From Leisingera daeponensis (GTDB lineage Bacteria > Pseudomonadota > Alphaproteobacteria > Rhodobacterales > Rhodobacteraceae): DNA of 64,000 bases. The stretch is from the NCBI RefSeq assembly GCF_019801465.1, contig NZ_JAHVJA010000002.1, forward strand, positions 62,001 through 126,000, written 5' to 3'. The notes beneath the pieces are model-generated. The model had not been told where the DNA came from. It saw only the letters and a list, made by a program, of their open reading frames with translations, and did not search any database. Shown here in pieces: positions 1 through 64,000 of the stretch. The translations under genes were made by a program, and so were the position numbers. Positions within the stretch are counted from its first letter, which is position 1; each line of letters opens with the position of its first letter.

Positions 1-74
1 CCATAGCCGAAGAACCCTACCACCATGCCGAAAACACCGGCGATGATCCCCAGAACAAGGGCTGCATTGCGCAT
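1..74 (-). CDS. N-terminal fragment of a small hydrophobic membrane protein
   Basis: An ATG at 74 reading leftward gives about 24 residues before the window ends. It starts MRNAALVLGII and continues as an unbroken glycine-rich hydrophobic stretch, typical of a first transmembrane helix or an uncleaved signal anchor. The function cannot be told from this fragment. It lies downstream of, and on the same strand as, the ArsC-like gene that ends at 117. Confidence 0.55.
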   Translation of the reverse strand, partial: MRNAALVLGIIAGVFGMVVGFFGY

Positions 75-116
75 TATCCGTCTCCCAAAATCTGCGGTAA
101 CGACATATGCGCCGCC

Positions 117-434
117 TCAGGCTGCGCCAAGGGCCGACTTCGTGTTCTGATCCCACCCCAGGAATAATTCCCCGTCACGGTCGATGAGCGGCCGCTTCAT
201 CAGCGCAGGATGCGCACGCAGCAGCTGCAGCGGCTCGCCAGCGCGCTCCGCCTCGCTCAAGCCCCGCCAGGTGGTGGAGCGGGTATTGACCAGCTTGTCT
301 CCGAATTGCGCATGCGCGGCCTCCAGCAGGCCGTCCGGCATGCCGTCCGCGCGGATATCGACCAGAACCGAATCCTGAAGCTGCTTCAATGCCTTGCGGC
401 AGGTATCGCAGTTCTTGAGCCCGTAGATTTTCAT
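117..434 (-). CDS. ArsC/Spx-family thioredoxin-fold protein
   Basis: A 105-residue protein of the ArsC-like (YffB/Spx) thioredoxin-fold family. The N-terminus carries the redox pair C9-D-T-C12 straight after the first strand (MKIYGLKNC). A later segment, RSTTWRGL, is followed by the MKRPLIDRDG block that is characteristic of the family (residues about 79-90). Members range from arsenate reductases to uncharacterised relatives; the second, distal arsenate-binding features are not obvious, so arsenate reduction is not claimed. It is a single gene with the cold-shock gene divergent from it. Confidence 0.85.
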   Translation of the reverse strand: MKIYGLKNCDTCRKALKQLQDSVLVDIRADGMPDGLLEAAHAQFGDKLVNTRSTTWRGLSEAERAGEPLQLLRAHPALMKRPLIDRDGELFLGWDQNTKSALGAA

Positions 435-624
435 GATGCCTTGATGCTCCCTAAGCGGATTTCACACAATTTATGGTAGAATCCACCAGTTTCTCTTGAT
501 TTTCGTTCAGCCCGTGCAAAACTCTAGGTTGTTCGGCTTCGCCGTGTTCCTTTGCGGACAGGGAACGGGCCGGATGCCCCGGGATGCCCCTGGGCAAAGT
601 GCAAAGTAGAAGGAGACACGGGAA

Positions 625-831
625 ATGCCAAGCGGCACCGTGAAGTGGTTCAACACCACCAAAGGGTACGGGTTTATTGAACCCGATGAAGGCGGCAAGG
701 ATGTGTTTGTGCACATTTCAGCGGTGGAGCGCTCCGGCATGACCGGCCTCGCCGACAACATGAAAATCGGCTACGAGCTGGCCGAGGGCCGCGACGGCCG
801 GAAAATGGCGGCTGACCTCAAGGCGATCTGA
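625..831 (+). CDS. cold-shock protein, CspA family
   Basis: A 68-residue single cold-shock domain, the usual length. RNP1 reads KGYGFI (residues 13-18) and RNP2 reads VFVHI (27-31), which bind single-stranded RNA or DNA as an RNA chaperone or transcription antiterminator. The Shine-Dalgarno AAGGAG sits about 10 bases before the ATG. A leader of roughly 150 bases separates it from the divergent ArsC-like gene and holds a GTTCC/GGAAC hairpin (about 547-570); structured leaders are common for csp genes, but thermoregulation here is only inferred. Confidence 0.95.
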   Translation: MPSGTVKWFNTTKGYGFIEPDEGGKDVFVHISAVERSGMTGLADNMKIGYELAEGRDGRKMAADLKAI

Positions 832-847
832 GACTTCGTTTCTGCGC

Positions 848-871
848 TGCGCCCGGATCCACCTGGGCGCA
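848..871. terminator. hairpin between convergent csp and folA
   Basis: TGCGCCC (848-854) pairs perfectly with GGGCGCA (865-871) around a 10-base loop in the 62-base gap between two convergent genes. There is no long T-run on either side, so this is at most a weak bidirectional terminator. Confidence 0.4.
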
Positions 872-893
872 GGCACATGCGCAGGCGCCAGCC

Positions 894-1373
894 TCAGGCC
901 CGGCGCAGGTACTCCACCATCACACAGGCCGGATCGCTTTCGCGAAGCACCGTTTCTCCGGCCTTGCTCCAGTCGTCTGCCCGGAAATCCGGGAAATAGG
1001 CATCCGCATCCTCGATAGTCAGGTCCACCTCGGTCACCAGCAGCCTGTCCGCCATTGCCAGCATGCCGCGGTAAATCCTCTCGCCGCCGATGCCGTAAAC
1101 GCGGCGGTATCCCTGCGAATAGGCCTCCTGCACCGCGGCCTCGATCGATGGCAGCACGGTCTCTGCCGCCTGCGGATTGGACGACACGACCAGGTTCAGC
1201 CGGTTTTTCAGAGGCTTTACTGGCAGGCTGTCCCAAGTGTTGCGGCCCATAATCAGGGCCCCGCCCAGGGTTTCGCGCTGAAACGCCTTCAAATCCTCCG
1301 GTGCGAACCAGGGGATATCATTGTCCTTGCCAATGGCCCCGTTGCGCGCCCGCGCAGCGATCAGCGTGATCAT
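894..1373 (-). CDS. folA: dihydrofolate reductase
   Basis: A 159-residue protein, the normal DHFR length. It reduces dihydrofolate to tetrahydrofolate with NADPH in the cytoplasm. Visible motifs: N-terminal MITLIAARARNGAIGKDNDIPW, shortened here to IG.xxxIPW around residues 14-22; the acidic substrate-binding residue in PEDL (25-28); MGRNTW (42-47); and the NADPH-site GIGGERIY toward residue 100. It lies 31 bases downstream of thyA on the same strand, so the enzyme that recycles the dihydrofolate made by ThyA is encoded with it. Confidence 0.96.
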   Translation of the reverse strand: MITLIAARARNGAIGKDNDIPWFAPEDLKAFQRETLGGALIMGRNTWDSLPVKPLKNRLNLVVSSNPQAAETVLPSIEAAVQEAYSQGYRRVYGIGGERIYRGMLAMADRLLVTEVDLTIEDADAYFPDFRADDWSKAGETVLRESDPACVMVEYLRRA

Positions 1374-1404
1374 GCTTCAAATCCTTGCCTGTCATTAGTG
1401 CCTG

Positions 1405-2238
1405 TCAGACCGCAACCGGCGCTTTGATCGCCGGATCAGGGTCATAGTTCAGAATCTCGAAATCCTCGAACTTGAAGTCGAAAATCGAATTCACCTGCCG
1501 CTTGATCCGCAACTGCGGCAGCGGCTTGGGCGTGCGCGACAGCTGCAGCTGCACCTGCTCCACATGGTTGGAGTAGATATGCGCATCACCCATCGTATGC
1601 ACGAAATCCCCGGCCTCGTATCCGGTCACATGCGCCAGCATCGCCAGCAGCAGCGAATAGGAGGCGATGTTGAACGGCACCCCCAGGAACATGTCCGCCG
1701 AACGCTGGTACAGCTGCAGATGCATTTTCCCGCCGGCAACCCGCACCTGCCACAGCGTATGGCACGGCGGCAGCGCCATGTCCGGCACATCCGCAGGGTT
1801 CCAGGCCGACACGATCAGGCGGCGGCTGTCGGGGCTTTTGCGGATCATGTCGACCAGACCGGCGATCTGATCGACACTGCCCGCACGGTAGAGCGGCTCA
1901 TCCCCGGTGGTGCCTTCGGCCAGTTCCAGCTTGGGGAAGCGGCGCCACTGGTGGCCGTAGACCGGCCCAAGATCGCCATTCTCATCCGCCCATTCGTCCC
2001 AGATCGAAACGCCGTTTTCCTTCAGGTAGCGGATGTTCGTGTCTCCGGACAGGAACCACAACAGCTCATGAATGATCGAGCGCAGATGCAGCTTCTTGGT
2101 GGTCACCAGCGGAAACCCGTCCTTCAGGGAGTACCGCGCCTGCATGCCGAAGCATGACAGCGTGCCGGTGCCTGTCCGGTCGCCCGAAGTTTCGCCGTGA
2201 TCCAGAATATACTGTAGCTGATCGAGATACTGCTGCAC
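1405..2238 (-). CDS. thyA: thymidylate synthase
   Basis: Converts dUMP to dTMP using methylenetetrahydrofolate. The product is 277 residues if translation starts at the GTG at 2238, chosen because homology to ThyA begins there (VQQYLDQLQ aligns with the usual MKQYLELM start) and a GGGGGCGG ribosome site lies 4-10 bases upstream. An in-frame start at 2358 would add 40 residues unlike the family. The catalytic cysteine is C159 in LPPCHTLWQ; the dUMP-binding [17 protein letters not shown] block and the C-terminal IKAPVAV are intact. It leads the thyA-folA pair. Confidence 0.95.
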
Positions 2239-2489
2239 CGCCGCCCCCTGCCGCTGCCCGGAATTTTCCACCTTGGCATAGCCTCTGGAACGGCCGGGGC
2301 CAAGGGCGAAAATATTCCCTGTTTGACATGGCAACCCTACCATATGTGCCACTGCCAATCATACAGCAAACTACATGCAGGTAGCGTATCCGCCACGGTT
2401 GCGCCCAAAACCGCCCTGTTCAATTGACAACTGCAACGCCGCGGCCGAAGGTAGCGCAAAACGATAAAAGCACATTGAGGTAGAGGCAG

Positions 2490-3524
2490 ATGAGGCGCTT
2501 TTGGCTAGGGCTCGCGGCGGCGTCCGTAGTGTCCGCATGCGGCGGGGGAAACCCCTTCACCACCACGACGGATGACGATACCGGCACGGATACCGGCTCC
2601 GGCAGCCGGGAAGGCCTGCCGCCGGGCACCGACAACCCGTCTGCCAATGCGGCCATATTCCGTTCTGAGCCCACCGAAGCGGACGGCGGCGAGCGCGGCG
2701 ACGGTTACGCCACCGGCATCAGCTATGACGCGGACACCGATACTTTTACGGTCGACAACCTGGGTTTCGACGGTGACAACACCTACAGCAGGGGCACAGC
2801 CATCGCCTCGCTGGGACCGTATTCCGTGTATGAGGCCGACACGACCTTTCCGGATATCATCGACGGGCAGCTCATTAACCAGTTCGCTCACCGTGCGATT
2901 TATGGCGTCAGCACCTCCGGCAATACTGAATTTGCCATCGTCAGGACCGGCGACTACGTCGATTACGGCTTTGGCGGCTTCATCTATCAGCGCCATAACG
3001 GCGTGAGCCTACCCTCCAGCGGCCAGGCGGTTTACACGGGTTCGATGGCAGGCATCCGGGACTTCGATGGCGCAGGTGGCCTCGAATACTCCACCGCGGA
3101 CGCGCAGATCGCGATCGACTTCGACGACTTCAATGACACCACTGGCACCCGCGGCGACGCCGTGCGCGGCGTTTTCAACAACCGGCGGATCTTTGACATC
3201 AACGGAAATGACATCACCAGCGACGTGATTTCCCGGATCGAAACCCAAAACAGCATCGATCTCAACGGTGAACTGCCGACACTGGTCTTCGATGTCGGAC
3301 CGGGCGCGCTGGACGACAACGGCGAATTGGTGGGCACGCTGCACAGCAATTACATCAACAGCAGCGGCGCAATCTCAACCTTCGAGGAAGGCAACTACTA
3401 CGCTGTCATGTCCGGCGACAACCCGGATGAGATTGTCGGGGTGATGGTTGTGACCACCGGGCTTGATCCTGCCGCAACTACTGTGCGGGAAACCGGCGGC
3501 TTCATCGTATACAACCCGGACTGA
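2490..3524 (+). CDS. Slam-dependent-type surface lipoprotein with TbpB-like C-terminal barrel
   Basis: A 344-residue lipoprotein. The signal peptide ends in lipobox V14-S-A-C17, followed by GGG and a low-complexity Asp/Thr/Gly linker (about 20-50) that would tether the folded part to the lipid anchor. The remaining 290 residues are polar and strand-rich. The C-terminal pattern IVGVMVVTTG then RETGGFIVYN matches the final strands of transferrin-binding-protein-B-type barrels. No ligand can be assigned. The stop overlaps the start of the Slam-like gene by one base (TGATG), implying coupled translation and that this lipoprotein is the Slam cargo. Start chosen from GAGGTAGAGG just upstream. Confidence 0.8.
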   Translation: MRRFWLGLAAASVVSACGGGNPFTTTTDDDTGTDTGSGSREGLPPGTDNPSANAAIFRSEPTEADGGERGDGYATGISYDADTDTFTVDNLGFDGDNTYSRGTAIASLGPYSVYEADTTFPDIIDGQLINQFAHRAIYGVSTSGNTEFAIVRTGDYVDYGFGGFIYQRHNGVSLPSSGQAVYTGSMAGIRDFDGAGGLEYSTADAQIAIDFDDFNDTTGTRGDAVRGVFNNRRIFDINGNDITSDVISRIETQNSIDLNGELPTLVFDVGPGALDDNGELVGTLHSNYINSSGAISTFEEGNYYAVMSGDNPDEIVGVMVVTTGLDPAATTVRETGGFIVYNPD

Positions 3525-4906
3525 TGACACCGGGGCGTGTCAGGTTCTGGCGCAGCGCCTTTCAGGCGCTGCTGCTTGCCGCGGTGCCGCTGGCCGCTGC
3601 TGCCTCGCCGCAGGGACAGCAGCCGGCAACCGCAAAGCAGGTTCGCGCGGCTGCAGCCGGCGCCCTGGAGGCAGGCGATTCCAAAACCGCCTACGCCTTT
3701 TCCAGCGCCCTGCTGCAGCGCGACCCCAATGACCGCACCGCCCTGCTCCTCAACGCTCAGGCCGCCCGGTCGCTCGGCAACTTCAAAACTGCCCGCCAAT
3801 CCGCCCGGCGGGCGTGGCAGCTTGCCGACACTGGCGAGGACAAGTTCAATGCATCGCTGATCATGGCCCAGGCTCTGTCGTCCGGCGGACAGCGCAACCT
3901 GGCGCAGTTCTGGCTCCGGCGCGCGGCCCATCACGCGCCGAGCCGGCTGCACGAGCGGCGCGCAATCCGCGATTTCCAGTACTTGCGCGCCACAACCCCC
4001 TGGCATCACCGGCTTTCCTTCTCCATCACACCGGATTCCAACGTCAACAACGGCTCCAGCGAAACTTCGATATACGTGCCGCTCTATGGGCGCCGCTTCG
4101 GACTTTCGGGAAGCGCACAAGCCCTGTCCGGAATCGAGCACGCCGTGGAGTTGAATTCTCGCTACCGCTTCAAAGCCTCCGAAACCCGCGCCCACGACCT
4201 GCTGGTGTCGGCTGAATACCGCACCTACACCCTGTCGTCAGAGGCCAAGGCCCAGGCGCCCGGCACCAAGGGCAGCGATTTCGCCTTCGGATCACTGACC
4301 GCCGGATACGCTCACAAGGGACTGAACTTCGGCCGCCGCGGAGAGTACCGTCTGGGCATCGACACCGGCCAGAGCTGGTACGGCGGCGAGGAATACACCC
4401 GGTTTCTGCGGTTGAATGCCGGTCAAAGCTACAAGCTGACTCCTAACCGGACCCTGGGCGCCAAGGTGCTTGCCGAAAGCCATAACGGCCTGCGGGCAAA
4501 CGATCTGGATACCCTGCGCGGCGATCTGTCTTACAGCTTCCGGACCAAGTCCGGGCTGTCTGTCTGGAGCAGCCTGTCGGTCGCGGAAGCAGACTCCAGC
4601 TCCGCGGTCGAGGACTTCACCGAACTTGGCCTGCAAGCGCAAATCACCCTGCCCAAGCCCGTCTTCGGCGCCATAGCGCGTTTCGGTTTCTCAGCCCGCA
4701 GCCGGGATTATCCGCTGTCAAGCTTCAGCCCGGCAGGCCGGCAGGACGACAAGTTCACTGCGGATTTCTCCCTGACCTTCCGACAGGTTGACTACTACGG
4801 CTTCAGCCCGACCCTGCGGCTGTCCGGCTCCACAACCGACAGCAACATCGACCTGTATAAGTCGAACCGCTTGGGTGTGAACTTCGGAATCCAGTCCGCT
4901 TTCTGA
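3524..4906 (+). CDS. Slam-type outer-membrane lipoprotein translocon (type XI secretion)
   Basis: A 460-residue protein with a signal peptide (hydrophobic 12-27), a periplasmic TPR-like helical region (about 38-150, with SALLQRDPND and an ARSLGNFKTARQSARRAW repeat) and a C-terminal outer-membrane beta barrel from about residue 163. The barrel opens with LSFSITPDSNVNNGSS, the proline/asparagine signature of the Slam (DUF560) family, and ends in an aromatic F typical of BAM substrates. Slam proteins move surface lipoproteins across the outer membrane. Pairing with the preceding lipoprotein in an overlapping gene pair supports the call. Family assignment is by pattern; cargo specificity is inferred. 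Confidence 0.82.
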   Translation: MTPGRVRFWRSAFQALLLAAVPLAAAASPQGQQPATAKQVRAAAAGALEAGDSKTAYAFSSALLQRDPNDRTALLLNAQAARSLGNFKTARQSARRAWQLADTGEDKFNASLIMAQALSSGGQRNLAQFWLRRAAHHAPSRLHERRAIRDFQYLRATTPWHHRLSFSITPDSNVNNGSSETSIYVPLYGRRFGLSGSAQALSGIEHAVELNSRYRFKASETRAHDLLVSAEYRTYTLSSEAKAQAPGTKGSDFAFGSLTAGYAHKGLNFGRRGEYRLGIDTGQSWYGGEEYTRFLRLNAGQSYKLTPNRTLGAKVLAESHNGLRANDLDTLRGDLSYSFRTKSGLSVWSSLSVAEADSSSAVEDFTELGLQAQITLPKPVFGAIARFGFSARSRDYPLSSFSPAGRQDDKFTADFSLTFRQVDYYGFSPTLRLSGSTTDSNIDLYKSNRLGVNFGIQSAF

Positions 4907-4971
4907 CCCCTGCCTCTCGACATTGCTGCCCTCTGCAATAGGCTGCGGGCAAATTCAAACAGGAGACCGCC

Positions 4972-5400
4972 ATGCCCCTCACATACCTGCACACCATGGT
5001 CCGGGTGAAGGACCTTGAGAAATCCATCGCCTTCTACCAACTTCTCGGCCTGCAGGAGACCCGCCGCTACGAGAACGAGCAGGGCCGCTTCACCCTGGTG
5101 TTCATGGCGCCTCCGGGCCAGGAGGAGGCGCCGGTTGAACTTACCTACAACTGGGACGGCGACGAAGGGCTGCCCAGCGACAGCCGCCACTTCGGCCATC
5201 TGGCCTATGGGGTGGATGACATCTATGCCGCCTGCCGGCACCTGATGGACAACGGCGTCACCATCAACCGGCCGCCGCGCGACGGCCGCATGGCCTTCGT
5301 GCGCTCACCCGACAACATCTCCATTGAACTGCTGCAGAACGGCGATGCCCTGCCCCCGGCAGAACCCTGGGCGAGCATGGAAAACACCGGCCACTGGTAA
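4972..5400 (+). CDS. gloA: lactoylglutathione lyase (glyoxalase I)
   Basis: A 142-residue single-domain VOC-fold enzyme that isomerises the methylglyoxal-glutathione hemithioacetal to lactoylglutathione. The four metal ligands of GloA are in place: H7 (LHTMVRV), E57 (PVELTYNW), H76 (FGHLAYGVDD) and E119 (ISIELLQ). A shared AGGAGA ribosome site precedes the ATG. It is a single gene 65 bases after the Slam gene. Confidence 0.95.
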   Translation: MPLTYLHTMVRVKDLEKSIAFYQLLGLQETRRYENEQGRFTLVFMAPPGQEEAPVELTYNWDGDEGLPSDSRHFGHLAYGVDDIYAACRHLMDNGVTINRPPRDGRMAFVRSPDNISIELLQNGDALPPAEPWASMENTGHW

Positions 5401-5808
5401 GGCCGGCAGCGGGCACCCTGGGCTTTCGCAAAGCGGGCCGGACCGCGCGCGGAACCGCTTCACAGGCGCGGCCGCGGGCACACGGCACCCGCTGCTCCCG
5501 CAGGCTTCGGGTTGCGTGCCATGCCGGCGGGTTTCCAGTCTGCTGTGCGAAGGCCTGCGGCGACACAAATAGCCGACTCAGCCCCTGGTGGGGGCTGCCG
5601 GTGATCTCCGCCAGTCTTCCATGAATGAAAACGCGGGAAAAGGGCGGCGCTTCTGCAGCCTTCTGCCGTGCCCCCGGCCGGGGCCCGGCGCATTACCCTT
5701 TGATACGGTCAGAGCATGGTTTCCCCTCATGCCCCGTCTGCGGCCAGCCGGTGTTTCCCCGGCTTGTCCGGCCATCGCCTTCTGGAACGGCTTGCCCCAG
5801 GCGGCGCC
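5401..5808. other. gene-free stretch between gloA and the MarR gene
   Basis: About 408 bases with no convincing reading frame; the open frames present lack ribosome sites and recognisable protein. A short hairpin AGCCCC/GGGGCT lies near 5579-5594, possibly the 3' end of the gloA transcript. Nothing else was recognised. Confidence 0.5.
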
Positions 5809-6306
5809 TCAGTAGATGTAGCGGATCTGGTCCGACCAGTAGCGCTCCATCCGCTTCAGCGAAGAGGTGATGTCCTCGATGCCTTCCGAGGTGATCACAT
5901 TCTTGCCTTCCAGCCCTTCGGCATGGCGGGAGAACAGCGCCGACACGATGTCGCGGATCTCGCGGCCGCGCTGGGTCAGGCGGACCCGCACCGAGCGGCG
6001 GTCGATCTCGCAGCGCTGATGGTGCATATAGCCCATCTCGACCAGCTTCTTCAGGTTGTAGCTGACGTTGCTGCCCTGATAGTAGCCGCGGGTTTTCAGT
6101 TCCCCGGCAGTCACCTCATTGTCGCCGATGTTGAACAGCAGCAGCGCCTGGACCGCATTGATCTCCAGCACGCCGACGCGTTCGAATTCATCCTTGATGA
6201 CGTCCAGCAGCAGGCGGTGGAGGCGCTCAAGCAGCCCCAGCGCCTCCAGGTAGCCAGTCATGAACCCTTTGCGGTCCGTCTGGCTGATTGGCAATTCCAT
6301 ACTCAT
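5809..6306 (-). CDS. MarR-family winged-helix regulator
   Basis: A 165-residue winged-helix protein. Residues about 30-110 hold the MarR fold: LLLFNIGDNEVTAGEL, then the recognition helix GSNVSYNLKKLVEMGY, and a wing with DRRSVRVRLTQRG. The start at 6306 (MSMELPIS) is preferred because GGAG lies six bases upstream; an earlier ATG at 6312 is too close to that site. Length and sequence resemble the winged-helix proteins of Alphaproteobacteria related to PetP/LdtR, but target genes are unknown. The strand continues leftward into non-coding DNA, so it appears monocistronic. Confidence 0.85.
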   Translation of the reverse strand: MSMELPISQTDRKGFMTGYLEALGLLERLHRLLLDVIKDEFERVGVLEINAVQALLLFNIGDNEVTAGELKTRGYYQGSNVSYNLKKLVEMGYMHHQRCEIDRRSVRVRLTQRGREIRDIVSALFSRHAEGLEGKNVITSEGIEDITSSLKRMERYWSDQIRYIY

Positions 6307-6382
6307 TCGCATCTCCGACTCGAATTTGCTCCTGAGACAAGATGCCAACAATTCCCGAAAAATCGGTTAAGCTGGATTTTTA

Positions 6383-6640
6383 TTATTTTTGGTGCGTTTG
6401 CGCTATATCCGCGATCAGGGCGCGGAACCGCTCCTGCGGTTCCGCCTGGCCGGTCACCCACTGGTACAGATCCTGGTCGTTTTCGTGCAGCAGCTGGTCA
6501 TAAAGATCCAGCTGCGCCGCGTCCATCTGCTCCAGGCTGGCGGCGGCATAGGCCGACAGCAGGATATCCATTTCCTTGATACCCCGGCGCATCGATCGCA
6601 TCTGCAGCCGCTTCAGGCGGGTGGCTCGGTCCTCTTGCAT
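6383..6640 (-). CDS. sdhE: succinate dehydrogenase flavinylation factor SdhE
   Basis: An 85-residue protein of the SdhE/Sdh5 (YgfY, DUF339) family, which assists covalent attachment of FAD to SdhA. The family signature R19-G20-x-x-E23 lies within MRSMRRGIKEMDILL, followed by the acidic helical segment and a YQWVTG motif. It lies 9 bases downstream of the XRE regulator gene on the same strand, so the two are probably co-transcribed. Confidence 0.93.
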   Translation of the reverse strand: MQEDRATRLKRLQMRSMRRGIKEMDILLSAYAAASLEQMDAAQLDLYDQLLHENDQDLYQWVTGQAEPQERFRALIADIAQTHQK

Positions 6641-6649
6641 ACTGCGGCC

Positions 6650-7066
6650 TCAGGCGGTTTCCGCCGCCGGGGCCTCATTGACCTGCAGCAGGGTCCGCAG
6701 CTTTTTCTCCAGCCGCGCCGCGCGTTCCGCGTTCTGGCGCATTTCGCTGCGCAGCGCGCGCAGTTCGTTCAGAACGCTGGTGAAATCACCCGCTTCCAGC
6801 TCCAGCGGCGCCGGTTCCGACATCCCCTCGCCTTCGCCGGTCAGCAGCCAGGACATCGACACGTTCAGCAGCCCGGCCAGCATGGTCAGCTTGTTGGCGC
6901 GCGGCTCCGACAGGTCCCGTTCCCAGGCGCTGAGCGTCGATTTCTTGACCCCGATCCGCCGCGCCAGCTGGCCCTGGGTCATCCCGGCGGCTTCCCGCGC
7001 AGCGGCGACACGGTCGCCGAAAGTTGCAGCATCGGGGCCGTACCAGTCAGTGGTCTGCTCAGTCAT
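6650..7066 (-). CDS. XRE-family helix-turn-helix regulator
   Basis: A 138-residue protein starting MTEQTTDWYG, set by AGGAGAA six bases before the ATG. Residues about 15-70 form a Cro/CI-type HTH (GMTQGQLARRIGVKKSTLSAWERDLSEP). The C-terminal third (ELRALRSEMRQNAERAARLEKKL) is a predicted coiled coil, likely for dimerisation. A longer in-frame extension upstream overlaps the divergent aminotransferase gene and is not credible. Its target is unknown; it precedes sdhE in the same transcription unit and is divergent from aatA. Confidence 0.88.
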   Translation of the reverse strand: MTEQTTDWYGPDAATFGDRVAAAREAAGMTQGQLARRIGVKKSTLSAWERDLSEPRANKLTMLAGLLNVSMSWLLTGEGEGMSEPAPLELEAGDFTSVLNELRALRSEMRQNAERAARLEKKLRTLLQVNEAPAAETA

Positions 7067-7127
7067 TGCCAGTTCTCCTACTCCAGAATCCAAGGCGGCT
7101 TGATCGCCGATTAGCCGCACCCTATGA

Positions 7128-8366
<1,239 letters not shown>

Positions 8367-8379
8367 CAGGAGACCAAGC

Positions 8380-8793
8380 ATGAGCGCCGATCTGCCGGAT
8401 TATTACTTCCGCGTCCGTGAGAACGGCGCCTTTGTCTTCCGCGTCGACACCGAGAACCGCAACCGGCGGATCGAGATGGACCAGATCGCCGTTGTGAACA
8501 TCCGCAACGGCGAGATCAAACCGCACGGCCAGCGCCAGCTAACGGACCAGGACATCACCGAGATCAAATCCTGGATGGAGGCCCGCGCCGCCACCCTGGC
8601 GTCCCGCGACCTCGACGACATCCGCCGTGCCATCGACCACCTGAACCTGACGGCCCACTGGGCCAACAGCCGCGCCACCGATGAGCAGCTGGAGGACATC
8701 ACCGATGAACTCCTGCTGGCAATGCACGACCTGCGCAGCGTGCTGGTGCGCAAAAAAGCCGACCGGCTGATGAAAGACCGCGGCGGTGAGTAG
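8380..8793 (+). CDS. conserved hypothetical protein, acidic-helical
   Basis: A 137-residue soluble protein, 13 bases after aatA with AGGAGA before the ATG. The N-terminal half (YYFRVRENGAFVFRVDTENRNRR) looks like a small beta sheet; the C-terminal half is helical with charged heptads. No family was recognised. Position suggests co-transcription with aatA. Confidence 0.75.
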   Translation: MSADLPDYYFRVRENGAFVFRVDTENRNRRIEMDQIAVVNIRNGEIKPHGQRQLTDQDITEIKSWMEARAATLASRDLDDIRRAIDHLNLTAHWANSRATDEQLEDITDELLLAMHDLRSVLVRKKADRLMKDRGGE

Positions 8794-8808
8794 GTGCTTG
8801 CCGCCCCT

Positions 8809-9573
8809 TCAGCCGCAGTACAGCGACCGCACGGAGTAGGACCGGGACCGGGGCTCCGGCTGCAGTTCCGGTAAATCCGGGCTGAAGGCCTCCGGCCCCT
8901 GCCGGGGCAAATTCGGATGCCCCAGCACGAACAGGCTGCGCTGCCGCATCGCATCCGGCGTGCCGGGCTCCACCGGCGCCACTCCCAGCCGCCACCTCAG
9001 ATGCAAGACCGCCCTGCCGTGAGGGCCGCCGCCCAGGGTGAACCCGCCGGGCAGCTCCGCCAGAGGCTGTGCCGGTGCCGGACTTTCCAGGCTGGCGATC
9101 TGGCAGACAAACTGGCCCTTCACCTCGGCCCGCAGCCCGCCGCCCCGCGGCTGCCGTGCCAGGGTCACCAGATGACCGGCCTTGATACCCGCGCCGCGGA
9201 CCGCAAAGTCCAGGGGCTCCGGCATCTCGAACACCAGCGTTTCCGGCCCGAACAGCCGATCTTCGCTCTGCCAGCCGCTGCCGCTGGCAATGCGCAGCAC
9301 ATAGCGCCCCGGCGGCACCAGCACCTTGAAGAACGCGCCGCCCTCGATATAGGCCGCCAGCGCGTCGCCGCCGCTGCCGGACAGCACCAGGTAATAGTCC
9401 GCCCCTGCCGGGGTCTTGACCTGCAGCGGGAAAACCGCAGGCAGCCCCGTGCGGTTCCACATCAGCCCGGTCCGCGGCTGCTCCGCCAGCACCGGAGCAA
9501 GGCACAGGAGCAATCCCGCCAGCAGACCAGCCGCCAGCCGCCGCCATACCAGTTCTGCAGGCCTCCAAATCAT
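8809..9573 (-). CDS. exported protein of unknown function
   Basis: A 254-residue protein starting MIWRPAELVW, with a Sec signal peptide (hydrophobic LAAGLLAGLLLCLAPVLA ending near residue 31). The mature part is beta-rich and contains ADYYLVLSGSGGDALAAYIEGG and FKVLVPPGRYVLRIASG, a layout seen in small immunoglobulin-like periplasmic domains. The final SLYCG has a lone cysteine. Convergent with the preceding gene and divergent from the asparagine-synthetase-like gene. Function unknown. Confidence 0.7.
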   Translation of the reverse strand: MIWRPAELVWRRLAAGLLAGLLLCLAPVLAEQPRTGLMWNRTGLPAVFPLQVKTPAGADYYLVLSGSGGDALAAYIEGGAFFKVLVPPGRYVLRIASGSGWQSEDRLFGPETLVFEMPEPLDFAVRGAGIKAGHLVTLARQPRGGGLRAEVKGQFVCQIASLESPAPAQPLAELPGGFTLGGGPHGRAVLHLRWRLGVAPVEPGTPDAMRQRSLFVLGHPNLPRQGPEAFSPDLPELQPEPRSRSYSVRSLYCG

Positions 9574-9782
9574 GGCCTTCCGTTCCTGTCCGCCAAGGTC
9601 CTCCGGAACCCTACCACAGCCACCGCCGCTGCCGCACACCGCGATCAGCCGGAAGGCATGGCACAGCCCGGCTCAAGGCGTGATGTGAAAGCTACGGAGA
9701 CAGCCTAATCACGGGCGGAAACACCGATACCGCTGGCAGGCCGCCAAGATCCCGGCCAGAATCAAGGCATAAAAACAAAACG

Positions 9783-11414
9783 ATGAGGACCGGAGCACCA
9801 CCCGCCCCGGCAGAGCAGATGCTAGAAGCGCAAAGACTTTGGCCTTACCGCCCGCGGCTGTTCGCCAAGGCGTTCCGCTACCAGTATGTGATTTCGCGCC
9901 AGGAAGAACAGATTCATTCCTTTTCCCATCACACCTGCGGCCAATGGCACATCCATGCCGGCAAGGACCTGCCGGCCTGTGCCCTGCATGATGCGTTGGG
10001 CCGCCCGTTCGGTGTCCTGCTGGGCATTGCGGTCGGGCCAACGGGCCTTCTGTCCGCACCGCTGCAGCACCTGCCGCTGGACAGCACTGCACCGGACTTC
10101 TGGGACCGGCTGGAAGACTTCATCGTGGACACGGCGGGCCGCTTCGCCCTTATCGCCGAAAGCGGCGGGCAGGCCCGGTTCTATACCGATCCGGTTGGCA
10201 TGATCGGTGCCGTCTGCGACCCGCTGGCACGCCGCGTGGCAGCCTCGCCGCTGCTGGCGCTGGACCGGCCGGTGGTTCCCAACCCCAAGGTCGACCCGGA
10301 GATTGTCGCGCATCACGGCGGCAAGATTTCCCTGTTCCACACCGCCGACAAACACGTGCGGCGCCTCAACCCGAACTTCTATTTGGACCTGCGCACCTTC
10401 CGCGAGCACCGGTTCTGGCCGCGCGAAGATGACAGTCTGAACGCGCCCGCAGACCCGGTGGAAGCCTTTGACAGGATCTATGCCCAGGCCAGTTTCAACA
10501 TCGGCGCCATTGCCGCCGCCCACCCGACAGCGCTGCCGCTGACCGGCGGTCAGGACAGCCGCCTGCTCCTGACCTTCGCCAAACCCCATGCGGACCGGAT
10601 CAAGCACTATTTCTCGCATATCAACAACTACGCGACCCGCCGGGATGCAGCCATCGGCGGGATCCTGTGCCAGCGCCTGAACCTGCGCCACCAAGCGCTG
10701 GACAAGCGGGACTATTCCCTTCCAGAAGCGGAAATCGAAAAGCGGCGCAGCATCTATCACCTGACAACCGGCGCGCCCATGCCGCCGCCGCAGGAGCATC
10801 TCAACGGCACCGCCAACGGGCTGCCCGAAAACACCGTCATCCTGCGCGGGCACCTGACCGACCTGCTGCGCGCGGTCTTTGTCACCCGGCCGCAGGGGCT
10901 GTGGGATGTGGTGAACTGGCAGATCAAGAAGCTTCTGATCGTGCCCAACAGCATGTTCGGCCCCGAAACCGCATCGCTGTTCCGCGACGACTTCACCGCC
11001 TGGCAGAAGACGCTCAACACCCCGGCCCGCAGCAAGGCCGTCGATTTCCTGTTCCTGGAGGTCTACTACAGCTCCACCGTCGGCGCCGTCTTCCCGGCCC
11101 TCTGGCAGCATTTCTACCTGTCGCCCTTCAACAGCCGCAGACTGATCGCCCTGTCGCTCAGCTTCGCGGACAAGCACCGGGTGGAATCCGGACCGGTCTT
11201 CGGCATCATCGAACGCTTTGCCCCGGAACTGTCGGATGTCCCCTTCGACTTCGAGGCCCCCGCGGACCTGGGCACGCTGCACGGCTGCGAGGGCAGCTTC
11301 GGCAGCATGACCCGCGACCGCCGCCTGGCCGCCATTGCCCGCCTGGCCCGGACGCGGCCGGGCCCCGGTGCGGAACCGCAGCAGCAAGAAGATCTGCCAG
11401 CCGGAACAGTCTGA
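9783..11414 (+). CDS. asparagine-synthetase-like enzyme without the N-terminal cysteine
   Basis: A 543-residue protein. The middle holds the PP-loop LPLTGGQDSRLLL (251-263), the ATP-pyrophosphatase motif of asparagine synthetase B and related amide-forming enzymes. Upstream of it, RFALIAESGGQARFYTDPVGM (120-140) matches the core of the Ntn glutaminase domain, but there is no initiating Met-Cys, so glutamine hydrolysis is unlikely from this chain. Such proteins often act in surface-sugar or secondary-metabolite pathways; the role here is unknown. The ATG at 9783 lacks a good ribosome site; ATG 9819 is an alternative. Confidence 0.7.
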   Translation: MRTGAPPAPAEQMLEAQRLWPYRPRLFAKAFRYQYVISRQEEQIHSFSHHTCGQWHIHAGKDLPACALHDALGRPFGVLLGIAVGPTGLLSAPLQHLPLDSTAPDFWDRLEDFIVDTAGRFALIAESGGQARFYTDPVGMIGAVCDPLARRVAASPLLALDRPVVPNPKVDPEIVAHHGGKISLFHTADKHVRRLNPNFYLDLRTFREHRFWPREDDSLNAPADPVEAFDRIYAQASFNIGAIAAAHPTALPLTGGQDSRLLLTFAKPHADRIKHYFSHINNYATRRDAAIGGILCQRLNLRHQALDKRDYSLPEAEIEKRRSIYHLTTGAPMPPPQEHLNGTANGLPENTVILRGHLTDLLRAVFVTRPQGLWDVVNWQIKKLLIVPNSMFGPETASLFRDDFTAWQKTLNTPARSKAVDFLFLEVYYSSTVGAVFPALWQHFYLSPFNSRRLIALSLSFADKHRVESGPVFGIIERFAPELSDVPFDFEAPADLGTLHGCEGSFGSMTRDRRLAAIARLARTRPGPGAEPQQQEDLPAGTV

Positions 11415-11589
11415 AGGCAGCGCGGACCGGCCCCGGCGCCGGGATCACGCCCGCCGCCGCATTGGCAAGGCTTCGCCGGTTCCTGCGCCGCCGGGCCGCC
11501 GCGGCTGGACGCGGCCGCCGCCGCATGATTGAGGGTATGGTGATCCCGCCGGACAAAAAACCGGCCACAGGCAGAATACGAGAACGCAA

Positions 11590-12264
11590 ATGCGCCCCGG
11601 TTTCCTCCTCAGCACCCTTCCTTTTGTCTGCGCCCTGGCCCTGCCCCATCCCGCCGCTGCCGGCGGACCCTCGATTAAGGTTCAGGACAAAGGCAACCAG
11701 TACAAATACGAGTACAAGGACCACCGCTGCCAGTTCAAATACCACCTGAAATACGGCAAGGGTGACGCCAAGACCTCAACCAAGGGCGATTGCTCCCAAA
11801 TCGCCCGCTTCCCGCAGTTTGCCCCGCCCGCGGCTTATGCCCGCGGCGGCAGGCGCCCGGCTCCGCAGCCCGCGTCCTGGCCATCCTGCAACTCGCAGGC
11901 CTTGGGACGGCTGCTCGGCGGCGCGGCCGGGACTGCGGCAGGCGCCCGGCTTGGCAATGGCGACACGGTGACAATTGCGGCCGGAACCGTGCTGGGCGCC
12001 CTGCTGGGCGGCGAGATCGGCCGCCGCCTGGGCGCCGATGACCACCGCTGCATCGGCTCGGCGCTGGAATACGCCGGCCCCGGCCAGGTCTTCGATTTCA
12101 GCAACCCGCAATCGGGCCTGGCCTATGCGCTGCGCCCGCTGGAGCGCAGCAGCCGGGGCGGCACCGCCTGCCGCAGCTTCGATGCCCGTTTCGACGGCGG
12201 CCACTGGCGCCGCGGCCTGGCCTGCCGTGAGGGCGGCGAATGGCGGATCGTCAGCCTGGACTGA
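11590..12264 (+). CDS. glycine-zipper envelope protein (17 kDa antigen-like)
   Basis: A 224-residue exported protein. A signal peptide occupies about 1-25 (FVCALALPHPAAAG). Residues about 104-145 form two glycine-rich hydrophobic segments (LLGGAAGTAAGARLGNG and GTVLGALLGGEIGRRLG), the glycine-zipper 2TM pattern of the rickettsial 17 kDa antigen family. The C-terminal part has paired cysteines (CIGSALEY, CRSFDA, CREGGEW) and resembles the surface-antigen tail domain. Likely outer-membrane or periplasmic. Confidence 0.75.
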   Translation: MRPGFLLSTLPFVCALALPHPAAAGGPSIKVQDKGNQYKYEYKDHRCQFKYHLKYGKGDAKTSTKGDCSQIARFPQFAPPAAYARGGRRPAPQPASWPSCNSQALGRLLGGAAGTAAGARLGNGDTVTIAAGTVLGALLGGEIGRRLGADDHRCIGSALEYAGPGQVFDFSNPQSGLAYALRPLERSSRGGTACRSFDARFDGGHWRRGLACREGGEWRIVSLD

Positions 12265-12280
12265 CGGCCCGCCCGGCGCC

Positions 12281-13264
12281 TCAGGACGCCTTGGCGCCTG
12301 CGGCGTCCTTCATGGCATCAACGCCCTTCTTCCACAGGTTGCCCTGCCACAGCTCCTCAAGGCCGGTTTCGCCGCTGGCCCCCTTGGTGGTCAGGTAATC
12401 ATAGTAGGACGTCGGCTTGCGGCCGGTGATGTTGTAGAAGTCCGGGCTGCAACGGGTGTAGAAGCCATTGGTCAGATATTCGAAGAACTCCGCGCGGGTT
12501 GCCCCGAAATCCGCCTCGAACTGTTCCATGGATTGCGGGCGGTATTCGATCTCCCGGCCCATGGCGCGGCCCAGATCGGCGGCGATTTCCGCCATCGACT
12601 GCGGCACCGGGCCGGTGATGTCATAGAACTTGTTGCCGTGCCGCTCCGGCCCCTCGGCCAGCACCGCCGCCGCCGCCTCGGCAATGTCGCGGGTGGCGAC
12701 AAAGGAATTGCGCATATCCCCCAGCGGGTTGGAGAACCAGCCTTCGTTTTCAATGGTGTCGCAGTCGGTCTTCAACAGGTGATTCATGAAGAAGTTGTTG
12801 CGCAGCGCAGTCACGGTCAGGCCCGCGTCGATCAGCGCCTTCTCACCCCACCAGTAGTGCTGCAGCATCAGCGGAATGCCGGCCCCCGGGCGCGAGGCAT
12901 GGGTGTCCGCATCGTAGTCTGCGGTATTGGTGTCCGCGCCCATGCAGCTGACGCGCACCACATGTTTGATCTGGTCCTTGCGCGCCCCCAGCGCCTTGCA
13001 AAAGTTCAGATGCCCCTCCAGCATCGGGTCCAGCGAGGCGGAATAGACCGCCGACACGCCCTCCAGCGCGGCGTCCCACGTGGCCGGGTCCGACAGGTCG
13101 AACTTCACCGTTTCGTCGGCTCCCAGCGCCTTCAGCTGCTCCTCCTTGGAACCGCTGAAATAGCAGGCGCGGACGGTGAACCGGCCCTGTTGCGCCAGAC
13201 GCGCCACCAGCTCGCGGCCGATACGGCCGGTGGCCGAGGTAATAAGAACGATGGGTTTGGACAT
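12281..13264 (-). CDS. NmrA-type NAD(P)-dependent oxidoreductase
   Basis: A 327-residue atypical short-chain dehydrogenase. The N-terminal Rossmann motif is VLITSATGRIGRELVARL (G13 and G16 of TGxxGR). The later SFVATRDIAEAAAAVL and GNKFYDITGP blocks are typical of NmrA/HSCARG-like NAD(P) sensors and quinone reductases. The catalytic YxxxK of classical SDRs is not evident. Substrate unknown. Confidence 0.85.
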   Translation of the reverse strand: MSKPIVLITSATGRIGRELVARLAQQGRFTVRACYFSGSKEEQLKALGADETVKFDLSDPATWDAALEGVSAVYSASLDPMLEGHLNFCKALGARKDQIKHVVRVSCMGADTNTADYDADTHASRPGAGIPLMLQHYWWGEKALIDAGLTVTALRNNFFMNHLLKTDCDTIENEGWFSNPLGDMRNSFVATRDIAEAAAAVLAEGPERHGNKFYDITGPVPQSMAEIAADLGRAMGREIEYRPQSMEQFEADFGATRAEFFEYLTNGFYTRCSPDFYNITGRKPTSYYDYLTTKGASGETGLEELWQGNLWKKGVDAMKDAAGAKAS

Positions 13265-13480
13265 GGAAGGGCCTCCTGATGCCGCGGACGGGCTGCCGCC
13301 CGCGCAAATGTTTCAATTCTGCGCGGACCCTACAGCCATGCCGCCCGCCGCAATCCCTGAAACCCGACTCAAAAGGCTGCGCATTCGTCACGCCGGCCCG
13401 CCGCGCCGCGGACGAACCCGGAACGTTTCCCCTGGTCCGGGCGTTATTTCCCTATCCACGCAAAGCAAGGGAGAAACACC

Positions 13481-13843
13481 ATGCAACAGGTTCACAGCGA
13501 ACCCGGCAGCAGTCTGGTCTCCACCAACGACGTGACCGGAACCGACGTTTATGACGAACGCGGAGAGAAGGCCGGAACCATCGACCACCTGATGATCGAC
13601 AAGCAGTCCGGCAAGGCAGCCTATGCTATCATGAGCTTCGGCGGCTTCCTCGGTCTGGGCGAACGGCAGTTCACCATTCCCTGGGGGGCGCTCTCCTATG
13701 CGCCTGAGCTGGGCGGCTTCCGCACCAGTGTCACCCCGGAGCAGCTGAAAAGCGCCCCGGAGCAGCCCGAGGGCTGGCACCGCGACCGCAGGCACGAGGA
13801 GAGCATCTACGATCACTATCAGGTGCCGTATTACTGGTTCTGA
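13481..13843 (+). CDS. PRC-barrel domain protein
   Basis: A 120-residue soluble protein. Residues about 14-80 form a PRC barrel: NDVTGTDVYDERGEKAGTID, HLMIDKQSGKAAYAIMSFGG and FTIPWGALSY. Proteins of this kind are widespread in Alphaproteobacteria and often stress-induced; no partner is visible here. GGGAG precedes the ATG and a strong terminator follows. Confidence 0.9.
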   Translation: MQQVHSEPGSSLVSTNDVTGTDVYDERGEKAGTIDHLMIDKQSGKAAYAIMSFGGFLGLGERQFTIPWGALSYAPELGGFRTSVTPEQLKSAPEQPEGWHRDRRHEESIYDHYQVPYYWF

Positions 13844-13870
13844 TCCGCTGCCATGCCGCTGCAAAGAAAG

Positions 13871-13897
13871 AGGCCCCGCAATTCTGCGGGGCCTTTT
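13871..13897 (+). terminator. Rho-independent terminator of the PRC-barrel gene
   Basis: AGGCCCCGCA (13871-13880) pairs perfectly with TGCGGGGCCT (13885-13894) around an ATTC loop and is followed by a T-run. It lies 27 bases after the stop codon. Confidence 0.92.
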
Positions 13898-13995
13898 CGC
13901 CGGTCTGCCGCCACGCCGTGCGGTTGGAAGGGACTATAGGCCGCCCCCATCAGGATTTCGGGGGAGCGTGACGGCAGTCAGGCGTGACCCGGGGA

Positions 13996-14244
13996 TCAGC
14001 CCGCCTGAGTCAGAACGCCGGCTTCGATTGCCGCGCTGACCTCTGCTGCATCGGCTTCACCGTCGGCATTGGCATCAACAGTGGCAAAGGTTTCCGCGGT
14101 CAGTTCCGGGAACGCCAGCTGAAGCTCTTCCAGCGAGAAAGTTCCGTTGCCGTCTGCGTCCAGCTCTGCGGCCAGGTCCTTTGCAGCCAGCGGGGATGCG
14201 AGCAGGGCAGCAACAGCGGTAGCGGTCATGGCAAACTTTTTCAT
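13996..14244 (-). CDS. small exported EF-hand protein
   Basis: An 82-residue protein starting MKKFAMTATAV with a signal peptide (cleavage likely near residue 21, PLAAKD). Two EF-hand loops follow: DADGNGTFSLEE and DANADGEADAAE. Both keep the Asp/Asn ligands at positions 1, 3 and 5 and Glu at 12. A periplasmic calcium-binding role is likely; the partner is unknown. An in-frame upstream extension lacks support. Confidence 0.85.
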   Translation of the reverse strand: MKKFAMTATAVAALLASPLAAKDLAAELDADGNGTFSLEELQLAFPELTAETFATVDANADGEADAAEVSAAIEAGVLTQAG

Positions 14245-14358
14245 GTGAGACACTCCAGTCATAATTTGGTTTGTTGCGGTCCGCGGCTTGTCCTGCGAAC
14301 CGTGACAAACAGCTATGGCGTGCCCCGCCGCTCCGCCATCCCCTGACTGCTGCCGCCC

Positions 14359-14388
14359 GAAACCCCGGCACAATGGCGCCGGGTTTTC
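14359..14388 (-). terminator. hairpin downstream of the cytosine deaminase gene
   Basis: GAAACCCCGGC (14359-14369) pairs with GCCGGGTTTTC (14378-14388) with one bulged C; A/T tracts flank both sides, so it can act in either direction. It lies about 170 bases past the deaminase stop. The rest of the 310-base gap 14245-14554 holds nothing else recognisable. Confidence 0.45.
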
Positions 14389-14554
14389 CCTTTCATGTAA
14401 GCAGGTTACCGCCACGACTGCGGGACCGGCCTTTGTCCGCGCAGCGCCGCTGCTAAATTCCGCGGCTTTCCGCCCTGCGATCGAAGGATGCAGCGGTGCA
14501 GGGAACCAATCAGCGTTTCAGGATTCCTGTGACGCCTGCAGCAGCAGCCGAATC

Positions 14555-15001
14555 CTACTCGGCGATATCCTCGGCCCACAGCTCCGGCTTTTCGCGGATA
14601 AACCGCTCCATCAGCGCGATACAGTCCGGATCCTCTGCAATCACCACCTCGACGCCGTGCTTGCGCAGAAACTCCTCGTTGCCGCCAAAATTTTGCGTGT
14701 CGCCGATCACCACCCGCGGGATGCCGAACTGCACGATGGTGCCGCTGCACATCATGCAGGGCGACAGCGAGGTATACAGCACCGTGTCCCGGTAGGTCTT
14801 CTGCCGCCCCGCCTTGCGCAGCGCGTCCATTTCGCCGTGGGCAATCGGGTCGCCCTTCTGGACCCGCTGGTTGCGCCCCTGCGCCACCACCTGGCCATCC
14901 CGCGCCAGCACCGATCCGATCGGGCAGCCGCCCTCGCCGAACCCGGCCTTAGCTTCCTCATAGGCAATGCGCAGCAGGCGCCTGTCATCGTCGGTCATCA
15001 T
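14555..15001 (-). CDS. cytosine deaminase, fungal (Fcy1) type
   Basis: A 148-residue zinc deaminase. The zinc site reads H55-G-E57 and P-C82-M-M-C85 (SLSPCMMCSG). The C-terminus FIREKPELWAEDIAE closely follows the ending of yeast cytosine deaminase, and IAYEEAKAGFGEGGCPIG matches its N-terminal block, so cytosine to uracil conversion in pyrimidine salvage is likelier than tRNA or guanine deamination. The start at 15001 or the next codon is favoured over 15031. Activity on other bases cannot be excluded. Confidence 0.85.
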   Translation of the reverse strand: MMTDDDRRLLRIAYEEAKAGFGEGGCPIGSVLARDGQVVAQGRNQRVQKGDPIAHGEMDALRKAGRQKTYRDTVLYTSLSPCMMCSGTIVQFGIPRVVIGDTQNFGGNEEFLRKHGVEVVIAEDPDCIALMERFIREKPELWAEDIAE

Positions 15002-15174
15002 AGGAAACGGCCTCTTTGTGAATGAATACAACGCTGTTGCGGAATCCTGCCTCCCGGTCGCAAGACGGTCAACCCCGCCCCCGCCGCACCGGCTCAGGGC
15101 TGGAGCGAAACGCGCCCCCGTGCCACACTTGCCAGGGCCGGGCGCCGCCCGGGCCGGAACCAGGGAGGCCTGCC

Positions 15175-15543
15175 ATGTATGTCGCCGGATTTGTCATTCC
15201 CGTCCCCGCGGGCAATTTCGAAGCCTACAAGGCCTGGGCGGAAGCCAGCGCCGCGCTGTTCCGGGAGTACGGCTGCCTGGAAATCGTCGATTCCTGGGAA
15301 GACAATGTGCCGGACGGGCAGCAGACCGACTTCCGCCGCGCCGTCGCTGCCCGCCCCAACGAGCGGATCGTGTTCAGCTGGCAGATCTGGCCCAGCAAGG
15401 AAGACATGGAGGCCGCTGAGGCCCGGATCGCCAAGGACACCCGCTTTGACATCCCCGTCGAAATCCCCTTCGACCACCGGCGACTGATCCTTGGCGCCTT
15501 CACTCCGGTCCACATCCTGGGACGCCAGGCAGGGACGGGCTGA
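15175..15543 (+). CDS. DUF1428 (YbaA-like) protein
   Basis: A 122-residue protein beginning MYVAGFVIPVP after GGGAGG seven bases upstream. It is a ferredoxin-like dimeric alpha-beta barrel of the DUF1428 family, with the family hallmarks FREYGCLEIVDSWEDNVPDG and VFSWQIWPSKEDM. The biochemical role of the family is unknown. Confidence 0.9.
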   Translation: MYVAGFVIPVPAGNFEAYKAWAEASAALFREYGCLEIVDSWEDNVPDGQQTDFRRAVAARPNERIVFSWQIWPSKEDMEAAEARIAKDTRFDIPVEIPFDHRRLILGAFTPVHILGRQAGTG

Positions 15544-15570
15544 CCGGTGCCGCTGCGCGGCCTGCCGGCA

Positions 15571-16950
15571 TCAGGCAGGGGCGCCCACTGCCTTGATCGA
15601 GCGGCGCCAGAACCGCAGCATCAGGAACAGCCCGGCTGTGGTCAGTCCCGCAACCAGCCCCATCCAGACGCCGACACCGCCCCAGCCCAGCATGAAACCG
15701 AAGACATAGGACGCCGGAATGCCCACAGCCCAATAGCTGAGCGCGGCAATCACCATCGGCACGCCGGTGTCCTGCACCCCGCGCAACAGGCCCAGCGCAA
15801 CCGCCTGCATCCCGTCCATCAGCTGGAACAGCGCGGCCGCCGCCAGCAGCACGCCGCCGATCAGCAGGATCGCGTCCTTCTGCGGGTCGTCCGCGTCCAG
15901 GAACAGCGACATCAGCGCATCCGGGATCGTCAGGAACAGCACAATTGCCACCGCCGACACCAGCAGCGACATTACCGTCACCACCTTGCCGCCGCGCGCC
16001 AGGTGCTCCCGGTCGCCGCGGCCAAAGGCATTGCCTGCCCGGATCGTGGCGGCATTGGACAGCCCAAGGTGCACCATGAAGGTAAGCCCGCCCAGCGAGA
16101 TCGCGATCCCGTGCGCCGCCAGCGGCACCGTGCCCAGCCAGCCCATCATCATCGCCGAGGCCGCAAACAGGCTGGCTTCGGCCAGCGTCGTCAGGCCGAT
16201 TGGCGTCCCCATGCGGAACACCTTGCCCAGCATCTCCCAGTCCGGGCGCTGGAAGTTCTTGAGCAGCTCATGCTGCGGCAGCGCCCGCAGCGCATAGGCC
16301 AGCACCAGCACGAAAGACACGCCATTGGTCACCAGCGAAGCAATTGCCGCGCCGGTAATGCCCAGTTCCGGCGCCCCCCAGTTGCCGAAAATCAGCGCAT
16401 AGTTCACCAGCGCATTGATCACCGCCGCAAAGACCGACAGCCACAGCACGATCTGGGTCCGCTCCAGCGCCGCCAGGTAGGATTTCGCCACCATGTACAA
16501 AAGCGCCGGAAACAGCGCCCAGCCGGCAATCCGCAGATACTCTGCCGCGTCATGGGCCACCTGTGCCTCCTGCCCCAGGAGCAGAAGAATCGGTTCCGAC
16601 CACCACAGCAGCGGCATCGCCGCCGCGCCATAGGCGAGCGACAGCCACAGCCCCATCCGGGTCGAGCGCCGGATCTGGCGCTCCTCGCCCGCGCCGGCCG
16701 CAGCCGCCACCATCGGCATCACCGCAAAGGCAAAGCCGGAGCCCAACAGGAAGATCGAGAAGAAATAGGACGAGCCCAGCGTCACCGCCGCCAGCTCCGC
16801 CACCCCGTACCAGCCCAGCATGACGGTATCGGTCAGCCCGATGGCAAACTGCGCCACATGGCCGCCGATCAGCGGCAGGCCAAGGACGGCAACCGCCCGC
16901 GCGTGGCCGCGCAGGGGCATCTCGGTGTGTCTGGTCGTTAACGTGCTCAT
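15571..16950 (-). CDS. MATE-family multidrug/Na+ antiporter (NorM-like)
   Basis: A 459-residue inner-membrane protein with twelve hydrophobic segments arranged as two halves. The MATE pattern is visible in PLIGGHVAQFAIGLTDTVMLGWYG, the region where the first helix carries the conserved glycine-rich and Asp residues, and again in GTPIGLTTLAEASLFAASAMMMG for the second half. Such pumps export cationic drugs in exchange for Na+ or H+. The start at 16950 (MSTLTTRHTEMPL) fits the family; the open frame further upstream runs into the divergent gene. Divergent from the DUF2461 gene. Confidence 0.9.
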   Translation of the reverse strand: MSTLTTRHTEMPLRGHARAVAVLGLPLIGGHVAQFAIGLTDTVMLGWYGVAELAAVTLGSSYFFSIFLLGSGFAFAVMPMVAAAAGAGEERQIRRSTRMGLWLSLAYGAAAMPLLWWSEPILLLLGQEAQVAHDAAEYLRIAGWALFPALLYMVAKSYLAALERTQIVLWLSVFAAVINALVNYALIFGNWGAPELGITGAAIASLVTNGVSFVLVLAYALRALPQHELLKNFQRPDWEMLGKVFRMGTPIGLTTLAEASLFAASAMMMGWLGTVPLAAHGIAISLGGLTFMVHLGLSNAATIRAGNAFGRGDREHLARGGKVVTVMSLLVSAVAIVLFLTIPDALMSLFLDADDPQKDAILLIGGVLLAAAALFQLMDGMQAVALGLLRGVQDTGVPMVIAALSYWAVGIPASYVFGFMLGWGGVGVWMGLVAGLTTAGLFLMLRFWRRSIKAVGAPA

Positions 16951-17065
16951 GAAGTCAGCCTTAGGCCCCGCCGCGCATTCCGGCAAGGGCAGAGTTTCCT
17001 TGCCAGCGCACAGGCTCATGGTGGTATTCTGCACAGGCTGCCCCTTGACCGCAGGACCAAATGTA

Positions 17066-17716
17066 ATGACCGATGCCTTCGCCCAGCTGATCCCCGACGC
17101 CCGCGCCTTTCTGGCGGATCTTGCAGAAAACAACAGCCGGGACTGGTTCACCGCGCACAATGACCGGTATGACGCGCAGCTGAAAGCCCCCGCGCTCCGT
17201 CTGATGGATGAGGTCGCACAGGCAATCACCCGGCGCCACGGCACGCAGGTCACAGGCAAACTGTTCCGCCCGCAGCGCGATGTGCGGTTTTCCAAGGACA
17301 AGACGCCCTACACCACCCATCTGCACATGATGTGGACACTGAACGGCGCCGGCTGCGCCCTGTTCTTCGGCATCGCGCCGGATTACTGCACCGCTGGCGG
17401 CGGCCTGATGGGGTTCAGCAATACGCAAATGCCGCGCTGGCGGCAGGCCATCGACGGCGCCTTCGGCGATGAAACCGCGGCGCTGGTGGACATCCTGGCG
17501 CTCAAGGGCTTTGCCGTCGGGGAACCGGAATTGAAACGCGTCCCCGCCCCCTACAGCAAGGCGCACCCGCACGGGGTGCTCCTGCAGCGCAAGTCGCTGA
17601 CTTTCTGGCATGAGATGACCCCGCGCGAGCAAGCGGCCCCGATGGGGGCGCTGCTGTCGGCCTACCTCACGCAGGAGCCGATGTTCGCCCTGCTGGACAG
17701 CGCTTTGGCAGAGTGA
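17066..17716 (+). CDS. DUF2461 / TIGR02453 family protein
   Basis: A 216-residue protein of the DUF2461 family, recognised by FLADLAENNSRDWFTAHNDRYD, FRPQRDVRFSKDKTPYTTHL and FGIAPDYCTAGGGLMG. The family is widespread and of unknown biochemical function. An in-frame upstream extension to 16820 lies antisense to the MATE gene and is rejected. The gene is convergent with the nickel/cobalt transporter gene. Confidence 0.9.
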   Translation: MTDAFAQLIPDARAFLADLAENNSRDWFTAHNDRYDAQLKAPALRLMDEVAQAITRRHGTQVTGKLFRPQRDVRFSKDKTPYTTHLHMMWTLNGAGCALFFGIAPDYCTAGGGLMGFSNTQMPRWRQAIDGAFGDETAALVDILALKGFAVGEPELKRVPAPYSKAHPHGVLLQRKSLTFWHEMTPREQAAPMGALLSAYLTQEPMFALLDSALAE

Positions 17717-17719
17717 GGC

Positions 17720-18628
17720 TTACAGCGCCCGCAGCATGATCTGGCTGGCCAGAACCGCCACCACCGCGCCCGCCAGGACCTCAAGCAGCGCAGCCGCACG
17801 CAAGGCGCCCGTGCCCTGCATCTGCGCCAGCGCGCCCTTGCGCATGGTGACCGCAGCAGCCGCCACCGCCACAGTCACCGTTGCGGTGCCAATCCCCATA
17901 GCAAAGGCGCCCGCGATCCCGGCCCACAGCACCCCCATGCGCCAGGTCAGGAGCAGCAGGAACACTGCCCCGGTGCAGGGCCTGAGCGCCACCGCCCCGA
18001 TGATCGCCAGCGCATCGCGCAGCGAATGGACATCGGCGGCCTCTTCCGCCGTCGGCCCGTGCCGGTGGCCGCAGGAGGCGCAGACCTCCCCGTGCGCATG
18101 ACCGTGATGAGCTTGGCGGGCCGCTGCCGCGGGCCGGCTCGCCAGCAGCCGCCGCACGCCCCGCGCCAGCAGCCAGACGCCCACCAGCGCAATCAGCCCG
18201 TAGGACACCGGCGCCAGCACATCCTCCGCTGCGCTGGTCAGCTGCTCGCGGCCCCAGTCCAGCAGCAGCAGCCCGCCTGCGACCAGCAGCACCGCCGTGG
18301 CTGCCTGCGCCAGGGACGACGCCAGCGCCAGCCCGGCCAGCCGCAGCAGCGGCACAGGCTTGCCCATGCCGTAGCCGCCGATGACCAGCTTGCCATGGCC
18401 CGGCCCGGCGGCATGAAAGAACCCGTAGGCAAAGCACAAGGACAGCAGCGCCATCAGCGCTCCCGGCTCGCCTGCGCGCAAGGCCCTGAGTCCCCGCGCC
18501 ATCGCGTTCTGCGCCTCGCGCTGGCCCTCCGCAGCCCAGACAGACACTGCCCCGGCGCCGCCAAAGCCCCAAAGCCAGACTGCCAGGGCAGCCACGCCCA
18601 GCGCCGCTATTGTTAAGAAAACCCTCAC
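17720..18628 (-). CDS. NicO-family nickel/cobalt transporter
   Basis: A 302-residue inner-membrane protein with about seven hydrophobic segments. The metal-transport motif HAAGPGHGK (72-80) is complete. A later [16 protein letters not shown] matches the second conserved block. Between helices lies a cytosolic loop rich in His and Cys (about 171-192, with [18 protein letters not shown]), typical of RcnA-like exporters that bind Ni or Co. One base separates it from the upstream DUF1007 gene, so the two are translationally linked. Confidence 0.88.
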
Positions 18629-18629
18629 C

Positions 18630-19265
18630 TTACGCGCCGCAGCTCAACCGCACGGTATCGGCAAAGGCTTCACCGACCTCCGGATAAGCCTCCTCTGCCT
18701 GGTCCGCTGGCATCGCATAAAGCAGTTCCTCCACCAGGGTATAAGCCTGATCCAGGTTGGGCGGGGTTATGCTGCCCTGGCAGCCGCCGGTGATGTCCAG
18801 TCCCTGGTTCATTGTATAGGCGGTGTAATAGGTCGGGTCATAGGCCTTGATCACCACTCCGTCCGCTGCCTGCGGCTGTGCCAGCACCCGCCGGTGCCGC
18901 GTGGTGATCCGCCCGTCCTGCACTTCGGTGGACAGATGTTCCGGCGCCCCGAGCTTCAGCAGCTCGCCGCCGAGCGTCAGATAGGTATCGCCCTGGAACC
19001 CCTCGCTCCAGGCCAGGTCGAAACCCTGAAGCTGCGCCAGTTCCGCCGCGGTGAGGGTGCCGTCGAAATCACCGTCCAGTCCCTTATCCTCGAAGATCAG
19101 CAGCGAGTAGAACTCATCATAGGCCCAGGTGATCTCCACCGCCTGCAGCTGCCCGTCGTCCGAGACCACAACCTTCATCCCGGTATCGACAAAGATATGC
19201 GGATGCGCCCCGGCGCCCTGCGGCGCCAGAAATGCAAGCGTGAGCAAAGGAACAAAACGTTTCAT
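18630..19265 (-). CDS. DUF1007 periplasmic protein, partner of the NicO transporter
   Basis: A 211-residue exported protein starting [13 protein letters not shown] with a signal peptide ending near GAGA. The mature N-terminus begins [13 protein letters not shown]; the leading histidines are typical of DUF1007 proteins, which are regularly encoded beside NicO transporters and are thought to handle metal in the periplasm. The [17 protein letters not shown] segment also resembles an EF-hand loop. First gene of the pair. Confidence 0.85.
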
Positions 19266-19423
19266 GCCCAAAGATCTAAGCCCTGCACCGCCGCCCCGCA
19301 ACAGTCTAGACCCGCGCAGGCGGCGTTCAGCGCAGCTGCTTCTTTCCGGCCCCGAATATCCAGGGGTGAAGCCGCCAAAGCTGACGGGGAGCGCCCCTCC
19401 CGGCCGTCTTCAGCCCGCGGAGT

Positions 19424-20839
19424 TCAGCCCGCCGCTTCCCGCGCCACCGCGGCAATGGCCGCCTGCACATCCGCCTCGCGGCTGCGGTGATTGGTGATGG
19501 CCGCGCGCAGCATCACCCGGCCGCCTGCCCTCGTGGTCGAGAACACCGCCTCGCCGCTCTCCTGCAGGGTCTGGGCGATATGCGCGTTCAGCATTGACTG
19601 TGCCTCAGGTTCCAAATCACTGCGCGCGGTGAACACACAGACATTCGACACCACCGGCGCCCCCAGCGCCATATACGGCTGCGCCTCAACCTCGGCCGCC
19701 ATGAAGGCCGCCAATGCGCAGTTGCCGGTGATCGCCTCGGAGAACGCCGCTTCGCCGTAGGTTTCCAGCGCCGTCCAGACCTTCAGCGCCCGGTTGCCGC
19801 GGCTGAGGTCGATGCCATAGTCGCAGAACCACGGCTCGCCGCCCGCCAGCCCGCGTTCGGCCCCTTCCAGGTAGGAGGGCCGCGCCGCAAAAGCCGCCCG
19901 GTGCTCGGCCTCGTTGCGCAGCAGCGCCATGCCGCAGTCATAGCCCACATACATCCACTTGTGGAAATCCAGCGCGATGCTGTCGGCCCGCCCGATCCCG
20001 TCGGACAAGGACCGGTAGGGCTCGGCCGCAATCCGGGTCCAGGCACCGAAGGCCCCGTCGACATGCAGCCACAGCCCCAGCGCCGCCGCTGCATCGGCCA
20101 GCGCATTCAGGTCGTCAAACAGGCCAAGGTCCACCGACCCCGCTGTGCCCACCACCAGGAACGGCAGCGCGCCTGCCGCCTTGTCCTCCGCCACCATCCG
20201 GGCCAGCGCCACGCAATCCATCCTGCCATCCGTCAAAGGCACCTTGCGCAGGTTGTCCGAACCGATGCCCAGAAGCTCCACCGCCTTCAGAGTCGCGTTA
20301 TGCACGCCCTCGCCGGCATAGGCGGTCAGCCGCGCTTCGCCCTGCCCCTGCTTGCGCAGGTCCTTCAGCACCCGCAGCCGCGCCGCCTGAAAGGCAATCA
20401 CCGTCGCCTGCGAGGTTCCGGTCACCAGCAATCCGCTGGCGCCTTCCGGCAGGTCCATCTTGCGGCGGGTCCAGTCCACCACCGCGCGCTCCATGTAATT
20501 CGCACCGTGATCGCGCCCGCCCATATTGGCATTGACCGCCGCCGCCGCGACCGAACTGATCAGGTCCGAAGCCAGCCCCGATCCCTGCACCCAGCCCCAA
20601 AACCGCGGATGGGTGTTGCCGCCGTGGTACGGCAGCACATCCGCAATGATCCGGTCCACGGTCTGCTGCGGCCCGCGCGCTTCGGCGGTCACCGCATAAC
20701 GCGCGTCAATGTCTTCCGGCACCGGCTGCCAGGGACGCTCCGCCGCCTGCTGCATCTGATCCAGCGCCGCCTCCAGCATCCGCTGCGCCTCGGCCCTGAA
20801 GGCCGCCCAGTCCTGCGTCCTGATCCCTTTCTCAGCCAT
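19424..20839 (-). CDS. group II PLP-dependent decarboxylase (aromatic amino acid decarboxylase-like)
   Basis: A 471-residue fold-type I enzyme. PLP contacts visible are H180 (GEGVHNATLK), D261 (LHVDGAFGAW) and the Schiff-base lysine K294 (DFHKWMYVGYDCG). The domain order matches aromatic-L-amino-acid decarboxylases and related aldehyde synthases, giving an amine and CO2. The substrate cannot be read from sequence. No operon partner; divergent from parE across 313 bases. Confidence 0.85.
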   Translation of the reverse strand: MAEKGIRTQDWAAFRAEAQRMLEAALDQMQQAAERPWQPVPEDIDARYAVTAEARGPQQTVDRIIADVLPYHGGNTHPRFWGWVQGSGLASDLISSVAAAAVNANMGGRDHGANYMERAVVDWTRRKMDLPEGASGLLVTGTSQATVIAFQAARLRVLKDLRKQGQGEARLTAYAGEGVHNATLKAVELLGIGSDNLRKVPLTDGRMDCVALARMVAEDKAAGALPFLVVGTAGSVDLGLFDDLNALADAAAALGLWLHVDGAFGAWTRIAAEPYRSLSDGIGRADSIALDFHKWMYVGYDCGMALLRNEAEHRAAFAARPSYLEGAERGLAGGEPWFCDYGIDLSRGNRALKVWTALETYGEAAFSEAITGNCALAAFMAAEVEAQPYMALGAPVVSNVCVFTARSDLEPEAQSMLNAHIAQTLQESGEAVFSTTRAGGRVMLRAAITNHRSREADVQAAIAAVAREAAG

Positions 20840-21152
20840 CCGCGTGCCCTCCTCCTGCCTGCCGGTGGCCGAGGTTTAGCCCGCTGGCGCGCGGACCGCA
20901 CGGAGAATATCGCCGCACCCGGATTACCGGAACTTAGCTTCGATGGATTGAAAACTTGCCGGGCACGGAACGCCCGCCGCCGCCCAGCACCGCCTTGCCC
21001 CCCTGCAGCCTCTCGGCCCTATCCGTCCGTTTCCGCAGGCATTGCAAAGGCCTGCCCGCCTTATCCACAGCCCCTTGCGTCCCTCTTCCACCCGGCCCCA
21101 ACACCTGCCATAATGGGCGGCAATCAACACCAAGGAAGAGCAGTTCCCGCAC
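20840..21152. promoter_or_regulatory. divergent intergenic region of the decarboxylase gene and parE
   Basis: About 313 bases between two diverging starts, so it must hold promoters for both. parE has a ribosome site AAGGAAGAG before the ATG and a CATAAT -10-like hexamer near 21109-21114, but no convincing -35 at proper spacing. No gene or repeat was seen. Confidence 0.4.
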
Positions 21153-23111
21153 ATGGCCGACGACCTCCTCAGCACGCCCGCAGCCGAGACCTATGACGCC
21201 TCCTCGATCGAGGTTCTCGAAGGTCTCGAACCGGTCCGCCAGCGCCCCGGCATGTACATCGGCGGCACCGATGAGCGCGCGCTGCACCACATGGTGGCGG
21301 AAATCCTCGACAACTCGATGGACGAGGCCGTCGCGGGCCACGCCAACCGCATCGAGGTGACGCTGCATTCCGACTACGCCGTCACCATCTCCGACAACGG
21401 CCGCGGCATCCCGATCGACCCGCACCCCAAGTTCCCGGACAAATCCGCGCTGGAGGTGATCCTCTGCACCCTGCACGCGGGCGGCAAGTTCTCCGGCAAG
21501 GCCTATCAAACCTCCGGCGGCCTGCACGGGGTCGGCTCCTCGGTGGTGAACGCGCTCAGCGATTCCATGGTGGTCCAGGTCGCCAAGAACAAGGAGCTGT
21601 TCGAACAGCGCTTCTCCCGCGGCCTGCCCCTCGGCCCGGTTGAAAAAATCGGCGCCGCCCCCAACAAGCGCGGCACCTTCGTGACCTTCCACGCCGACGA
21701 GCAGATCTTCGGCCACCACCGCTTCAAGCCCGCGCGCCTGTTCAAGCTGGTGCGCTCCAAGGCCTATCTGTTCTCCGGCGTCGAAATCCGCTGGAAATCT
21801 GAAATCGACGACGGCGAAACCCCGACTGAGGCCACCTTCCACTTCCCCGGCGGCCTCAAGGACTACCTGACCGAAGTCCTTGGAAAATCCTCCGTCTACG
21901 CAGACCAGCCCTTTGCCGGCAAGGTCGAGTTCCGCGAGAAATTCGGCGAGCCGGGCTACGTGGAATGGGCGATCAACTGGACCCCCTCGCGCGACGGCTT
22001 CACCCAGTCCTACTGTAACACCGTCCCCACGCCCGAGGGCGGCACCCATGTCACCGGCTTCTGGGCCGCCATCCTCAAGGGCATCAAGGCCTATGGCGAG
22101 CTAGTGAGCAACAAGAAGGCCGCCCAGATCACCCGCGACGACCTGATGGCGGGCGGCTGCGCGCTGGTCTCCTGTTTCATCGCCGACCCGGCCTTTGTCG
22201 GTCAGACCAAGGACCGCCTGTCGACCGAGGCCGCCAGCAAGATGGTGGAAAACTCGGTCCGCGACCATTTCGACAACTGGCTGGCCGCCGACACCAAATC
22301 GGCCGGCGCCATCCTCGACTTCCTGATCCTGCGCGCCGAAGAACGCCTGCGCCGCAAGCAGGAGAAAGAGACCCAGCGCAAATCCGCCACCAAGAAGCTG
22401 CGCCTGCCGGGCAAGCTCACCGACTGCACCTCCAAGGACCGCTCCGGCACCGAGCTGTTCATTGTCGAGGGCGACTCCGCGGGCGGCTCCGGCAAGGGCG
22501 CCCGCAACCGCGTGAACCAGGCGCTGCTGCCCCTCAAGGGCAAGATCCTCAACGTCCTTGGCGCCGCCTCCAACAAGCTCGGCTCCAACGCCGAGATCAA
22601 CGACCTCTGCGAGGCGCTTGGCGTCGGCCTCGGCACCAAGTTCAACCTCGACGATCTGCGCTATGACAAGATCATCATCATGACCGACGCGGACGTCGAC
22701 GGCGCCCATATCGCGTCGCTGCTGATGACCTTCTTCTTCACCCAGATGCGCCCGCTGATCGACGGCGGCCACCTCTACCTCGCCTGCCCGCCGCTGTTCC
22801 GCCTGACCCAAGGCGCCAAGCGCGTCTACTGCCTGGACGAGGCCGAGCGCGATAAATGGCTGGAGAAGGGCCTTGGCGGCAAGGGCAAGATCGACGTCTC
22901 CCGCTTCAAGGGTCTTGGCGAAATGGACGCCAAGGACCTGAAGGAGACCACGATGGACCCCACCACCCGGAAATTGATCCGGGTGACCATCGACGAGGAC
23001 GAGCCCGGCGAGACCGGCGATCTGGTTGAACGTCTGATGGGGAAAAAACCCGAGCTTCGCTTCCAGTATATTCAGGAGAATGCGAAGTTTGTGGAGGAGT
23101 TGGATGTTTGA
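21153..23111 (+). CDS. parE: DNA topoisomerase IV subunit B
   Basis: A 652-residue type IIA topoisomerase ATPase subunit that with ParC decatenates replicated chromosomes. The GHKL ATPase shows ILDNSMDEA, ISDNGRGIPID and GGLHGVGSSVVNALS; the Toprim domain shows VEGDSAGGS and MTDADVDGAHI. The length and the QTSGGLHGVG context fit ParE rather than GyrB, which carries extra insertions. The C-terminus QYIQENAKFVEELDV is the standard family end, so the AT-rich genes that follow have not truncated it. Confidence 0.96.
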   Translation: MADDLLSTPAAETYDASSIEVLEGLEPVRQRPGMYIGGTDERALHHMVAEILDNSMDEAVAGHANRIEVTLHSDYAVTISDNGRGIPIDPHPKFPDKSALEVILCTLHAGGKFSGKAYQTSGGLHGVGSSVVNALSDSMVVQVAKNKELFEQRFSRGLPLGPVEKIGAAPNKRGTFVTFHADEQIFGHHRFKPARLFKLVRSKAYLFSGVEIRWKSEIDDGETPTEATFHFPGGLKDYLTEVLGKSSVYADQPFAGKVEFREKFGEPGYVEWAINWTPSRDGFTQSYCNTVPTPEGGTHVTGFWAAILKGIKAYGELVSNKKAAQITRDDLMAGGCALVSCFIADPAFVGQTKDRLSTEAASKMVENSVRDHFDNWLAADTKSAGAILDFLILRAEERLRRKQEKETQRKSATKKLRLPGKLTDCTSKDRSGTELFIVEGDSAGGSGKGARNRVNQALLPLKGKILNVLGAASNKLGSNAEINDLCEALGVGLGTKFNLDDLRYDKIIIMTDADVDGAHIASLLMTFFFTQMRPLIDGGHLYLACPPLFRLTQGAKRVYCLDEAERDKWLEKGLGGKGKIDVSRFKGLGEMDAKDLKETTMDPTTRKLIRVTIDEDEPGETGDLVERLMGKKPELRFQYIQENAKFVEELDV

Positions 23112-23128
23112 GGGGCTAACCGCACCCA

Positions 23129-23560
23129 ATGAATGACGATGTTTTTCATGAGGTTACCCTACCTTTAGAGTTCATGGTCTCAGGAACACCTGTTTCACTT
23201 CAAGGCTCGCCAAAGTCGAAAAGTGCTTGGAAACAGGAAGTCCGCAAGGCAGTTCATGCTACTGTTCCTGAAGGTGCCTGGCTATTCGAGCACAAGATCT
23301 CAGTGACGATTTACGATTTCCCAGCTGATACACCGGCTGGAGACGTGGATAACATCGTGAAAGTAATCTTGGATGCCATGAACGGAACCGTATATGCTGA
23401 TGACAACCAAGTTGCTCGTGTTGCGGTTCAGAGGTTTCTACCGGAAGAGGTGGCCAATTTCACAGATCCGCCTAACGTTGTTGCAAAGGCAATGGCGATT
23501 GGCGATCCACCTTTCGTATTCATTCGTGTCTCGGATGACCCTATTGGAGAAGCGCAATGA
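23129..23560 (+). CDS. RusA-like Holliday junction resolvase
   Basis: A 143-residue protein of the RusA family. The metal-binding acidic pattern is intact: D72 and D74 in AGDVDNIVKVILDAMNG, then D91-D92 in YADDNQVARV, which corresponds to the catalytic aspartates of E. coli RusA. It would cleave four-way DNA junctions as a dimer. It begins 17 bases after the parE stop, is clearly AT-richer with different codon use, and overlaps the next gene by four bases (ATGA). RusA genes are typically phage-borne, so transfer is likely. Confidence 0.85.
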   Translation: MNDDVFHEVTLPLEFMVSGTPVSLQGSPKSKSAWKQEVRKAVHATVPEGAWLFEHKISVTIYDFPADTPAGDVDNIVKVILDAMNGTVYADDNQVARVAVQRFLPEEVANFTDPPNVVAKAMAIGDPPFVFIRVSDDPIGEAQ

Positions 23561-24198
23561 TGGCATATGAACTGGAAAAAGAAGCGCTAGATCAAATTCG
23601 TAAAGAGTACGAAAGCCAGGAATACGAAGTATTTCTTGAACCTTATCGCTATAAGTTTGACACATACATTCCCGACTTGATCGCCAAGAAAGGCGACGAA
23701 GTTATTGCCGTGGAAGTCAAAACGAAACGTTTTCCTAGCGTTGAGAAACATCTAGAAGAACTTCGGCGAAAGTTGCTCGACGAAAAAGGATGGACCCTGA
23801 TTGTACGTTACTTGGACGAAATGGCGTTACCTCTTGGGCCAAGAACACAAAGCAACCAAGAAATTGACGGCGCCATTCAAGAGGTTAAAAAGTCCTGCAA
23901 TTTGGGCAACAAACGGGCTGCATTCTTGCTTTCTTGGGCTGCGCTCGAAGCCGCTGCTCGCAGGGTACCCGGCAACTTTTTCGCGAGACCTCAATCACCG
24001 GGACGTATTGTTACTGTGCTCGCCGAACATGGTATTGTTCTCCCAAGTGAAGCACGAGAACTTAGGGGCCTAATCGAAAAAAGGAACTCGCTTATTCATG
24101 GCGATGTTTCGGTTGAGATAAGCAAGGATGATCTTCAGAGGATGCTGAAGAGTATTGTAAGAGTTCAGCACTATTCAAGTCCACCAGAGGCTGGATAA
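23557..24198 (+). CDS. PD-(D/E)XK nuclease fused to a HEPN-like domain
   Basis: A 213-residue protein. Residues about 1-90 look like a restriction-endonuclease fold of the archaeal-resolvase-like type: IPD40LIAKKGDEVIAVE53VK55TK gives the P-D...E-x-K triad. Residues about 100-205 are helical (AAFLLSWAALEAAARR) and end with R176-N-S-L-I-H181-G, an RX4H motif as in HEPN ribonucleases. Both domain calls come from motifs only. It shares a four-base overlap and atypical AT-rich composition with the RusA gene. A role in defence or mobile-element conflict is inferred. Confidence 0.65.
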   Translation: MMAYELEKEALDQIRKEYESQEYEVFLEPYRYKFDTYIPDLIAKKGDEVIAVEVKTKRFPSVEKHLEELRRKLLDEKGWTLIVRYLDEMALPLGPRTQSNQEIDGAIQEVKKSCNLGNKRAAFLLSWAALEAAARRVPGNFFARPQSPGRIVTVLAEHGIVLPSEARELRGLIEKRNSLIHGDVSVEISKDDLQRMLKSIVRVQHYSSPPEAG

Positions 24199-24310
24199 GT
24201 TCTGACGCCAGATTTAGACCCTTTTTGTCGAACCAAGTACTAACAATCTATGTCCTCCTTAGAAGGAAGGAGCTAAAGGCGCGCTTGCCTGCCAATAACC
24301 CACACCACAA

Positions 24311-24374
24311 GGCCCGCGCCTGACCTTGGGAGGGCGCGAATGCGCCTTCCCGGGGGGAAGGTCAGGCGCGGGCC
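24311..24374. repeat. nested inverted repeat element 1
   Basis: Outer arms GGCCCGCGCCTGACCTT (24311-24327) and its exact complement (24358-24374), 17 bases without mismatch. Inside, GGGAGGGCGC (24328-24337) pairs with GCGCCTTCCC (24342-24351) with one G-T pair around GAAT. As RNA this would be a very long stable hairpin. Confidence 0.85.
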
Positions 24375-24461
24375 GTGCCGCTGCGCGCCACGTTCCAATC
24401 GGCACACTGCCCCTCCAATTCACCTTCCGCAAATACTCCCGCCGGAGGCATTCCAACGCTA

Positions 24462-24549
24462 GGTCTGCATCTGTCTGGGCGGGCGCGAATGCGCCTGCCC
24501 GTTTTGCCGGAGGCAAACCTACGGATTGACGGGCAGGCAGGCGCAGACC
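24462..24549. repeat. nested inverted repeat element 2
   Basis: GGGCGGGCGC-GAAT-GCGCCTGCCC (24477-24500) has the same core as the inner part of element 1, with outer arms GGTCTGC (24462-24468) and GCAGACC (24543-24549). A TTTGCC-GGA-GGCAAA hairpin lies between (24503-24517). Confidence 0.7.
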
Positions 24550-24568
24550 GGGCCGCAACCGCCCCGGT

Positions 24569-24650
24569 CGTAGGGTGGGCAATCTGCCCACCATTCCCCG
24601 GTCGCCACACCAAACCCCGCCAAACGGTGGGCGGAATCGACCACCCTACG
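24569..24650. repeat. 82-base element with terminal inverted repeats
   Basis: CGTAGGGTGG (24569-24578) and CCACCCTACG (24641-24650) are exact inverted termini. Just inside the left end GGTGGGCA-ATC-TGCCCACC forms a perfect 8-base hairpin (24574-24592). The layout is that of a MITE-like or REP-like extragenic repeat; no transposase is present. Confidence 0.7.
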
Positions 24651-25087
24651 CCGCCGCGCCCCCGTTGCGCCAAACCCCAATCCACCGCACGCCCCGCTTG
24701 CGCGCCCTTAACCCCGCCCTGCCATACTCCCATGCGTCGCGACACACCGGTGCGGACTGACACCCCGCACCGCCAGGAGATACGGGAGCCCCCAAGACCA
24801 CCTCTTCATCAGGTGCAGGGGTTCTCCGCAGATGAGAGCTTTCGAGCGGACATGGGGGCTTGCGACCCCCTGCCCGGCCCTCCGCCCTCCAGCGGCGCCG
24901 CCTCCTCTTACCCGGCCACTGAACACCGGCCAGAAAACAATCCGGCCCCACAGCCATTTCCCCCGGACGGAGCCCCCTCCCGCCGGGCCAAACCCATGTG
25001 CCCGCATGACACCTGCGTGAAGCCGGTTGCCTGAAACCCCTTTCCCTTCCTAAGCTTAGGCCAGCATCCCCAACCAGGAGACCGGGC

Positions 25088-25852
25088 ATGGCCTTCATCG
25101 CGGACAACCAGCTGCCCCTGCTCCTCTTGTTCTTCTTTGCCGGCCTCATCGGCACCGCCTTCCTGTTCCGCAAACCGGCAGGCCACCGTGCGTGGAAGCT
25201 GGCGGACCTCGTCTGGGTTGTCCTCGGCGGCTTCGGCGCACTGGTGGCGGTGATCTCCGGCATTTACGCCGCCGACTCATCCAAGCTCGAACGCCAGATC
25301 GACATCGCCTATGCCGCCACCGCGGCCTTCGACCGCGACGCCGCCCGCTTCCGCCTGCGTTTCTGCGATCCCGCCTATGACGCCGACATCGCGGTCTTGT
25401 GCGAAAAGGTCGAATTCCTCTCCGCGTCTACAGCGGGCAACGCCGAGCTGCCGCTGTTCATCGCCGTGACGGATGAGGTCGCCCCCTTGCAGGGCCTCAG
25501 CTTCCTGTTCGGCGGCAGCCGCACTGAGATGGACGAGATGAAGGACATGGAAGCCCAGGCCAGCGCCTTCGACCCGGAGGCCTTTCTGGTTTTCACCGCG
25601 CTTGACGCCCCAACGCAGGCCGCGGTCGACACCCTGCGCCGCAAGGTGCCCGCGATTGCCGGCGATTTCCTGATCATCGCCCGCGCCTATGACGACCTCA
25701 TCGCTCATGTGTCAAAGCTCAAGGACGAATGGGAGTACCTGCAGGACAACGCCCATATCCTGGTCCTGCAGATCATCGCCCTTTGCCTCGTCAGCTTCGC
25801 CGCCCCCTTCCGCCTCGGCAAATCCATTGTCGAGCTGCGCCAGCGCCGCTAA
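25088..25852 (+). CDS. membrane protein of unknown function
   Basis: A 254-residue protein with two N-terminal membrane helices (LPLLLLFFFAGLIGTAFLF and VVLGGFGALVAVISGIYAA), a soluble middle of about 150 residues with two cysteines (FCDPAYD, LCEKVE), and one C-terminal helix (HILVLQIIALCLVSFAAPF). AGGAGA precedes the start. No family recognised. It is the first of three closely spaced plus-strand genes. Confidence 0.75.
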   Translation: MAFIADNQLPLLLLFFFAGLIGTAFLFRKPAGHRAWKLADLVWVVLGGFGALVAVISGIYAADSSKLERQIDIAYAATAAFDRDAARFRLRFCDPAYDADIAVLCEKVEFLSASTAGNAELPLFIAVTDEVAPLQGLSFLFGGSRTEMDEMKDMEAQASAFDPEAFLVFTALDAPTQAAVDTLRRKVPAIAGDFLIIARAYDDLIAHVSKLKDEWEYLQDNAHILVLQIIALCLVSFAAPFRLGKSIVELRQRR

Positions 25853-25881
25853 CCTGACCGGACCGCCAACAGGAACCCGCC

Positions 25882-26538
25882 ATGCGCAGTTTCGACGAGA
25901 TCCACGCCATTTCCGCAGACCGCCACGGCGGCCCCGCGGCGCTGGAGGAAAAGCTCACCAGACCCGACCCCAAGATCACGGAGCTGCCGGAAGACCGCTG
26001 GCTCTCGGTGATGACCAAATGCATCTTCCAGGCGGGCTTCAACTGGAAAGTGATCGAGGCGAAATGGGACGGCTTCGAGGAGGTCTTCCACGGCTTCGAC
26101 CCGGGCGCCTGCGCCTTCATGCCAGAGGACGAGTTTGACCAGATCCTCAGCGACACCCGCGTGGTCCGCAACGGGGCCAAACTGGCGACCGTGCGCGCCA
26201 ACGCCGCCTTCCTGATGGAGCTGCGCGACCAGGGCGGCGCAGGTCAGGTGCTGGGCGGCTGGCCCTCATCCGACTACATAGAGCTCCTGGAGATGCTGAA
26301 AAAACGCGGCGCCCGCCTCGGCGGCAATACCGGCCAATACGCCATGCGCTTTGCCGGCCGCGACAGTTTCATCCTCAGCCAGGACGTCACCGCCCGGCTG
26401 ATCGCAGAAGGGGTGATCGACAAGCCCGCCGCTTCCAAGACCGCGCTGAAGGCGGTGCAGGCCGCGTTCAACACTTGGATGGAGCAATCGGGCCGCTCGC
26501 TCACCGAAATCAGCCGCGTGCTGGCGATGAGCTGCTAA
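25882..26538 (+). CDS. Tag-like DNA-3-methyladenine glycosylase I family protein
   Basis: A 218-residue helical protein. KCIFQAGFNWKVIEAKWDGFEEVFHGFD follows the conserved Tag core (glutamine, aromatic Trp and Phe positions), and IRN-type VVRNGAKLATVRANA matches the next block. The zinc-binding Cys/His residues of E. coli Tag are absent, as in a divergent alphaproteobacterial subgroup, so repair of 3-methyladenine is likely but unproven. It sits 29 bases after the membrane protein gene. Confidence 0.75.
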   Translation: MRSFDEIHAISADRHGGPAALEEKLTRPDPKITELPEDRWLSVMTKCIFQAGFNWKVIEAKWDGFEEVFHGFDPGACAFMPEDEFDQILSDTRVVRNGAKLATVRANAAFLMELRDQGGAGQVLGGWPSSDYIELLEMLKKRGARLGGNTGQYAMRFAGRDSFILSQDVTARLIAEGVIDKPAASKTALKAVQAAFNTWMEQSGRSLTEISRVLAMSC

Positions 26539-26552
26539 GGCGGGGCCTGCGC

Positions 26553-27233
26553 ATGATCCGCTGCCTGCTCCTCGCGCTGCTTCTCCTCGCCGCCTGCGGC
26601 CGTCCGCTGACAGAGACCGAACGCGCCTATCTCGGCACCCTTCACGGCACCAGCCTGAAGGCTGACAAGGTGCGCATCGTCGAGGGCGCACCGCTGGGGC
26701 CCGTCACCTTCCGCCGCATGCCGCGCCCGCGCGTCACCTGCCGCGAGCGCATCCTGCCGCCTGTCAAGGAAGAGATCGTCACCTCCAAACCCGCCGCCGT
26801 GGCGCTGTTCAACCGCATCTTCTTCACCCGCGACTGGTATGTGGACAACTACCTGCCGGAATACCCGGACCGTCTGCATCTGGTGGAGGCGATGCTGCTG
26901 GCGCATGAGGTGACGCATGTCTGGCAATGGCAGAACCGCCGGCAGACCGGCTACTCACCGCTGCGCGCCGCGGCAGAGCACGGCCAGAGCCGCGACCCGT
27001 ACCTGTTCGACCTGGAAGGCGACCCGGATTTCCTCAGTTACGGGTTCGAGCAGCAGGGCGCCATTGTCGAGGAATACGTCTGCTGCCGCGCCCTTGCCCC
27101 CCAGGCGGCCCGCACCAAACGCCTGCACCTTATGCTGGCTGCGGCGATGCCTGTCAGCCCGCTGCCGCACAGCCGCGAAAGCGATGTTTACCTGCCCTGG
27201 AAGGATGCCCGCATCAAAGGGATTTGCGATTAG
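26553..27233 (+). CDS. lipoprotein with HExxH zinc-peptidase-like motif
   Basis: A 226-residue lipoprotein starting MIRCLLLALLLLAAC with lipobox L-A-A-C15. Residues 118-122 read HEVTH inside LLAHEVTHVWQWQ, the pattern of zinc metalloproteases, and an EEY (after GAIVEE) further on could supply the third ligand. Whether it cleaves peptides is unknown. The start at 26553 is chosen because it opens a clean lipoprotein signal; the frame upstream overlaps the Tag-like gene. Its 3' end overlaps the convergent membrane gene by 20 bases. Confidence 0.75.
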   Translation: MIRCLLLALLLLAACGRPLTETERAYLGTLHGTSLKADKVRIVEGAPLGPVTFRRMPRPRVTCRERILPPVKEEIVTSKPAAVALFNRIFFTRDWYVDNYLPEYPDRLHLVEAMLLAHEVTHVWQWQNRRQTGYSPLRAAAEHGQSRDPYLFDLEGDPDFLSYGFEQQGAIVEEYVCCRALAPQAARTKRLHLMLAAAMPVSPLPHSRESDVYLPWKDARIKGICD

Positions 27234-27891
27234 CTGCGGGCAGTTCCGCATCTCCCTGACCCGCTGCCTGACCGGCTTGCGCAGCGGAGCGCCGGCCTAG
27301 CACTCCGGCCACGGCGGCAGTCACGGCCGTCATCGCGGCGATCAGCAGCAGGTATCCCGTCAGGATTTGGGCGGCGGGAAGCGTGAAATTCAGCTGCGGG
27401 AACGCGCCCAGGGCCACCGGCATGTACCAGGACACCGCCGAAACCGCGCCCGAGGCCGCGAACAGCGTCCGCTGGGCCGCCCCCATGCCCTGGAACAGCG
27501 GCCGTCCCGTCTGCCTGCGCAGATGCGGCAGAACCACCGCATGGATAAACAGCCCGTTCAGTGTCAGCACCGCAACCACCAGAAGCTTGGCGTGAATCTT
27601 CGGGTTCTCCAGCTTCACCGGGTCGGCCAGCGCATAGTGCAGCAGGAAGCCGAAACCGGTCAGCCACAGCAGTTTCAACCCCGCATCAACCACCTTGGAC
27701 GCGAACTCGAAAACCGCAACACGCTCGGCAGTAACCTCCCCGCGCAGGAAGAAGCGCAGCAGAAGCAGGTCCAGCAGCGTGGCGCTGCCCAGCCCGGCGG
27801 CAAGGCCGATGAAATGCAGGAACCTGAGGCCGGTTCTGGCAGCTTCGGCGGGATCATCAAGAAACAGGCTGGGCAGGCTGGATAGAGGCAT
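27214..27891 (-). CDS. multi-pass membrane protein of unknown function
   Basis: A 225-residue protein with about six hydrophobic segments (LRFLHFIGLAAGLGSATLLDLLLLRFF, LLWLTGFGFLLHYAL, LLVVAVLTLNGLFIHAVVL and others). Histidines at the membrane boundaries (FLHFIG, FLLHYA, IHAVVLPH) could bind heme or metal. An ATTGCGA...TCGCAAT palindrome lies 54 bases upstream of the start. No family was firmly recognised. Confidence 0.7.
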   Translation of the reverse strand: MPLSSLPSLFLDDPAEAARTGLRFLHFIGLAAGLGSATLLDLLLLRFFLRGEVTAERVAVFEFASKVVDAGLKLLWLTGFGFLLHYALADPVKLENPKIHAKLLVVAVLTLNGLFIHAVVLPHLRRQTGRPLFQGMGAAQRTLFAASGAVSAVSWYMPVALGAFPQLNFTLPAAQILTGYLLLIAAMTAVTAAVAGVLGRRSAAQAGQAAGQGDAELPAANRKSL

Positions 27892-27944
27892 CGGGACCTT
27901 CGGCGGGTTTGGGGTTGCAGATCATGCAGCCCCCCTTACATGCA

Positions 27945-27963
27945 ATTGCGAGTCATTCGCAAT
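27945..27963. promoter_or_regulatory. 19-base palindrome, possible iron-type operator
   Basis: ATTGCGAGTCATTCGCAAT is a perfect inverted repeat (7-base arms, 5-base centre) in the divergent gap between two membrane-protein genes. Its form resembles Fur-superfamily boxes of the TGCGAATnATTCGCA kind. Binding is inferred only. Confidence 0.5.
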
Positions 27964-28093
27964 AATAAAGTGAACGGCCCGCCCGCGCGGCTGCTCCGGG
28001 TGCAGGCCCGTCCCCCGCCGCCGCAACGTAGCTCTTGTTCTTCCAGGGGCATTCCGTCCACAACACTGCCAAGCAATCATCAGGAGCCGCCCC

Positions 28094-28528
28094 GTGTCCC
28101 AATACGCTCTCATCATGCTGGCCGCAGGCCTCGGCATCCCAGTTCTGGCCGCCTTGAACGCCGCCCTGGGCAAGCTGATCGGCTCCCCTGCCTCCGCCGC
28201 CGTGGTGCTGTTCCTGATCGCGCTGATCGCCACCGCCCTCTACGCGCTTTTTGCCGGGCCGCAAGCGCTCGCAAAGATCCCCGGCGCGCCCAAGCACCTG
28301 TTTCTGGCGGGCGTTCTGGTGGCCTTCTACGTGCTGTCGATCACCTATGTGGCGCCGCATTTCGGCGTCGGCAATGCGGTGTTCTTCGTGCTGATCGGCC
28401 AGCTGATTTCAGCCGCCGCCATCGACCACTTCGGACTGTTCGGCGCTCAGGTCAGCCCGCTGACGCTGACCCGCGCGGCCGGCATTTCGGTGATGGCGCT
28501 GGGAGTCTGGATCACCCAGATGGCCTGA
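28094..28528 (+). CDS. DMT-family (YdcZ/DUF606-like) membrane protein
   Basis: A 144-residue protein with five hydrophobic helices. IPVLAALNAALGKLIGSPASAAVVLF matches the start of the YdcZ half-transporter family, and GVGNAVFFVLIGQLISAAAIDHFGLF its conserved block. Such half-size drug/metabolite transporters act as dimers. Substrate unknown. The gene is convergent with the GFA gene. Confidence 0.82.
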   Translation: MSQYALIMLAAGLGIPVLAALNAALGKLIGSPASAAVVLFLIALIATALYALFAGPQALAKIPGAPKHLFLAGVLVAFYVLSITYVAPHFGVGNAVFFVLIGQLISAAAIDHFGLFGAQVSPLTLTRAAGISVMALGVWITQMA

Positions 28529-28544
28529 GGCCGCCGCCCCGGCC

Positions 28545-28937
28545 TTACCCGCCGCGCTGCTGCGGAGTCTCGCGGTCGCGGCGGTAGCGCTTTTGCAGCG
28601 GAAACTCCGGCAGCCAGGATTCGCGGCGCTCGGTCCACAGCTCGTAGGTCGGCACCAGCTGATCCGGCGCGTCCAGCGCTCCCAGATGCAGCTCGATCTC
28701 ATCGCCGCTGCATGAAAACACCGGCGAGCCGCAGCGCGGGCAGAAATGCCGCCCCTGATAGCTGGCGGTTTCGCCCTCGACAGCAACCGCGTCCTGCGGG
28801 AACACCGCCGAGGCATGAAACAGCGCTCCGTGATGCTTGCGGCAGTCCAGGCAGTGGCACAGCCCCACCCGGTACGGCCGGCCCGTTGCAATCATCCGCA
28901 CTGCGCCGCACAGGCAGCCGCCGGAAATCCGCTCCAT
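28545..28937 (-). CDS. GFA-family zinc protein (glutathione-dependent formaldehyde-activating enzyme-like)
   Basis: A 130-residue single-domain protein with the zinc cysteines of the GFA fold: GGCLCGAVR near the start, CHCLDCRKHHG, and FCPRCGSPVF. Catalysis of glutathione-formaldehyde adduct formation is known for the founding member only; most relatives are uncharacterised. The second of two adjacent ATG codons (28937) is preferred, being about seven bases from GGGGAGG. Confidence 0.88.
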   Translation of the reverse strand: MERISGGCLCGAVRMIATGRPYRVGLCHCLDCRKHHGALFHASAVFPQDAVAVEGETASYQGRHFCPRCGSPVFSCSGDEIELHLGALDAPDQLVPTYELWTERRESWLPEFPLQKRYRRDRETPQQRGG

Positions 28938-28978
28938 CATGCACCTCCCCTGGCACCGGCGGACGGCAGCACGGGTGC

Positions 28979-29296
28979 CTACCCCTTGCCGCTCACCTTG
29001 ATATTGCCCTGCAGCTGGGCGCCGTTCTCGGTCGACATCGTCTGCGCCGAGACATCCGCCTTCACTTGGGAACTGGCTGCCAGCCGCAAATCCTCGCATT
29101 CGATCCTGCCGCTGTAGGCGCCTTCCACGGTCACCGATTTCGCGTTCAGCGCGCCGTCCACGGTGCCGCCTTCCAGCACGGTCACCGCCTGCGCCGACAC
29201 ATCGCCGACAACCCGGCCCCGGACCTCGACGCTGCCTTTGCTGGAGGTGATATTGCCTTCAACCGTCACATCTTTCTCGATTACCGAATTCACCAC
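28979..29296 (-). CDS. bactofilin (polymer-forming cytoskeletal protein)
   Basis: A 105-residue protein almost entirely composed of a right-handed beta-helix with hydrophobic residues every other position (SVIEKDVTVEGNITSSKG, VEVRGRVVGDVSAQAVTVLEGGTVDG), the DUF583 bactofilin pattern. Bactofilins polymerise without nucleotide and scaffold cell-wall or polar structures. It precedes the GFA gene on the same strand; no adjacent peptidase gene is present. Confidence 0.88.
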   Translation of the reverse strand: MVNSVIEKDVTVEGNITSSKGSVEVRGRVVGDVSAQAVTVLEGGTVDGALNAKSVTVEGAYSGRIECEDLRLAASSQVKADVSAQTMSTENGAQLQGNIKVSGKG

Positions 29297-29496
29297 GTCT
29301 CAGCCCTTTCTGCGCATCCCCGGACAGCCTAGCCCGCCGGGTCGAATTTGAACAGCTGATAGCAAAGTGCCGCCCAAGCGCCAAAGCGGCCGCCGCCCGG
29401 GTGGCAAGGTTCCGCCGCTCCGCCCCCGGAAGCCGCCTGTCCCGCCGGCGGAACCGGCGCCGTGCAGCGGGCCGCCCGGTGCCCTTCTCCGCCGCG

Positions 29497-30180
29497 CTAC
29501 ACCGCTGCCAGCAGGCCGTTCTCCAGCTTCACCTGCCGGTCCATCCGCGCCGCCAGCTCCAGGTTGTGAGTGGCGATCAGCGCCGACAGGCCGGTGCCGC
29601 GCACCAGCTCCATCAGCGCTGCAAACACCTGGTCGGAGGTGCCGGGATCGAGGTTGCCTGTCGGCTCATCCGCCAAGAGAACCCGAGGGCTGTTGGCCAG
29701 CGCCCGGCAGAAGGCCACCCGCTGCTGCTCGCCGCCCGACAAGGCCGCAGGCCGGTGATCGGCTCGGCCCGCCAGCCCGACGGTGCCCAGCAGCTCCGCC
29801 GCCCGCGCCACCGCCGCCTTCTGCGAGGCGCCATTGGCAAGCTGCGGCAGCACGATGTTCTCCAGCGCGGTGAACTCCGGCAGAAGGTGGTGGAACTGGT
29901 AGACAAACCCGACTTCCTGGCGGCGCACACGGGTGCGGCGGCGGTCGCCCTTGCGGGTCACGTCCTCGCCCGCCACATGCACCTCGCCCGCGTCAGGCGT
30001 ATCGAGCAGCCCCGCGATGTGCAGCAGCGTCGACTTGCCCGCGCCCGACGGCGCCACCAGCGCCACGACCTCACCTGCCTGCAGGCTCAGATCGGCGCCG
30101 CGCAGCACATCGACCTGGCCCGGCGTGCCTTTCAGGTAGGATTTGGTGATCCCCTTCAGCTCCAGCGTGATCTCACTCAT
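29497..30180 (-). CDS. lolD: lipoprotein-releasing ABC transporter ATPase
   Basis: A 227-residue ABC ATPase. Walker A is APSGAGKST (43-51), the signature is [10 protein letters not shown], Walker B is [12 protein letters not shown]. With LolC/E it extracts outer-membrane lipoproteins from the inner membrane for transfer to LolA. It overlaps the upstream permease gene by eight bases. This fits a chromosome that encodes many lipoproteins, including several in this window. Confidence 0.94.
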
Positions 30181-31459
30181 AGCGCAGCGCCTCCACCGGG
30201 TTGAGGCGCGCCGCGCGGCGGGCCGGGAAAATGGTCACGAAGAACGACAGCCCCAGCGACAGCGCCGTCGCCGAGACCACATCGGCCAGCCGCAGCTCGG
30301 CCGGAAGCGCATAGATGCCGCGGATCGACGGATCCCAGACGCCGCCGCCCATGACGTAGTTCACGAAGGAGAAGATCGGATCGATGTAGAGCGCGAACAG
30401 GCAGCCCAGCACCACGCCGCAGATGGTGCCGATCACCCCGGTGAAAGCGCCGCAGATGAAAAACACCCGCATGACGGAACCCTCGCTGAGGCCGATGGTG
30501 CGCAGGATGCCGATATCGCGGCCCTTGTTCTTGACCAGCATGATCAGGCCGGAGACGATGTTCATCGCCGCGATCAGCACCAGGATCGACAGGATGATGA
30601 ACATCACGTTGTCCTCGACCTCCAGCGCCCGCAGGAACCCGCCGGAGGCATCGCGCCAGGTCCACACCCCCGCGGCACCGCCCGCGGCGGTCAGGATCGG
30701 CAGCGCGATTTCGTCCACGTTCTCCGGGTCTTCCACCATCACCTCGATCTCATCCGCCGCCCCCTCGCGGTTGAAGAACGCCTGCGCCTCAGCAAAGGGC
30801 AGGTAGACGCGGGTGCGGTCTATGTCCCAGCGCCCGGCGGTGAACACATAGACCACCTCATAGGCGTTCACCCGCGGGCTGGTGCCAAAGGCGGTCTTCA
30901 CCCCGTTGGGGGATATCAGCTTGATCTTGTCCCCCACTGTGACCCCCAGCTCCCGCGCCACTCCGGAGCCGATGGCAATCCCCTCCTCAAACCGCGCAAG
31001 GTCGCCTATGGCCTCCTCGCTTTGGGCGACGCCGGGAATGCCCTGGATGTCCTCGGCGGAGATCCCGAACACCTCGACGCCTGCATTGCGGTCGCGCAGG
31101 TTCGCCATCACCTGCCCTTTGACCAGCGGCGCGGCACGGGTGACGCCCGGCACTGCGGCGACTTTCTCAGCCAGCGCCTCATAGTCTTTCAAGGACCGGT
31201 CGAGCACGCCCGCCTCATTCACCTCGCCATAGGAATAGACGGTGACATGGGCATTGGCGCCCAGGATGGTGCCGACAAACTCCGAGCGGAAGCCGGAGCG
31301 CACCGCCAGCGTGGCAATCAGCGCAAACACCGCCAGGGTGATGCCGATCAGGCTGATCCAGGTCATCACGCTGACCCCGCCCTCGGCCTTGCGGGCGCGA
31401 AGGTAGCGCCAGGCGATGATCCATTCGAAACGTGAAAACGGCGGTGGTGTGGTGGCCAT
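30173..31459 (-). CDS. lolC: lipoprotein-releasing ABC transporter permease LolC/E
   Basis: A 428-residue FtsX/MacB-type permease. It has one N-terminal helix ([27 protein letters not shown]), a periplasmic domain of about 220 residues, and three C-terminal helices ([23 protein letters not shown] onward). One gene serves in place of separate lolC and lolE, as usual in Alphaproteobacteria. The start at 31459 ([13 protein letters not shown]) matches the family; upstream in-frame codons run through palindromic non-coding DNA. Confidence 0.93.
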
Positions 31460-31759
31460 GTAGCGGTCCTGCCCGGAAATTTTGCCTGCAACCTGTGCTG
31501 CCGGACGCCCGGGGTCAAGGTGCGGTTGCCTTTCGGCCCGAAAATCCGCCTGCCGGCAGCCGCAACCGGCCGGCGCGGCGCTGCAAATCCCTTCTGAAAG
31601 GATTTGCCGGGAGTTTTTGAAAACTCTTGGGCGCAGGGGGCAACTGATCCGCCTGACGTCACCGCAATGTGACATGCCGTATTTGCCTATTCCCTTGCCT
31701 CCGCCCGGCGGTAAGGCTGTAACGGGCCGGTTCCGGTTACAGACAAGGGTGAGGTCGAT
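31460..31759. other. 300-base intergenic region with two adjacent palindromes
   Basis: This gap lies between diverging lolC and the HPP gene. GCAAATCC (31583-31590) pairs with GGATTTGC (31600-31607), and GAGTTTT (31611-31617) with AAAACTC (31620-31626). They could be transcription or extragenic repeat signals. No gene was seen. Confidence 0.5.
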
Positions 31760-32248
31760 ATGGACAGGTATTTCAAACGCGCGCTGCCGAATCCGTCACC
31801 GCGCACGGTGATCACCGCTGGGCTCGGCGCCTTTCTGGCGATTGCGGCGCTGTCGCTGCTGACCACCCACGCCAATCTGCTGCTGCTGATGGCTCCCTTC
31901 GGGGCCAGCTGCGTGCTGCTGTTCTCGGTGCCCGCCAGCCCGCTGTCGCAGCCCGCGCATGTGGTCGGCGGCCATGTTCTGGCCACCGCCGTCGCGCTGA
32001 CGCTGAACGCGCTGCTGCCCGATACCTGGTGGGCGCTGGCGCTGGCCGTGGGCCTGTCGATCGCCCTGATGGCGGCGCTGCGGCTGACGCACCCGCCCGC
32101 TGGCGCCGACCCGCTGGTGGTCTTTGCCACCGATCCCGGAATAACATTCCTGCTGTTCCCGGTGATGACCGGCGCGGTGGCGCTGGTGGTGATCGCCGCG
32201 GTGTTCCACCGCTGGTCCGGCCATGAATACCCGTTGAAACACGGCTGA
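31760..32248 (+). CDS. HPP-family membrane protein
   Basis: A 162-residue protein with four hydrophobic helices. It carries the family motif THPPAGADPLVVF and an upstream GASCVLLFSVPASPLSQP that is also conserved. HPP proteins have been linked to nitrite transport in chloroplasts and cyanobacteria, but the role in this bacterium is unknown. Single gene, convergent with the SGNH hydrolase. Confidence 0.9.
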   Translation: MDRYFKRALPNPSPRTVITAGLGAFLAIAALSLLTTHANLLLLMAPFGASCVLLFSVPASPLSQPAHVVGGHVLATAVALTLNALLPDTWWALALAVGLSIALMAALRLTHPPAGADPLVVFATDPGITFLLFPVMTGAVALVVIAAVFHRWSGHEYPLKHG

Positions 32249-32261
32249 GCGCCGCCGCGAT

Positions 32262-32885
32262 TCAGAGCGCCAGCATCGCCGACACCGGTGCCCGCAGCGC
32301 TTCTCCCAGCGCCCGCGAATCCGCTGCCTCCAGGTGATAGCCATCGGCGGCGGAGGCCCGCGCCACCTGCGCCGCATCGAAGTAACCGCAGCCCAGGCGG
32401 TCCGCCAGCGGCTCGATCACCCCTGCCAGCGCCTCGGACTGCGCCACCATCTGAGGCGTGATGTCGGGATCATCGCACAGGCTCATCGGCGGCGGCGAGA
32501 CCAGCAGCACCTGCGGCACCGCGGGCTGCGGCAGCCGCCAGGGGTGGTGGCGGATGATCTCCACCAGCCGCTCCAGCCCGTCGCGGACCAGATAGCCGGG
32601 GCGGCCCTCGTAGATGTCATTGGTGCCCAGCATGATCACTGCCAGGTCCAGCGGCGCATGGCTGTGCAGCAGCATCGGCAGCACCGCATCGCCGCGCATC
32701 TCGACGCAGGCCGAGTGGCGGGCATGCGCCGTGGTGCGGCCGCGCAAGCCTTCCGCAAAGACCACCGCATCCGCCAGCCCCGCGCCCAGCGCCGCCGGCC
32801 AGCGGTCGCCATAGGAATGCCGCCCGCCGCTGTGCGGGTCGCTGCCCCAGGTCAGGCTGTCGCCAAAAGCCAGGATCTGTTTCAT
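32262..32885 (-). CDS. SGNH/GDSL-family hydrolase
   Basis: A 207-residue serine hydrolase. Block I FGDSLTWG (6-13) holds the catalytic serine; block III GTNDIYEG the oxyanion Asn; block V DGYHLEA the catalytic Asp and His. No signal peptide, so cytoplasmic. The RGRTTAH segment is typical of bacterial arylesterase-type members. The start at 32885 (MKQILAFGDSL) is at the domain edge. It follows proS on the same strand but a terminator separates them. Confidence 0.9.
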   Translation of the reverse strand: MKQILAFGDSLTWGSDPHSGGRHSYGDRWPAALGAGLADAVVFAEGLRGRTTAHARHSACVEMRGDAVLPMLLHSHAPLDLAVIMLGTNDIYEGRPGYLVRDGLERLVEIIRHHPWRLPQPAVPQVLLVSPPPMSLCDDPDITPQMVAQSEALAGVIEPLADRLGCGYFDAAQVARASAADGYHLEAADSRALGEALRAPVSAMLAL

Positions 32886-32937
32886 GCCGTATCCTCCCGT
32901 TTCCGGCACCCTGCGGCGGACGGCGGGTTCGGGCAAG

Positions 32938-32961
32938 AAAAAAGGGAGCCGCCCGGCCCCC
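32938..32961 (-). terminator. Rho-independent terminator of proS
   Basis: Read on the minus strand, GGGGGCC-GGGC-GGCTCCC forms a 7-base stem with one G-T pair, followed directly by six T residues. It lies 34 bases past the proS stop. Confidence 0.85.
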
Positions 32962-32995
32962 TTCTCTTGTTCTTCAGACAGTTGCGCAGCGAAGC

Positions 32996-34351
32996 TCAGA
33001 AGCCGCGGCCGGTCGGGTGCGCCTTGTAGACCTCGACCACCTTCTTCACCGCCTCTTCCGGGGACAGCTCCTCGCTCTCGCCGCTGCGGCGCGAGGTCAG
33101 CTCCACCACGCCGTTCTTCAACCCGCGCGGGCCGACGGTGATGCGCCAGGGCAGGCCGATCAGGTCCATGGTGGCAAACTTGCCGCCCGCACGCTCGTTG
33201 CGGTCGTCATAGAGCGGGTCCAGACCGGCAGCGGTCAACGCCGCATAAAGCTGGTTGCAGGCCGCATCCGCCTCATCATCGCCCTGCTTGAGGTTGACGA
33301 TGCCGCAGTGGAACGGGGTCACGCCCTCGGGCCAGATGATGCCCTTGTCGTCGTGGCTGGCCTCGATGATCGCGCCCAGCAGACGGGAGACGCCGATGCC
33401 GTGGGAGCCCATATGGACCGGCACGTTCTTGCCGTCCGGGCCTTGCACGGTGGCGCCCATCGCGTCGGAGTACTTGGTGCCGAAGTAGAAGATCTGGCCG
33501 ACCTCGATACCGCGGGCCACCCGGCGGCGCTCCTCGGGGATCTGGTTGAACAGCGCCTCGTCATGGGTCTCGTCGGTGCGGGCGTATTTGGAGGTGAACT
33601 CCTCCAGCACCGCCTGGCACTGCTCGACGCTGTCATAATCGATCTCACGGTCGCCGAAGGTCAGATCGGTGACGGCGCTGTCATAGAAGACCTCGGACTC
33701 GCCGGTGTCGGCCAGCACCAGGAACTCATGGGTGTCATCGCCGCCGATCGGGCCGGAGTCGGCGCGCATCGGGATCGCCTGCAGCCCCATCCGCTCATAG
33801 GTGCGCAGGTAGCTGACCAGATGGCGGTTGTAGGCGTGCAGCGCGTCTTCCTTGGTCAGGTCGAAGTTGTAGCCGTCCTTCATGTAGAATTCGCGGCCCC
33901 GCATCACGCCGAACCGCGGGCGGATCTCGTCGCGGAATTTCCACTGGATCTGGTACATGGTCAGCGGCAGGTCCTTGTAGCTGCTGACATGGGCGCGGAA
34001 GATGTCGGTGATCAGCTCTTCGGCGGTGGGGGTGAACAGCATGTCGCGGTCATGCCGGTCCTTCACCCGCAGCATCTCCTGGCCATAGGCCTCGTAGCGG
34101 CCCGACTCGCGCCACAGATCGGCGGACTGCATCGTCGGCATCTGCATCGGGATATGGCCCGCGCGGATCTGCTCGTCATGCACGATGCTTTCGATCTTTT
34201 TCAGCACCTTGAAGCCCAAGGGCAGCCAGGAATAGATCCCGGCGGCGGATTGCTTGATCATCCCGGCGCGCAGCATCAGCCGGTGGCTGACGATCTGGGC
34301 TTCCGAGGGGTTCTCTTTCAGAACCGGCAGAAAATAGCGGGACAGGCGCAT
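32996..34351 (-). CDS. proS: prolyl-tRNA synthetase
   Basis: A 451-residue class II aminoacyl-tRNA synthetase, the short alphaproteobacterial type that lacks the large editing insertion of the E. coli enzyme. [18 protein letters not shown] opens the family; motif 2 is in [23 protein letters not shown]; motif 3 in [16 protein letters not shown]; the anticodon-binding domain ends at GRGF. Lack of the editing domain implies that mischarged Ala-tRNA(Pro) would have to be cleared by a separate protein. Confidence 0.95.
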
Positions 34352-34521
34352 CTTGGCTCCATCGGTGATGTGGGTTCGAGTTCCCGCCCGGTTTAGTGGG
34401 TGATGGGAGTGCGGGCAAGAGGTGGATCAAGTCCTTGTTCGCCCCGTATTGAACCCTATGCTCCGGATCACCGCATCAGCTGGTACCCCTTGTGTTGCGG
34501 CCTCTTTGCAAAACAGTGTCT

Positions 34522-34546
34522 CTGCGGGCGGCAGCACCGCCCGCAG
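34522..34546 (-). terminator. hairpin terminator of the BCCT gene
   Basis: CTGCGGGCGG (34522-34531) pairs perfectly with CCGCCCGCAG (34537-34546). Read on the minus strand, a TTTT tract follows about eight bases on. It lies 11 bases past the BCCT stop. Confidence 0.6.
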
Positions 34547-34556
34547 CTCACTGAGG

Positions 34557-36158
<1,602 letters not shown>

Positions 36159-36529
36159 GACGCCTCCCCTTACTCGCTAAATACCTCCCAAGTGTCGCAT
36201 TAAATTCGGAAATCTCCTAATCCGGGCCGCCCGGCGGGGATATGCGGCGGGCCGCGCCGCCGTTTCCGGGCGCGGGCGGGAACGCCAAAGGGGGCGGTGC
36301 CGCTTTCTTGCACCCCCTTCCGCCCGGCCGGAAGACCGCTCCGCCGGGGGCGGAACACCGGCTCCTGCGGACAGGCGCATCATTTCCCTGACTTGCCCCC
36401 GCCCTTTTCCGCCTTATCCCCGCCTTGCCCACAGGGGAATCGCCCGCGCCCCTTGCATGCCCCAGCGGCTTCGGGGAAGACTGGCGCCAAGTTCCGGAAC
36501 CAATGGACCAAGAACGGGCGCACGAGAGC
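36159..36529. promoter_or_regulatory. divergent region between the BCCT gene and perM
   Basis: About 370 bases, very GC-rich, with several short GC palindromes (for example near 36225-36240 and 36335-36350). It must carry promoters for both flanking genes, but none stands out; TTGCCC near 36392 with TTATCC near 36413 is a weak candidate for perM. No gene seen. Confidence 0.35.
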
Positions 36530-37603
36530 ATGGCATTACCGGCAAAACAGCAGCTGAAATACTGGGGCATTGCCGCCATTGTCTTTGCCGTGGTGATGTG
36601 GGCGCTGGGGAATGTGCTGATGCCCTTCATCCTCGGCGCCGCCATTGCCTACATGATCGATCCCATCGCCGACCGGCTGGAGGCCTGGGGCATGAGCCGC
36701 ACCGGCGCCACCGCCGCAATTACCGTCGGCACGCTGCTGATCTTTCTCCTGCTGCTGGTTGTCGTGGTGCCGACGCTGGTTGCGCAGATGATCGACCTGG
36801 CCCAGGTGCTGCCTCAGCTGGTGCGCGACGCCCGCGCCTTTGCTTCTGAGCATTTCCCCTCGGTCTTCGAGGAGAACAGCCGCATTCACCAGGCGGTGAC
36901 CTCCTTTGCGCAGACGCTGCAGTCGCGCGCGGTGGAGGTGCTGCAATCGGTGCTGGGCGGCGCAGCCTCCTTCCTCAACATCGTGATCCTGCTGGTGATC
37001 GTGCCGGTGGTGGCGGTCTATCTGCTGCTGGACTGGGACCGCATGGTCGCCCGCATTGACGAGCTGCTGCCGCGCGACCACCAGCCGGTGATCCGCCGCA
37101 TCGCCAGCGAGATCGACGCGGTGCTGGCCTCCTTCATCCGCGGCATGGGCACCGTCTGCCTGATCCTTGGCACCTATTACGCGGTGGCGCTGATGCTGGT
37201 GGGTCTGAACTTCGGCCTGGCGGTGGGCTTCATCGCCGGGCTTGTCACCTTCATCCCCTACCTCGGCGCCCTGATCGGCGGCGCCCTGGCCATCGGCCTG
37301 GCGCTGTTCCAGTTCTGGGGCGACTGGGTGTCGATCGGGCTGGTCGCCATCATCTTTGCCATCGGCCAGGTGGCAGAGGGCAATTTCCTGACCCCCAAGC
37401 TGGTGGGCAGCTCCGTCGGCCTGCACCCGGTGTGGCTCTTGCTGGCGCTGTCGGTGTTCGGCGCCTTGTTCGGATTTGTCGGCATGCTGGTGGCGGTGCC
37501 GGTCGCGGCGGCGCTTGGCGTGATCGCACGGTTCCTGACCGAGCAGTACCTGGACAGCCGCCTCTATCAGGGCCAGAGCCACCGGGACGCGGGGGCGGAG
37601 TAA
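36530..37603 (+). CDS. AI-2E-family (PerM-like) transporter
   Basis: A 357-residue membrane protein with about eight helices in the AI-2E/PerM order: two N-terminal helices (GNVLMPFILGAAIAYMIDPIADRLE), a soluble helical domain, then VPVVAVYLLLDWDRM, GLVTFIPYLGALIGGALAIGLAL and the conserved EGNFLTPKLVGSSVGLHPVWLLLAL. Substrates of this family are disputed (small exported molecules or Na+/H+). The start at 36530 (MALPAKQQ) fits family alignments; 36503 is also possible. First of a perM-hda-ppx row. Confidence 0.88.
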   Translation: MALPAKQQLKYWGIAAIVFAVVMWALGNVLMPFILGAAIAYMIDPIADRLEAWGMSRTGATAAITVGTLLIFLLLLVVVVPTLVAQMIDLAQVLPQLVRDARAFASEHFPSVFEENSRIHQAVTSFAQTLQSRAVEVLQSVLGGAASFLNIVILLVIVPVVAVYLLLDWDRMVARIDELLPRDHQPVIRRIASEIDAVLASFIRGMGTVCLILGTYYAVALMLVGLNFGLAVGFIAGLVTFIPYLGALIGGALAIGLALFQFWGDWVSIGLVAIIFAIGQVAEGNFLTPKLVGSSVGLHPVWLLLALSVFGALFGFVGMLVAVPVAAALGVIARFLTEQYLDSRLYQGQSHRDAGAE

Positions 37604-37607
37604 ACCC

Positions 37608-38315
37608 ATGGCGCAGCAGCTGAGCTTTGATCTCCCGGCGAAACCGGCGCTGGGGCGGGAGGATTTCTTTGTCGCGCCGTCCAATGCGATGGCGGTGGCG
37701 CTGCTGGACCCGCAGTTCGCCTGGCCCAGCGGCAAGCTGGTGCTGACCGGCCCCAAGGGCGCCGGAAAGACCCATCTGGCCCACGTCTGGGCCAGCCAGA
37801 CAGGCGCCCGGATCATCCGCGCGGACAGGCTGACAGAGCATACCGTGCCGGAGCTGGCGCAGGGCCCGGTGGCGGTCGAGGATGTTCCCCAGATCGGCGG
37901 GCACTGCGGGCGGCAGAACGCCCTGTTCCACCTGCACAATCTGGTGCTGGCCAACGGCCATTCGCTGGTGATGACCGGCCAGGGCGCACCCAACCTCTGG
38001 GGGCTGAGCCTGCCCGATCTGCAAAGCCGGGTGCAGGCCGCCACCCATGCGGAGCTGCAGCCGCCGGACGACCAGCTGCTGGCGGTGGTGCTGGCCAAGC
38101 TGTTCAACGACCGCCAGATCACCCCGAAACCCGACGTGATTCCCTATCTGGTGGCGCATATGGACCGTTCCTTTGCCGCGGCGGCGCGGATCGTGCGGCG
38201 GCTGGACCAGCTGTCCCTGGCGGAAAAACGCAGCCTGACCCGGCCGCTGGCGGTGCGGGTGCTGTCGGAAGCGCGCGAAGAGGCCACGGAAAATGCCGCA
38301 TCCGCAAGCGGTTGA
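37608..38315 (+). CDS. hdaA: Hda-like regulator of DnaA
   Basis: A 235-residue DnaA-like AAA+ protein without the DNA-binding domain. The N-terminal QLSFDLP (residues 4-10) is a sliding-clamp binding motif; Walker A is GPKGAGKTHL (48-57); the Walker B position reads VAVEDV, and FHLHNLVLANGHSLVMTG follows. Bound to the beta clamp, Hda stimulates ATP hydrolysis by DnaA to prevent re-initiation. It follows perM by four bases. Confidence 0.9.
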   Translation: MAQQLSFDLPAKPALGREDFFVAPSNAMAVALLDPQFAWPSGKLVLTGPKGAGKTHLAHVWASQTGARIIRADRLTEHTVPELAQGPVAVEDVPQIGGHCGRQNALFHLHNLVLANGHSLVMTGQGAPNLWGLSLPDLQSRVQAATHAELQPPDDQLLAVVLAKLFNDRQITPKPDVIPYLVAHMDRSFAAAARIVRRLDQLSLAEKRSLTRPLAVRVLSEAREEATENAASASG

Positions 38316-38367
38316 CCCCTGCCCTCCCATACCCCATCCTGACCCCGGATTGCCAGACGGAGCCCTC

Positions 38368-39960
38368 ATGAACGTCACCCAGGACCCCGCCGCCGCCGCC
38401 ACCGATTGGGGCCCCTTCGGGCGTCCGATCTTTGACGACCCCAAAGCCCGGGCGCTGTCGCGGGTGGGGGTGGTCGATGTCGGCTCCAACTCGGTCCGGC
38501 TGGTGGTGTTCGACGGCGCCGCCCGCAGCCCGGCCTATTTCTACAATGAAAAGATCATGTGCGCGCTGGGGGCCGGCCTGTCCGACAGCGGCCGCCTGAA
38601 CCCCGAGGGCCGCGCCCGCGCGCTGTCGGCGCTGCGCCGGTTCCAGCATCTGGCCAGGGGCATGGGGCTGCCGCCCTTGTCCGCGGTGGCCACCGCCGCG
38701 GTGCGCGATGCCGAGGACGGGCCGGATTTCTGCGCCGAGGTGCTGCGCGAAACCGGGCTGAAGATCCACGTCATTGACGGCCGCGAAGAGGCCCGGCTGT
38801 CGGCGCAGGGGGTGCTCTTGGGCTGGCCCGGCGCCTATGGGCTGGTCTGTGATATCGGCGGCTCCTCGATGGAACTGGCGGAGATCCACGAAAACACCGT
38901 CGGGCGCCGGGTGACCTCGCCGTTGGGGCCGCTGAAGCTGCGCGACATCAAGGGCGGCCGCAAGGGCCGCAGGGACTACATCCGCGAGGTGATGGAGCAG
39001 CTGAAATCCGAAATGGGCACGCAGCGCGACCGCCTGTTCCTGGTCGGCGGCAGCTGGCGCGCCATTGCCCGCATCGACATGCACCGGCGCGGCTACCGGC
39101 TGAAGGTGCTGCATGAATACCGGATGTCGGCCAAGGACGTGCGCGAAACCGCGAAGTACATCGAGAAACGGGATATGGACAAGCTGCGCAGCGACTGCGG
39201 CATCTCCTCCACCCGGATGGCGCTGGTGCCCTATGCGATCGACGTGCTGACCCGGCTGATCCACACCTTCAAGCCCAAGGATATCGCGGTCTCCAGCTAC
39301 GGCATCCGCGAGGGGCTGCTGTATGAGCAGATGCCGCAGCGGCTGCGCGCCCGCGACCCGCTGATCGAAGCGTCGCGCTTTGCCGAAATGAAGGACGCGC
39401 GGGTGCCGGGGTTCGGCAAGACGCTCTATGATTTCGTCAGCCCGCTGTTCAGCGGCGCCCGGCACAGCAAGCGGCGGCTGGTCAAGGCCGCCTGCCTGCT
39501 GCACGACGTCAGCTGGCGGGCGCATCCCGACTACCGCGCCGAGGTCTGTTTCGACAATGCCACCCGCGCCAACCTGGGCGGGCTCAAGCATTCCGAACGG
39601 GTGTTCCTGGGCCTGGCGCTGCTGCACCGCTACAGCAACAAGCGGCACGGCAGCTCCTTCGAATATCTCTATGATCTGCTGGACGAAAAGGGCCAGCACG
39701 AGGCCGAGGTGCTGGGCAAGGCGATGCGCTTCGGCGCGATGCTGATGGTGACCAGCAACGGCGAGATCGGCGATCTGCAGTGGCAGCCGCGCAAACGGGT
39801 GCTGCACGTGACGCTGCCCGATTCCGCGCGGCCGCTTTACGGCGAAGTGGCGGAATCGCGGCTGAAATCGCTGGCCAAGGCGCTGGATGCGTCGGTCGAT
39901 CTGAAATTCAGCAAACCCGCGCCGGAGCCGGAACCGGAGCCCGAACAGGCGCCGGAGTGA
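38368..39960 (+). CDS. ppx: Ppx/GppA-family exopolyphosphatase
   Basis: A 530-residue protein of the ASKHA phosphatase group. GVVDVGSNSVRLVVFDG is the first phosphate loop and CDIGGSSMELAEI the second; the C-terminal half is the helical HD-like extension of long Ppx forms. It would release phosphate from polyphosphate or act on pppGpp. The tail (PAPEPEPEPEQAPE) is a low-complexity Pro-Glu stretch. The start at 38368 (MNVTQDP) is chosen because the upstream extension overlaps hda. Confidence 0.9.
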   Translation: MNVTQDPAAAATDWGPFGRPIFDDPKARALSRVGVVDVGSNSVRLVVFDGAARSPAYFYNEKIMCALGAGLSDSGRLNPEGRARALSALRRFQHLARGMGLPPLSAVATAAVRDAEDGPDFCAEVLRETGLKIHVIDGREEARLSAQGVLLGWPGAYGLVCDIGGSSMELAEIHENTVGRRVTSPLGPLKLRDIKGGRKGRRDYIREVMEQLKSEMGTQRDRLFLVGGSWRAIARIDMHRRGYRLKVLHEYRMSAKDVRETAKYIEKRDMDKLRSDCGISSTRMALVPYAIDVLTRLIHTFKPKDIAVSSYGIREGLLYEQMPQRLRARDPLIEASRFAEMKDARVPGFGKTLYDFVSPLFSGARHSKRRLVKAACLLHDVSWRAHPDYRAEVCFDNATRANLGGLKHSERVFLGLALLHRYSNKRHGSSFEYLYDLLDEKGQHEAEVLGKAMRFGAMLMVTSNGEIGDLQWQPRKRVLHVTLPDSARPLYGEVAESRLKSLAKALDASVDLKFSKPAPEPEPEPEQAPE

Positions 39961-39993
39961 CGGCCGCGGGGCACGGGCAGACCCGTCAGGGCA

Positions 39994-40374
39994 TCAGATT
40001 TCGGTGACGCCTTCCTCGCTGTCCTTGTCTTCCTTGGCAGGCGCGTTGTCCTTGGGCTTCTTGCGGATGATGATGTCGCCGTTGGGCAGGATTTCCGGCA
40101 GCTCATAGGCGCTCCAGTCCTCCACCTCCTTGGCGATATCCGCCAGGGCCGGCCCCATCTCGGCCAGGAAGGCGCCCATTGAGGGGCCGATCTCCTCCAT
40201 CATGCCCTGCAGGTCTTCGAGCGCCGGCGCCATCTCCTGGCGCAGGCCTTCCCAGAACAGCTCCGCCCCGCGCTCCATCAGCGAGGGGCCGCTGCCCTCC
40301 TCTTCCGCTTCCTGGGCAGAAAGCGGCGCGGACATCAGGGCAATCAGGGCGGCAGGCAGGATGAGGTGTTTCAT
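39994..40374 (-). CDS. exported acidic helical protein
   Basis: A 126-residue protein starting MKHLILPAALIALMSAPLSA, a clear signal peptide. The mature part is acidic with repeated MxxMxxxIGPSMGAFLAEMGP segments, probably amphipathic helices, and a charged C-terminal tail (KKPKDNAPAKEDKDSEEG). Similar proteins are common in roseobacters, but no function is known. Convergent with ppx. Confidence 0.75.
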   Translation of the reverse strand: MKHLILPAALIALMSAPLSAQEAEEEGSGPSLMERGAELFWEGLRQEMAPALEDLQGMMEEIGPSMGAFLAEMGPALADIAKEVEDWSAYELPEILPNGDIIIRKKPKDNAPAKEDKDSEEGVTEI

Positions 40375-40520
40375 GACGGATAATATAGGGAGGACGGATG
40401 CGCGGGAACAGGGGGAACCACAGAGGCAAGCGCGGCGGGAAGTGTACCGGGGCGAAAGCTTGGCGGGTTCCCGGAATTTTCCGGCAATCACTCTTCAGGT
40501 TGAGGGCGGTCCTGGCGAGC

Positions 40521-40553
40521 AAAAAAGGCCGGCGCGCATATTGCACCGGCCTT
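40521..40553 (-). terminator. Rho-independent terminator of the YjhX-GNAT-GNAT operon
   Basis: AAGGCCGG (40525-40532) pairs with CCGGCCTT (40546-40553). On the minus strand the stem is followed by a run of six T residues. It lies 84 bases past the last GNAT stop and closes the operon. Confidence 0.88.
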
Positions 40554-40636
40554 CCTTGCCAAAGCAGTAGAGGCAACCTTTCTGAGTTCAGGCAGATGAT
40601 GAAGCCCCGTTGCGTTCAGATGCAGGGGACCGGCTC

Positions 40637-41158
40637 CTAGCCGTGCGCCGATGTGTCCCACATTGCCGGCTGCATGAACTGAGGGACTGCCTTCGTCCTG
40701 CCGCTCAGTTTCCCGGCCGTTCCGGCTGTCAGCTCAAGCGCCATCCATGCCTCCGGCACCGTCAGCAGATCCGGGTAGGGCGTCTGCTTGCCGGTCGGGA
40801 CAAAACCGTACCGGGGATAGAAGGCCGGGACGCCCAGCACGAAAACCGCGTCCATGCCAATGGACGTGAGGTGTTCGATGCTGGTTTCCATCAGTTCCTT
40901 GCCGACCCCATGGCCTTGATGCCCCGGCAACACGCCGCAGGGCGCGAGCAGGCAGCATTTTGCGTCCGGGTGGTCAAGGAAGACAAACGGTGTGAACAGC
41001 ACGTTGCCGGCGATTTTGCCGTCCCGGCTGACACTGATCGAGATCGTGTCCGGGCGGCCAAGGAGGCTTTCCGCAAGTTGTGCGACTTCCGGTCCTTCCT
41101 CCGGGCCGAATGCCAGCCGGTGAACGTCTATGATGGTTTCTTTTTCAATGTGGTTCAT
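40637..41158 (-). CDS. GNAT N-acetyltransferase, YhbS type
   Basis: A 173-residue acetyl-CoA-dependent acyltransferase. The acetyl-CoA loop is VLPGHQGHGVGKEL (Q/RxxGxG/A pattern), and FVLGVPAFYPRYGF is the hallmark of the YhbS subgroup. Its placement two genes after a YjhX toxin recalls E. coli topAI-yjhQ, where the acetyltransferase YjhQ is the antitoxin; which of the two GNATs plays that part here is open. The start at 41158 follows AGGAA by eight bases. Confidence 0.85.
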   Translation of the reverse strand: MNHIEKETIIDVHRLAFGPEEGPEVAQLAESLLGRPDTISISVSRDGKIAGNVLFTPFVFLDHPDAKCCLLAPCGVLPGHQGHGVGKELMETSIEHLTSIGMDAVFVLGVPAFYPRYGFVPTGKQTPYPDLLTVPEAWMALELTAGTAGKLSGRTKAVPQFMQPAMWDTSAHG

Positions 41159-41260
41159 TTCTGGTTTCCTTGTGATGAATTGCCGCGCCGGGCAAGAGCG
41201 TTGCATCCGGTGCGCGCCAGCCAGCTGCCCCCCCGCAAGGGACAGCCTGTTGAAAAAAGG

Positions 41261-41707
41261 TCAGGCACCGGGCATCGCCATTTTCCAGCTCACCTGCCCG
41301 GACGGTTCGTGAACCTCGTCCCCGGCAAACTCGAAGCCGCAGCGTTCATAGAACCGGCGCCCGATGGCGTTGTCGCGAAAGACCTCGACCTTCAACGGTC
41401 CCTTCAGGGCAACGGCATGATCAACGAGCGCCTTGCCGTATCCCCTGCCGTGCCTGGACGGATCCAGGAACAGGCCGCCGATTTCATTGCCGAGCAGGGC
41501 AATGAAACCGGTGACCGCGCTCGCTTCCTCCAGCACCCAGGTTTCCGCATTGGGCAGATAGATGCCGCGCAAGTCCTGCCGCACCTTTTCCACGAATGCC
41601 TGGGAGAGGAACGGATGAGCGAGCGCGTTGGCCTTTTGCCAGGCTGCTATCACCGCATCCGTGTCACCGGCCTGATAGGGGCGGATCAAAAATGCTTTGT
41701 CTGTCAC
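41261..41707 (-). CDS. GNAT N-acetyltransferase next to YjhX
   Basis: A 148-residue acetyltransferase with DPSRHGRGYGKALV as the acetyl-CoA loop and FRDNAIGRRFYERCGFEFAG near the C-terminus. It starts at a GTG (41707) set seven bases after AGGAG, ten bases past the YjhX stop, so the two are surely co-expressed. It is the closest candidate for an antitoxin partner of YjhX, by analogy with the GNAT antitoxin of E. coli TopAI. The substrate is unknown. Confidence 0.85.
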   Translation of the reverse strand: MTDKAFLIRPYQAGDTDAVIAAWQKANALAHPFLSQAFVEKVRQDLRGIYLPNAETWVLEEASAVTGFIALLGNEIGGLFLDPSRHGRGYGKALVDHAVALKGPLKVEVFRDNAIGRRFYERCGFEFAGDEVHEPSGQVSWKMAMPGA

Positions 41708-41717
41708 TTCTTCTCTC

Positions 41718-41975
41718 CTATCGCTGGTTCATTTGCGCGCGCACGGATTGGTTCCCTAAATGCGTGATGCGATAGGGGCGGCCGTTCGTCGACTTGATGA
41801 AGCGCTTGTCCTTGAGGCGCTTGAACACGTCCATTGTGCAGGCTGAGAGGACAAAGCCGTCGCGTGTATAACACTGAACGGATCGTACTTTGCCGTTGCC
41901 GCCGCGCGCGTATTTAATCTCGCCGCCCAGGGCGAGTTCATGCAAAACACGTTGCTCGTGCTTTGAGATATTCAT
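41718..41975 (-). CDS. YjhX/TopAI-family toxin
   Basis: An 85-residue protein that aligns along its whole length with E. coli YjhX (UPF0386): SKHEQRVLHELALGGEI, CYTRDGFVLSACTMDVFKRL and GRPYRITHLG are the conserved blocks. E. coli YjhX (TopAI) is a toxin that binds topoisomerase I. It is the first gene of a three-gene operon with two acetyltransferases. No strong Shine-Dalgarno precedes its ATG, in keeping with translation control by the upstream leader. Confidence 0.88.
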   Translation of the reverse strand: MNISKHEQRVLHELALGGEIKYARGGNGKVRSVQCYTRDGFVLSACTMDVFKRLKDKRFIKSTNGRPYRITHLGNQSVRAQMNQR

Positions 41976-42140
41976 TGGGATGTCTCGTTTTATGAAAGCA
42001 CAGAAAAAGGATCACTCAGCGTCGCGCGTGAGTGTGCCTATCTTTTCCGGTGTTCCTGAGAGTTTCGCCAGGAACGGGCGTTAGGCCCGGGGCTCTTTCA
42101 TAAAATCTCCATTGCAAGAGGCATCACGCCCCTCGTGCGC
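41976..42140 (-). promoter_or_regulatory. structured leader of the YjhX operon
   Basis: Between the predicted transcription start near 42138 and the YjhX ATG are about 160 bases. CTTTCATAAAA (42095-42105), which spans the start codon of a six-codon upstream ORF, is exactly complementary to TTTTATGAAAG (41988-41998) close to the YjhX start. A second hairpin is GTTCCTG (42052-42058) with CAGGAAC (42069-42075). Switching between these folds as ribosomes read or stall on the short ORF would expose or hide the toxin start; the mechanism is inferred. Confidence 0.6.
42081..42101 (-). CDS. six-codon upstream ORF in the YjhX leader
   Basis: ATG AAA GAG CCC CGG GCC TAA encodes MKEPRA. GGAG lies five bases before the ATG, a better ribosome site than that of the toxin gene. 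The start codon lies in one arm of an 11-base inverted repeat whose other arm is next to the toxin start, and the stop codon sits in a GGGC/GCCC hairpin loop. It resembles in placement the regulatory leader ORF described ahead of E. coli topAI. Confidence 0.5.
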   Translation of the reverse strand: MKEPRA

Positions 42141-42144
42141 CGGT

Positions 42145-42173
42145 CCTCTAATCTGCGAACCGGGACCTGTCAA
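42145..42173 (-). promoter_or_regulatory. sigma-70-type promoter of the YjhX operon
   Basis: On the minus strand TTGACA (42173-42168) is followed after 17 bases by TAGAGG (42150-42145), or after 16 by TTAGAG. The -35 is a consensus match; the -10 is moderate. It lies past the stop of the preceding nuclease gene and gives the operon its own start. Confidence 0.55.
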
Positions 42174-42251
42174 GCCCGGCGGGGCCTGCAACTACCCTGA
42201 CACGGCAGGAGGGCTTGGGAGTGCTGCAATTGAACGAGCCGGCCGAGGCCC

Positions 42252-43247
42252 TCACGCCAGCTCGAGATCCAGCGTGACCGGAAAATGGTCCGACGCATCC
42301 AGCAGCGCCTGGCGCATCTCCGCATCGGCGTAGCACTCGCCGTCCTCGAAAGGGTGCCAGATCCGCCACTCCGGGCGCAGCGCCATCAGGCTTTGCGAGA
42401 TCATCACGTAGTCCAGCAGCGCCCGGGTGAAGCGCTTGCGTTCGGCGTTGTAGAAGCGCGAGGTGCTGGGCGGAATGTCCGGGCGGGACTGCAGCAGGCA
42501 TTCCGCGTGCGGGTCGTGCAGCAGATCGCCCATCACGATCTCCACCGAGGACTTGCCGAACAGCCGTTCGTACTGGTCGAGGCCGGGTCCGTCGTTCATG
42601 TCGCCGAGCACGATCACATGATCGCCCGCCGCCGCGTGCTCCGCCACCCGGCGGTGCAGCCAGATCGCCTGCGCCAGCTGTTTGCGGCGGTTGGCGATCG
42701 CCAAGGCGGTGACCGCTTCCGGCGTTCTGGCCCCGTGCGGCGCCTTGGATTTCAGATGCGCCCCGATCATCCGCACGGAGGTGCCGCCCCTGGTTGTCAC
42801 CGCCAGCTCCAGCGGCGGTTTGGAGAAGGCCACCTGGTCCAGCCGCTCATCCACGTCGAGGTCGATCTCGAACACCCCGTCAAAGCGCGGCGCGGAGGGG
42901 CTGGAGCGGGCATCATGCACCGCATCCAGCGCATCCGGGTCATAGAGCAGCGCAATTTCCTGGTGGGTGTCGTTCGGAAAGCCGCTGACCGCCTCGCGCG
43001 CCCGCAGCCCGGCCTCGGCGGCGAAGTTCTCCAAAGCGCGGGTGGTGCGCTGGCTGCGGCCGGTGTTGGGCGCCTCGATCACCATCACCGCATCGGCGTC
43101 GATGCGGCGCAGCACATGGGCGATGGCCCGCCCCTGGGTGTAGCGGTCAACACCGTGAACGCCGGACGGCTGGGCGTCCAGCATCAGCGTGTCGTCCTTG
43201 TCGAACAGATAGGCGAACCATTCGATGTTATAGGTTGCGATCCGCAT
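42252..43247 (-). CDS. endonuclease/exonuclease/phosphatase-family protein
   Basis: A 331-residue protein of the DNase I/ExoIII-like EEP superfamily. MRIATYNIEWF is the N-terminal metal and Asn block, GDMNDGPG holds the catalytic Asp-Asn, and SDHFPVTLDLEL the C-terminal Asp-His pair. The substrate (nucleic acid or phosphodiester) cannot be told. ATG 43247 is preferred over GTG 43253. Its start overlaps the DnaJ-type gene by 20 bases. Confidence 0.88.
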   Translation of the reverse strand: MRIATYNIEWFAYLFDKDDTLMLDAQPSGVHGVDRYTQGRAIAHVLRRIDADAVMVIEAPNTGRSQRTTRALENFAAEAGLRAREAVSGFPNDTHQEIALLYDPDALDAVHDARSSPSAPRFDGVFEIDLDVDERLDQVAFSKPPLELAVTTRGGTSVRMIGAHLKSKAPHGARTPEAVTALAIANRRKQLAQAIWLHRRVAEHAAAGDHVIVLGDMNDGPGLDQYERLFGKSSVEIVMGDLLHDPHAECLLQSRPDIPPSTSRFYNAERKRFTRALLDYVMISQSLMALRPEWRIWHPFEDGECYADAEMRQALLDASDHFPVTLDLELA

Positions 43248-43926
43248 GGGCACCGCATCCGCTGATTTCGTCCCAGGCGCGGTTGATGTCGATCATCCGC
43301 TTCTCCGCCAGGCGCACCGCCTCCTCCGGCACGCCGCGGGCGATCATCGCATCCGGGTGAGTGTCGCGGACCAGCTTGCGCCAGTGCTTGCGGATCTCTT
43401 CGCGGGTCATCTCCGGCGAGACGCCCAGCACCGTGTAGGGGTCCTTGGGCGCATCCGGCACAAAGCGCGCCCTGAGCGCCTGGAACTGCTGCGGGCTCTG
43501 GCCGAAAATGCGGCTCACCTCCTCCAGGAACTCGTTTTCGCCGGGATGGTAGAAGCCGTCGGCCATGGCGATGTGGAACAGCCCCTCCATCAGGTCGCAC
43601 AGCGTGGTGGGATCGTTGGCGAACATGCTGTGGATGCGGCGGGCGTATTCCTGGTAGCCGGCCACATCGGTGCGCGCCATGTTGAAGACACGGGCGGCGC
43701 CGGCCTCGTCGTCCCGCGCGATCTGGAACACCTCGCGGAACGCGGTGACCTCGTCCCGCGTGACCTGGCCGTCGGCCTTGGCCATCTTGGCGCCAAGGGC
43801 AATGACGGCAATGGCGAAGGCCACGGTTTTCTCGGGCGGCGCGCGCAGTTTGTCGAACACTTCCGCCAGGCTTTCGCCTGCGGCAAGCGCCGACAGCGCG
43901 TCGGATATGCGGGTCCAGAGTGACAT
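43228..43926 (-). CDS. TerB-DnaJ protein (DjlA-like, soluble)
   Basis: A 232-residue protein. Residues about 30-150 form a TerB-like helical domain (AKADGQVTRDEVTAFREVF, AMADGFYHPGENEFLEEV with acidic metal-type pairs). Residues about 163-225 are a J-domain with H190-P-D192 in RDTHPDAM, the Hsp70-activating motif. Unlike DjlA it has no obvious N-terminal membrane helix. It overlaps the nuclease gene downstream. Confidence 0.9.
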   Translation of the reverse strand: MSLWTRISDALSALAAGESLAEVFDKLRAPPEKTVAFAIAVIALGAKMAKADGQVTRDEVTAFREVFQIARDDEAGAARVFNMARTDVAGYQEYARRIHSMFANDPTTLCDLMEGLFHIAMADGFYHPGENEFLEEVSRIFGQSPQQFQALRARFVPDAPKDPYTVLGVSPEMTREEIRKHWRKLVRDTHPDAMIARGVPEEAVRLAEKRMIDINRAWDEISGCGAHADRNL

Positions 43927-43935
43927 GGGCTCAGC

Positions 43936-44463
43936 CTATCCGGGTTCAGCGGCGCTGTCAGGGGCGGGAATACCCGGCGTCAGGATTTTCTGCATCAGAA
44001 CAAGGTCCAGCCAGCGCCCCCATTTGCAGCCGACCTGCGGCAGGCGGCCGGTCTCGGCGTAGCCGCAGGCCCTGTGGAAATCCTGCGCCGCCTGGTTGGC
44101 GCTGCTGATGGCGGCCACAAGCACATGGATGCCCTGCTCCTGCGCCTGCTTTTCCAGCGCCGCCAGCAGCCGGCGCCCCAGCCCGCACCCGGCCGCAGCC
44201 TCGGTCAGGTAGATCGAATGTTCGGCGGTGCGGGCATAGCCGGGGCCGCCGCGGAAGCTGGTGAAATAGGCAAAGCCGAGGAAGCCGCCGCCCTCCTCCT
44301 CCGCCACCAGCAGCGGCGGGCTGAAGAGGATGTCGTCCTGCCAGTCGCCGAGGCTGCGCCGCTCGGTGGTGAAGGTGACCAGCGTGTGATCGACGAAATA
44401 ATCGTGCAGCGCGGCCACGGCCTCGGTGTCGGCATCGCGGGCGGGGCGGATGATGACGCTCAT
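43936..44463 (-). CDS. phosphinothricin-acetyltransferase-like GNAT
   Basis: A 175-residue acetyltransferase of the PAT/Bar group: IIRPARDADTEAVAALHDYFV at the start, AEHSIYLTEAAAGCGLGRRLL with the acetyl-CoA loop, and the FHRACGYAETGRLPQVGCKWGRWLDLVLMQ ending shared by PAT and methionine-sulfone acetyltransferases. It likely acetylates amino-acid analogues. It overlaps the VOC gene upstream by four bases. Confidence 0.88.
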   Translation of the reverse strand: MSVIIRPARDADTEAVAALHDYFVDHTLVTFTTERRSLGDWQDDILFSPPLLVAEEEGGGFLGFAYFTSFRGGPGYARTAEHSIYLTEAAAGCGLGRRLLAALEKQAQEQGIHVLVAAISSANQAAQDFHRACGYAETGRLPQVGCKWGRWLDLVLMQKILTPGIPAPDSAAEPG

Positions 44464-45068
44464 CGCAGCACCCTCGCCCCGTGCGGGGTTGCAAACTCGG
44501 CCATCATCGCGGGCGCCCCCTGCTCCACCTTGATGCGGGGATCATCGAGGATGCGGTCCAGCGCTGCCTGCAGCGCGGCGGCCTGCGGGTGGGCAAGGAC
44601 CAGGCGGCTGAGGCGGCACCCCGACTGCGGCAGTCTGGCCGCGGGCGGCTCCGCCTGCCACTGCAGGACCGCGGGAAACAGGTTGTCAAACGGCAGCAGC
44701 CCGTCCGCGGGAACCGTCATCAGCCAGCTGAGATCGCCGCGCTGCATCTGCACGTGCCGCTGCGCATGGGGCGGCAGCAGCGGTTTTTCCGCGTTCAGGT
44801 CTTCGCTGCGCAGGATCCAGTTGCTGAGCCGCGCGGGGCCTTGGAACCGGTCGAGATTGAACCAGCGCGGCTGCTCCTGCGGCTGGGCGTCCGGGTCAAT
44901 GGCGATGGCCTCCAGGTAGAGGCCGTCCTCCAGCCCGGTCAGCCGGTTATGGGTGCCGTAGCGGGCATGGCAGCCGCCGCGGCCGAGAGGAATGCCGAGC
45001 GATTGCTCCGCATGCGCGACAGCGTCTTCAAGTGTTTCACCAGCCACCGCCAGGTGATCCAGTATCAT
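44460..45068 (-). CDS. VOC-superfamily (glyoxalase-like) protein
   Basis: A 202-residue protein with a glyoxalase-like_3-type layout: ILDHLAVAGETLEDAVAHAEQSLG opens the fold, followed by HARYGTHNRLTGLEDGLYLEAIAID. The H and E at the usual metal positions (LDHLA, LYLEAIAID) suggest a metal-bound enzyme, substrate unknown. The start at 45068 is at the domain edge; it overlaps the acetyltransferase gene by ATGA, implying coupled translation. Confidence 0.85.
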   Translation of the reverse strand: MILDHLAVAGETLEDAVAHAEQSLGIPLGRGGCHARYGTHNRLTGLEDGLYLEAIAIDPDAQPQEQPRWFNLDRFQGPARLSNWILRSEDLNAEKPLLPPHAQRHVQMQRGDLSWLMTVPADGLLPFDNLFPAVLQWQAEPPAARLPQSGCRLSRLVLAHPQAAALQAALDRILDDPRIKVEQGAPAMMAEFATPHGARVLR

Positions 45069-45150
45069 GGCGCCCTCCCCTTTTGCGCGTGAGACTAGCG
45101 GGGCTGCGGCTGGGCGCAAGACGGGAATTTCAGGTGGGCAGGCAGACGCT

Positions 45151-45639
45151 TCAAAGCCAGAGCGCTGCCGCCCAGATACCGGCAATCACCGTCGGGTAGA
45201 ACGTCCCGGCAAACCCCAGCGCCCGCAGCGGCAGCGACAGGTGGCAGCCTGCCCAGAACACAATCCGCATGCACGCGAAGGAAAGTCCGAGCGCGATCGC
45301 CACGGCGCCGCCCAGGGTGACGGCGGCAAACGGCCAGACGGCCAGCGCCAGCACCAGCTGCTCGACAGTGTTGGCCAGCACCCGCTGATCAGTGTCAGCT
45401 GCGGAGCCGGGGGCAAAGGGCTGCCCGCCGATGAGGGCATCATCAAAGAACCGCCTCTGCGCCAGCCGTCCGATCATCAGCGCCAGAACCAGCCCCGGAG
45501 CAAGGAAGGCGCCGGGCAAGGCGATGGGGGCCGGGATGTAGGGCAGGCCCAGCCATTGCGGCAGGCCGGTGACCAGCACGCCCCAGAGGGCGCCGAGGGC
45601 CATGCCGGCGAGGATTTGAGGGCGTTTGAAGCGCTGCAT
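45151..45639 (-). CDS. MAPEG-family membrane protein
   Basis: A 162-residue protein with four helices. VLANTVEQLVLALAVWPFA, then ACMRIVFWAGCHLSLPLRALGFAGTFYPTV, follow the MAPEG pattern (membrane-associated eicosanoid and glutathione metabolism proteins), including the NxxE of helix 2. It is extended by an N-terminal helix pair. Function unknown. Last gene before the palindrome-rich gap after the mutase gene. Confidence 0.8.
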   Translation of the reverse strand: MQRFKRPQILAGMALGALWGVLVTGLPQWLGLPYIPAPIALPGAFLAPGLVLALMIGRLAQRRFFDDALIGGQPFAPGSAADTDQRVLANTVEQLVLALAVWPFAAVTLGGAVAIALGLSFACMRIVFWAGCHLSLPLRALGFAGTFYPTVIAGIWAAALWL

Positions 45640-45791
45640 GGCGCCACTCAATCACCGCGCTGCCGGTTTGCCAAGCCGTAGCGCATCGGCTCCGGCGGAA
45701 AGCTGCGGCTGCCGGTGTCAGGGTCTGGAAAAACAAGCACTCCCGCCCGCTGCCGGCGGTGCCGGAGGCACATCCGCACCGGTTGGGCATG

Positions 45792-45843
45792 GCATCGCGC
45801 ATCCGCGCGATGCAGGCAGCCCGCCCCATCGGGGCGGGCTGCC
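45792..45843. repeat. two adjacent perfect hairpins
   Basis: GCATCGCGC-ATCC-GCGCGATGC (45792-45813) is followed immediately by GGCAGCCCGCCCC-ATC-GGGGCGGGCTGCC (45815-45843), stems of 9 and 13 bases without mismatch. A third GCCGCC/GGCGGC hairpin follows near 45852-45869. They lie 90-140 bases past the mutase stop in a 293-base gap that has no gene. No T-run, so an extragenic repeat or mRNA-stabilising structure is as likely as a terminator. Confidence 0.75.
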
Positions 45844-45932
45844 GGACCCAAAGCCGCCAAGGGGGCGGCCCGAAGGGCAGGCACCTGCGGGTGCGGGAGG
45901 GCCTCCCCTGCCCCGCAGGCGCCGTGTCCGCG

Positions 45933-48059
45933 TCAGGCGCGCGCTTCGCGGATCAGGCGCAGGATGTCCTGGGCCGCTTCCGGGATGTTGGTGCCCGGGC
46001 CGAAGATCGCCTTGACGCCTTTGCTGTACAGGAACTCGTAATCCTGCTGCGGGATCACGCCGCCGCAGATCACGATGATGTCGCCGGCGCCTTTCGCCTT
46101 CAGCGCCTCGACCAGCTGCGGCGCGAGGGTCTTGTGGCCAGCCGCCTGGGAGGAGATGCCGATCACGTGGACGTCGTTGTCGATGGCGTCCTGGGCGGCC
46201 TCTTCCGGGGTCTGGAACAGCGGGCCGACGTCGACGTCAAAACCGATGTCGGCAAAGGCGGTTGCGATCACCTTGGCGCCGCGGTCGTGACCGTCCTGGC
46301 CCATCTTCACCACCAGGAGGCGCGGGCGGCGGCCTTCTTCCTCGGCGAACTCCTCGATCGATTTCTGGATCGCGGCAAAGCCCTCGTCGCCCTCATACGC
46401 CGCGCCGTAGACGCCGGCCAGGGTTTTCACCTCGGCGCGGTGGCGGCCGAATTCCTTCTCCATCGCCATGCTGATCTCTCCAACTGAAGCACGGGCACGG
46501 GCCGCCTCAATTGCGGCCTCCAGCAGGTTGCCGCCTTCCTTGGCGCGGCGGGTGAGTTCATCGAGCGCGGCGGTGCAGGCCGCCTCGTCTCGGGTCTCGC
46601 GCATCTTCTGCAGACGGGCGATCTGGGCGTCGCGCACCGCGTGGTTGTCGACATCCAGGATGTCGATCGGGTCTTCCTTGTCCTTGCGGTACTTGTTGAC
46701 GCCGACCACCACCTCGTCGCCGCGGTCGATCATCGCCTGGCGGCGGGCGGCCGATTCCTCGATGCGCAGCTTGGGCATGCCGCTTTCGACGGCCTTGGTC
46801 ATGCCGCCCATTTCCTCGACCTCTTCCATCAGCGCCCAGGCTTTCTCGATCAGGTCGTTGGTCAGGCTTTCGACGTAGTAGGAGCCGGCCAGCGGGTCGA
46901 CCACATTGGTCACGCCGGTTTCCTCCTGCAGCACCAGCTGGGTGTTGCGGGCGATGCGGGCGGAGAAATCGGTGGGCAGCGCGATGGCCTCATCCAGAGC
47001 GTTGGTGTGCAAGCTTTGGGTGCCTCCCAGAACCGCGCTCATCGCCTCATAGGCGGTGCGGATCACGTTGTTGTAGGGGTCCTGTTCCTGCAAGGAGACA
47101 CCCGAGGTCTGGCAGTGGGTGCGCAGCATTTTTGAACGTTCGGATTTGGCGCCGAATTCGGTCATCACCCGGTGCCACAGGGTGCGGGCGGCGCGCAGCT
47201 TGGCGATTTCCATGAAGAAATTCATGCCGATCGCAAAGAAGAACGACAGACGGCCTGCGAATTTGTCCACGTCCATGCCGGCATCCAGCGCCGCACGCAC
47301 ATATTCGCGCCCGTCAGCGATGGTATAGGCCAGCTCCTGCACCAGGTTCGCGCCGGCCTCCTGCATGTGGTAGCCCGAGATCGAGATCGAGTTGAACTTG
47401 GGCATCTCGTTCGAGGTGTATTCGATGATGTCCGAGATGATCCGCATCGAGGGTTTCGGCGGATAAATATAGGTGTTGCGGACCATGAACTCCTTCAGGA
47501 TGTCGTTCTGGATGGTGCCCGCCAGCAGCGACTTGTCGTGGCCCTGCTCCTCGCCTGCGACGATGAAGGACGCCAGCACCGGGATCACCGCACCGTTCAT
47601 GGTCATCGAGACGGAGACCTTGTCGAGCGGGATGCCGTCGAACAGGATCTTCATGTCCTCGACAGAGTCGATGGCGACGCCGGCCTTGCCGACATCGCCG
47701 ACCACGCGCGGGTGATCGCTGTCATAGCCGCGGTGGGTGGCGAGGTCGAAGGCGACCGAGACGCCCTGCTGGCCGGCGGCCAGGTTGCGGCGGTAGAAGG
47801 CGTTGGATTCCTCGGCCGTGGAGAAGCCCGCGTACTGGCGGATGGTCCAGGGGCGGCCCGCGTACATGGTGGCCTTCACCCCGCGGGTGAAGGGACCGAA
47901 ACCGGGGAGCGTGCCCATGTGGGGCAGCTCTTTGGTGTCTTCTTCGGTATAGAGCGGCTTGACCTCGATGCCTTCCAGCGTCTGCCAATTGAGGTCGTCA
48001 ACCGCCCGTCCGCGCAGCTCTTTCTCAGCCAGAGCCCGCCATTCGTCTTTGTTTGTCAT
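45933..48059 (-). CDS. scpA: methylmalonyl-CoA mutase
   Basis: A 708-residue single-chain mutase that converts (R)-methylmalonyl-CoA to succinyl-CoA with adenosylcobalamin. The N-terminal TIM barrel carries [20 protein letters not shown] and the substrate-binding [13 protein letters not shown]; the C-terminal cobalamin domain carries D589-G-H591-D-R-G, where the histidine is the lower cobalt ligand. It completes the route from propionyl-CoA begun by PccAB. Its start overlaps the end of the sulfotransferase-like gene by 35 bases. Confidence 0.96.
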
Positions 48060-48957
48060 CAGGTCTTCCTCTTGTCAGTCGGGTATGGGGCGGGTTCTGG
48101 CCCGCCGCCGGTTTGTCGGGATCATGCGCCAGCGCCGCGAGGCCGTCCGCCCCGGCTGCCAGCCACATCATGTCGTCGGCATAAGCTTCGCGCAGGGATG
48201 CGGCCTGCGCGTCGTTGAAGGGGCGCCAGCGGCCCGCCCCCTCCGGCAGTTCCGCGGCCGCGGAGGACGGCAGTCCGGCGCGCAGGTCCTGAAGGCAGAG
48301 CGAGGCATTGAGGCGCACCCGCGCGTGGGCACGCGGCGCCTCGGCGCCTGTGAGGGCGGCCAGCGCCGCCTCCGGCCTTGACCCGAAGGTTTCAAACGGC
48401 AGCACGTGCAGGCGCGCGTCCGGCATCGCCGCAGCGATGTCGGTGATCACGTCGCGCCAGCTGCGCGGCGACTGCGCCAGCCTGTCGAGGCTGGTTTCCG
48501 AAGGCAGCTTGTGGCCGCGCGCCACCGCGTAAGCCAGCGCCGAGGTCCAGTAGCTGTCGAGGCTGCGGATGCTGAGTGCAACATCCGTGACCGCACCGCC
48601 GAAGGCCTGGTAAAAGCGGGCCATCCGCTCCCCCACGCCGCCGTAGAGATCGCCGAGCCGCAGATTCTGCCGCACCGAGCCGATCATGTTCTCCTCGCTC
48701 ACCAGCAGCTTATGCGTGCCGTTTTCGCGGCTGGCGGCCATCTGGATCTGCAAGCGGCCCCGGGCGCGCTGCACCAGATCGCGGCCGGACACCGGCGCAG
48801 GCCCCGGCTGGATGCCGTGGAACAGCCCGTTGCGGGTGCGGTACGGCCCCCAGAAGCCGATGCCCTGTTTTTCCAGGGCTTGCGCATTGTGGCGCATGTA
48901 TTCCTGGAACGAGGTGGTCGCGCAGCGGTGCGCGCCGGTATGCAGGATGACTTTCAT
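48025..48957 (-). CDS. sulfotransferase-like protein
   Basis: A 310-residue protein. The N-terminal [17 protein letters not shown] is a P-loop-like PAPS-binding motif as in sulfotransferases, and later [18 protein letters not shown] resembles the 3'-phosphate loop (R and S conserved). The acceptor is unknown; its position just before the mutase gene, with a 35-base overlap, suggests translation coupling rather than a shared pathway. The start at 48957 (MKVILHTG) abuts the motif. Confidence 0.75.
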
Positions 48958-49134
48958 AGCGTTACGGGACCTCTGATGGAGGGCCGCAGGCCGCAGCCCG
49001 GTCAAGGGGAATGGCACGATCATGGCCGGTAACCCCTCATTATCCCGTTAACGTTTATGTTTTTTCGCCAAGTGGCGGTTTTCACAGTCGCATTTGCCGC
49101 CGGCGCGCATATATTCAACACAACAGGAGAGATC

Positions 49135-49569
49135 ATGAGAGCAATCCTTAGCGTTGTTTTGGCAGGGTTCCTGCCGCTGGCGGCCGCCGCGGCGGATGGC
49201 AGTGCGCCGGAGCTGATCCAGCCCGGATATGATGGCGAGCTGGCGGAGTTCCAGTGGACGCACCGCCCGGTGGTGGTGTTTGCCGACAGTCCCGAGGACC
49301 CGCGGTTCCATGAGCAGATGGAGCGGCTGATGGACGGACTGGAGGCGCTGAAGACGCGTGATGTGGTGGTGCTGACCGATACCGATCCGGCAGCCAAGTC
49401 CGCGCTGCGCAAGAAGCTGCGGCCCCGCGGCTTCATGCTGGTGCTGGTGGGCAAGGACGGCGGCGTCAAGCTGAGGAAGCCGCATCCCTGGACGGTGCGG
49501 GAGCTGACCCGGACCATCGACAAATTCCCCGAGCGGCTGCGCGAAGTGGAAGAGCGGCGCGGCGGGTGA
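49135..49569 (+). CDS. DUF4174 exported protein
   Basis: A 144-residue protein with a signal peptide (ILSVVLAGFLPLAAAAADG). The mature part follows the DUF4174 pattern: WTHRPVVVFADSPEDPRFHEQM, DVVVLTDTDPAAKSALRKKLRP and FMLVLVGKDGGVKLRKPHPW, a thioredoxin-like fold without catalytic cysteines. It is the one plus-strand gene inside the propionyl-CoA locus. AGGAGAG precedes the ATG. Confidence 0.85.
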   Translation: MRAILSVVLAGFLPLAAAAADGSAPELIQPGYDGELAEFQWTHRPVVVFADSPEDPRFHEQMERLMDGLEALKTRDVVVLTDTDPAAKSALRKKLRPRGFMLVLVGKDGGVKLRKPHPWTVRELTRTIDKFPERLREVEERRGG

Positions 49570-49591
49570 GCAGCCCGCCCAGCAGAGCCGG

Positions 49592-50095
49592 TCAGCCGTT
49601 GCCGCGGACGTAGATCAGCGCCATTGCCTGCTTGTCCAGCACCACCATGGCGCCGCTGTCCGGCACGAAGACCAGGCTGGACGCCGGGTTGCGGATCGCC
49701 TGATAATAAACGGATTTGACCAGATCGGTCATGCAGCTGACACCAGCCAGCCCGGAGTTCAGCACCCCCAGCCCCTGCGGCAGATCGCGGGACATGATGT
49801 CCTCCGTCACCGCGTTGGGGGATTTGCCGGAAACCGCAAACATCACCGGCTTGCCGGCCTCGAGCATTTTCATGCCGGTGTTGAGCGAGCGCGCGCGGTC
49901 CACCAGCGAGGTGATGCGCGGGTTTTCCCCCGTGTGGAACACCGCTGCAGTGCAGCTCATCGAGCTTTCGAAGAAGAACGTCTCCCCCAGCTCGACCCAG
50001 GCCGAAAGCTGGGCGCGCAGCGCCTCCTCCTTGTCGAGCGCGCAGCCGGACAGAAGCGCCAGGGCGGTCAGCAGGCAGGTAAGAAGACGGGTCAT
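49592..50095 (-). CDS. lipoprotein of unknown function
   Basis: A 167-residue lipoprotein starting MTRLLTCLLTALALLSGC with lipobox L-S-G-C18. The mature part has two further cysteines (SSMSCTAAVF, GVSCMTDL) that may form a disulfide. It sits downstream of pccA on the same strand, where roseobacter-like loci carry small lipoproteins; no function can be inferred from sequence. Confidence 0.78.
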   Translation of the reverse strand: MTRLLTCLLTALALLSGCALDKEEALRAQLSAWVELGETFFFESSMSCTAAVFHTGENPRITSLVDRARSLNTGMKMLEAGKPVMFAVSGKSPNAVTEDIMSRDLPQGLGVLNSGLAGVSCMTDLVKSVYYQAIRNPASSLVFVPDSGAMVVLDKQAMALIYVRGNG

Positions 50096-50242
50096 GCGGC
50101 ACCTTGGGGTCGTCAAACCGCGTCAGTGTCGCCGGAATTCCTGAAGATTCGGTGCACGGCACCCTGAGCCGCGGGGCAGGCACGGCGCCGGGGGCGGGTG
50201 AACCCGCCTGCCCGGCCGCGTATGCGCCTGCCCCCAAGCGCA

Positions 50243-52288
<2,046 letters not shown>

Positions 52289-52322
52289 AGGCAGTCCCTT
52301 GTTCCTTGGTATTCCGGAATGC

Positions 52323-52357
52323 AAAACGCCGCGCCTGGGGCGAGCCCAGGCACGGCG
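52323..52357 (-). terminator. Rho-independent terminator upstream of pccA
   Basis: On the minus strand CGCCGTGCCTGGG pairs with CCCAGGCGCGGCG (52357 to 52327, one mismatch) and is followed by GTTTTG. It lies between the small lipoprotein gene ending at 52420 and the pccA start, so transcription from pccB is likely to stop or attenuate here. Confidence 0.72.
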
Positions 52358-52419
52358 TATGCGCGATGTCACCAGCGGCCCCTGCGGGCCGGCTGTTCAG
52401 AAAATGAGCGGCAGGCGAC

Positions 52420-52629
52420 TCAGCACCGGCGCGGGTTTTCCTGGCAATAGACGAGGTTGGCCGCAGCGCCGATTGCAGCACCGGTGACCAGGTTGCCATT
52501 GAGCAGCGCCGAACCGGCGGCACCGGCGCCTGCGCCGTAGATGAGCCGCTCGCCGGTGGTGTCGCCGCAGGCGGCAACCAGGCCGCAGAGCGAGAGCGCC
52601 GCGATGAGAGATTTTGCCCGCATGTCCAT
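52420..52629 (-). CDS. small glycine-rich lipoprotein
   Basis: A 69-residue protein starting MDMRAKSLIAALSLCGLVAAC with a lipobox V-A-A-C. The remainder (GERLIYGAGAGAAGSALLNGNLVTGAAIGAAANLVYC) is a glycine-zipper-like hydrophobic segment, ending in CQENPRRC. Small lipoproteins of this type are typical for the outer membrane of Rhodobacterales. Start either 52629 or 52623. Confidence 0.75.
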   Translation of the reverse strand: MDMRAKSLIAALSLCGLVAACGDTTGERLIYGAGAGAAGSALLNGNLVTGAAIGAAANLVYCQENPRRC

Positions 52630-53095
52630 GTTCCTTCTTCCGGGGACGTGAGTGTCCCTGCGGAATTTGCAGGCCGGCAAGCCCGGCGCAACGCTGCACG
52701 GAGACCGGGCTTCAGTTGAGCGGAGGCTTGCCGCACCCGGGGGGAGATGCGGCAAGCTTCCGCCAATGCCTGAAGGGGATAAAAGACGGGCAGGCCGCGG
52801 ATGGGGTCGCGTACCTGCCCGTTCAGGCGAAGGGGCCGGAACAGATGCTCGGCACAGCAGCGTGGCTGCGCTGCTTGGCCCACGATGCACGGGGCGGCGG
52901 CGGCTGTAAGCCCCTGAGATTCAAGGCCGCCCGTTTGGGCAAATTCCTGCTGAATCGCGCGCGGCCTGTGCAAGTTCACGCCGAAACCGCGGCTTTGCGG
53001 ACGCGGAGCCGCGCCCTGGCGCGCCGGACGCAGGGCGGGGCTGCGCGGCGCAAAGCGCACCGCCCTGCCCGTGATATGCGTCCGGAGCCCCGGCA

Positions 53096-53440
53096 TCAGT
53101 CGAACGCCTCCGGGAAGGACGCGCGGGCGGCCGCCTCGTCGATGACCAGCAGCGCCTCATAGCTTTCGGGATCAAAGGGATCTTCGGCCGGCACCACTTC
53201 GCGGCCGAACAGCCAGCTGAGCCGGCCTGCGTCGAGATTGCCGCGCTCGAACGGCTGATCGCCGAAATGCTCCCACAGCGCCTGCATGAAGGTCAGGTCG
53301 ACGCGCTTGTCGACGTTCTTGCGGTCGCGGAAGCGCTCGCGCCGGATCAGCGGTGTCACCCCCTTCGGGTTGGGGCGGCGGATGGTGAATTGGAAATCGG
53401 TGCCGGGCATGCGGCCCGGGAACCCGCGGTGTTTCAGCAT
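53096..53440 (-). CDS. conserved hypothetical protein in the pcc locus
   Basis: A 114-residue soluble protein starting MLKHRGFPGRMPGTDFQFTIRRPN. It is rich in charged residues (LIRRERFRDRKNVDKRVDL) and ends in an acidic helix. No domain was recognised. It lies between pccB and pccA on the same strand. Confidence 0.65.
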   Translation of the reverse strand: MLKHRGFPGRMPGTDFQFTIRRPNPKGVTPLIRRERFRDRKNVDKRVDLTFMQALWEHFGDQPFERGNLDAGRLSWLFGREVVPAEDPFDPESYEALLVIDEAAARASFPEAFD

Positions 53441-53476
53441 TTGGGTGCCTCCGGTCCGGCACCCCACGGGGCGGCG

Positions 53477-53501
53477 GGGGCCGGCCGCAGGGCCGGACCC
53501 C
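53477..53501 (-). terminator. hairpin after the 46-residue lipoprotein gene
   Basis: GGGGCCGGCC (53477-53486) pairs with GGCCGG plus CCCC (53491-53501) with one bulge, nine bases past the small lipoprotein stop. There is no T-run; attenuation or mRNA processing is as likely as termination. Confidence 0.4.
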
Positions 53502-53509
53502 TGGTGTGT

Positions 53510-53650
53510 TTAGTTGTACTTGCCGGTGAAGACGGGCTCTTCGGAGACCGGCTGCGGTTCGACAACGACAAATTCCTCTTCCTGCTGGGCGCAGGCGGTG
53601 ACGGCGGCCAGCAGGCCGGCCAGGGCGATAAGCTTGATGCTCTTGGACAT
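53510..53650 (-). CDS. 46-residue lipoprotein
   Basis: A very short gene: MSKSIKLIALAGLLAAVTAC gives a lipoprotein signal with lipobox V-T-A-C20, followed by a 26-residue acidic mature peptide (AQQEEEFVVVEPQPVSEEP). A ribosome site AGGAGACAG precedes the ATG. It is easily missed by size cut-offs. Its function is unknown; it belongs to the set of small lipoproteins in this locus. Confidence 0.8.
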   Translation of the reverse strand: MSKSIKLIALAGLLAAVTACAQQEEEFVVVEPQPVSEEPVFTGKYN

Positions 53651-53864
53651 TTCTGTCTCCTGATAAAAATAGTGAAACCTGCGGCGGCTGCACCGTCCGC
53701 ACGCCTCAACCTCAATGCGAAGGCAGCCTGATGGCTGCCCGCGCCGAGGATAGCCGGGTTTGCCGCCGAGTCACATGCAAATCGCGGCAACCGGCTGTTC
53801 TGTGGCTGCAATGCCGCAAGAATCCGCCGGTCCGCCCCCTGGTCCGCAAGATATTGTGGAAGCA

Positions 53865-54359
53865 TCAGAAAGCCTCCCACGTGCAGGCCGCGCCCTCGGG
53901 GCGGTAGGCTTCGAAGAACTGGGTCGCCTCCGGGTCCTGGGCGCCGAAGGGCACCGCCCGGTCGGACAGCGAGATCACCACCCGCGCGGCCTCCAGCCCG
54001 TGTTCGGCCAGATAGGGCAGCGCCAGGGTGTCGCAGAGATGATCCATGTCGGGCGCCGCGGCCTCATACGTGACGCTGCCGGTGCCGCGGGCGATCTGCG
54101 GCGCCAGGAAGCGGAACCGCGCCCAGGTCTTGCCGGGCTGGCCAGGGGCATCGTCCAGCAGAACCTCGGCCAGGGTGACGGCCTGGCCCGAGGGCACGGA
54201 AATCGCATCCGCCGCAGTGGCGGAGAGGGCGAACAGGGCAATGGGAACCGCTGCCAGATATCCGCAGCCCCGGCCCCTGGCGGACCAGGCTCCTCCGGCC
54301 GGAGCTGCAGGCGCTGCGCAAGTGGCGCGCGCTGTCTGATATCGGCTGGCGCAGATCAT
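53865..54359 (-). CDS. exported or anchored protein (DUF6497-like)
   Basis: A 164-residue protein. Residues about 34-50 (YLAAVPIALFALSATAADA) form a signal-type hydrophobic stretch placed late, so the true start may lie further in than the ATG at 54359. The mature part has two cysteines (HLCDTLAL, AACTWEAF) and a conserved-looking VVISLSDRAVPFGAQDPEATQFFEAY. It overlaps the upstream gene by four bases. Function unknown. Confidence 0.65.
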   Translation of the reverse strand: MICASRYQTARATCAAPAAPAGGAWSARGRGCGYLAAVPIALFALSATAADAISVPSGQAVTLAEVLLDDAPGQPGKTWARFRFLAPQIARGTGSVTYEAAAPDMDHLCDTLALPYLAEHGLEAARVVISLSDRAVPFGAQDPEATQFFEAYRPEGAACTWEAF

Positions 54360-54778
54360 GACGCTGATTCGGCCTCCATGTCAATTTTTGCCGCGAATCT
54401 GTGCGAATCCTTCGCATCTGCCCGGGAATCGGGCTGAGCAGCGCGCCGGCTGGCGTGGCGGATCCAGCGGGCGCGGCGGGCGGGATCTTCCAGCACATCC
54501 GCGATCAGCCCGGCGGCATTGGCGGGCAGCCGGCCCATCACCTGGCCGCCGGCACGCACCCGCAGCCCCTGCCCCGCTGCGGTGATTTCCACCACCGGGG
54601 CGAAGCCGCGCAAGCGCTGCAGCTTGCGCCACATGTCCTGACGGATCTGATGCGCCAGACGCAGGGGATCAGCGGCGGGCAGCACCGTTTCCGCCGCCAC
54701 GTCGAAACGCGCAGGCAGGCGGCGCGACAGCGTTAGGACGCTGTCTGTGCGGGTGATATGCCAGGAGGTGCGGGTCAT
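54356..54778 (-). CDS. hypothetical protein, basic
   Basis: A 140-residue soluble, arginine-rich protein (WRKLQRLRGFAPVVEITAAGQGLRVRAGG). No domain recognised. It overlaps the genes on both sides by four bases (ATGA-type), so it is embedded in a translationally coupled series downstream of pccB. Confidence 0.65.
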   Translation of the reverse strand: MTRTSWHITRTDSVLTLSRRLPARFDVAAETVLPAADPLRLAHQIRQDMWRKLQRLRGFAPVVEITAAGQGLRVRAGGQVMGRLPANAAGLIADVLEDPARRARWIRHASRRAAQPDSRADAKDSHRFAAKIDMEAESAS

Positions 54779-55155
54779 TCAGACACTTCAATCCGGTTCA
54801 GATCGGCGGTTTGCCAGCTTTCGTTATCGAGGCCAAAGACCACCCGCCGCGTTGGCGGAATGGTCCGGTAGTCTGCCTCAGGTCCGTCTGCCAGCTCCAC
54901 GAAGTAGTCGTCAGGAAGGCCAGCGTCGGTCGTAGCGGCAAGCTGCACCATGAGAGAGACGGTTTGGCGTATCGACGCCGCTTCCTGCGGAGATGGCTCA
55001 CGGGCATTCAGTTTGCTGCCGAGATCAGAGCGGAACACGGCAAGCATAGCTTCGCGTGCATCGGACCCGTTGGAAATCTCAAAGAAATCAAGATACTCCA
55101 GCGGCGCACGATCTGCACCGAAAGCCACAGACTCGATTTCGCTCTGATCCGTCAT
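54775..55155 (-). CDS. hypothetical acidic protein downstream of pccB
   Basis: A 126-residue acidic protein starting MTDQSEIESVAFGADRAP. No motif recognised. It begins nine bases after the pccB stop and overlaps the next gene by four. Base composition is slightly lower in GC than its neighbours (about 54800-55150), hinting at a more recent origin. Confidence 0.65.
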   Translation of the reverse strand: MTDQSEIESVAFGADRAPLEYLDFFEISNGSDAREAMLAVFRSDLGSKLNAREPSPQEAASIRQTVSLMVQLAATTDAGLPDDYFVELADGPEADYRTIPPTRRVVFGLDNESWQTADLNRIEVSE

Positions 55156-55163
55156 TTACCCAC

Positions 55164-56696
<1,533 letters not shown>

Positions 56697-56764
56697 GGCT
56701 CATGTCCCCTGTCAATTTCACCGCGACCATATATTGCGCTGCGGCGAAGCCAAAGGACATTATC

Positions 56765-56788
56765 GCAAATTTGCAAACCGTTTGCATA
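56765..56788 (-). promoter_or_regulatory. ScfR/PccR-type operator of pccB
   Basis: GCAAATTTGCAAACCGTTTGCATA contains TTTGCAAA (56770-56777) and TTTGCATA (56781-56788), one helical turn apart, with the perfect inverted repeat TGCAAA-CCG-TTTGCA inside. It lies about 70-90 bases before the pccB ATG. The Rhodobacter sphaeroides regulator PccR is reported to bind tandem TTTGCAAA sites before pccB. Confidence 0.7.
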
Positions 56789-56811
56789 CGAGGTTGGCAA
56801 AGTTGAAAATC

Positions 56812-56843
56812 AGCAAAGCCAGGGCGCGGATCCGGGCCTTGCT
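56812..56843 (-). terminator. imperfect hairpin after the three-gene module
   Basis: Read on the minus strand AGCAAGGCC pairs with GGCTTTGCT around a GC-rich interior, followed by GATTTTC. It lies 21 bases past the stop of the 404-residue protein gene and would separate the module from pccB. Confidence 0.45.
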
Positions 56844-56863
56844 GCGGAGCCGGGACGGCAGGA

Positions 56864-58078
56864 TCAGGCCGCTTTGGCGATTTCCGCGATCTGCCGCAGC
56901 GCGGTGCCCAGCGGCAGCTTCACCGGCGCGGAGATGCCGAAGGGGTTGTCCTCGACCAGGGCAATCACCGGATCGCTCTTGAGAAACTTGCCATAGGCGG
57001 CGACCTGCGCCAGCAGCGCCTGCGCCGCTTTCTTGCGGGCATCGCCGGTAGCCGATCTCATCTCGAACAGCGCCTTCATCAGGGCGGTCTGATTGCCGTC
57101 GGCGGCACCGGCCAGCCCGGCATCGGCGATCTGCGCCAGCACAGGGTGATTCTGCGAGCGCAGCGCCGCCTGCAATTCGGAGATGCCGCGGTCGACGTCC
57201 TCCTTGGCGGCCTGCCAGATCTCCATCACGTCCGGCAGCGGCGCCTCCGCCTCTGCCTCCGCCGGGGCATCCAAGGCCTTCATCAGCGCCTTGAGGCCCT
57301 CTGCGGCCTGCGGCAGCGCACCGGATTTGAGGCTGGCGGCAACGGCGCGGGCCTGCTCGGCCAGCGGCGCGGCCTGCTGCGGCGGCAGAACCTTGATCCT
57401 TGCCGCCTGAGCGGCCAGCAGCTTGGAGAGCTTCGCGGCCTGCTCCGGGTCGGCCGGGGCCGCTTCCGGCCGGCTTTGCAATTTGGCCAGCGCCGCCTCC
57501 AGCCGGTCGAGCCGGGCAGCGCAGCCGTCGAGGCCGCCTTGCCCGAGCAGCTTGGCGGCGGCCTTCACTTCCACCGCCAGCTTGCCTGCAAGCTCAGTGC
57601 TGCCCAGCGCCCTCACCGCCTCCGCGGCGGCGGCAATGCGCTGTTTCAAGTCATCCGCGGCACCGTCATCCGCCTGCGCGGGGGCAGCGGTTTCGAGGTC
57701 TTCCGCGTCATCATCCGGCAGGCTGTCCTCGTCGATGATGCTGCCGTCGGGGCCGACCAGCACCGGCTTGAACTTGACCATGCCCTCCGCCTTGAACTTC
57801 TTTTTCAGCTGCTTGACGATGCCCTTCAGCGGCTTCTCGGGCTGCAGGAAAACCTCGTTCTCCTCCACCCGCAGCGTGCCGAAACAGGTTTTCCTGATTC
57901 CCGGCATCTTTTTCAGCTCGCCGCGCAGCACCTTGCCGGGCTTGCGCAGATCGATCATCAGGCCGCAGTTTTCCGGTTTGGCCGCAAGGCCGAAGGCAAA
58001 GGGCAACTCGTTGCCGGACGCCTTGGATTTTTTGATGAGCTTCAGGACGGCATCAGCATCAAAAGCCTGGTCGGACAT
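56864..58078 (-). CDS. unknown protein, third gene of the 56.9-61.2 kb module
   Basis: A 404-residue protein with no signal peptide. Residues 1-110 are a compact basic domain (KLIKKSKASGNELPFAFG, FKPVLVGPDGSIIDED). An acidic linker (DEDSLPDDDAEDLETAAPAQADD, about 115-145) leads into a long alanine-rich helical part with recurring helix pairs of about 35-40 residues (AKLLGQGGLDGCAARLDRLEAAL, LKSGALPQAAEGLKALMKAL). The helical style is shared with the 924-residue protein two genes upstream. It may be a chaperone, adaptor or second effector; no family is recognised. Gap of nine bases to the preceding gene. Confidence 0.7.
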   Translation of the reverse strand: MSDQAFDADAVLKLIKKSKASGNELPFAFGLAAKPENCGLMIDLRKPGKVLRGELKKMPGIRKTCFGTLRVEENEVFLQPEKPLKGIVKQLKKKFKAEGMVKFKPVLVGPDGSIIDEDSLPDDDAEDLETAAPAQADDGAADDLKQRIAAAAEAVRALGSTELAGKLAVEVKAAAKLLGQGGLDGCAARLDRLEAALAKLQSRPEAAPADPEQAAKLSKLLAAQAARIKVLPPQQAAPLAEQARAVAASLKSGALPQAAEGLKALMKALDAPAEAEAEAPLPDVMEIWQAAKEDVDRGISELQAALRSQNHPVLAQIADAGLAGAADGNQTALMKALFEMRSATGDARKKAAQALLAQVAAYGKFLKSDPVIALVEDNPFGISAPVKLPLGTALRQIAEIAKAA

Positions 58079-58087
58079 GGCATTTCC

Positions 58088-58465
58088 CTAGGCGCCGGTA
58101 AAGGCGTCCCACTCCTCTGCGCTCATTTCCACGAATTCCAGATCCGCCTCGTCACCGGGCTCGGACAGTGGCTGATCCGGCCAGATCATCCCGTAGGCTC
58201 GGCGGAACAGCGCCTCCAGTTCCCGGTCGCTGAACGGGTACTGCTGGCCCGCGAACTGGCTGATGCGGCCCTCCGGGCCGGCGATCAGGGAATCCAGCGC
58301 CAGGCGCAGCCAGTCCAGGTTGCCTTCCTTGTAAGCGCGCTTGTGCATGGCGCGGATGTCGGCGTCGAACTGGGACAGATCCGCCATCGGATCAGGCGCG
58401 TTCACTGCCCGGCCCATGGTCAGCAGCCGCGTGTAGCCTTCGATCAGTTCCTTGCGGATCTTCAT
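58088..58465 (-). CDS. unknown small acidic protein, possible immunity or adaptor
   Basis: A 125-residue acidic, helical protein (MKIRKELIEGYTRLLTMG, then LDWLRLALDSLIAGPEG and a strongly acidic tail DEADLEFVEMSAEEWD). It overlaps the stop of the 924-residue gene by four bases, so it is made in step with it. Its size, charge and coupling match immunity proteins of toxin pairs; that role is inferred. No homologous family recognised. Confidence 0.68.
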   Translation of the reverse strand: MKIRKELIEGYTRLLTMGRAVNAPDPMADLSQFDADIRAMHKRAYKEGNLDWLRLALDSLIAGPEGRISQFAGQQYPFSDRELEALFRRAYGMIWPDQPLSEPGDEADLEFVEMSAEEWDAFTGA

Positions 58466-61236
58466 GGGATCATGTTCCCCGGATTGCCATTGGTGTAGGT
58501 CTTGGTTTCATTGTCCCAGCCATCGGCGACCGGGTATTGCTGCATCATCACCCAGCGGCCCGGGATCTTGGCCGGAGCGGCGCCGTGGCGGGCCGTGTAT
58601 TTCGCGACGTAGTCGGCGTTGTCCTGCGCCTTTTCCTCATCATGATGCGTGTTGGGAGCGGGATGATTGGTGGTCTCAGCCGGCAAAAGCTCCGGCTCCC
58701 AGATAAAGTTCACGTAGGCGCGGGTCAGCCCCTCGATCTCTTCGAAGGTTTCATAGGTCTTGTCCGGGATCGGCTCGCCGCTGTCGTCCAGCCGCACATG
58801 TTTCTTGTGGCCGATGTAAGCCTTGTCGATCGGGCGGCCGTGCTCGACGGTGAAATCGGCGTTTTCCTCCGGGTCTGCCAGCGGATCGCCGGTGAAGGTC
58901 ATTTCCGTCTCGGTGATGTCGATGCCCTTGGCCAGTGCCGCCTGGGCGGCCAGTTCGCGCCCTGCGAGCCAGTCCTGCGGGCTGTGGAATTTGGAGGACG
59001 CCCCGGTGTAGGAGCGTTCGTCGTCGGAATGGGCGTTCGGAGGCTTGCCGGTCTTCAGGCGGGTGATCAGATCCTCGTCGCTGACGTCCGGGCCATGGCG
59101 GTCCAGCGAGTGGCCTGCATTGCTGCCCGCGCCATCCGCGGCCTCGCAGTCCAGCGCTGCGCTGGCGCAGAGCGCGCCGAGATCGGTTCTGATGCTGTCG
59201 AAATCAGTCCTGGCCTTGGCAAAGTCCGGTTTCCTGGCCTCACTTTCAGCGGCGGAGACCCTGTCCTCAAAAGGAACCAGCTTGTCCGGCCCGGTGCCTG
59301 CGCGCTTCAGCGCCTTGATGATCCCCTGCACCTGATAGCGGGCGGTGGCCATCGGCTTGGCCTCTGCCAGCAGCCTTTGGTGCGTATCGAGCATCAGGAA
59401 GGCGTCACCGTATTCCCTGTCATTGTCCGCCCGGTCCGTGGCGGTCTTCAGCGAGGCATCCAGTGCCGCTTCCGCCTCAGGCAGCTTCAGATACTTTTTG
59501 GCGCGGGCATGCTCCTTTCCGACCTTGGCAAGCTTGGCGCGGTAGTCGGTCATTTCCAGCATCAGATTCAGGTAGTCGGTGCCGTCCAGCACCGCCCGCA
59601 GGTCCGCCGTTGCCTTGACCGGATCGCCGCCGCGGGCGGTGAGTTCTGCCGCCTGGATCGCGCCGTCCAGCGTGCTGCGCAGATCCGCCGGATCGCCGGG
59701 CAGCGCAGCCAGCAGGTCCTGGGCGGCCTGGCGCAGGGCCAGATACTCCGGCACCGCCTGCAAAAGCGCCAGCGCCGCGGGTGCGGCCGCGACTGCCTGC
59801 GGGTAATTTGCGGCGGCAAGGGCATCGGCCACCGGCTTGTGGAAATCATACCCCGCCGCCGCTGGATGCTTGCGCAGGATCGCGTCCATTTCGCGGCGGC
59901 TGTCGGTGATGGCTTCCAGCTTGAACAGCAGATCGAGCTTGGCGTGGTGCTGCGGCGCGCCGGTGTCCATGTCGAAATTCCCGGCCTCGGCCAGCAGCCT
60001 GTGAGCATCCCAAGTGGCGTTGAGGTCGCTCAGCTCCGGCTCTTTCAGCACTTGCTTCAGCGCATCATAGCGTTTCTGCAGCGCCTTTAGGATCTGGGTC
60101 GAATAGCTTTGCCCCATGATCGCGGGATGCGCCTTGACCCAGGACTTCAGGTCCCTGAGCGCCCTTTTCGGATCATTGTCGCCTGCCGCCGCCTGCTTTG
60201 TCTGGGCGGCCAGCACAGCGGTGCGGAAGTCTGCATTTGACATCATCGACATGTCAAAGCCGCGCAGGAACTTGGCCAGTGCCGCGCGCTCTTTGGTGCC
60301 ATAGGCAATGAGGGCGTTCAGTTTGGCCTCGGCCTCCGGGAACTTGCTGTCGGTATAGGCCAGTTTCTTGGCATCTTTCAGGTGGTCCCGGAAATCCCTG
60401 GCATCGCGCAGCTGGCTGCTGAGGATGTTCTGGCAGCGTTTGTGGTGATTGGCTTCGTAGCCGCACAGAAGATTGTCGAAACTGACGGCAGCAGCCAGGT
60501 GGTCCTCGGTATCAAGGCTGGACTTCCAGGCTTCCAGCGCGGCTTTGGCGCCATCGAAATCCCCCGCCTTCGAAAGCGCCGCCGCAGCAGCCATCTGTGC
60601 CGCGCGTGCCGTGGCGGCGGCTTCCTTGGCCGGATCTTCCATCCGCTTGATCAGCACAAGCGTGGCGCGGGTCCAGTTGTCGAAGAATACGCCATAGGCT
60701 TTGGCCCCCTCCGCCTTGACGGAGATGGCCTTGGCCTGCGTTTCCACCGCCCCAAAATCACCGTCCGAGACAGCCGCGGCCATGGCCTGCTGCGCGGCTT
60801 TGATCAGGGCTTCGAGATAGGTGAAGGCGCCCTGGTCGAGACTGCCGCGCTCCTCGGCAAATTTCTCCTCCGCGGCAGCCAGGGCGGCCTGCGCCTCGCC
60901 GCGGGCCGCGGCAATGGCCAATTGCGCGGCAATCTGATCCTTCAGGTCGCGGATTTCGCCGTCGATCTGTTCGAACGCCTCTGCCGCGGCGGCGCTGAGA
61001 ATTTCCTTCTTCAGCGCCTTGCGTCCGCCCGCGAGGCTGCGCCGGGCCCCGGAACTGAGCGCCGCAGGAACGGATATCTTGCTCAGCTCCTCCAGCGCTG
61101 CGGCACGGCGCAGATCGAGTGCCGCATCCCCGGCTTCCGGCATGTCCGGCATGGACCAGGCCTTGACCGCATAAAAGCGTTCCGCCCATTGCCGGATGGC
61201 CGGGTTATTGGCAAGCGGATCGGGGGTGTTCGCCAT
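58462..61236 (-). CDS. large helical protein with a C-terminal toxin-like domain
   Basis: A 924-residue protein, first gene of the module, without signal peptide. Residues 1-690 are alanine-rich helices and coiled coil with recurring SKAGDFDGAKAALEAW-type units. From residue 708 the style changes: GHSLDRHGPDVSDEDLITRL then TGASSKFHSPQDWL, a His...Arg-His-Gly...Ser-Ser-x-Phe pattern seen at the C-termini of polymorphic toxins, followed by about 170 residues with further His and Trp and ending NPGNMIP. A delivered effector is inferred; no secretion gene is nearby. The only cysteines seen are few (LLCGYE, CQNILS, LCASAALDC). Confidence 0.68.
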   Translation of the reverse strand: MANTPDPLANNPAIRQWAERFYAVKAWSMPDMPEAGDAALDLRRAAALEELSKISVPAALSSGARRSLAGGRKALKKEILSAAAAEAFEQIDGEIRDLKDQIAAQLAIAAARGEAQAALAAAEEKFAEERGSLDQGAFTYLEALIKAAQQAMAAAVSDGDFGAVETQAKAISVKAEGAKAYGVFFDNWTRATLVLIKRMEDPAKEAAATARAAQMAAAAALSKAGDFDGAKAALEAWKSSLDTEDHLAAAVSFDNLLCGYEANHHKRCQNILSSQLRDARDFRDHLKDAKKLAYTDSKFPEAEAKLNALIAYGTKERAALAKFLRGFDMSMMSNADFRTAVLAAQTKQAAAGDNDPKRALRDLKSWVKAHPAIMGQSYSTQILKALQKRYDALKQVLKEPELSDLNATWDAHRLLAEAGNFDMDTGAPQHHAKLDLLFKLEAITDSRREMDAILRKHPAAAGYDFHKPVADALAAANYPQAVAAAPAALALLQAVPEYLALRQAAQDLLAALPGDPADLRSTLDGAIQAAELTARGGDPVKATADLRAVLDGTDYLNLMLEMTDYRAKLAKVGKEHARAKKYLKLPEAEAALDASLKTATDRADNDREYGDAFLMLDTHQRLLAEAKPMATARYQVQGIIKALKRAGTGPDKLVPFEDRVSAAESEARKPDFAKARTDFDSIRTDLGALCASAALDCEAADGAGSNAGHSLDRHGPDVSDEDLITRLKTGKPPNAHSDDERSYTGASSKFHSPQDWLAGRELAAQAALAKGIDITETEMTFTGDPLADPEENADFTVEHGRPIDKAYIGHKKHVRLDDSGEPIPDKTYETFEEIEGLTRAYVNFIWEPELLPAETTNHPAPNTHHDEEKAQDNADYVAKYTARHGAAPAKIPGRWVMMQQYPVADGWDNETKTYTNGNPGNMIP

Positions 61237-61414
61237 ATGTCACCTCGGCAGCAAATAAGGTCGGGCCTGAAAAACAAGAAAAAATGCTGATCTTGGCCCA
61301 GCATAGGCGGCGCCTTGTTTTCCGCGCAAGTCTCTTCTGACGCGGCGTCCCCCCTGTGCGCCGCTGCACATGCGGCAGATGGACAACGCGGGCGGACTGC
61401 TCTAACCGGATAAT

Positions 61415-62626
61415 ATGTCCACATATGATACCCGGGCCGCCGGCCAGCGGACGCCTCCGCGCATCTTCACTCTGATCCTGCTGGCAGGCTTGTCGGCGCT
61501 TGGCATGAACCTGCATCTGCCGTCGCTGGCGGGGATGGCCGACTACTATGCGGTCGACTACCGGGTAATGCAGCTGTCGGTGGCGCTGTACCTTGCGGGC
61601 AATGCGGTGGTGCAGATCTTCGTCGGGCCGATCTCCGACCAGATGGGGCGGCGGCCGGTCATTCTGGGCAGCATCGTGCTGTTCCTGCTGGCGACGCTTG
61701 GGTGCATCTATGCGCCGACCGCAGAGCTGTTCCTGATGTTCCGGGTGGCACAGACGGCGGTGGCCGCAACCATGGTGCTGAGCCGCGCCGCGGTGCGCGA
61801 CATGTACGACACCAACGAGGCTGCCAGCATGATCGGCTATGTCACCATGGGCATGGCGGTTGTGCCGATGATCGGCCCGGCAATCGGCGGCTTCCTGGAC
61901 CAGTGGATGGGCTGGACCGCCAATTTCTGGCTGCTGTTCCTGCTCGGTGCGGCAACGTTTTTCATCACCTTCACCGATTTCGGCGAGACCGCGCACAAAA
62001 GCGGCAAGACGCTGATGGCGCAATTCCGCGAATACCCGGAACTGCTGCGCTCGCCGCGGTTCTGGGGCTATTCCCTGTCCTCCGGCCTCGCCTCGGGCGC
62101 CTTCTTCGCCTATCTCGGCGGCGCGCCCTTTGTCGGCACCGAAGTCTACGGGCTGAGCACGGCGGAACTGGGCATCTACTTTTCTGCGCCGGCGGTGGGT
62201 TATTTTGCCGGCAACTTCCTCTCCGGCCGCTATTCCACCCGGCTCGGGATCAACCGAATGGTGCTGTGGGGCTGCGTCATCAATGGCGCCGGGGTGCTGC
62301 TGTCGCTGCTGATCGCGATGGCGGGCGCAGACACGGTGTGGACGTTTTTCGGCCTGATGTGCTTTGTCGGGCTGGGCAACGGCATGGCGATCCCCAATGC
62401 CACCGCGGGCGCCATTTCAGTGCGGCCGCATCTGGCGGGCACCGCCTCCGGCCTTAGCGGCGCCATCATGATCGGCGCGGGCGCCGCGCTCAGCGCCTTT
62501 GCAGGCATGCTGCTGGTGCCGGGGTCCACCGCGGTGCCGCTGCTGGCGATCATGTTCGGCACCGCCATGTGCGGGCTGGTGGCGATCCTGCTGGTGGTCC
62601 TGCGGGAGCGGCAGATCGGCGCATAG
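61415..62626 (+). CDS. MFS multidrug efflux transporter, Bcr/CflA type
   Basis: A 403-residue protein with twelve helices. GPISDQMGRRPVILGS is the MFS loop 2-3 motif; VAATMVLSRAAVRDMYDTNEAA is the helix 4-5 region with the Arg and Asp typical of Bcr/CflA drug:H+ antiporters; PMIGPAIGGFLD is motif C. It lies divergent from the three-gene module and 75 bases before the regulator gene. Substrate unknown. Confidence 0.9.
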   Translation: MSTYDTRAAGQRTPPRIFTLILLAGLSALGMNLHLPSLAGMADYYAVDYRVMQLSVALYLAGNAVVQIFVGPISDQMGRRPVILGSIVLFLLATLGCIYAPTAELFLMFRVAQTAVAATMVLSRAAVRDMYDTNEAASMIGYVTMGMAVVPMIGPAIGGFLDQWMGWTANFWLLFLLGAATFFITFTDFGETAHKSGKTLMAQFREYPELLRSPRFWGYSLSSGLASGAFFAYLGGAPFVGTEVYGLSTAELGIYFSAPAVGYFAGNFLSGRYSTRLGINRMVLWGCVINGAGVLLSLLIAMAGADTVWTFFGLMCFVGLGNGMAIPNATAGAISVRPHLAGTASGLSGAIMIGAGAALSAFAGMLLVPGSTAVPLLAIMFGTAMCGLVAILLVVLRERQIGA

Positions 62627-62653
62627 GACCAGAGGCGGGCTTGCGGGCGCAAC

Positions 62654-62691
62654 TTTGCAATTATACCATTCGCAGGAATTGTATTTGCAAA
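62654..62691 (+). promoter_or_regulatory. ScfR-type half-sites before the regulator gene
   Basis: TTTGCAAT (62654-62661), TTCGCAG (62669-62675) and TTTGCAAA (62684-62691) are evenly spaced at 15 bases and end 10 bases before the regulator ATG. They match the motif in front of pccB, which suggests autoregulation. Confidence 0.55.
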
Positions 62692-62701
62692 GGCGCGCCC
62701 C

Positions 62702-64000
62702 ATGGCCACCCAGAAACTATACGCCGGCGCCAAGCTGCGGGAGATGCGGCAGCGGCTGGAGCTGACGCAGAAGGATTTCGCCGCCAAGCTGGGCGTCTCG
62801 CTGCCCTATCTGAACCAGATGGAGAACAACAACCGCCCGGTGTCGACCACGGTGGTTCTGGCGCTGGCGCAGGAATTCGGCATGGATGTGACCGAGCTGA
62901 GCGCAGGCGACAGCGAACGGCTGGTGAGCGATATGCGCGAGGCGATGGCGGACCCGGTGTTTGCCGATGATGCGCCGCCGCTGGCGGACCTGCGGCTGAC
63001 CGCCTCGAACGCCCCGGCGCTGGCGCGCGCCTTCCTGTCCTTGCACCGGGCCTACCGGCAGACCCACGAGCGGCTGGCCTCATTGGATGAGGCGCTGGGG
63101 CGGGAGGACGCCCGCATTCAAGCCTCCCCCTGGGAGGAGGTGCGCGATTTCTTTCATTACTGCGACAACTACATCGACGCGGTGGACCATGCGGCGGAAC
63201 GCTTTGCCTCCACCAGCGACATCCGCGCCGCCGCCGTTGCCGAGCTGGAGCGCGGCGGCATCAAGGTGCGGCAGACCGAGATGGAAGGCCTGCGCCATTA
63301 CGATGCCGAGGCGCAGGTGCTGCACCTCTCGAACCGCTCTGCGCCGCAGACGCAGCTCTTTCAGATGCTATTGCAGGTGGCGCTTTTGCGGCAGAATACG
63401 CTGCTGGAAGCCACCCTCGATTTTGCAAAGTTCCAGAGCGATGAGGCCCGCGCCATCGCCAAGATCGGCCTAGCCAACTACTTCGCGGGCGCGGCGCTGA
63501 TGCCCTATACGCGGTTCCTGGAGGCGGCGCAGGCCTGCCGCCACGACCTGGAGCTGCTGGCGATCCGCTTCGGCGCCTCGATCGAGCAGATCGCGCACCG
63601 GCTGTCGACGATGCAGCGGCCCGGCGCCAAGGGCGTGCCGTTCTTTTTCGTGCGGGTGGATCAGGCGGGCACCATCACCAAGCGCCACTCGGCCACGCGG
63701 CTGCAGTTTGCCCGCTTTGGCGGCGCCTGCCCGCTGTGGAACGTGCACCGGGCGTTCGAGACCCCTGGCCGGTTCCTGCGGCAGCTGGCGGAAACGCCGG
63801 ACGGGGTGCGCTATATCTCGCTGGCGCGGGATGTGTCCAAGCCCGGCGGCTCCTTCGGCGCGCCGGTGCGCCGCTATGCGATTGCGCTGGGATGCGAGGT
63901 GCGCCATGCGGATGCGCTGGTCTATGCCGACGGGCTGGATGTGAGCCAGGACAGCGCCTATGAGCCGATCGGCATCTCCTGCCGGATCTGCGAGCGCAAG
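62702..64000 (+). CDS. pccR: ScfR-family short-chain acyl-CoA-responsive regulator, C-terminus cut by window end
   Basis: At least 433 codons, open to the end of the window. Residues about 9-63 are an XRE helix-turn-helix (LREMRQRLELTQKDFAAKLGVSLPYLNQMENNNRPVS). A middle IrrE/ImmA-like part carries LQVALLRQNTLLEATLDFAKFQS and ANYFAGAALMPYTRF, as in RamB/PccR proteins. The last residues, GISCRICERK, begin the conserved Cys motif of the short-chain fatty-acyl regulator C-terminal domain. Family members sense propionyl-CoA-type ligands and control pccB and the mutase gene. The symbol is by analogy. Confidence 0.8.
   Translation, partial: MATQKLYAGAKLREMRQRLELTQKDFAAKLGVSLPYLNQMENNNRPVSTTVVLALAQEFGMDVTELSAGDSERLVSDMREAMADPVFADDAPPLADLRLTASNAPALARAFLSLHRAYRQTHERLASLDEALGREDARIQASPWEEVRDFFHYCDNYIDAVDHAAERFASTSDIRAAAVAELERGGIKVRQTEMEGLRHYDAEAQVLHLSNRSAPQTQLFQMLLQVALLRQNTLLEATLDFAKFQSDEARAIAKIGLANYFAGAALMPYTRFLEAAQACRHDLELLAIRFGASIEQIAHRLSTMQRPGAKGVPFFFVRVDQAGTITKRHSATRLQFARFGGACPLWNVHRAFETPGRFLRQLAETPDGVRYISLARDVSKPGGSFGAPVRRYAIALGCEVRHADALVYADGLDVSQDSAYEPIGISCRICERK

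Follow-up and report, generated by a model that had tools for sequence, protein, structure and literature searches.

Directly behind parE in Leisingera daeponensis lie two overlapping genes that encode a RusA-family Holliday junction resolvase and an AHJR-HEPN fusion protein. RusA and its partner form a tightly coupled, co-varying unit, and the loci collected here indicate that many alphaproteobacteria carry the pair as one travelling unit that has spread horizontally. Its context makes a defense or toxin role of some kind probable, and we modestly favor the narrower reading of a horizontally spread two-gene defense module, of the abortive-infection or toxin type. The window is the whole 64,000-nucleotide stretch of DNA that was analyzed; its relevant features are collected in Table 1.

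The pair fills an insert with a GC content of 0.468, against a window mean of 0.651. Among all 500-base segments taken in 100-base steps over the whole 64 kb, only those starting at about 22,900–24,000 fall below 0.55 GC. The right edge of the insert was placed where homology to some relatives resumes (around 24,269–24,303). Seventeen bases separate the parE stop from the rusA start, and rusA shares four bases with the gene that follows; the ORF coordinates and GC content thus bear out the two overlapping AT-rich genes described in an earlier note on this DNA. The ORF list holds no further gene within the insert, no exact direct repeat of at least 9 bases was found at its edges, and Rfam gave no match at gathering score between 23,000 and 25,200 (best E = 0.96). 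The GC-rich intergenic stretches at 24,303–24,398 and 24,682–24,887 also match elsewhere in many genomes of the genus, among the matches listed, and neither contains an Rfam family.

Table 1. Features of the insert behind parE and of its left border, in window positions
Feature	Positions	Strand	Evidence or remark
parE (topoisomerase IV subunit B), host gene	21153..23111	+	Pfam DNA_gyraseB, DNA_gyraseB_C, Toprim, HATPase_c; 3' end borders cargo site
parE 3' tail GTGGAGGAGTTGGATGTTTGA	23091..23111	+	form accompanying AT-rich cargo behind parE in the family
AT-rich insert	23112..24268	.	left edge = parE stop; right edge ~24269-24303
RusA-family Holliday junction resolvase, 143 aa	23129..23560	+	PF05866 E=6e-13; AF2 model vs 1q8r
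AHJR-HEPN fusion protein, 213 aa	23557..24198	+	PF18743 E=3e-16; AF2 mean pLDDT 92.4
PD-(D/E)XK (AHJR/Hjc-like) domain, residues 1-92	23557..23832	+	1y88 Z 8.9, 1gef Z 7.3; D40, E53, K55
HEPN domain, residues 94-213	23836..24195	+	6m6w_H Z 11.5; E131, R176-N177-x3-H181-G182

By its profile and predicted structure, ORF1 is a RusA-family resolvase. Pfam family PF05866 matches it at 49.9 bits, above the curated cut-off of 22.8, and no second Pfam family does. The AF2 model, built from an 80-row alignment (mean pLDDT 85.9), matched E. coli RusA (1q8r, E = 1e-4), with which it has the fold and the catalytic aspartates in common. D72, D74, K78, D91, and D92 are all present, a catalytic set that we presume from the residues of the E. 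coli enzyme; the four aspartates sit where the earlier note had placed them. PADLOC-DB 2.0.0 returned no match for RusA at E ≤ 1.

The second protein combines two folds. The AHJR-like family PF18743 covers residues 3–111 at 59.5 bits, above its curated cut-off of 26.1, and HepT-like PF01934 falls slightly below its cut-off of 23.5 (21.2 bits, E = 2.4e-4). A sequence profile matched the N-terminal part to Holliday junction resolvase 2eo0 (E = 1.2e-4). In the AF2 model, which was also built from an 80-row alignment, VIA-align superposed residues 98–206 on HepT with an rmsd of 2.6 over 108 residues (6m6w_H, Z 11.5), and the top-ranked solved structures for this C-terminal domain were mostly HepT and other HEPN proteins. 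Residues 1–93 resembled restriction-endonuclease-like folds (1y88, Z 8.9), including Hjc (1gef, Z 7.3, rmsd 2.8, 81 residues); Z scores below 8, or below 13 for helical bundles, can reflect mere arrangement. Foldseek gave a best E of 6.7e-3 and nothing below 0.001. Since profile, motif, and structure agree, we accept both folds. The profile searches and structure predictions proposed in the earlier note thus gave RusA and AHJR-like above cut-off and HepT-like just below, and a nuclease-type as well as a HEPN fold for the second protein, whose lack had been named as grounds for abandoning the idea. Against the partner, PADLOC-DB 2.0.0 held weak matches alone (Cas4, 3e-3; PDC-S01, 5e-3; AbiEi, 0.03).

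Conservation of the active sites was read from 95 pairs, 92 of them different in sequence as some genomes had been fetched twice; a locus without the partner (L035) and a broken copy (L026) were left out. E131, R176, H181, and G182 of the HEPN domain are invariant in all 95, and N177 is kept in 91. A 2013 HEPN survey lists R-x4-6-H, a polar residue after the arginine, and an acidic residue in helix 2 as features of HEPN RNase activity (PMC3710099), and the window protein has each of them (R176, H181, N177, and E131). All five RusA residues occur together in 88/95 pairs. In the PD-(D/E)XK domain, D40 is found in 94/95 and E53 in 84/95 homologues, and the position of K55 holds V, A, I, T, R, and other residues in most of them. 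A complete D...(E/D)-x-K triad is present in 28/95, and of the remaining 67 homologues no more than 15 could, judged by pattern, have a shifted motif. Clustering at 90% identity gave 84 clusters and the same picture (25 with complete PD-(D/E)XK, 84 with HEPN, 78 with RusA). Because the lysine is kept in just 29/95, PD-(D/E)XK cleavage cannot be the function common to the family. The AHJR/Hjc-like domain is best read, from these residues, as a mostly binding module rather than a nuclease in most members; the activities predicted to be constant across the pairs are RusA and HEPN, and the HEPN domain is the likely effector. The motifs D40, E53-x-K55, and R176-x4-H181 were found at the positions that the earlier note had given, from which it counted three nuclease activities. 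That count fails for the family, though the window copy keeps the full triad, as do the copies in Ruegeria and Marivita.

How often the two genes recur together, a count that the earlier note had called for, was addressed from both sides. A scan led by the RusA alignment through one genome each of 84,980 species confirmed 109 loci, and in 79 of the best 80 of these the AHJR-HEPN gene lies directly downstream of RusA, a recurrence that exceeds chance. The sole exception (L035) has an apparent IS110-type insertion at the end of rusA. Searches led by the partner found 10 genomes besides that of the window, with an adjacent RusA frame in 10/10 (broken copies in two, L026 and L029), and 6 plasmid records, including a Ti plasmid and rhizobial plasmids, with RusA upstream in 6/6; RusA thus accompanies the partner in all 16 of these loci. 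One further match (L003; 35% over 89 residues, with an internal stop) was rejected as spurious, as it overlaps a longer opposite-strand frame that reads as an ordinary gene. Distances between RusA proteins and between their partners are correlated (r = 0.783, a value reached in 0 of 1000 permutations), shared host descent adding to the correlation. Among the 95 pairs, 48 have a four-base and 41 a one-base overlap, counts that lean towards small gaps because, of the possible start codons of the partner, the one closest to the end of rusA was chosen. Broken copies also occur: both genes are damaged in L026, and in L029 rusA is split over two frames with the partner open, a sign of turnover.

The pair is sparse, occurring in 1/394 genomes of the family, 7/385 of the class, and 6/398 of the phylum, the window's own genome being counted each time. 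In 70/76 loci its AT content exceeds that of the flanks by more than 0.03, and in the pair tree Rhizobiaceae rows fall in several distant clades, with families mixed outside the clade of the parE-site copies. Both properties are expected of a horizontally moving unit. In a check for tRNA-linked insertion, 3/79 loci had a tRNA within 2 kb. Three settings are recorded here as observations. On the Ti plasmid the pair adjoins DNA-repair genes (ligD and an error-prone polymerase/mutasome). In Rhizobium sp. T136 (L006, 3590–5420) it immediately follows a toxin-antitoxin pair of the DUF6088/AbiEii type, and about 4 kb downstream is a gene whose annotation reads restriction endonuclease. One copy (L066), whose 3.6 kb contig was binned as Myxococcota, groups with alphaproteobacterial copies and is possibly misbinned.

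RusA is often a phage gene, and PHROG 140 matches the window protein (E = 2e-12), so the insert could be what is left of a prophage or phage satellite that carried a phage RusA. Two partner queries against 50,697 phage records gave no match, however, and the window RusA found only 2 weak matches there (31% over 66%). The partner stood beside RusA in 0/21 loci on viral contigs, three of which have fewer than 900 bases downstream. Protein clustering of the neighbors of 79 host loci, with crude gene calls, found no cluster in more than 9 loci. With the partner lacking phage matches, the viral RusA loci unpaired, and the host loci without recurrent neighbors, the remnant was rejected, and we regard it as scarcely credible. 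That the pair is confined to prophages is likewise unlikely, the neighbors of the host loci having been assessed by clustering only. The window subfamily of RusA is host-borne and tied to its AHJR-HEPN partner, unlike E. coli RusA (1q8r), which we take to come from a prophage. The earlier note had proposed a compact conflict or defense module rather than a prophage remnant, and the absence of conserved neighbors, the absence of a phage match for the partner, and the immune- or toxin-type site described below all agree with it.

In the genus, the DNA immediately after parE is a site of variable cargo, occupied by AT-rich genes of several sorts, many of them immune- or toxin-type. The parE end is in place in 20/20 other sampled genomes of the genus (88–95% identity), and a genome search found the partner protein in none of the 20. 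From parE to the conserved right flank the DNA is AT-rich in 19/20 relatives (GC 0.43–0.53), with 0.59 in G008; in G012 and G008 the right edge is not on the same stretch. What fills the site differs from genome to genome. G014 has a Pycsar cyclase and effector (PADLOC E = 1e-85 and 2e-31), G020 a TIR-TM protein (PADLOC 1e-73), and G016, G011, and G012 RelA_SpoT proteins, the first also with PDC-S33. The DUF3644 protein of G001 has a sub-threshold REase-like end and matches PDC-S19 in PADLOC (1e-46). A Panacea domain (G010), NYN (G003), HEPN (G005), a C5 methylase (G017), RHH (G015), a TIR-effector-like protein (G007, 5e-9), a weak SIR2-like match (G002), and HNH_5 below cut-off (G009 and G004) were found in others. 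The cargo of G013, G018, and G019 had no family match in profile scans or PADLOC, G006 has no open frame of note, and G008 has, by eye, only transposase-like and small genes. PADLOC matched cargo in 8 of the 14 genus genomes submitted (of 20), compared with 1/10 ordinary window genes, the one match being an ABC-type ATPase by its matches. AT-rich cargo genes without a recognized family, and hence candidate small immune genes, include L142 753–1490, the 304-aa cargo of L153, L154 834–1388, and the first frame behind parE in L188; the first frames behind parE in L189 and L206 are AT-rich candidates as well.

The site extends beyond the genus. The same position was compared across the family, using the 29 best ParE matches, of which 28 other genera had enough sequence, with gyrB as the control. 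A GC drop of at least 0.10 was seen behind parE in 15/28 and behind gyrB in 2/29 (rank test, p = 0.011). Within the genus, where the gyrB control covered 19 of the 20 relatives, the drop was present in 18/19 behind parE and 9/20 behind gyrB (p = 2e-7). Alignability over the first 600 bases does not mark parE out in the genus, with a median of 0.00 behind both genes; genome pairs that were half aligned numbered 11/190 for gyrB and 0/171 for parE. The 600 bases behind gyrB (L213–L262) themselves align poorly in the genus, and the GC drop there is milder. What sets parE apart is how deep its GC drop goes and which kinds of genes lie there, not variability alone. Of ten cargo proteins from other genera of the family, those with Pfam matches above cut-off were AbiU2-HEPN, Mrr, DUF4145 (PD-T7-4), and DUF3800, and one had a weak match; PADLOC matched 2/10, which is no clear excess over the 1/10 of the control. 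The RusA pair itself also lies directly behind parE in the two named Roseobacteraceae of the best 80 loci, Ruegeria pomeroyi SZCCDBG043 and Marivita geojedonensis, and no ParE motifs were found within the locus in the others of the 80. The copies of Ruegeria, Marivita, and the window form one clade (99/85). Because of this, the three may count as one shared arrival, followed by exchange or loss.

The end of parE varies with the cargo. A GATGTT tail before the stop occurs in 18/26 genomes with a GC drop of at least 0.10, as against 3/28 without (Fisher p = 1e-5, kinship ignored), counted over 54 other family genomes; 57 had a ParE match, of which two were not fetched and one was too short. The tail GAGGAGYTGGATGTTT contains GGAGGAG, whose GGAGG resembles a ribosome-binding site, together with an ATG at which some cargo frames start (L186 and L187). 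Selection for translation of the cargo may account for this tail, or the cargo may bring it along. In G012 and G004 a second, decayed parE 3' end follows a 73-codon gene and precedes the next cargo, about 275 bases (L148) and 280 bases (L149) behind parE, which fits serial insertion at parE. When the DNA behind the cargo was searched for a direct repeat of the parE tail, 2/75 loci rose above controls, and a third in the same place did not. As only 2/75 loci show a second parE copy, a site-specific insertion mechanism is not established.

Parts of this arrangement have precedents. Table 1 of the 2013 survey lists HEPN-M fused to an archaeal Holliday-junction-resolvase-like REase, and so pairs, as here, an AHJR-like domain with a DUF86/HepT-group HEPN (PMC3710099). 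The main text of that survey has 0 occurrences of RusA, and its passages on such proteins describe no RusA partner, loss of the AHJR lysine, or parE site. MntA-HepT (type VII) likewise has an R-x4-H HEPN RNase in a two-gene operon, and HepT is the best-scoring solved fold for our C-terminal domain (Z 11.5). Here, however, the partner is RusA rather than a nucleotidyltransferase, and the HEPN protein has an extra Hjc-like domain. Membership of type VII was rejected, as the upstream gene is RusA by Pfam and the insert holds no MntA nucleotidyltransferase. AbiD1 of Lactococcus is a HEPN-type abortive protein, and the RuvC-like Orf3 of the phage is less active when AbiD1 is present (PMC2661086, PMC3710099). 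Here too a HEPN protein acts in connection with a junction resolvase while a phage infects, but Orf3 belongs to the phage and loses activity, whereas the RusA of the pair is encoded together with the HEPN protein. The pair fits no known anti-phage system model in PADLOC-DB 2.0.0 (2023). Among titles of the open-licence literature, no description of RusA-HEPN coupling or of a parE defense site was found (for topoisomerase IV, among the matches listed). Neither parE nor RusA occurs in the main text of two defense-hotspot papers (PMC10121019 and PMC10250203), and a candidate mention of RusA in PMC12737573 was discarded, the sole occurrence being an author's name. The pair probably represents a type of anti-phage module that has not been described before; its HEPN-M/AHJR fusion is already known, and RusA is an unusual partner in a HEPN two-gene conflict module.

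We reasoned that both RusA and the Hjc-like domain would recognize branched DNA, for example the junctions that are abundant in phage replication and recombination, with the AHJR domain serving in most members as a DNA-binding sensor rather than a nuclease. Engagement of a junction, probably with cutting by RusA, would release or activate the HEPN RNase, which would cleave cellular or phage RNA and halt the infected cell. Branched DNA is the substrate of RusA and is bound by Hjc-like domains, and HEPN RNases with this motif halt cells; a junction-triggered RNase would be the simplest joint reading, and we put this particular mechanism forward tentatively, with somewhat more doubt than trust. 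The broader defense reading draws on the coupling of the pair, the HEPN arginine and histidine kept in 95/95, the parE-site context, the horizontal spread, and the AbiD1 precedent. Against it count the single clade of the three parE-site pairs, the family cargo at 2/10 in PADLOC, the cargo of G013, G018, and G019 without a family, the pair's own lack of a PADLOC system of note, and the Ti-plasmid copy, whose place beside ligD and the error-prone polymerase would fit a repair role.

That repair role has a wider form, in which the pair serves mobile DNA as a recombination or repair resolvasome; junctions would be processed by RusA and the Hjc-like domain, and HEPN would be a structural or regulatory appendage. 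One operon does hold two junction-resolvase-type folds, and the Ti-plasmid pair adjoins ligD and the mutasome. However, the RNase-site residues E131, R176, and H181 are kept in 95/95 while the resolvase-like domain loses its lysine in most members, and this, the sparse distribution (1/394, 7/385, and 6/398 genomes of family, class, and phylum), and the immune- or toxin-type genes at the same site in relatives argue against it; we consider it very unlikely. A toxin-antitoxin system proper, with AHJR-HEPN as RNase toxin and RusA as a binding antitoxin, as MntA is for HepT, and without DNA sensing, comes closer. Gene order and overlap resemble those of two-gene toxin modules, the best-ranked C-terminal structures are mostly HepT/HEPN, and the 79 loci lack recurrent neighbors. 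Yet an antitoxin that acts only by binding could do without the catalytic residues that RusA retains in 88/95 pairs, and the partner's junction-resolvase-like domain would be superfluous, so this alternative is improbable, if less so than the resolvasome. The two-gene defense module remains our preferred reading.

The most far-reaching version joins the pair to its site. The two genes would represent a new immunity class, in which RusA and a mostly decayed Hjc-like domain sense branched phage DNA and license a HEPN RNase, and the 3' end of parE in this family would be a place where very small immune cassettes without an integrase land, bringing or selecting the tail GAGGAGYTGGATGTTT, each species holding another defense gene after this essential topoisomerase gene. 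That both halves hold together is rather doubtful. If the reading is true, the pair would be a defense module with a DNA-junction resolvase at its core, a design without a good model in the PADLOC library, and would give a testable answer to how a HEPN toxin is tied to phage replication intermediates. The site is useful in itself, since reading the DNA behind parE throughout the family could yield more small immune genes; several of those seen here belong to no known family.
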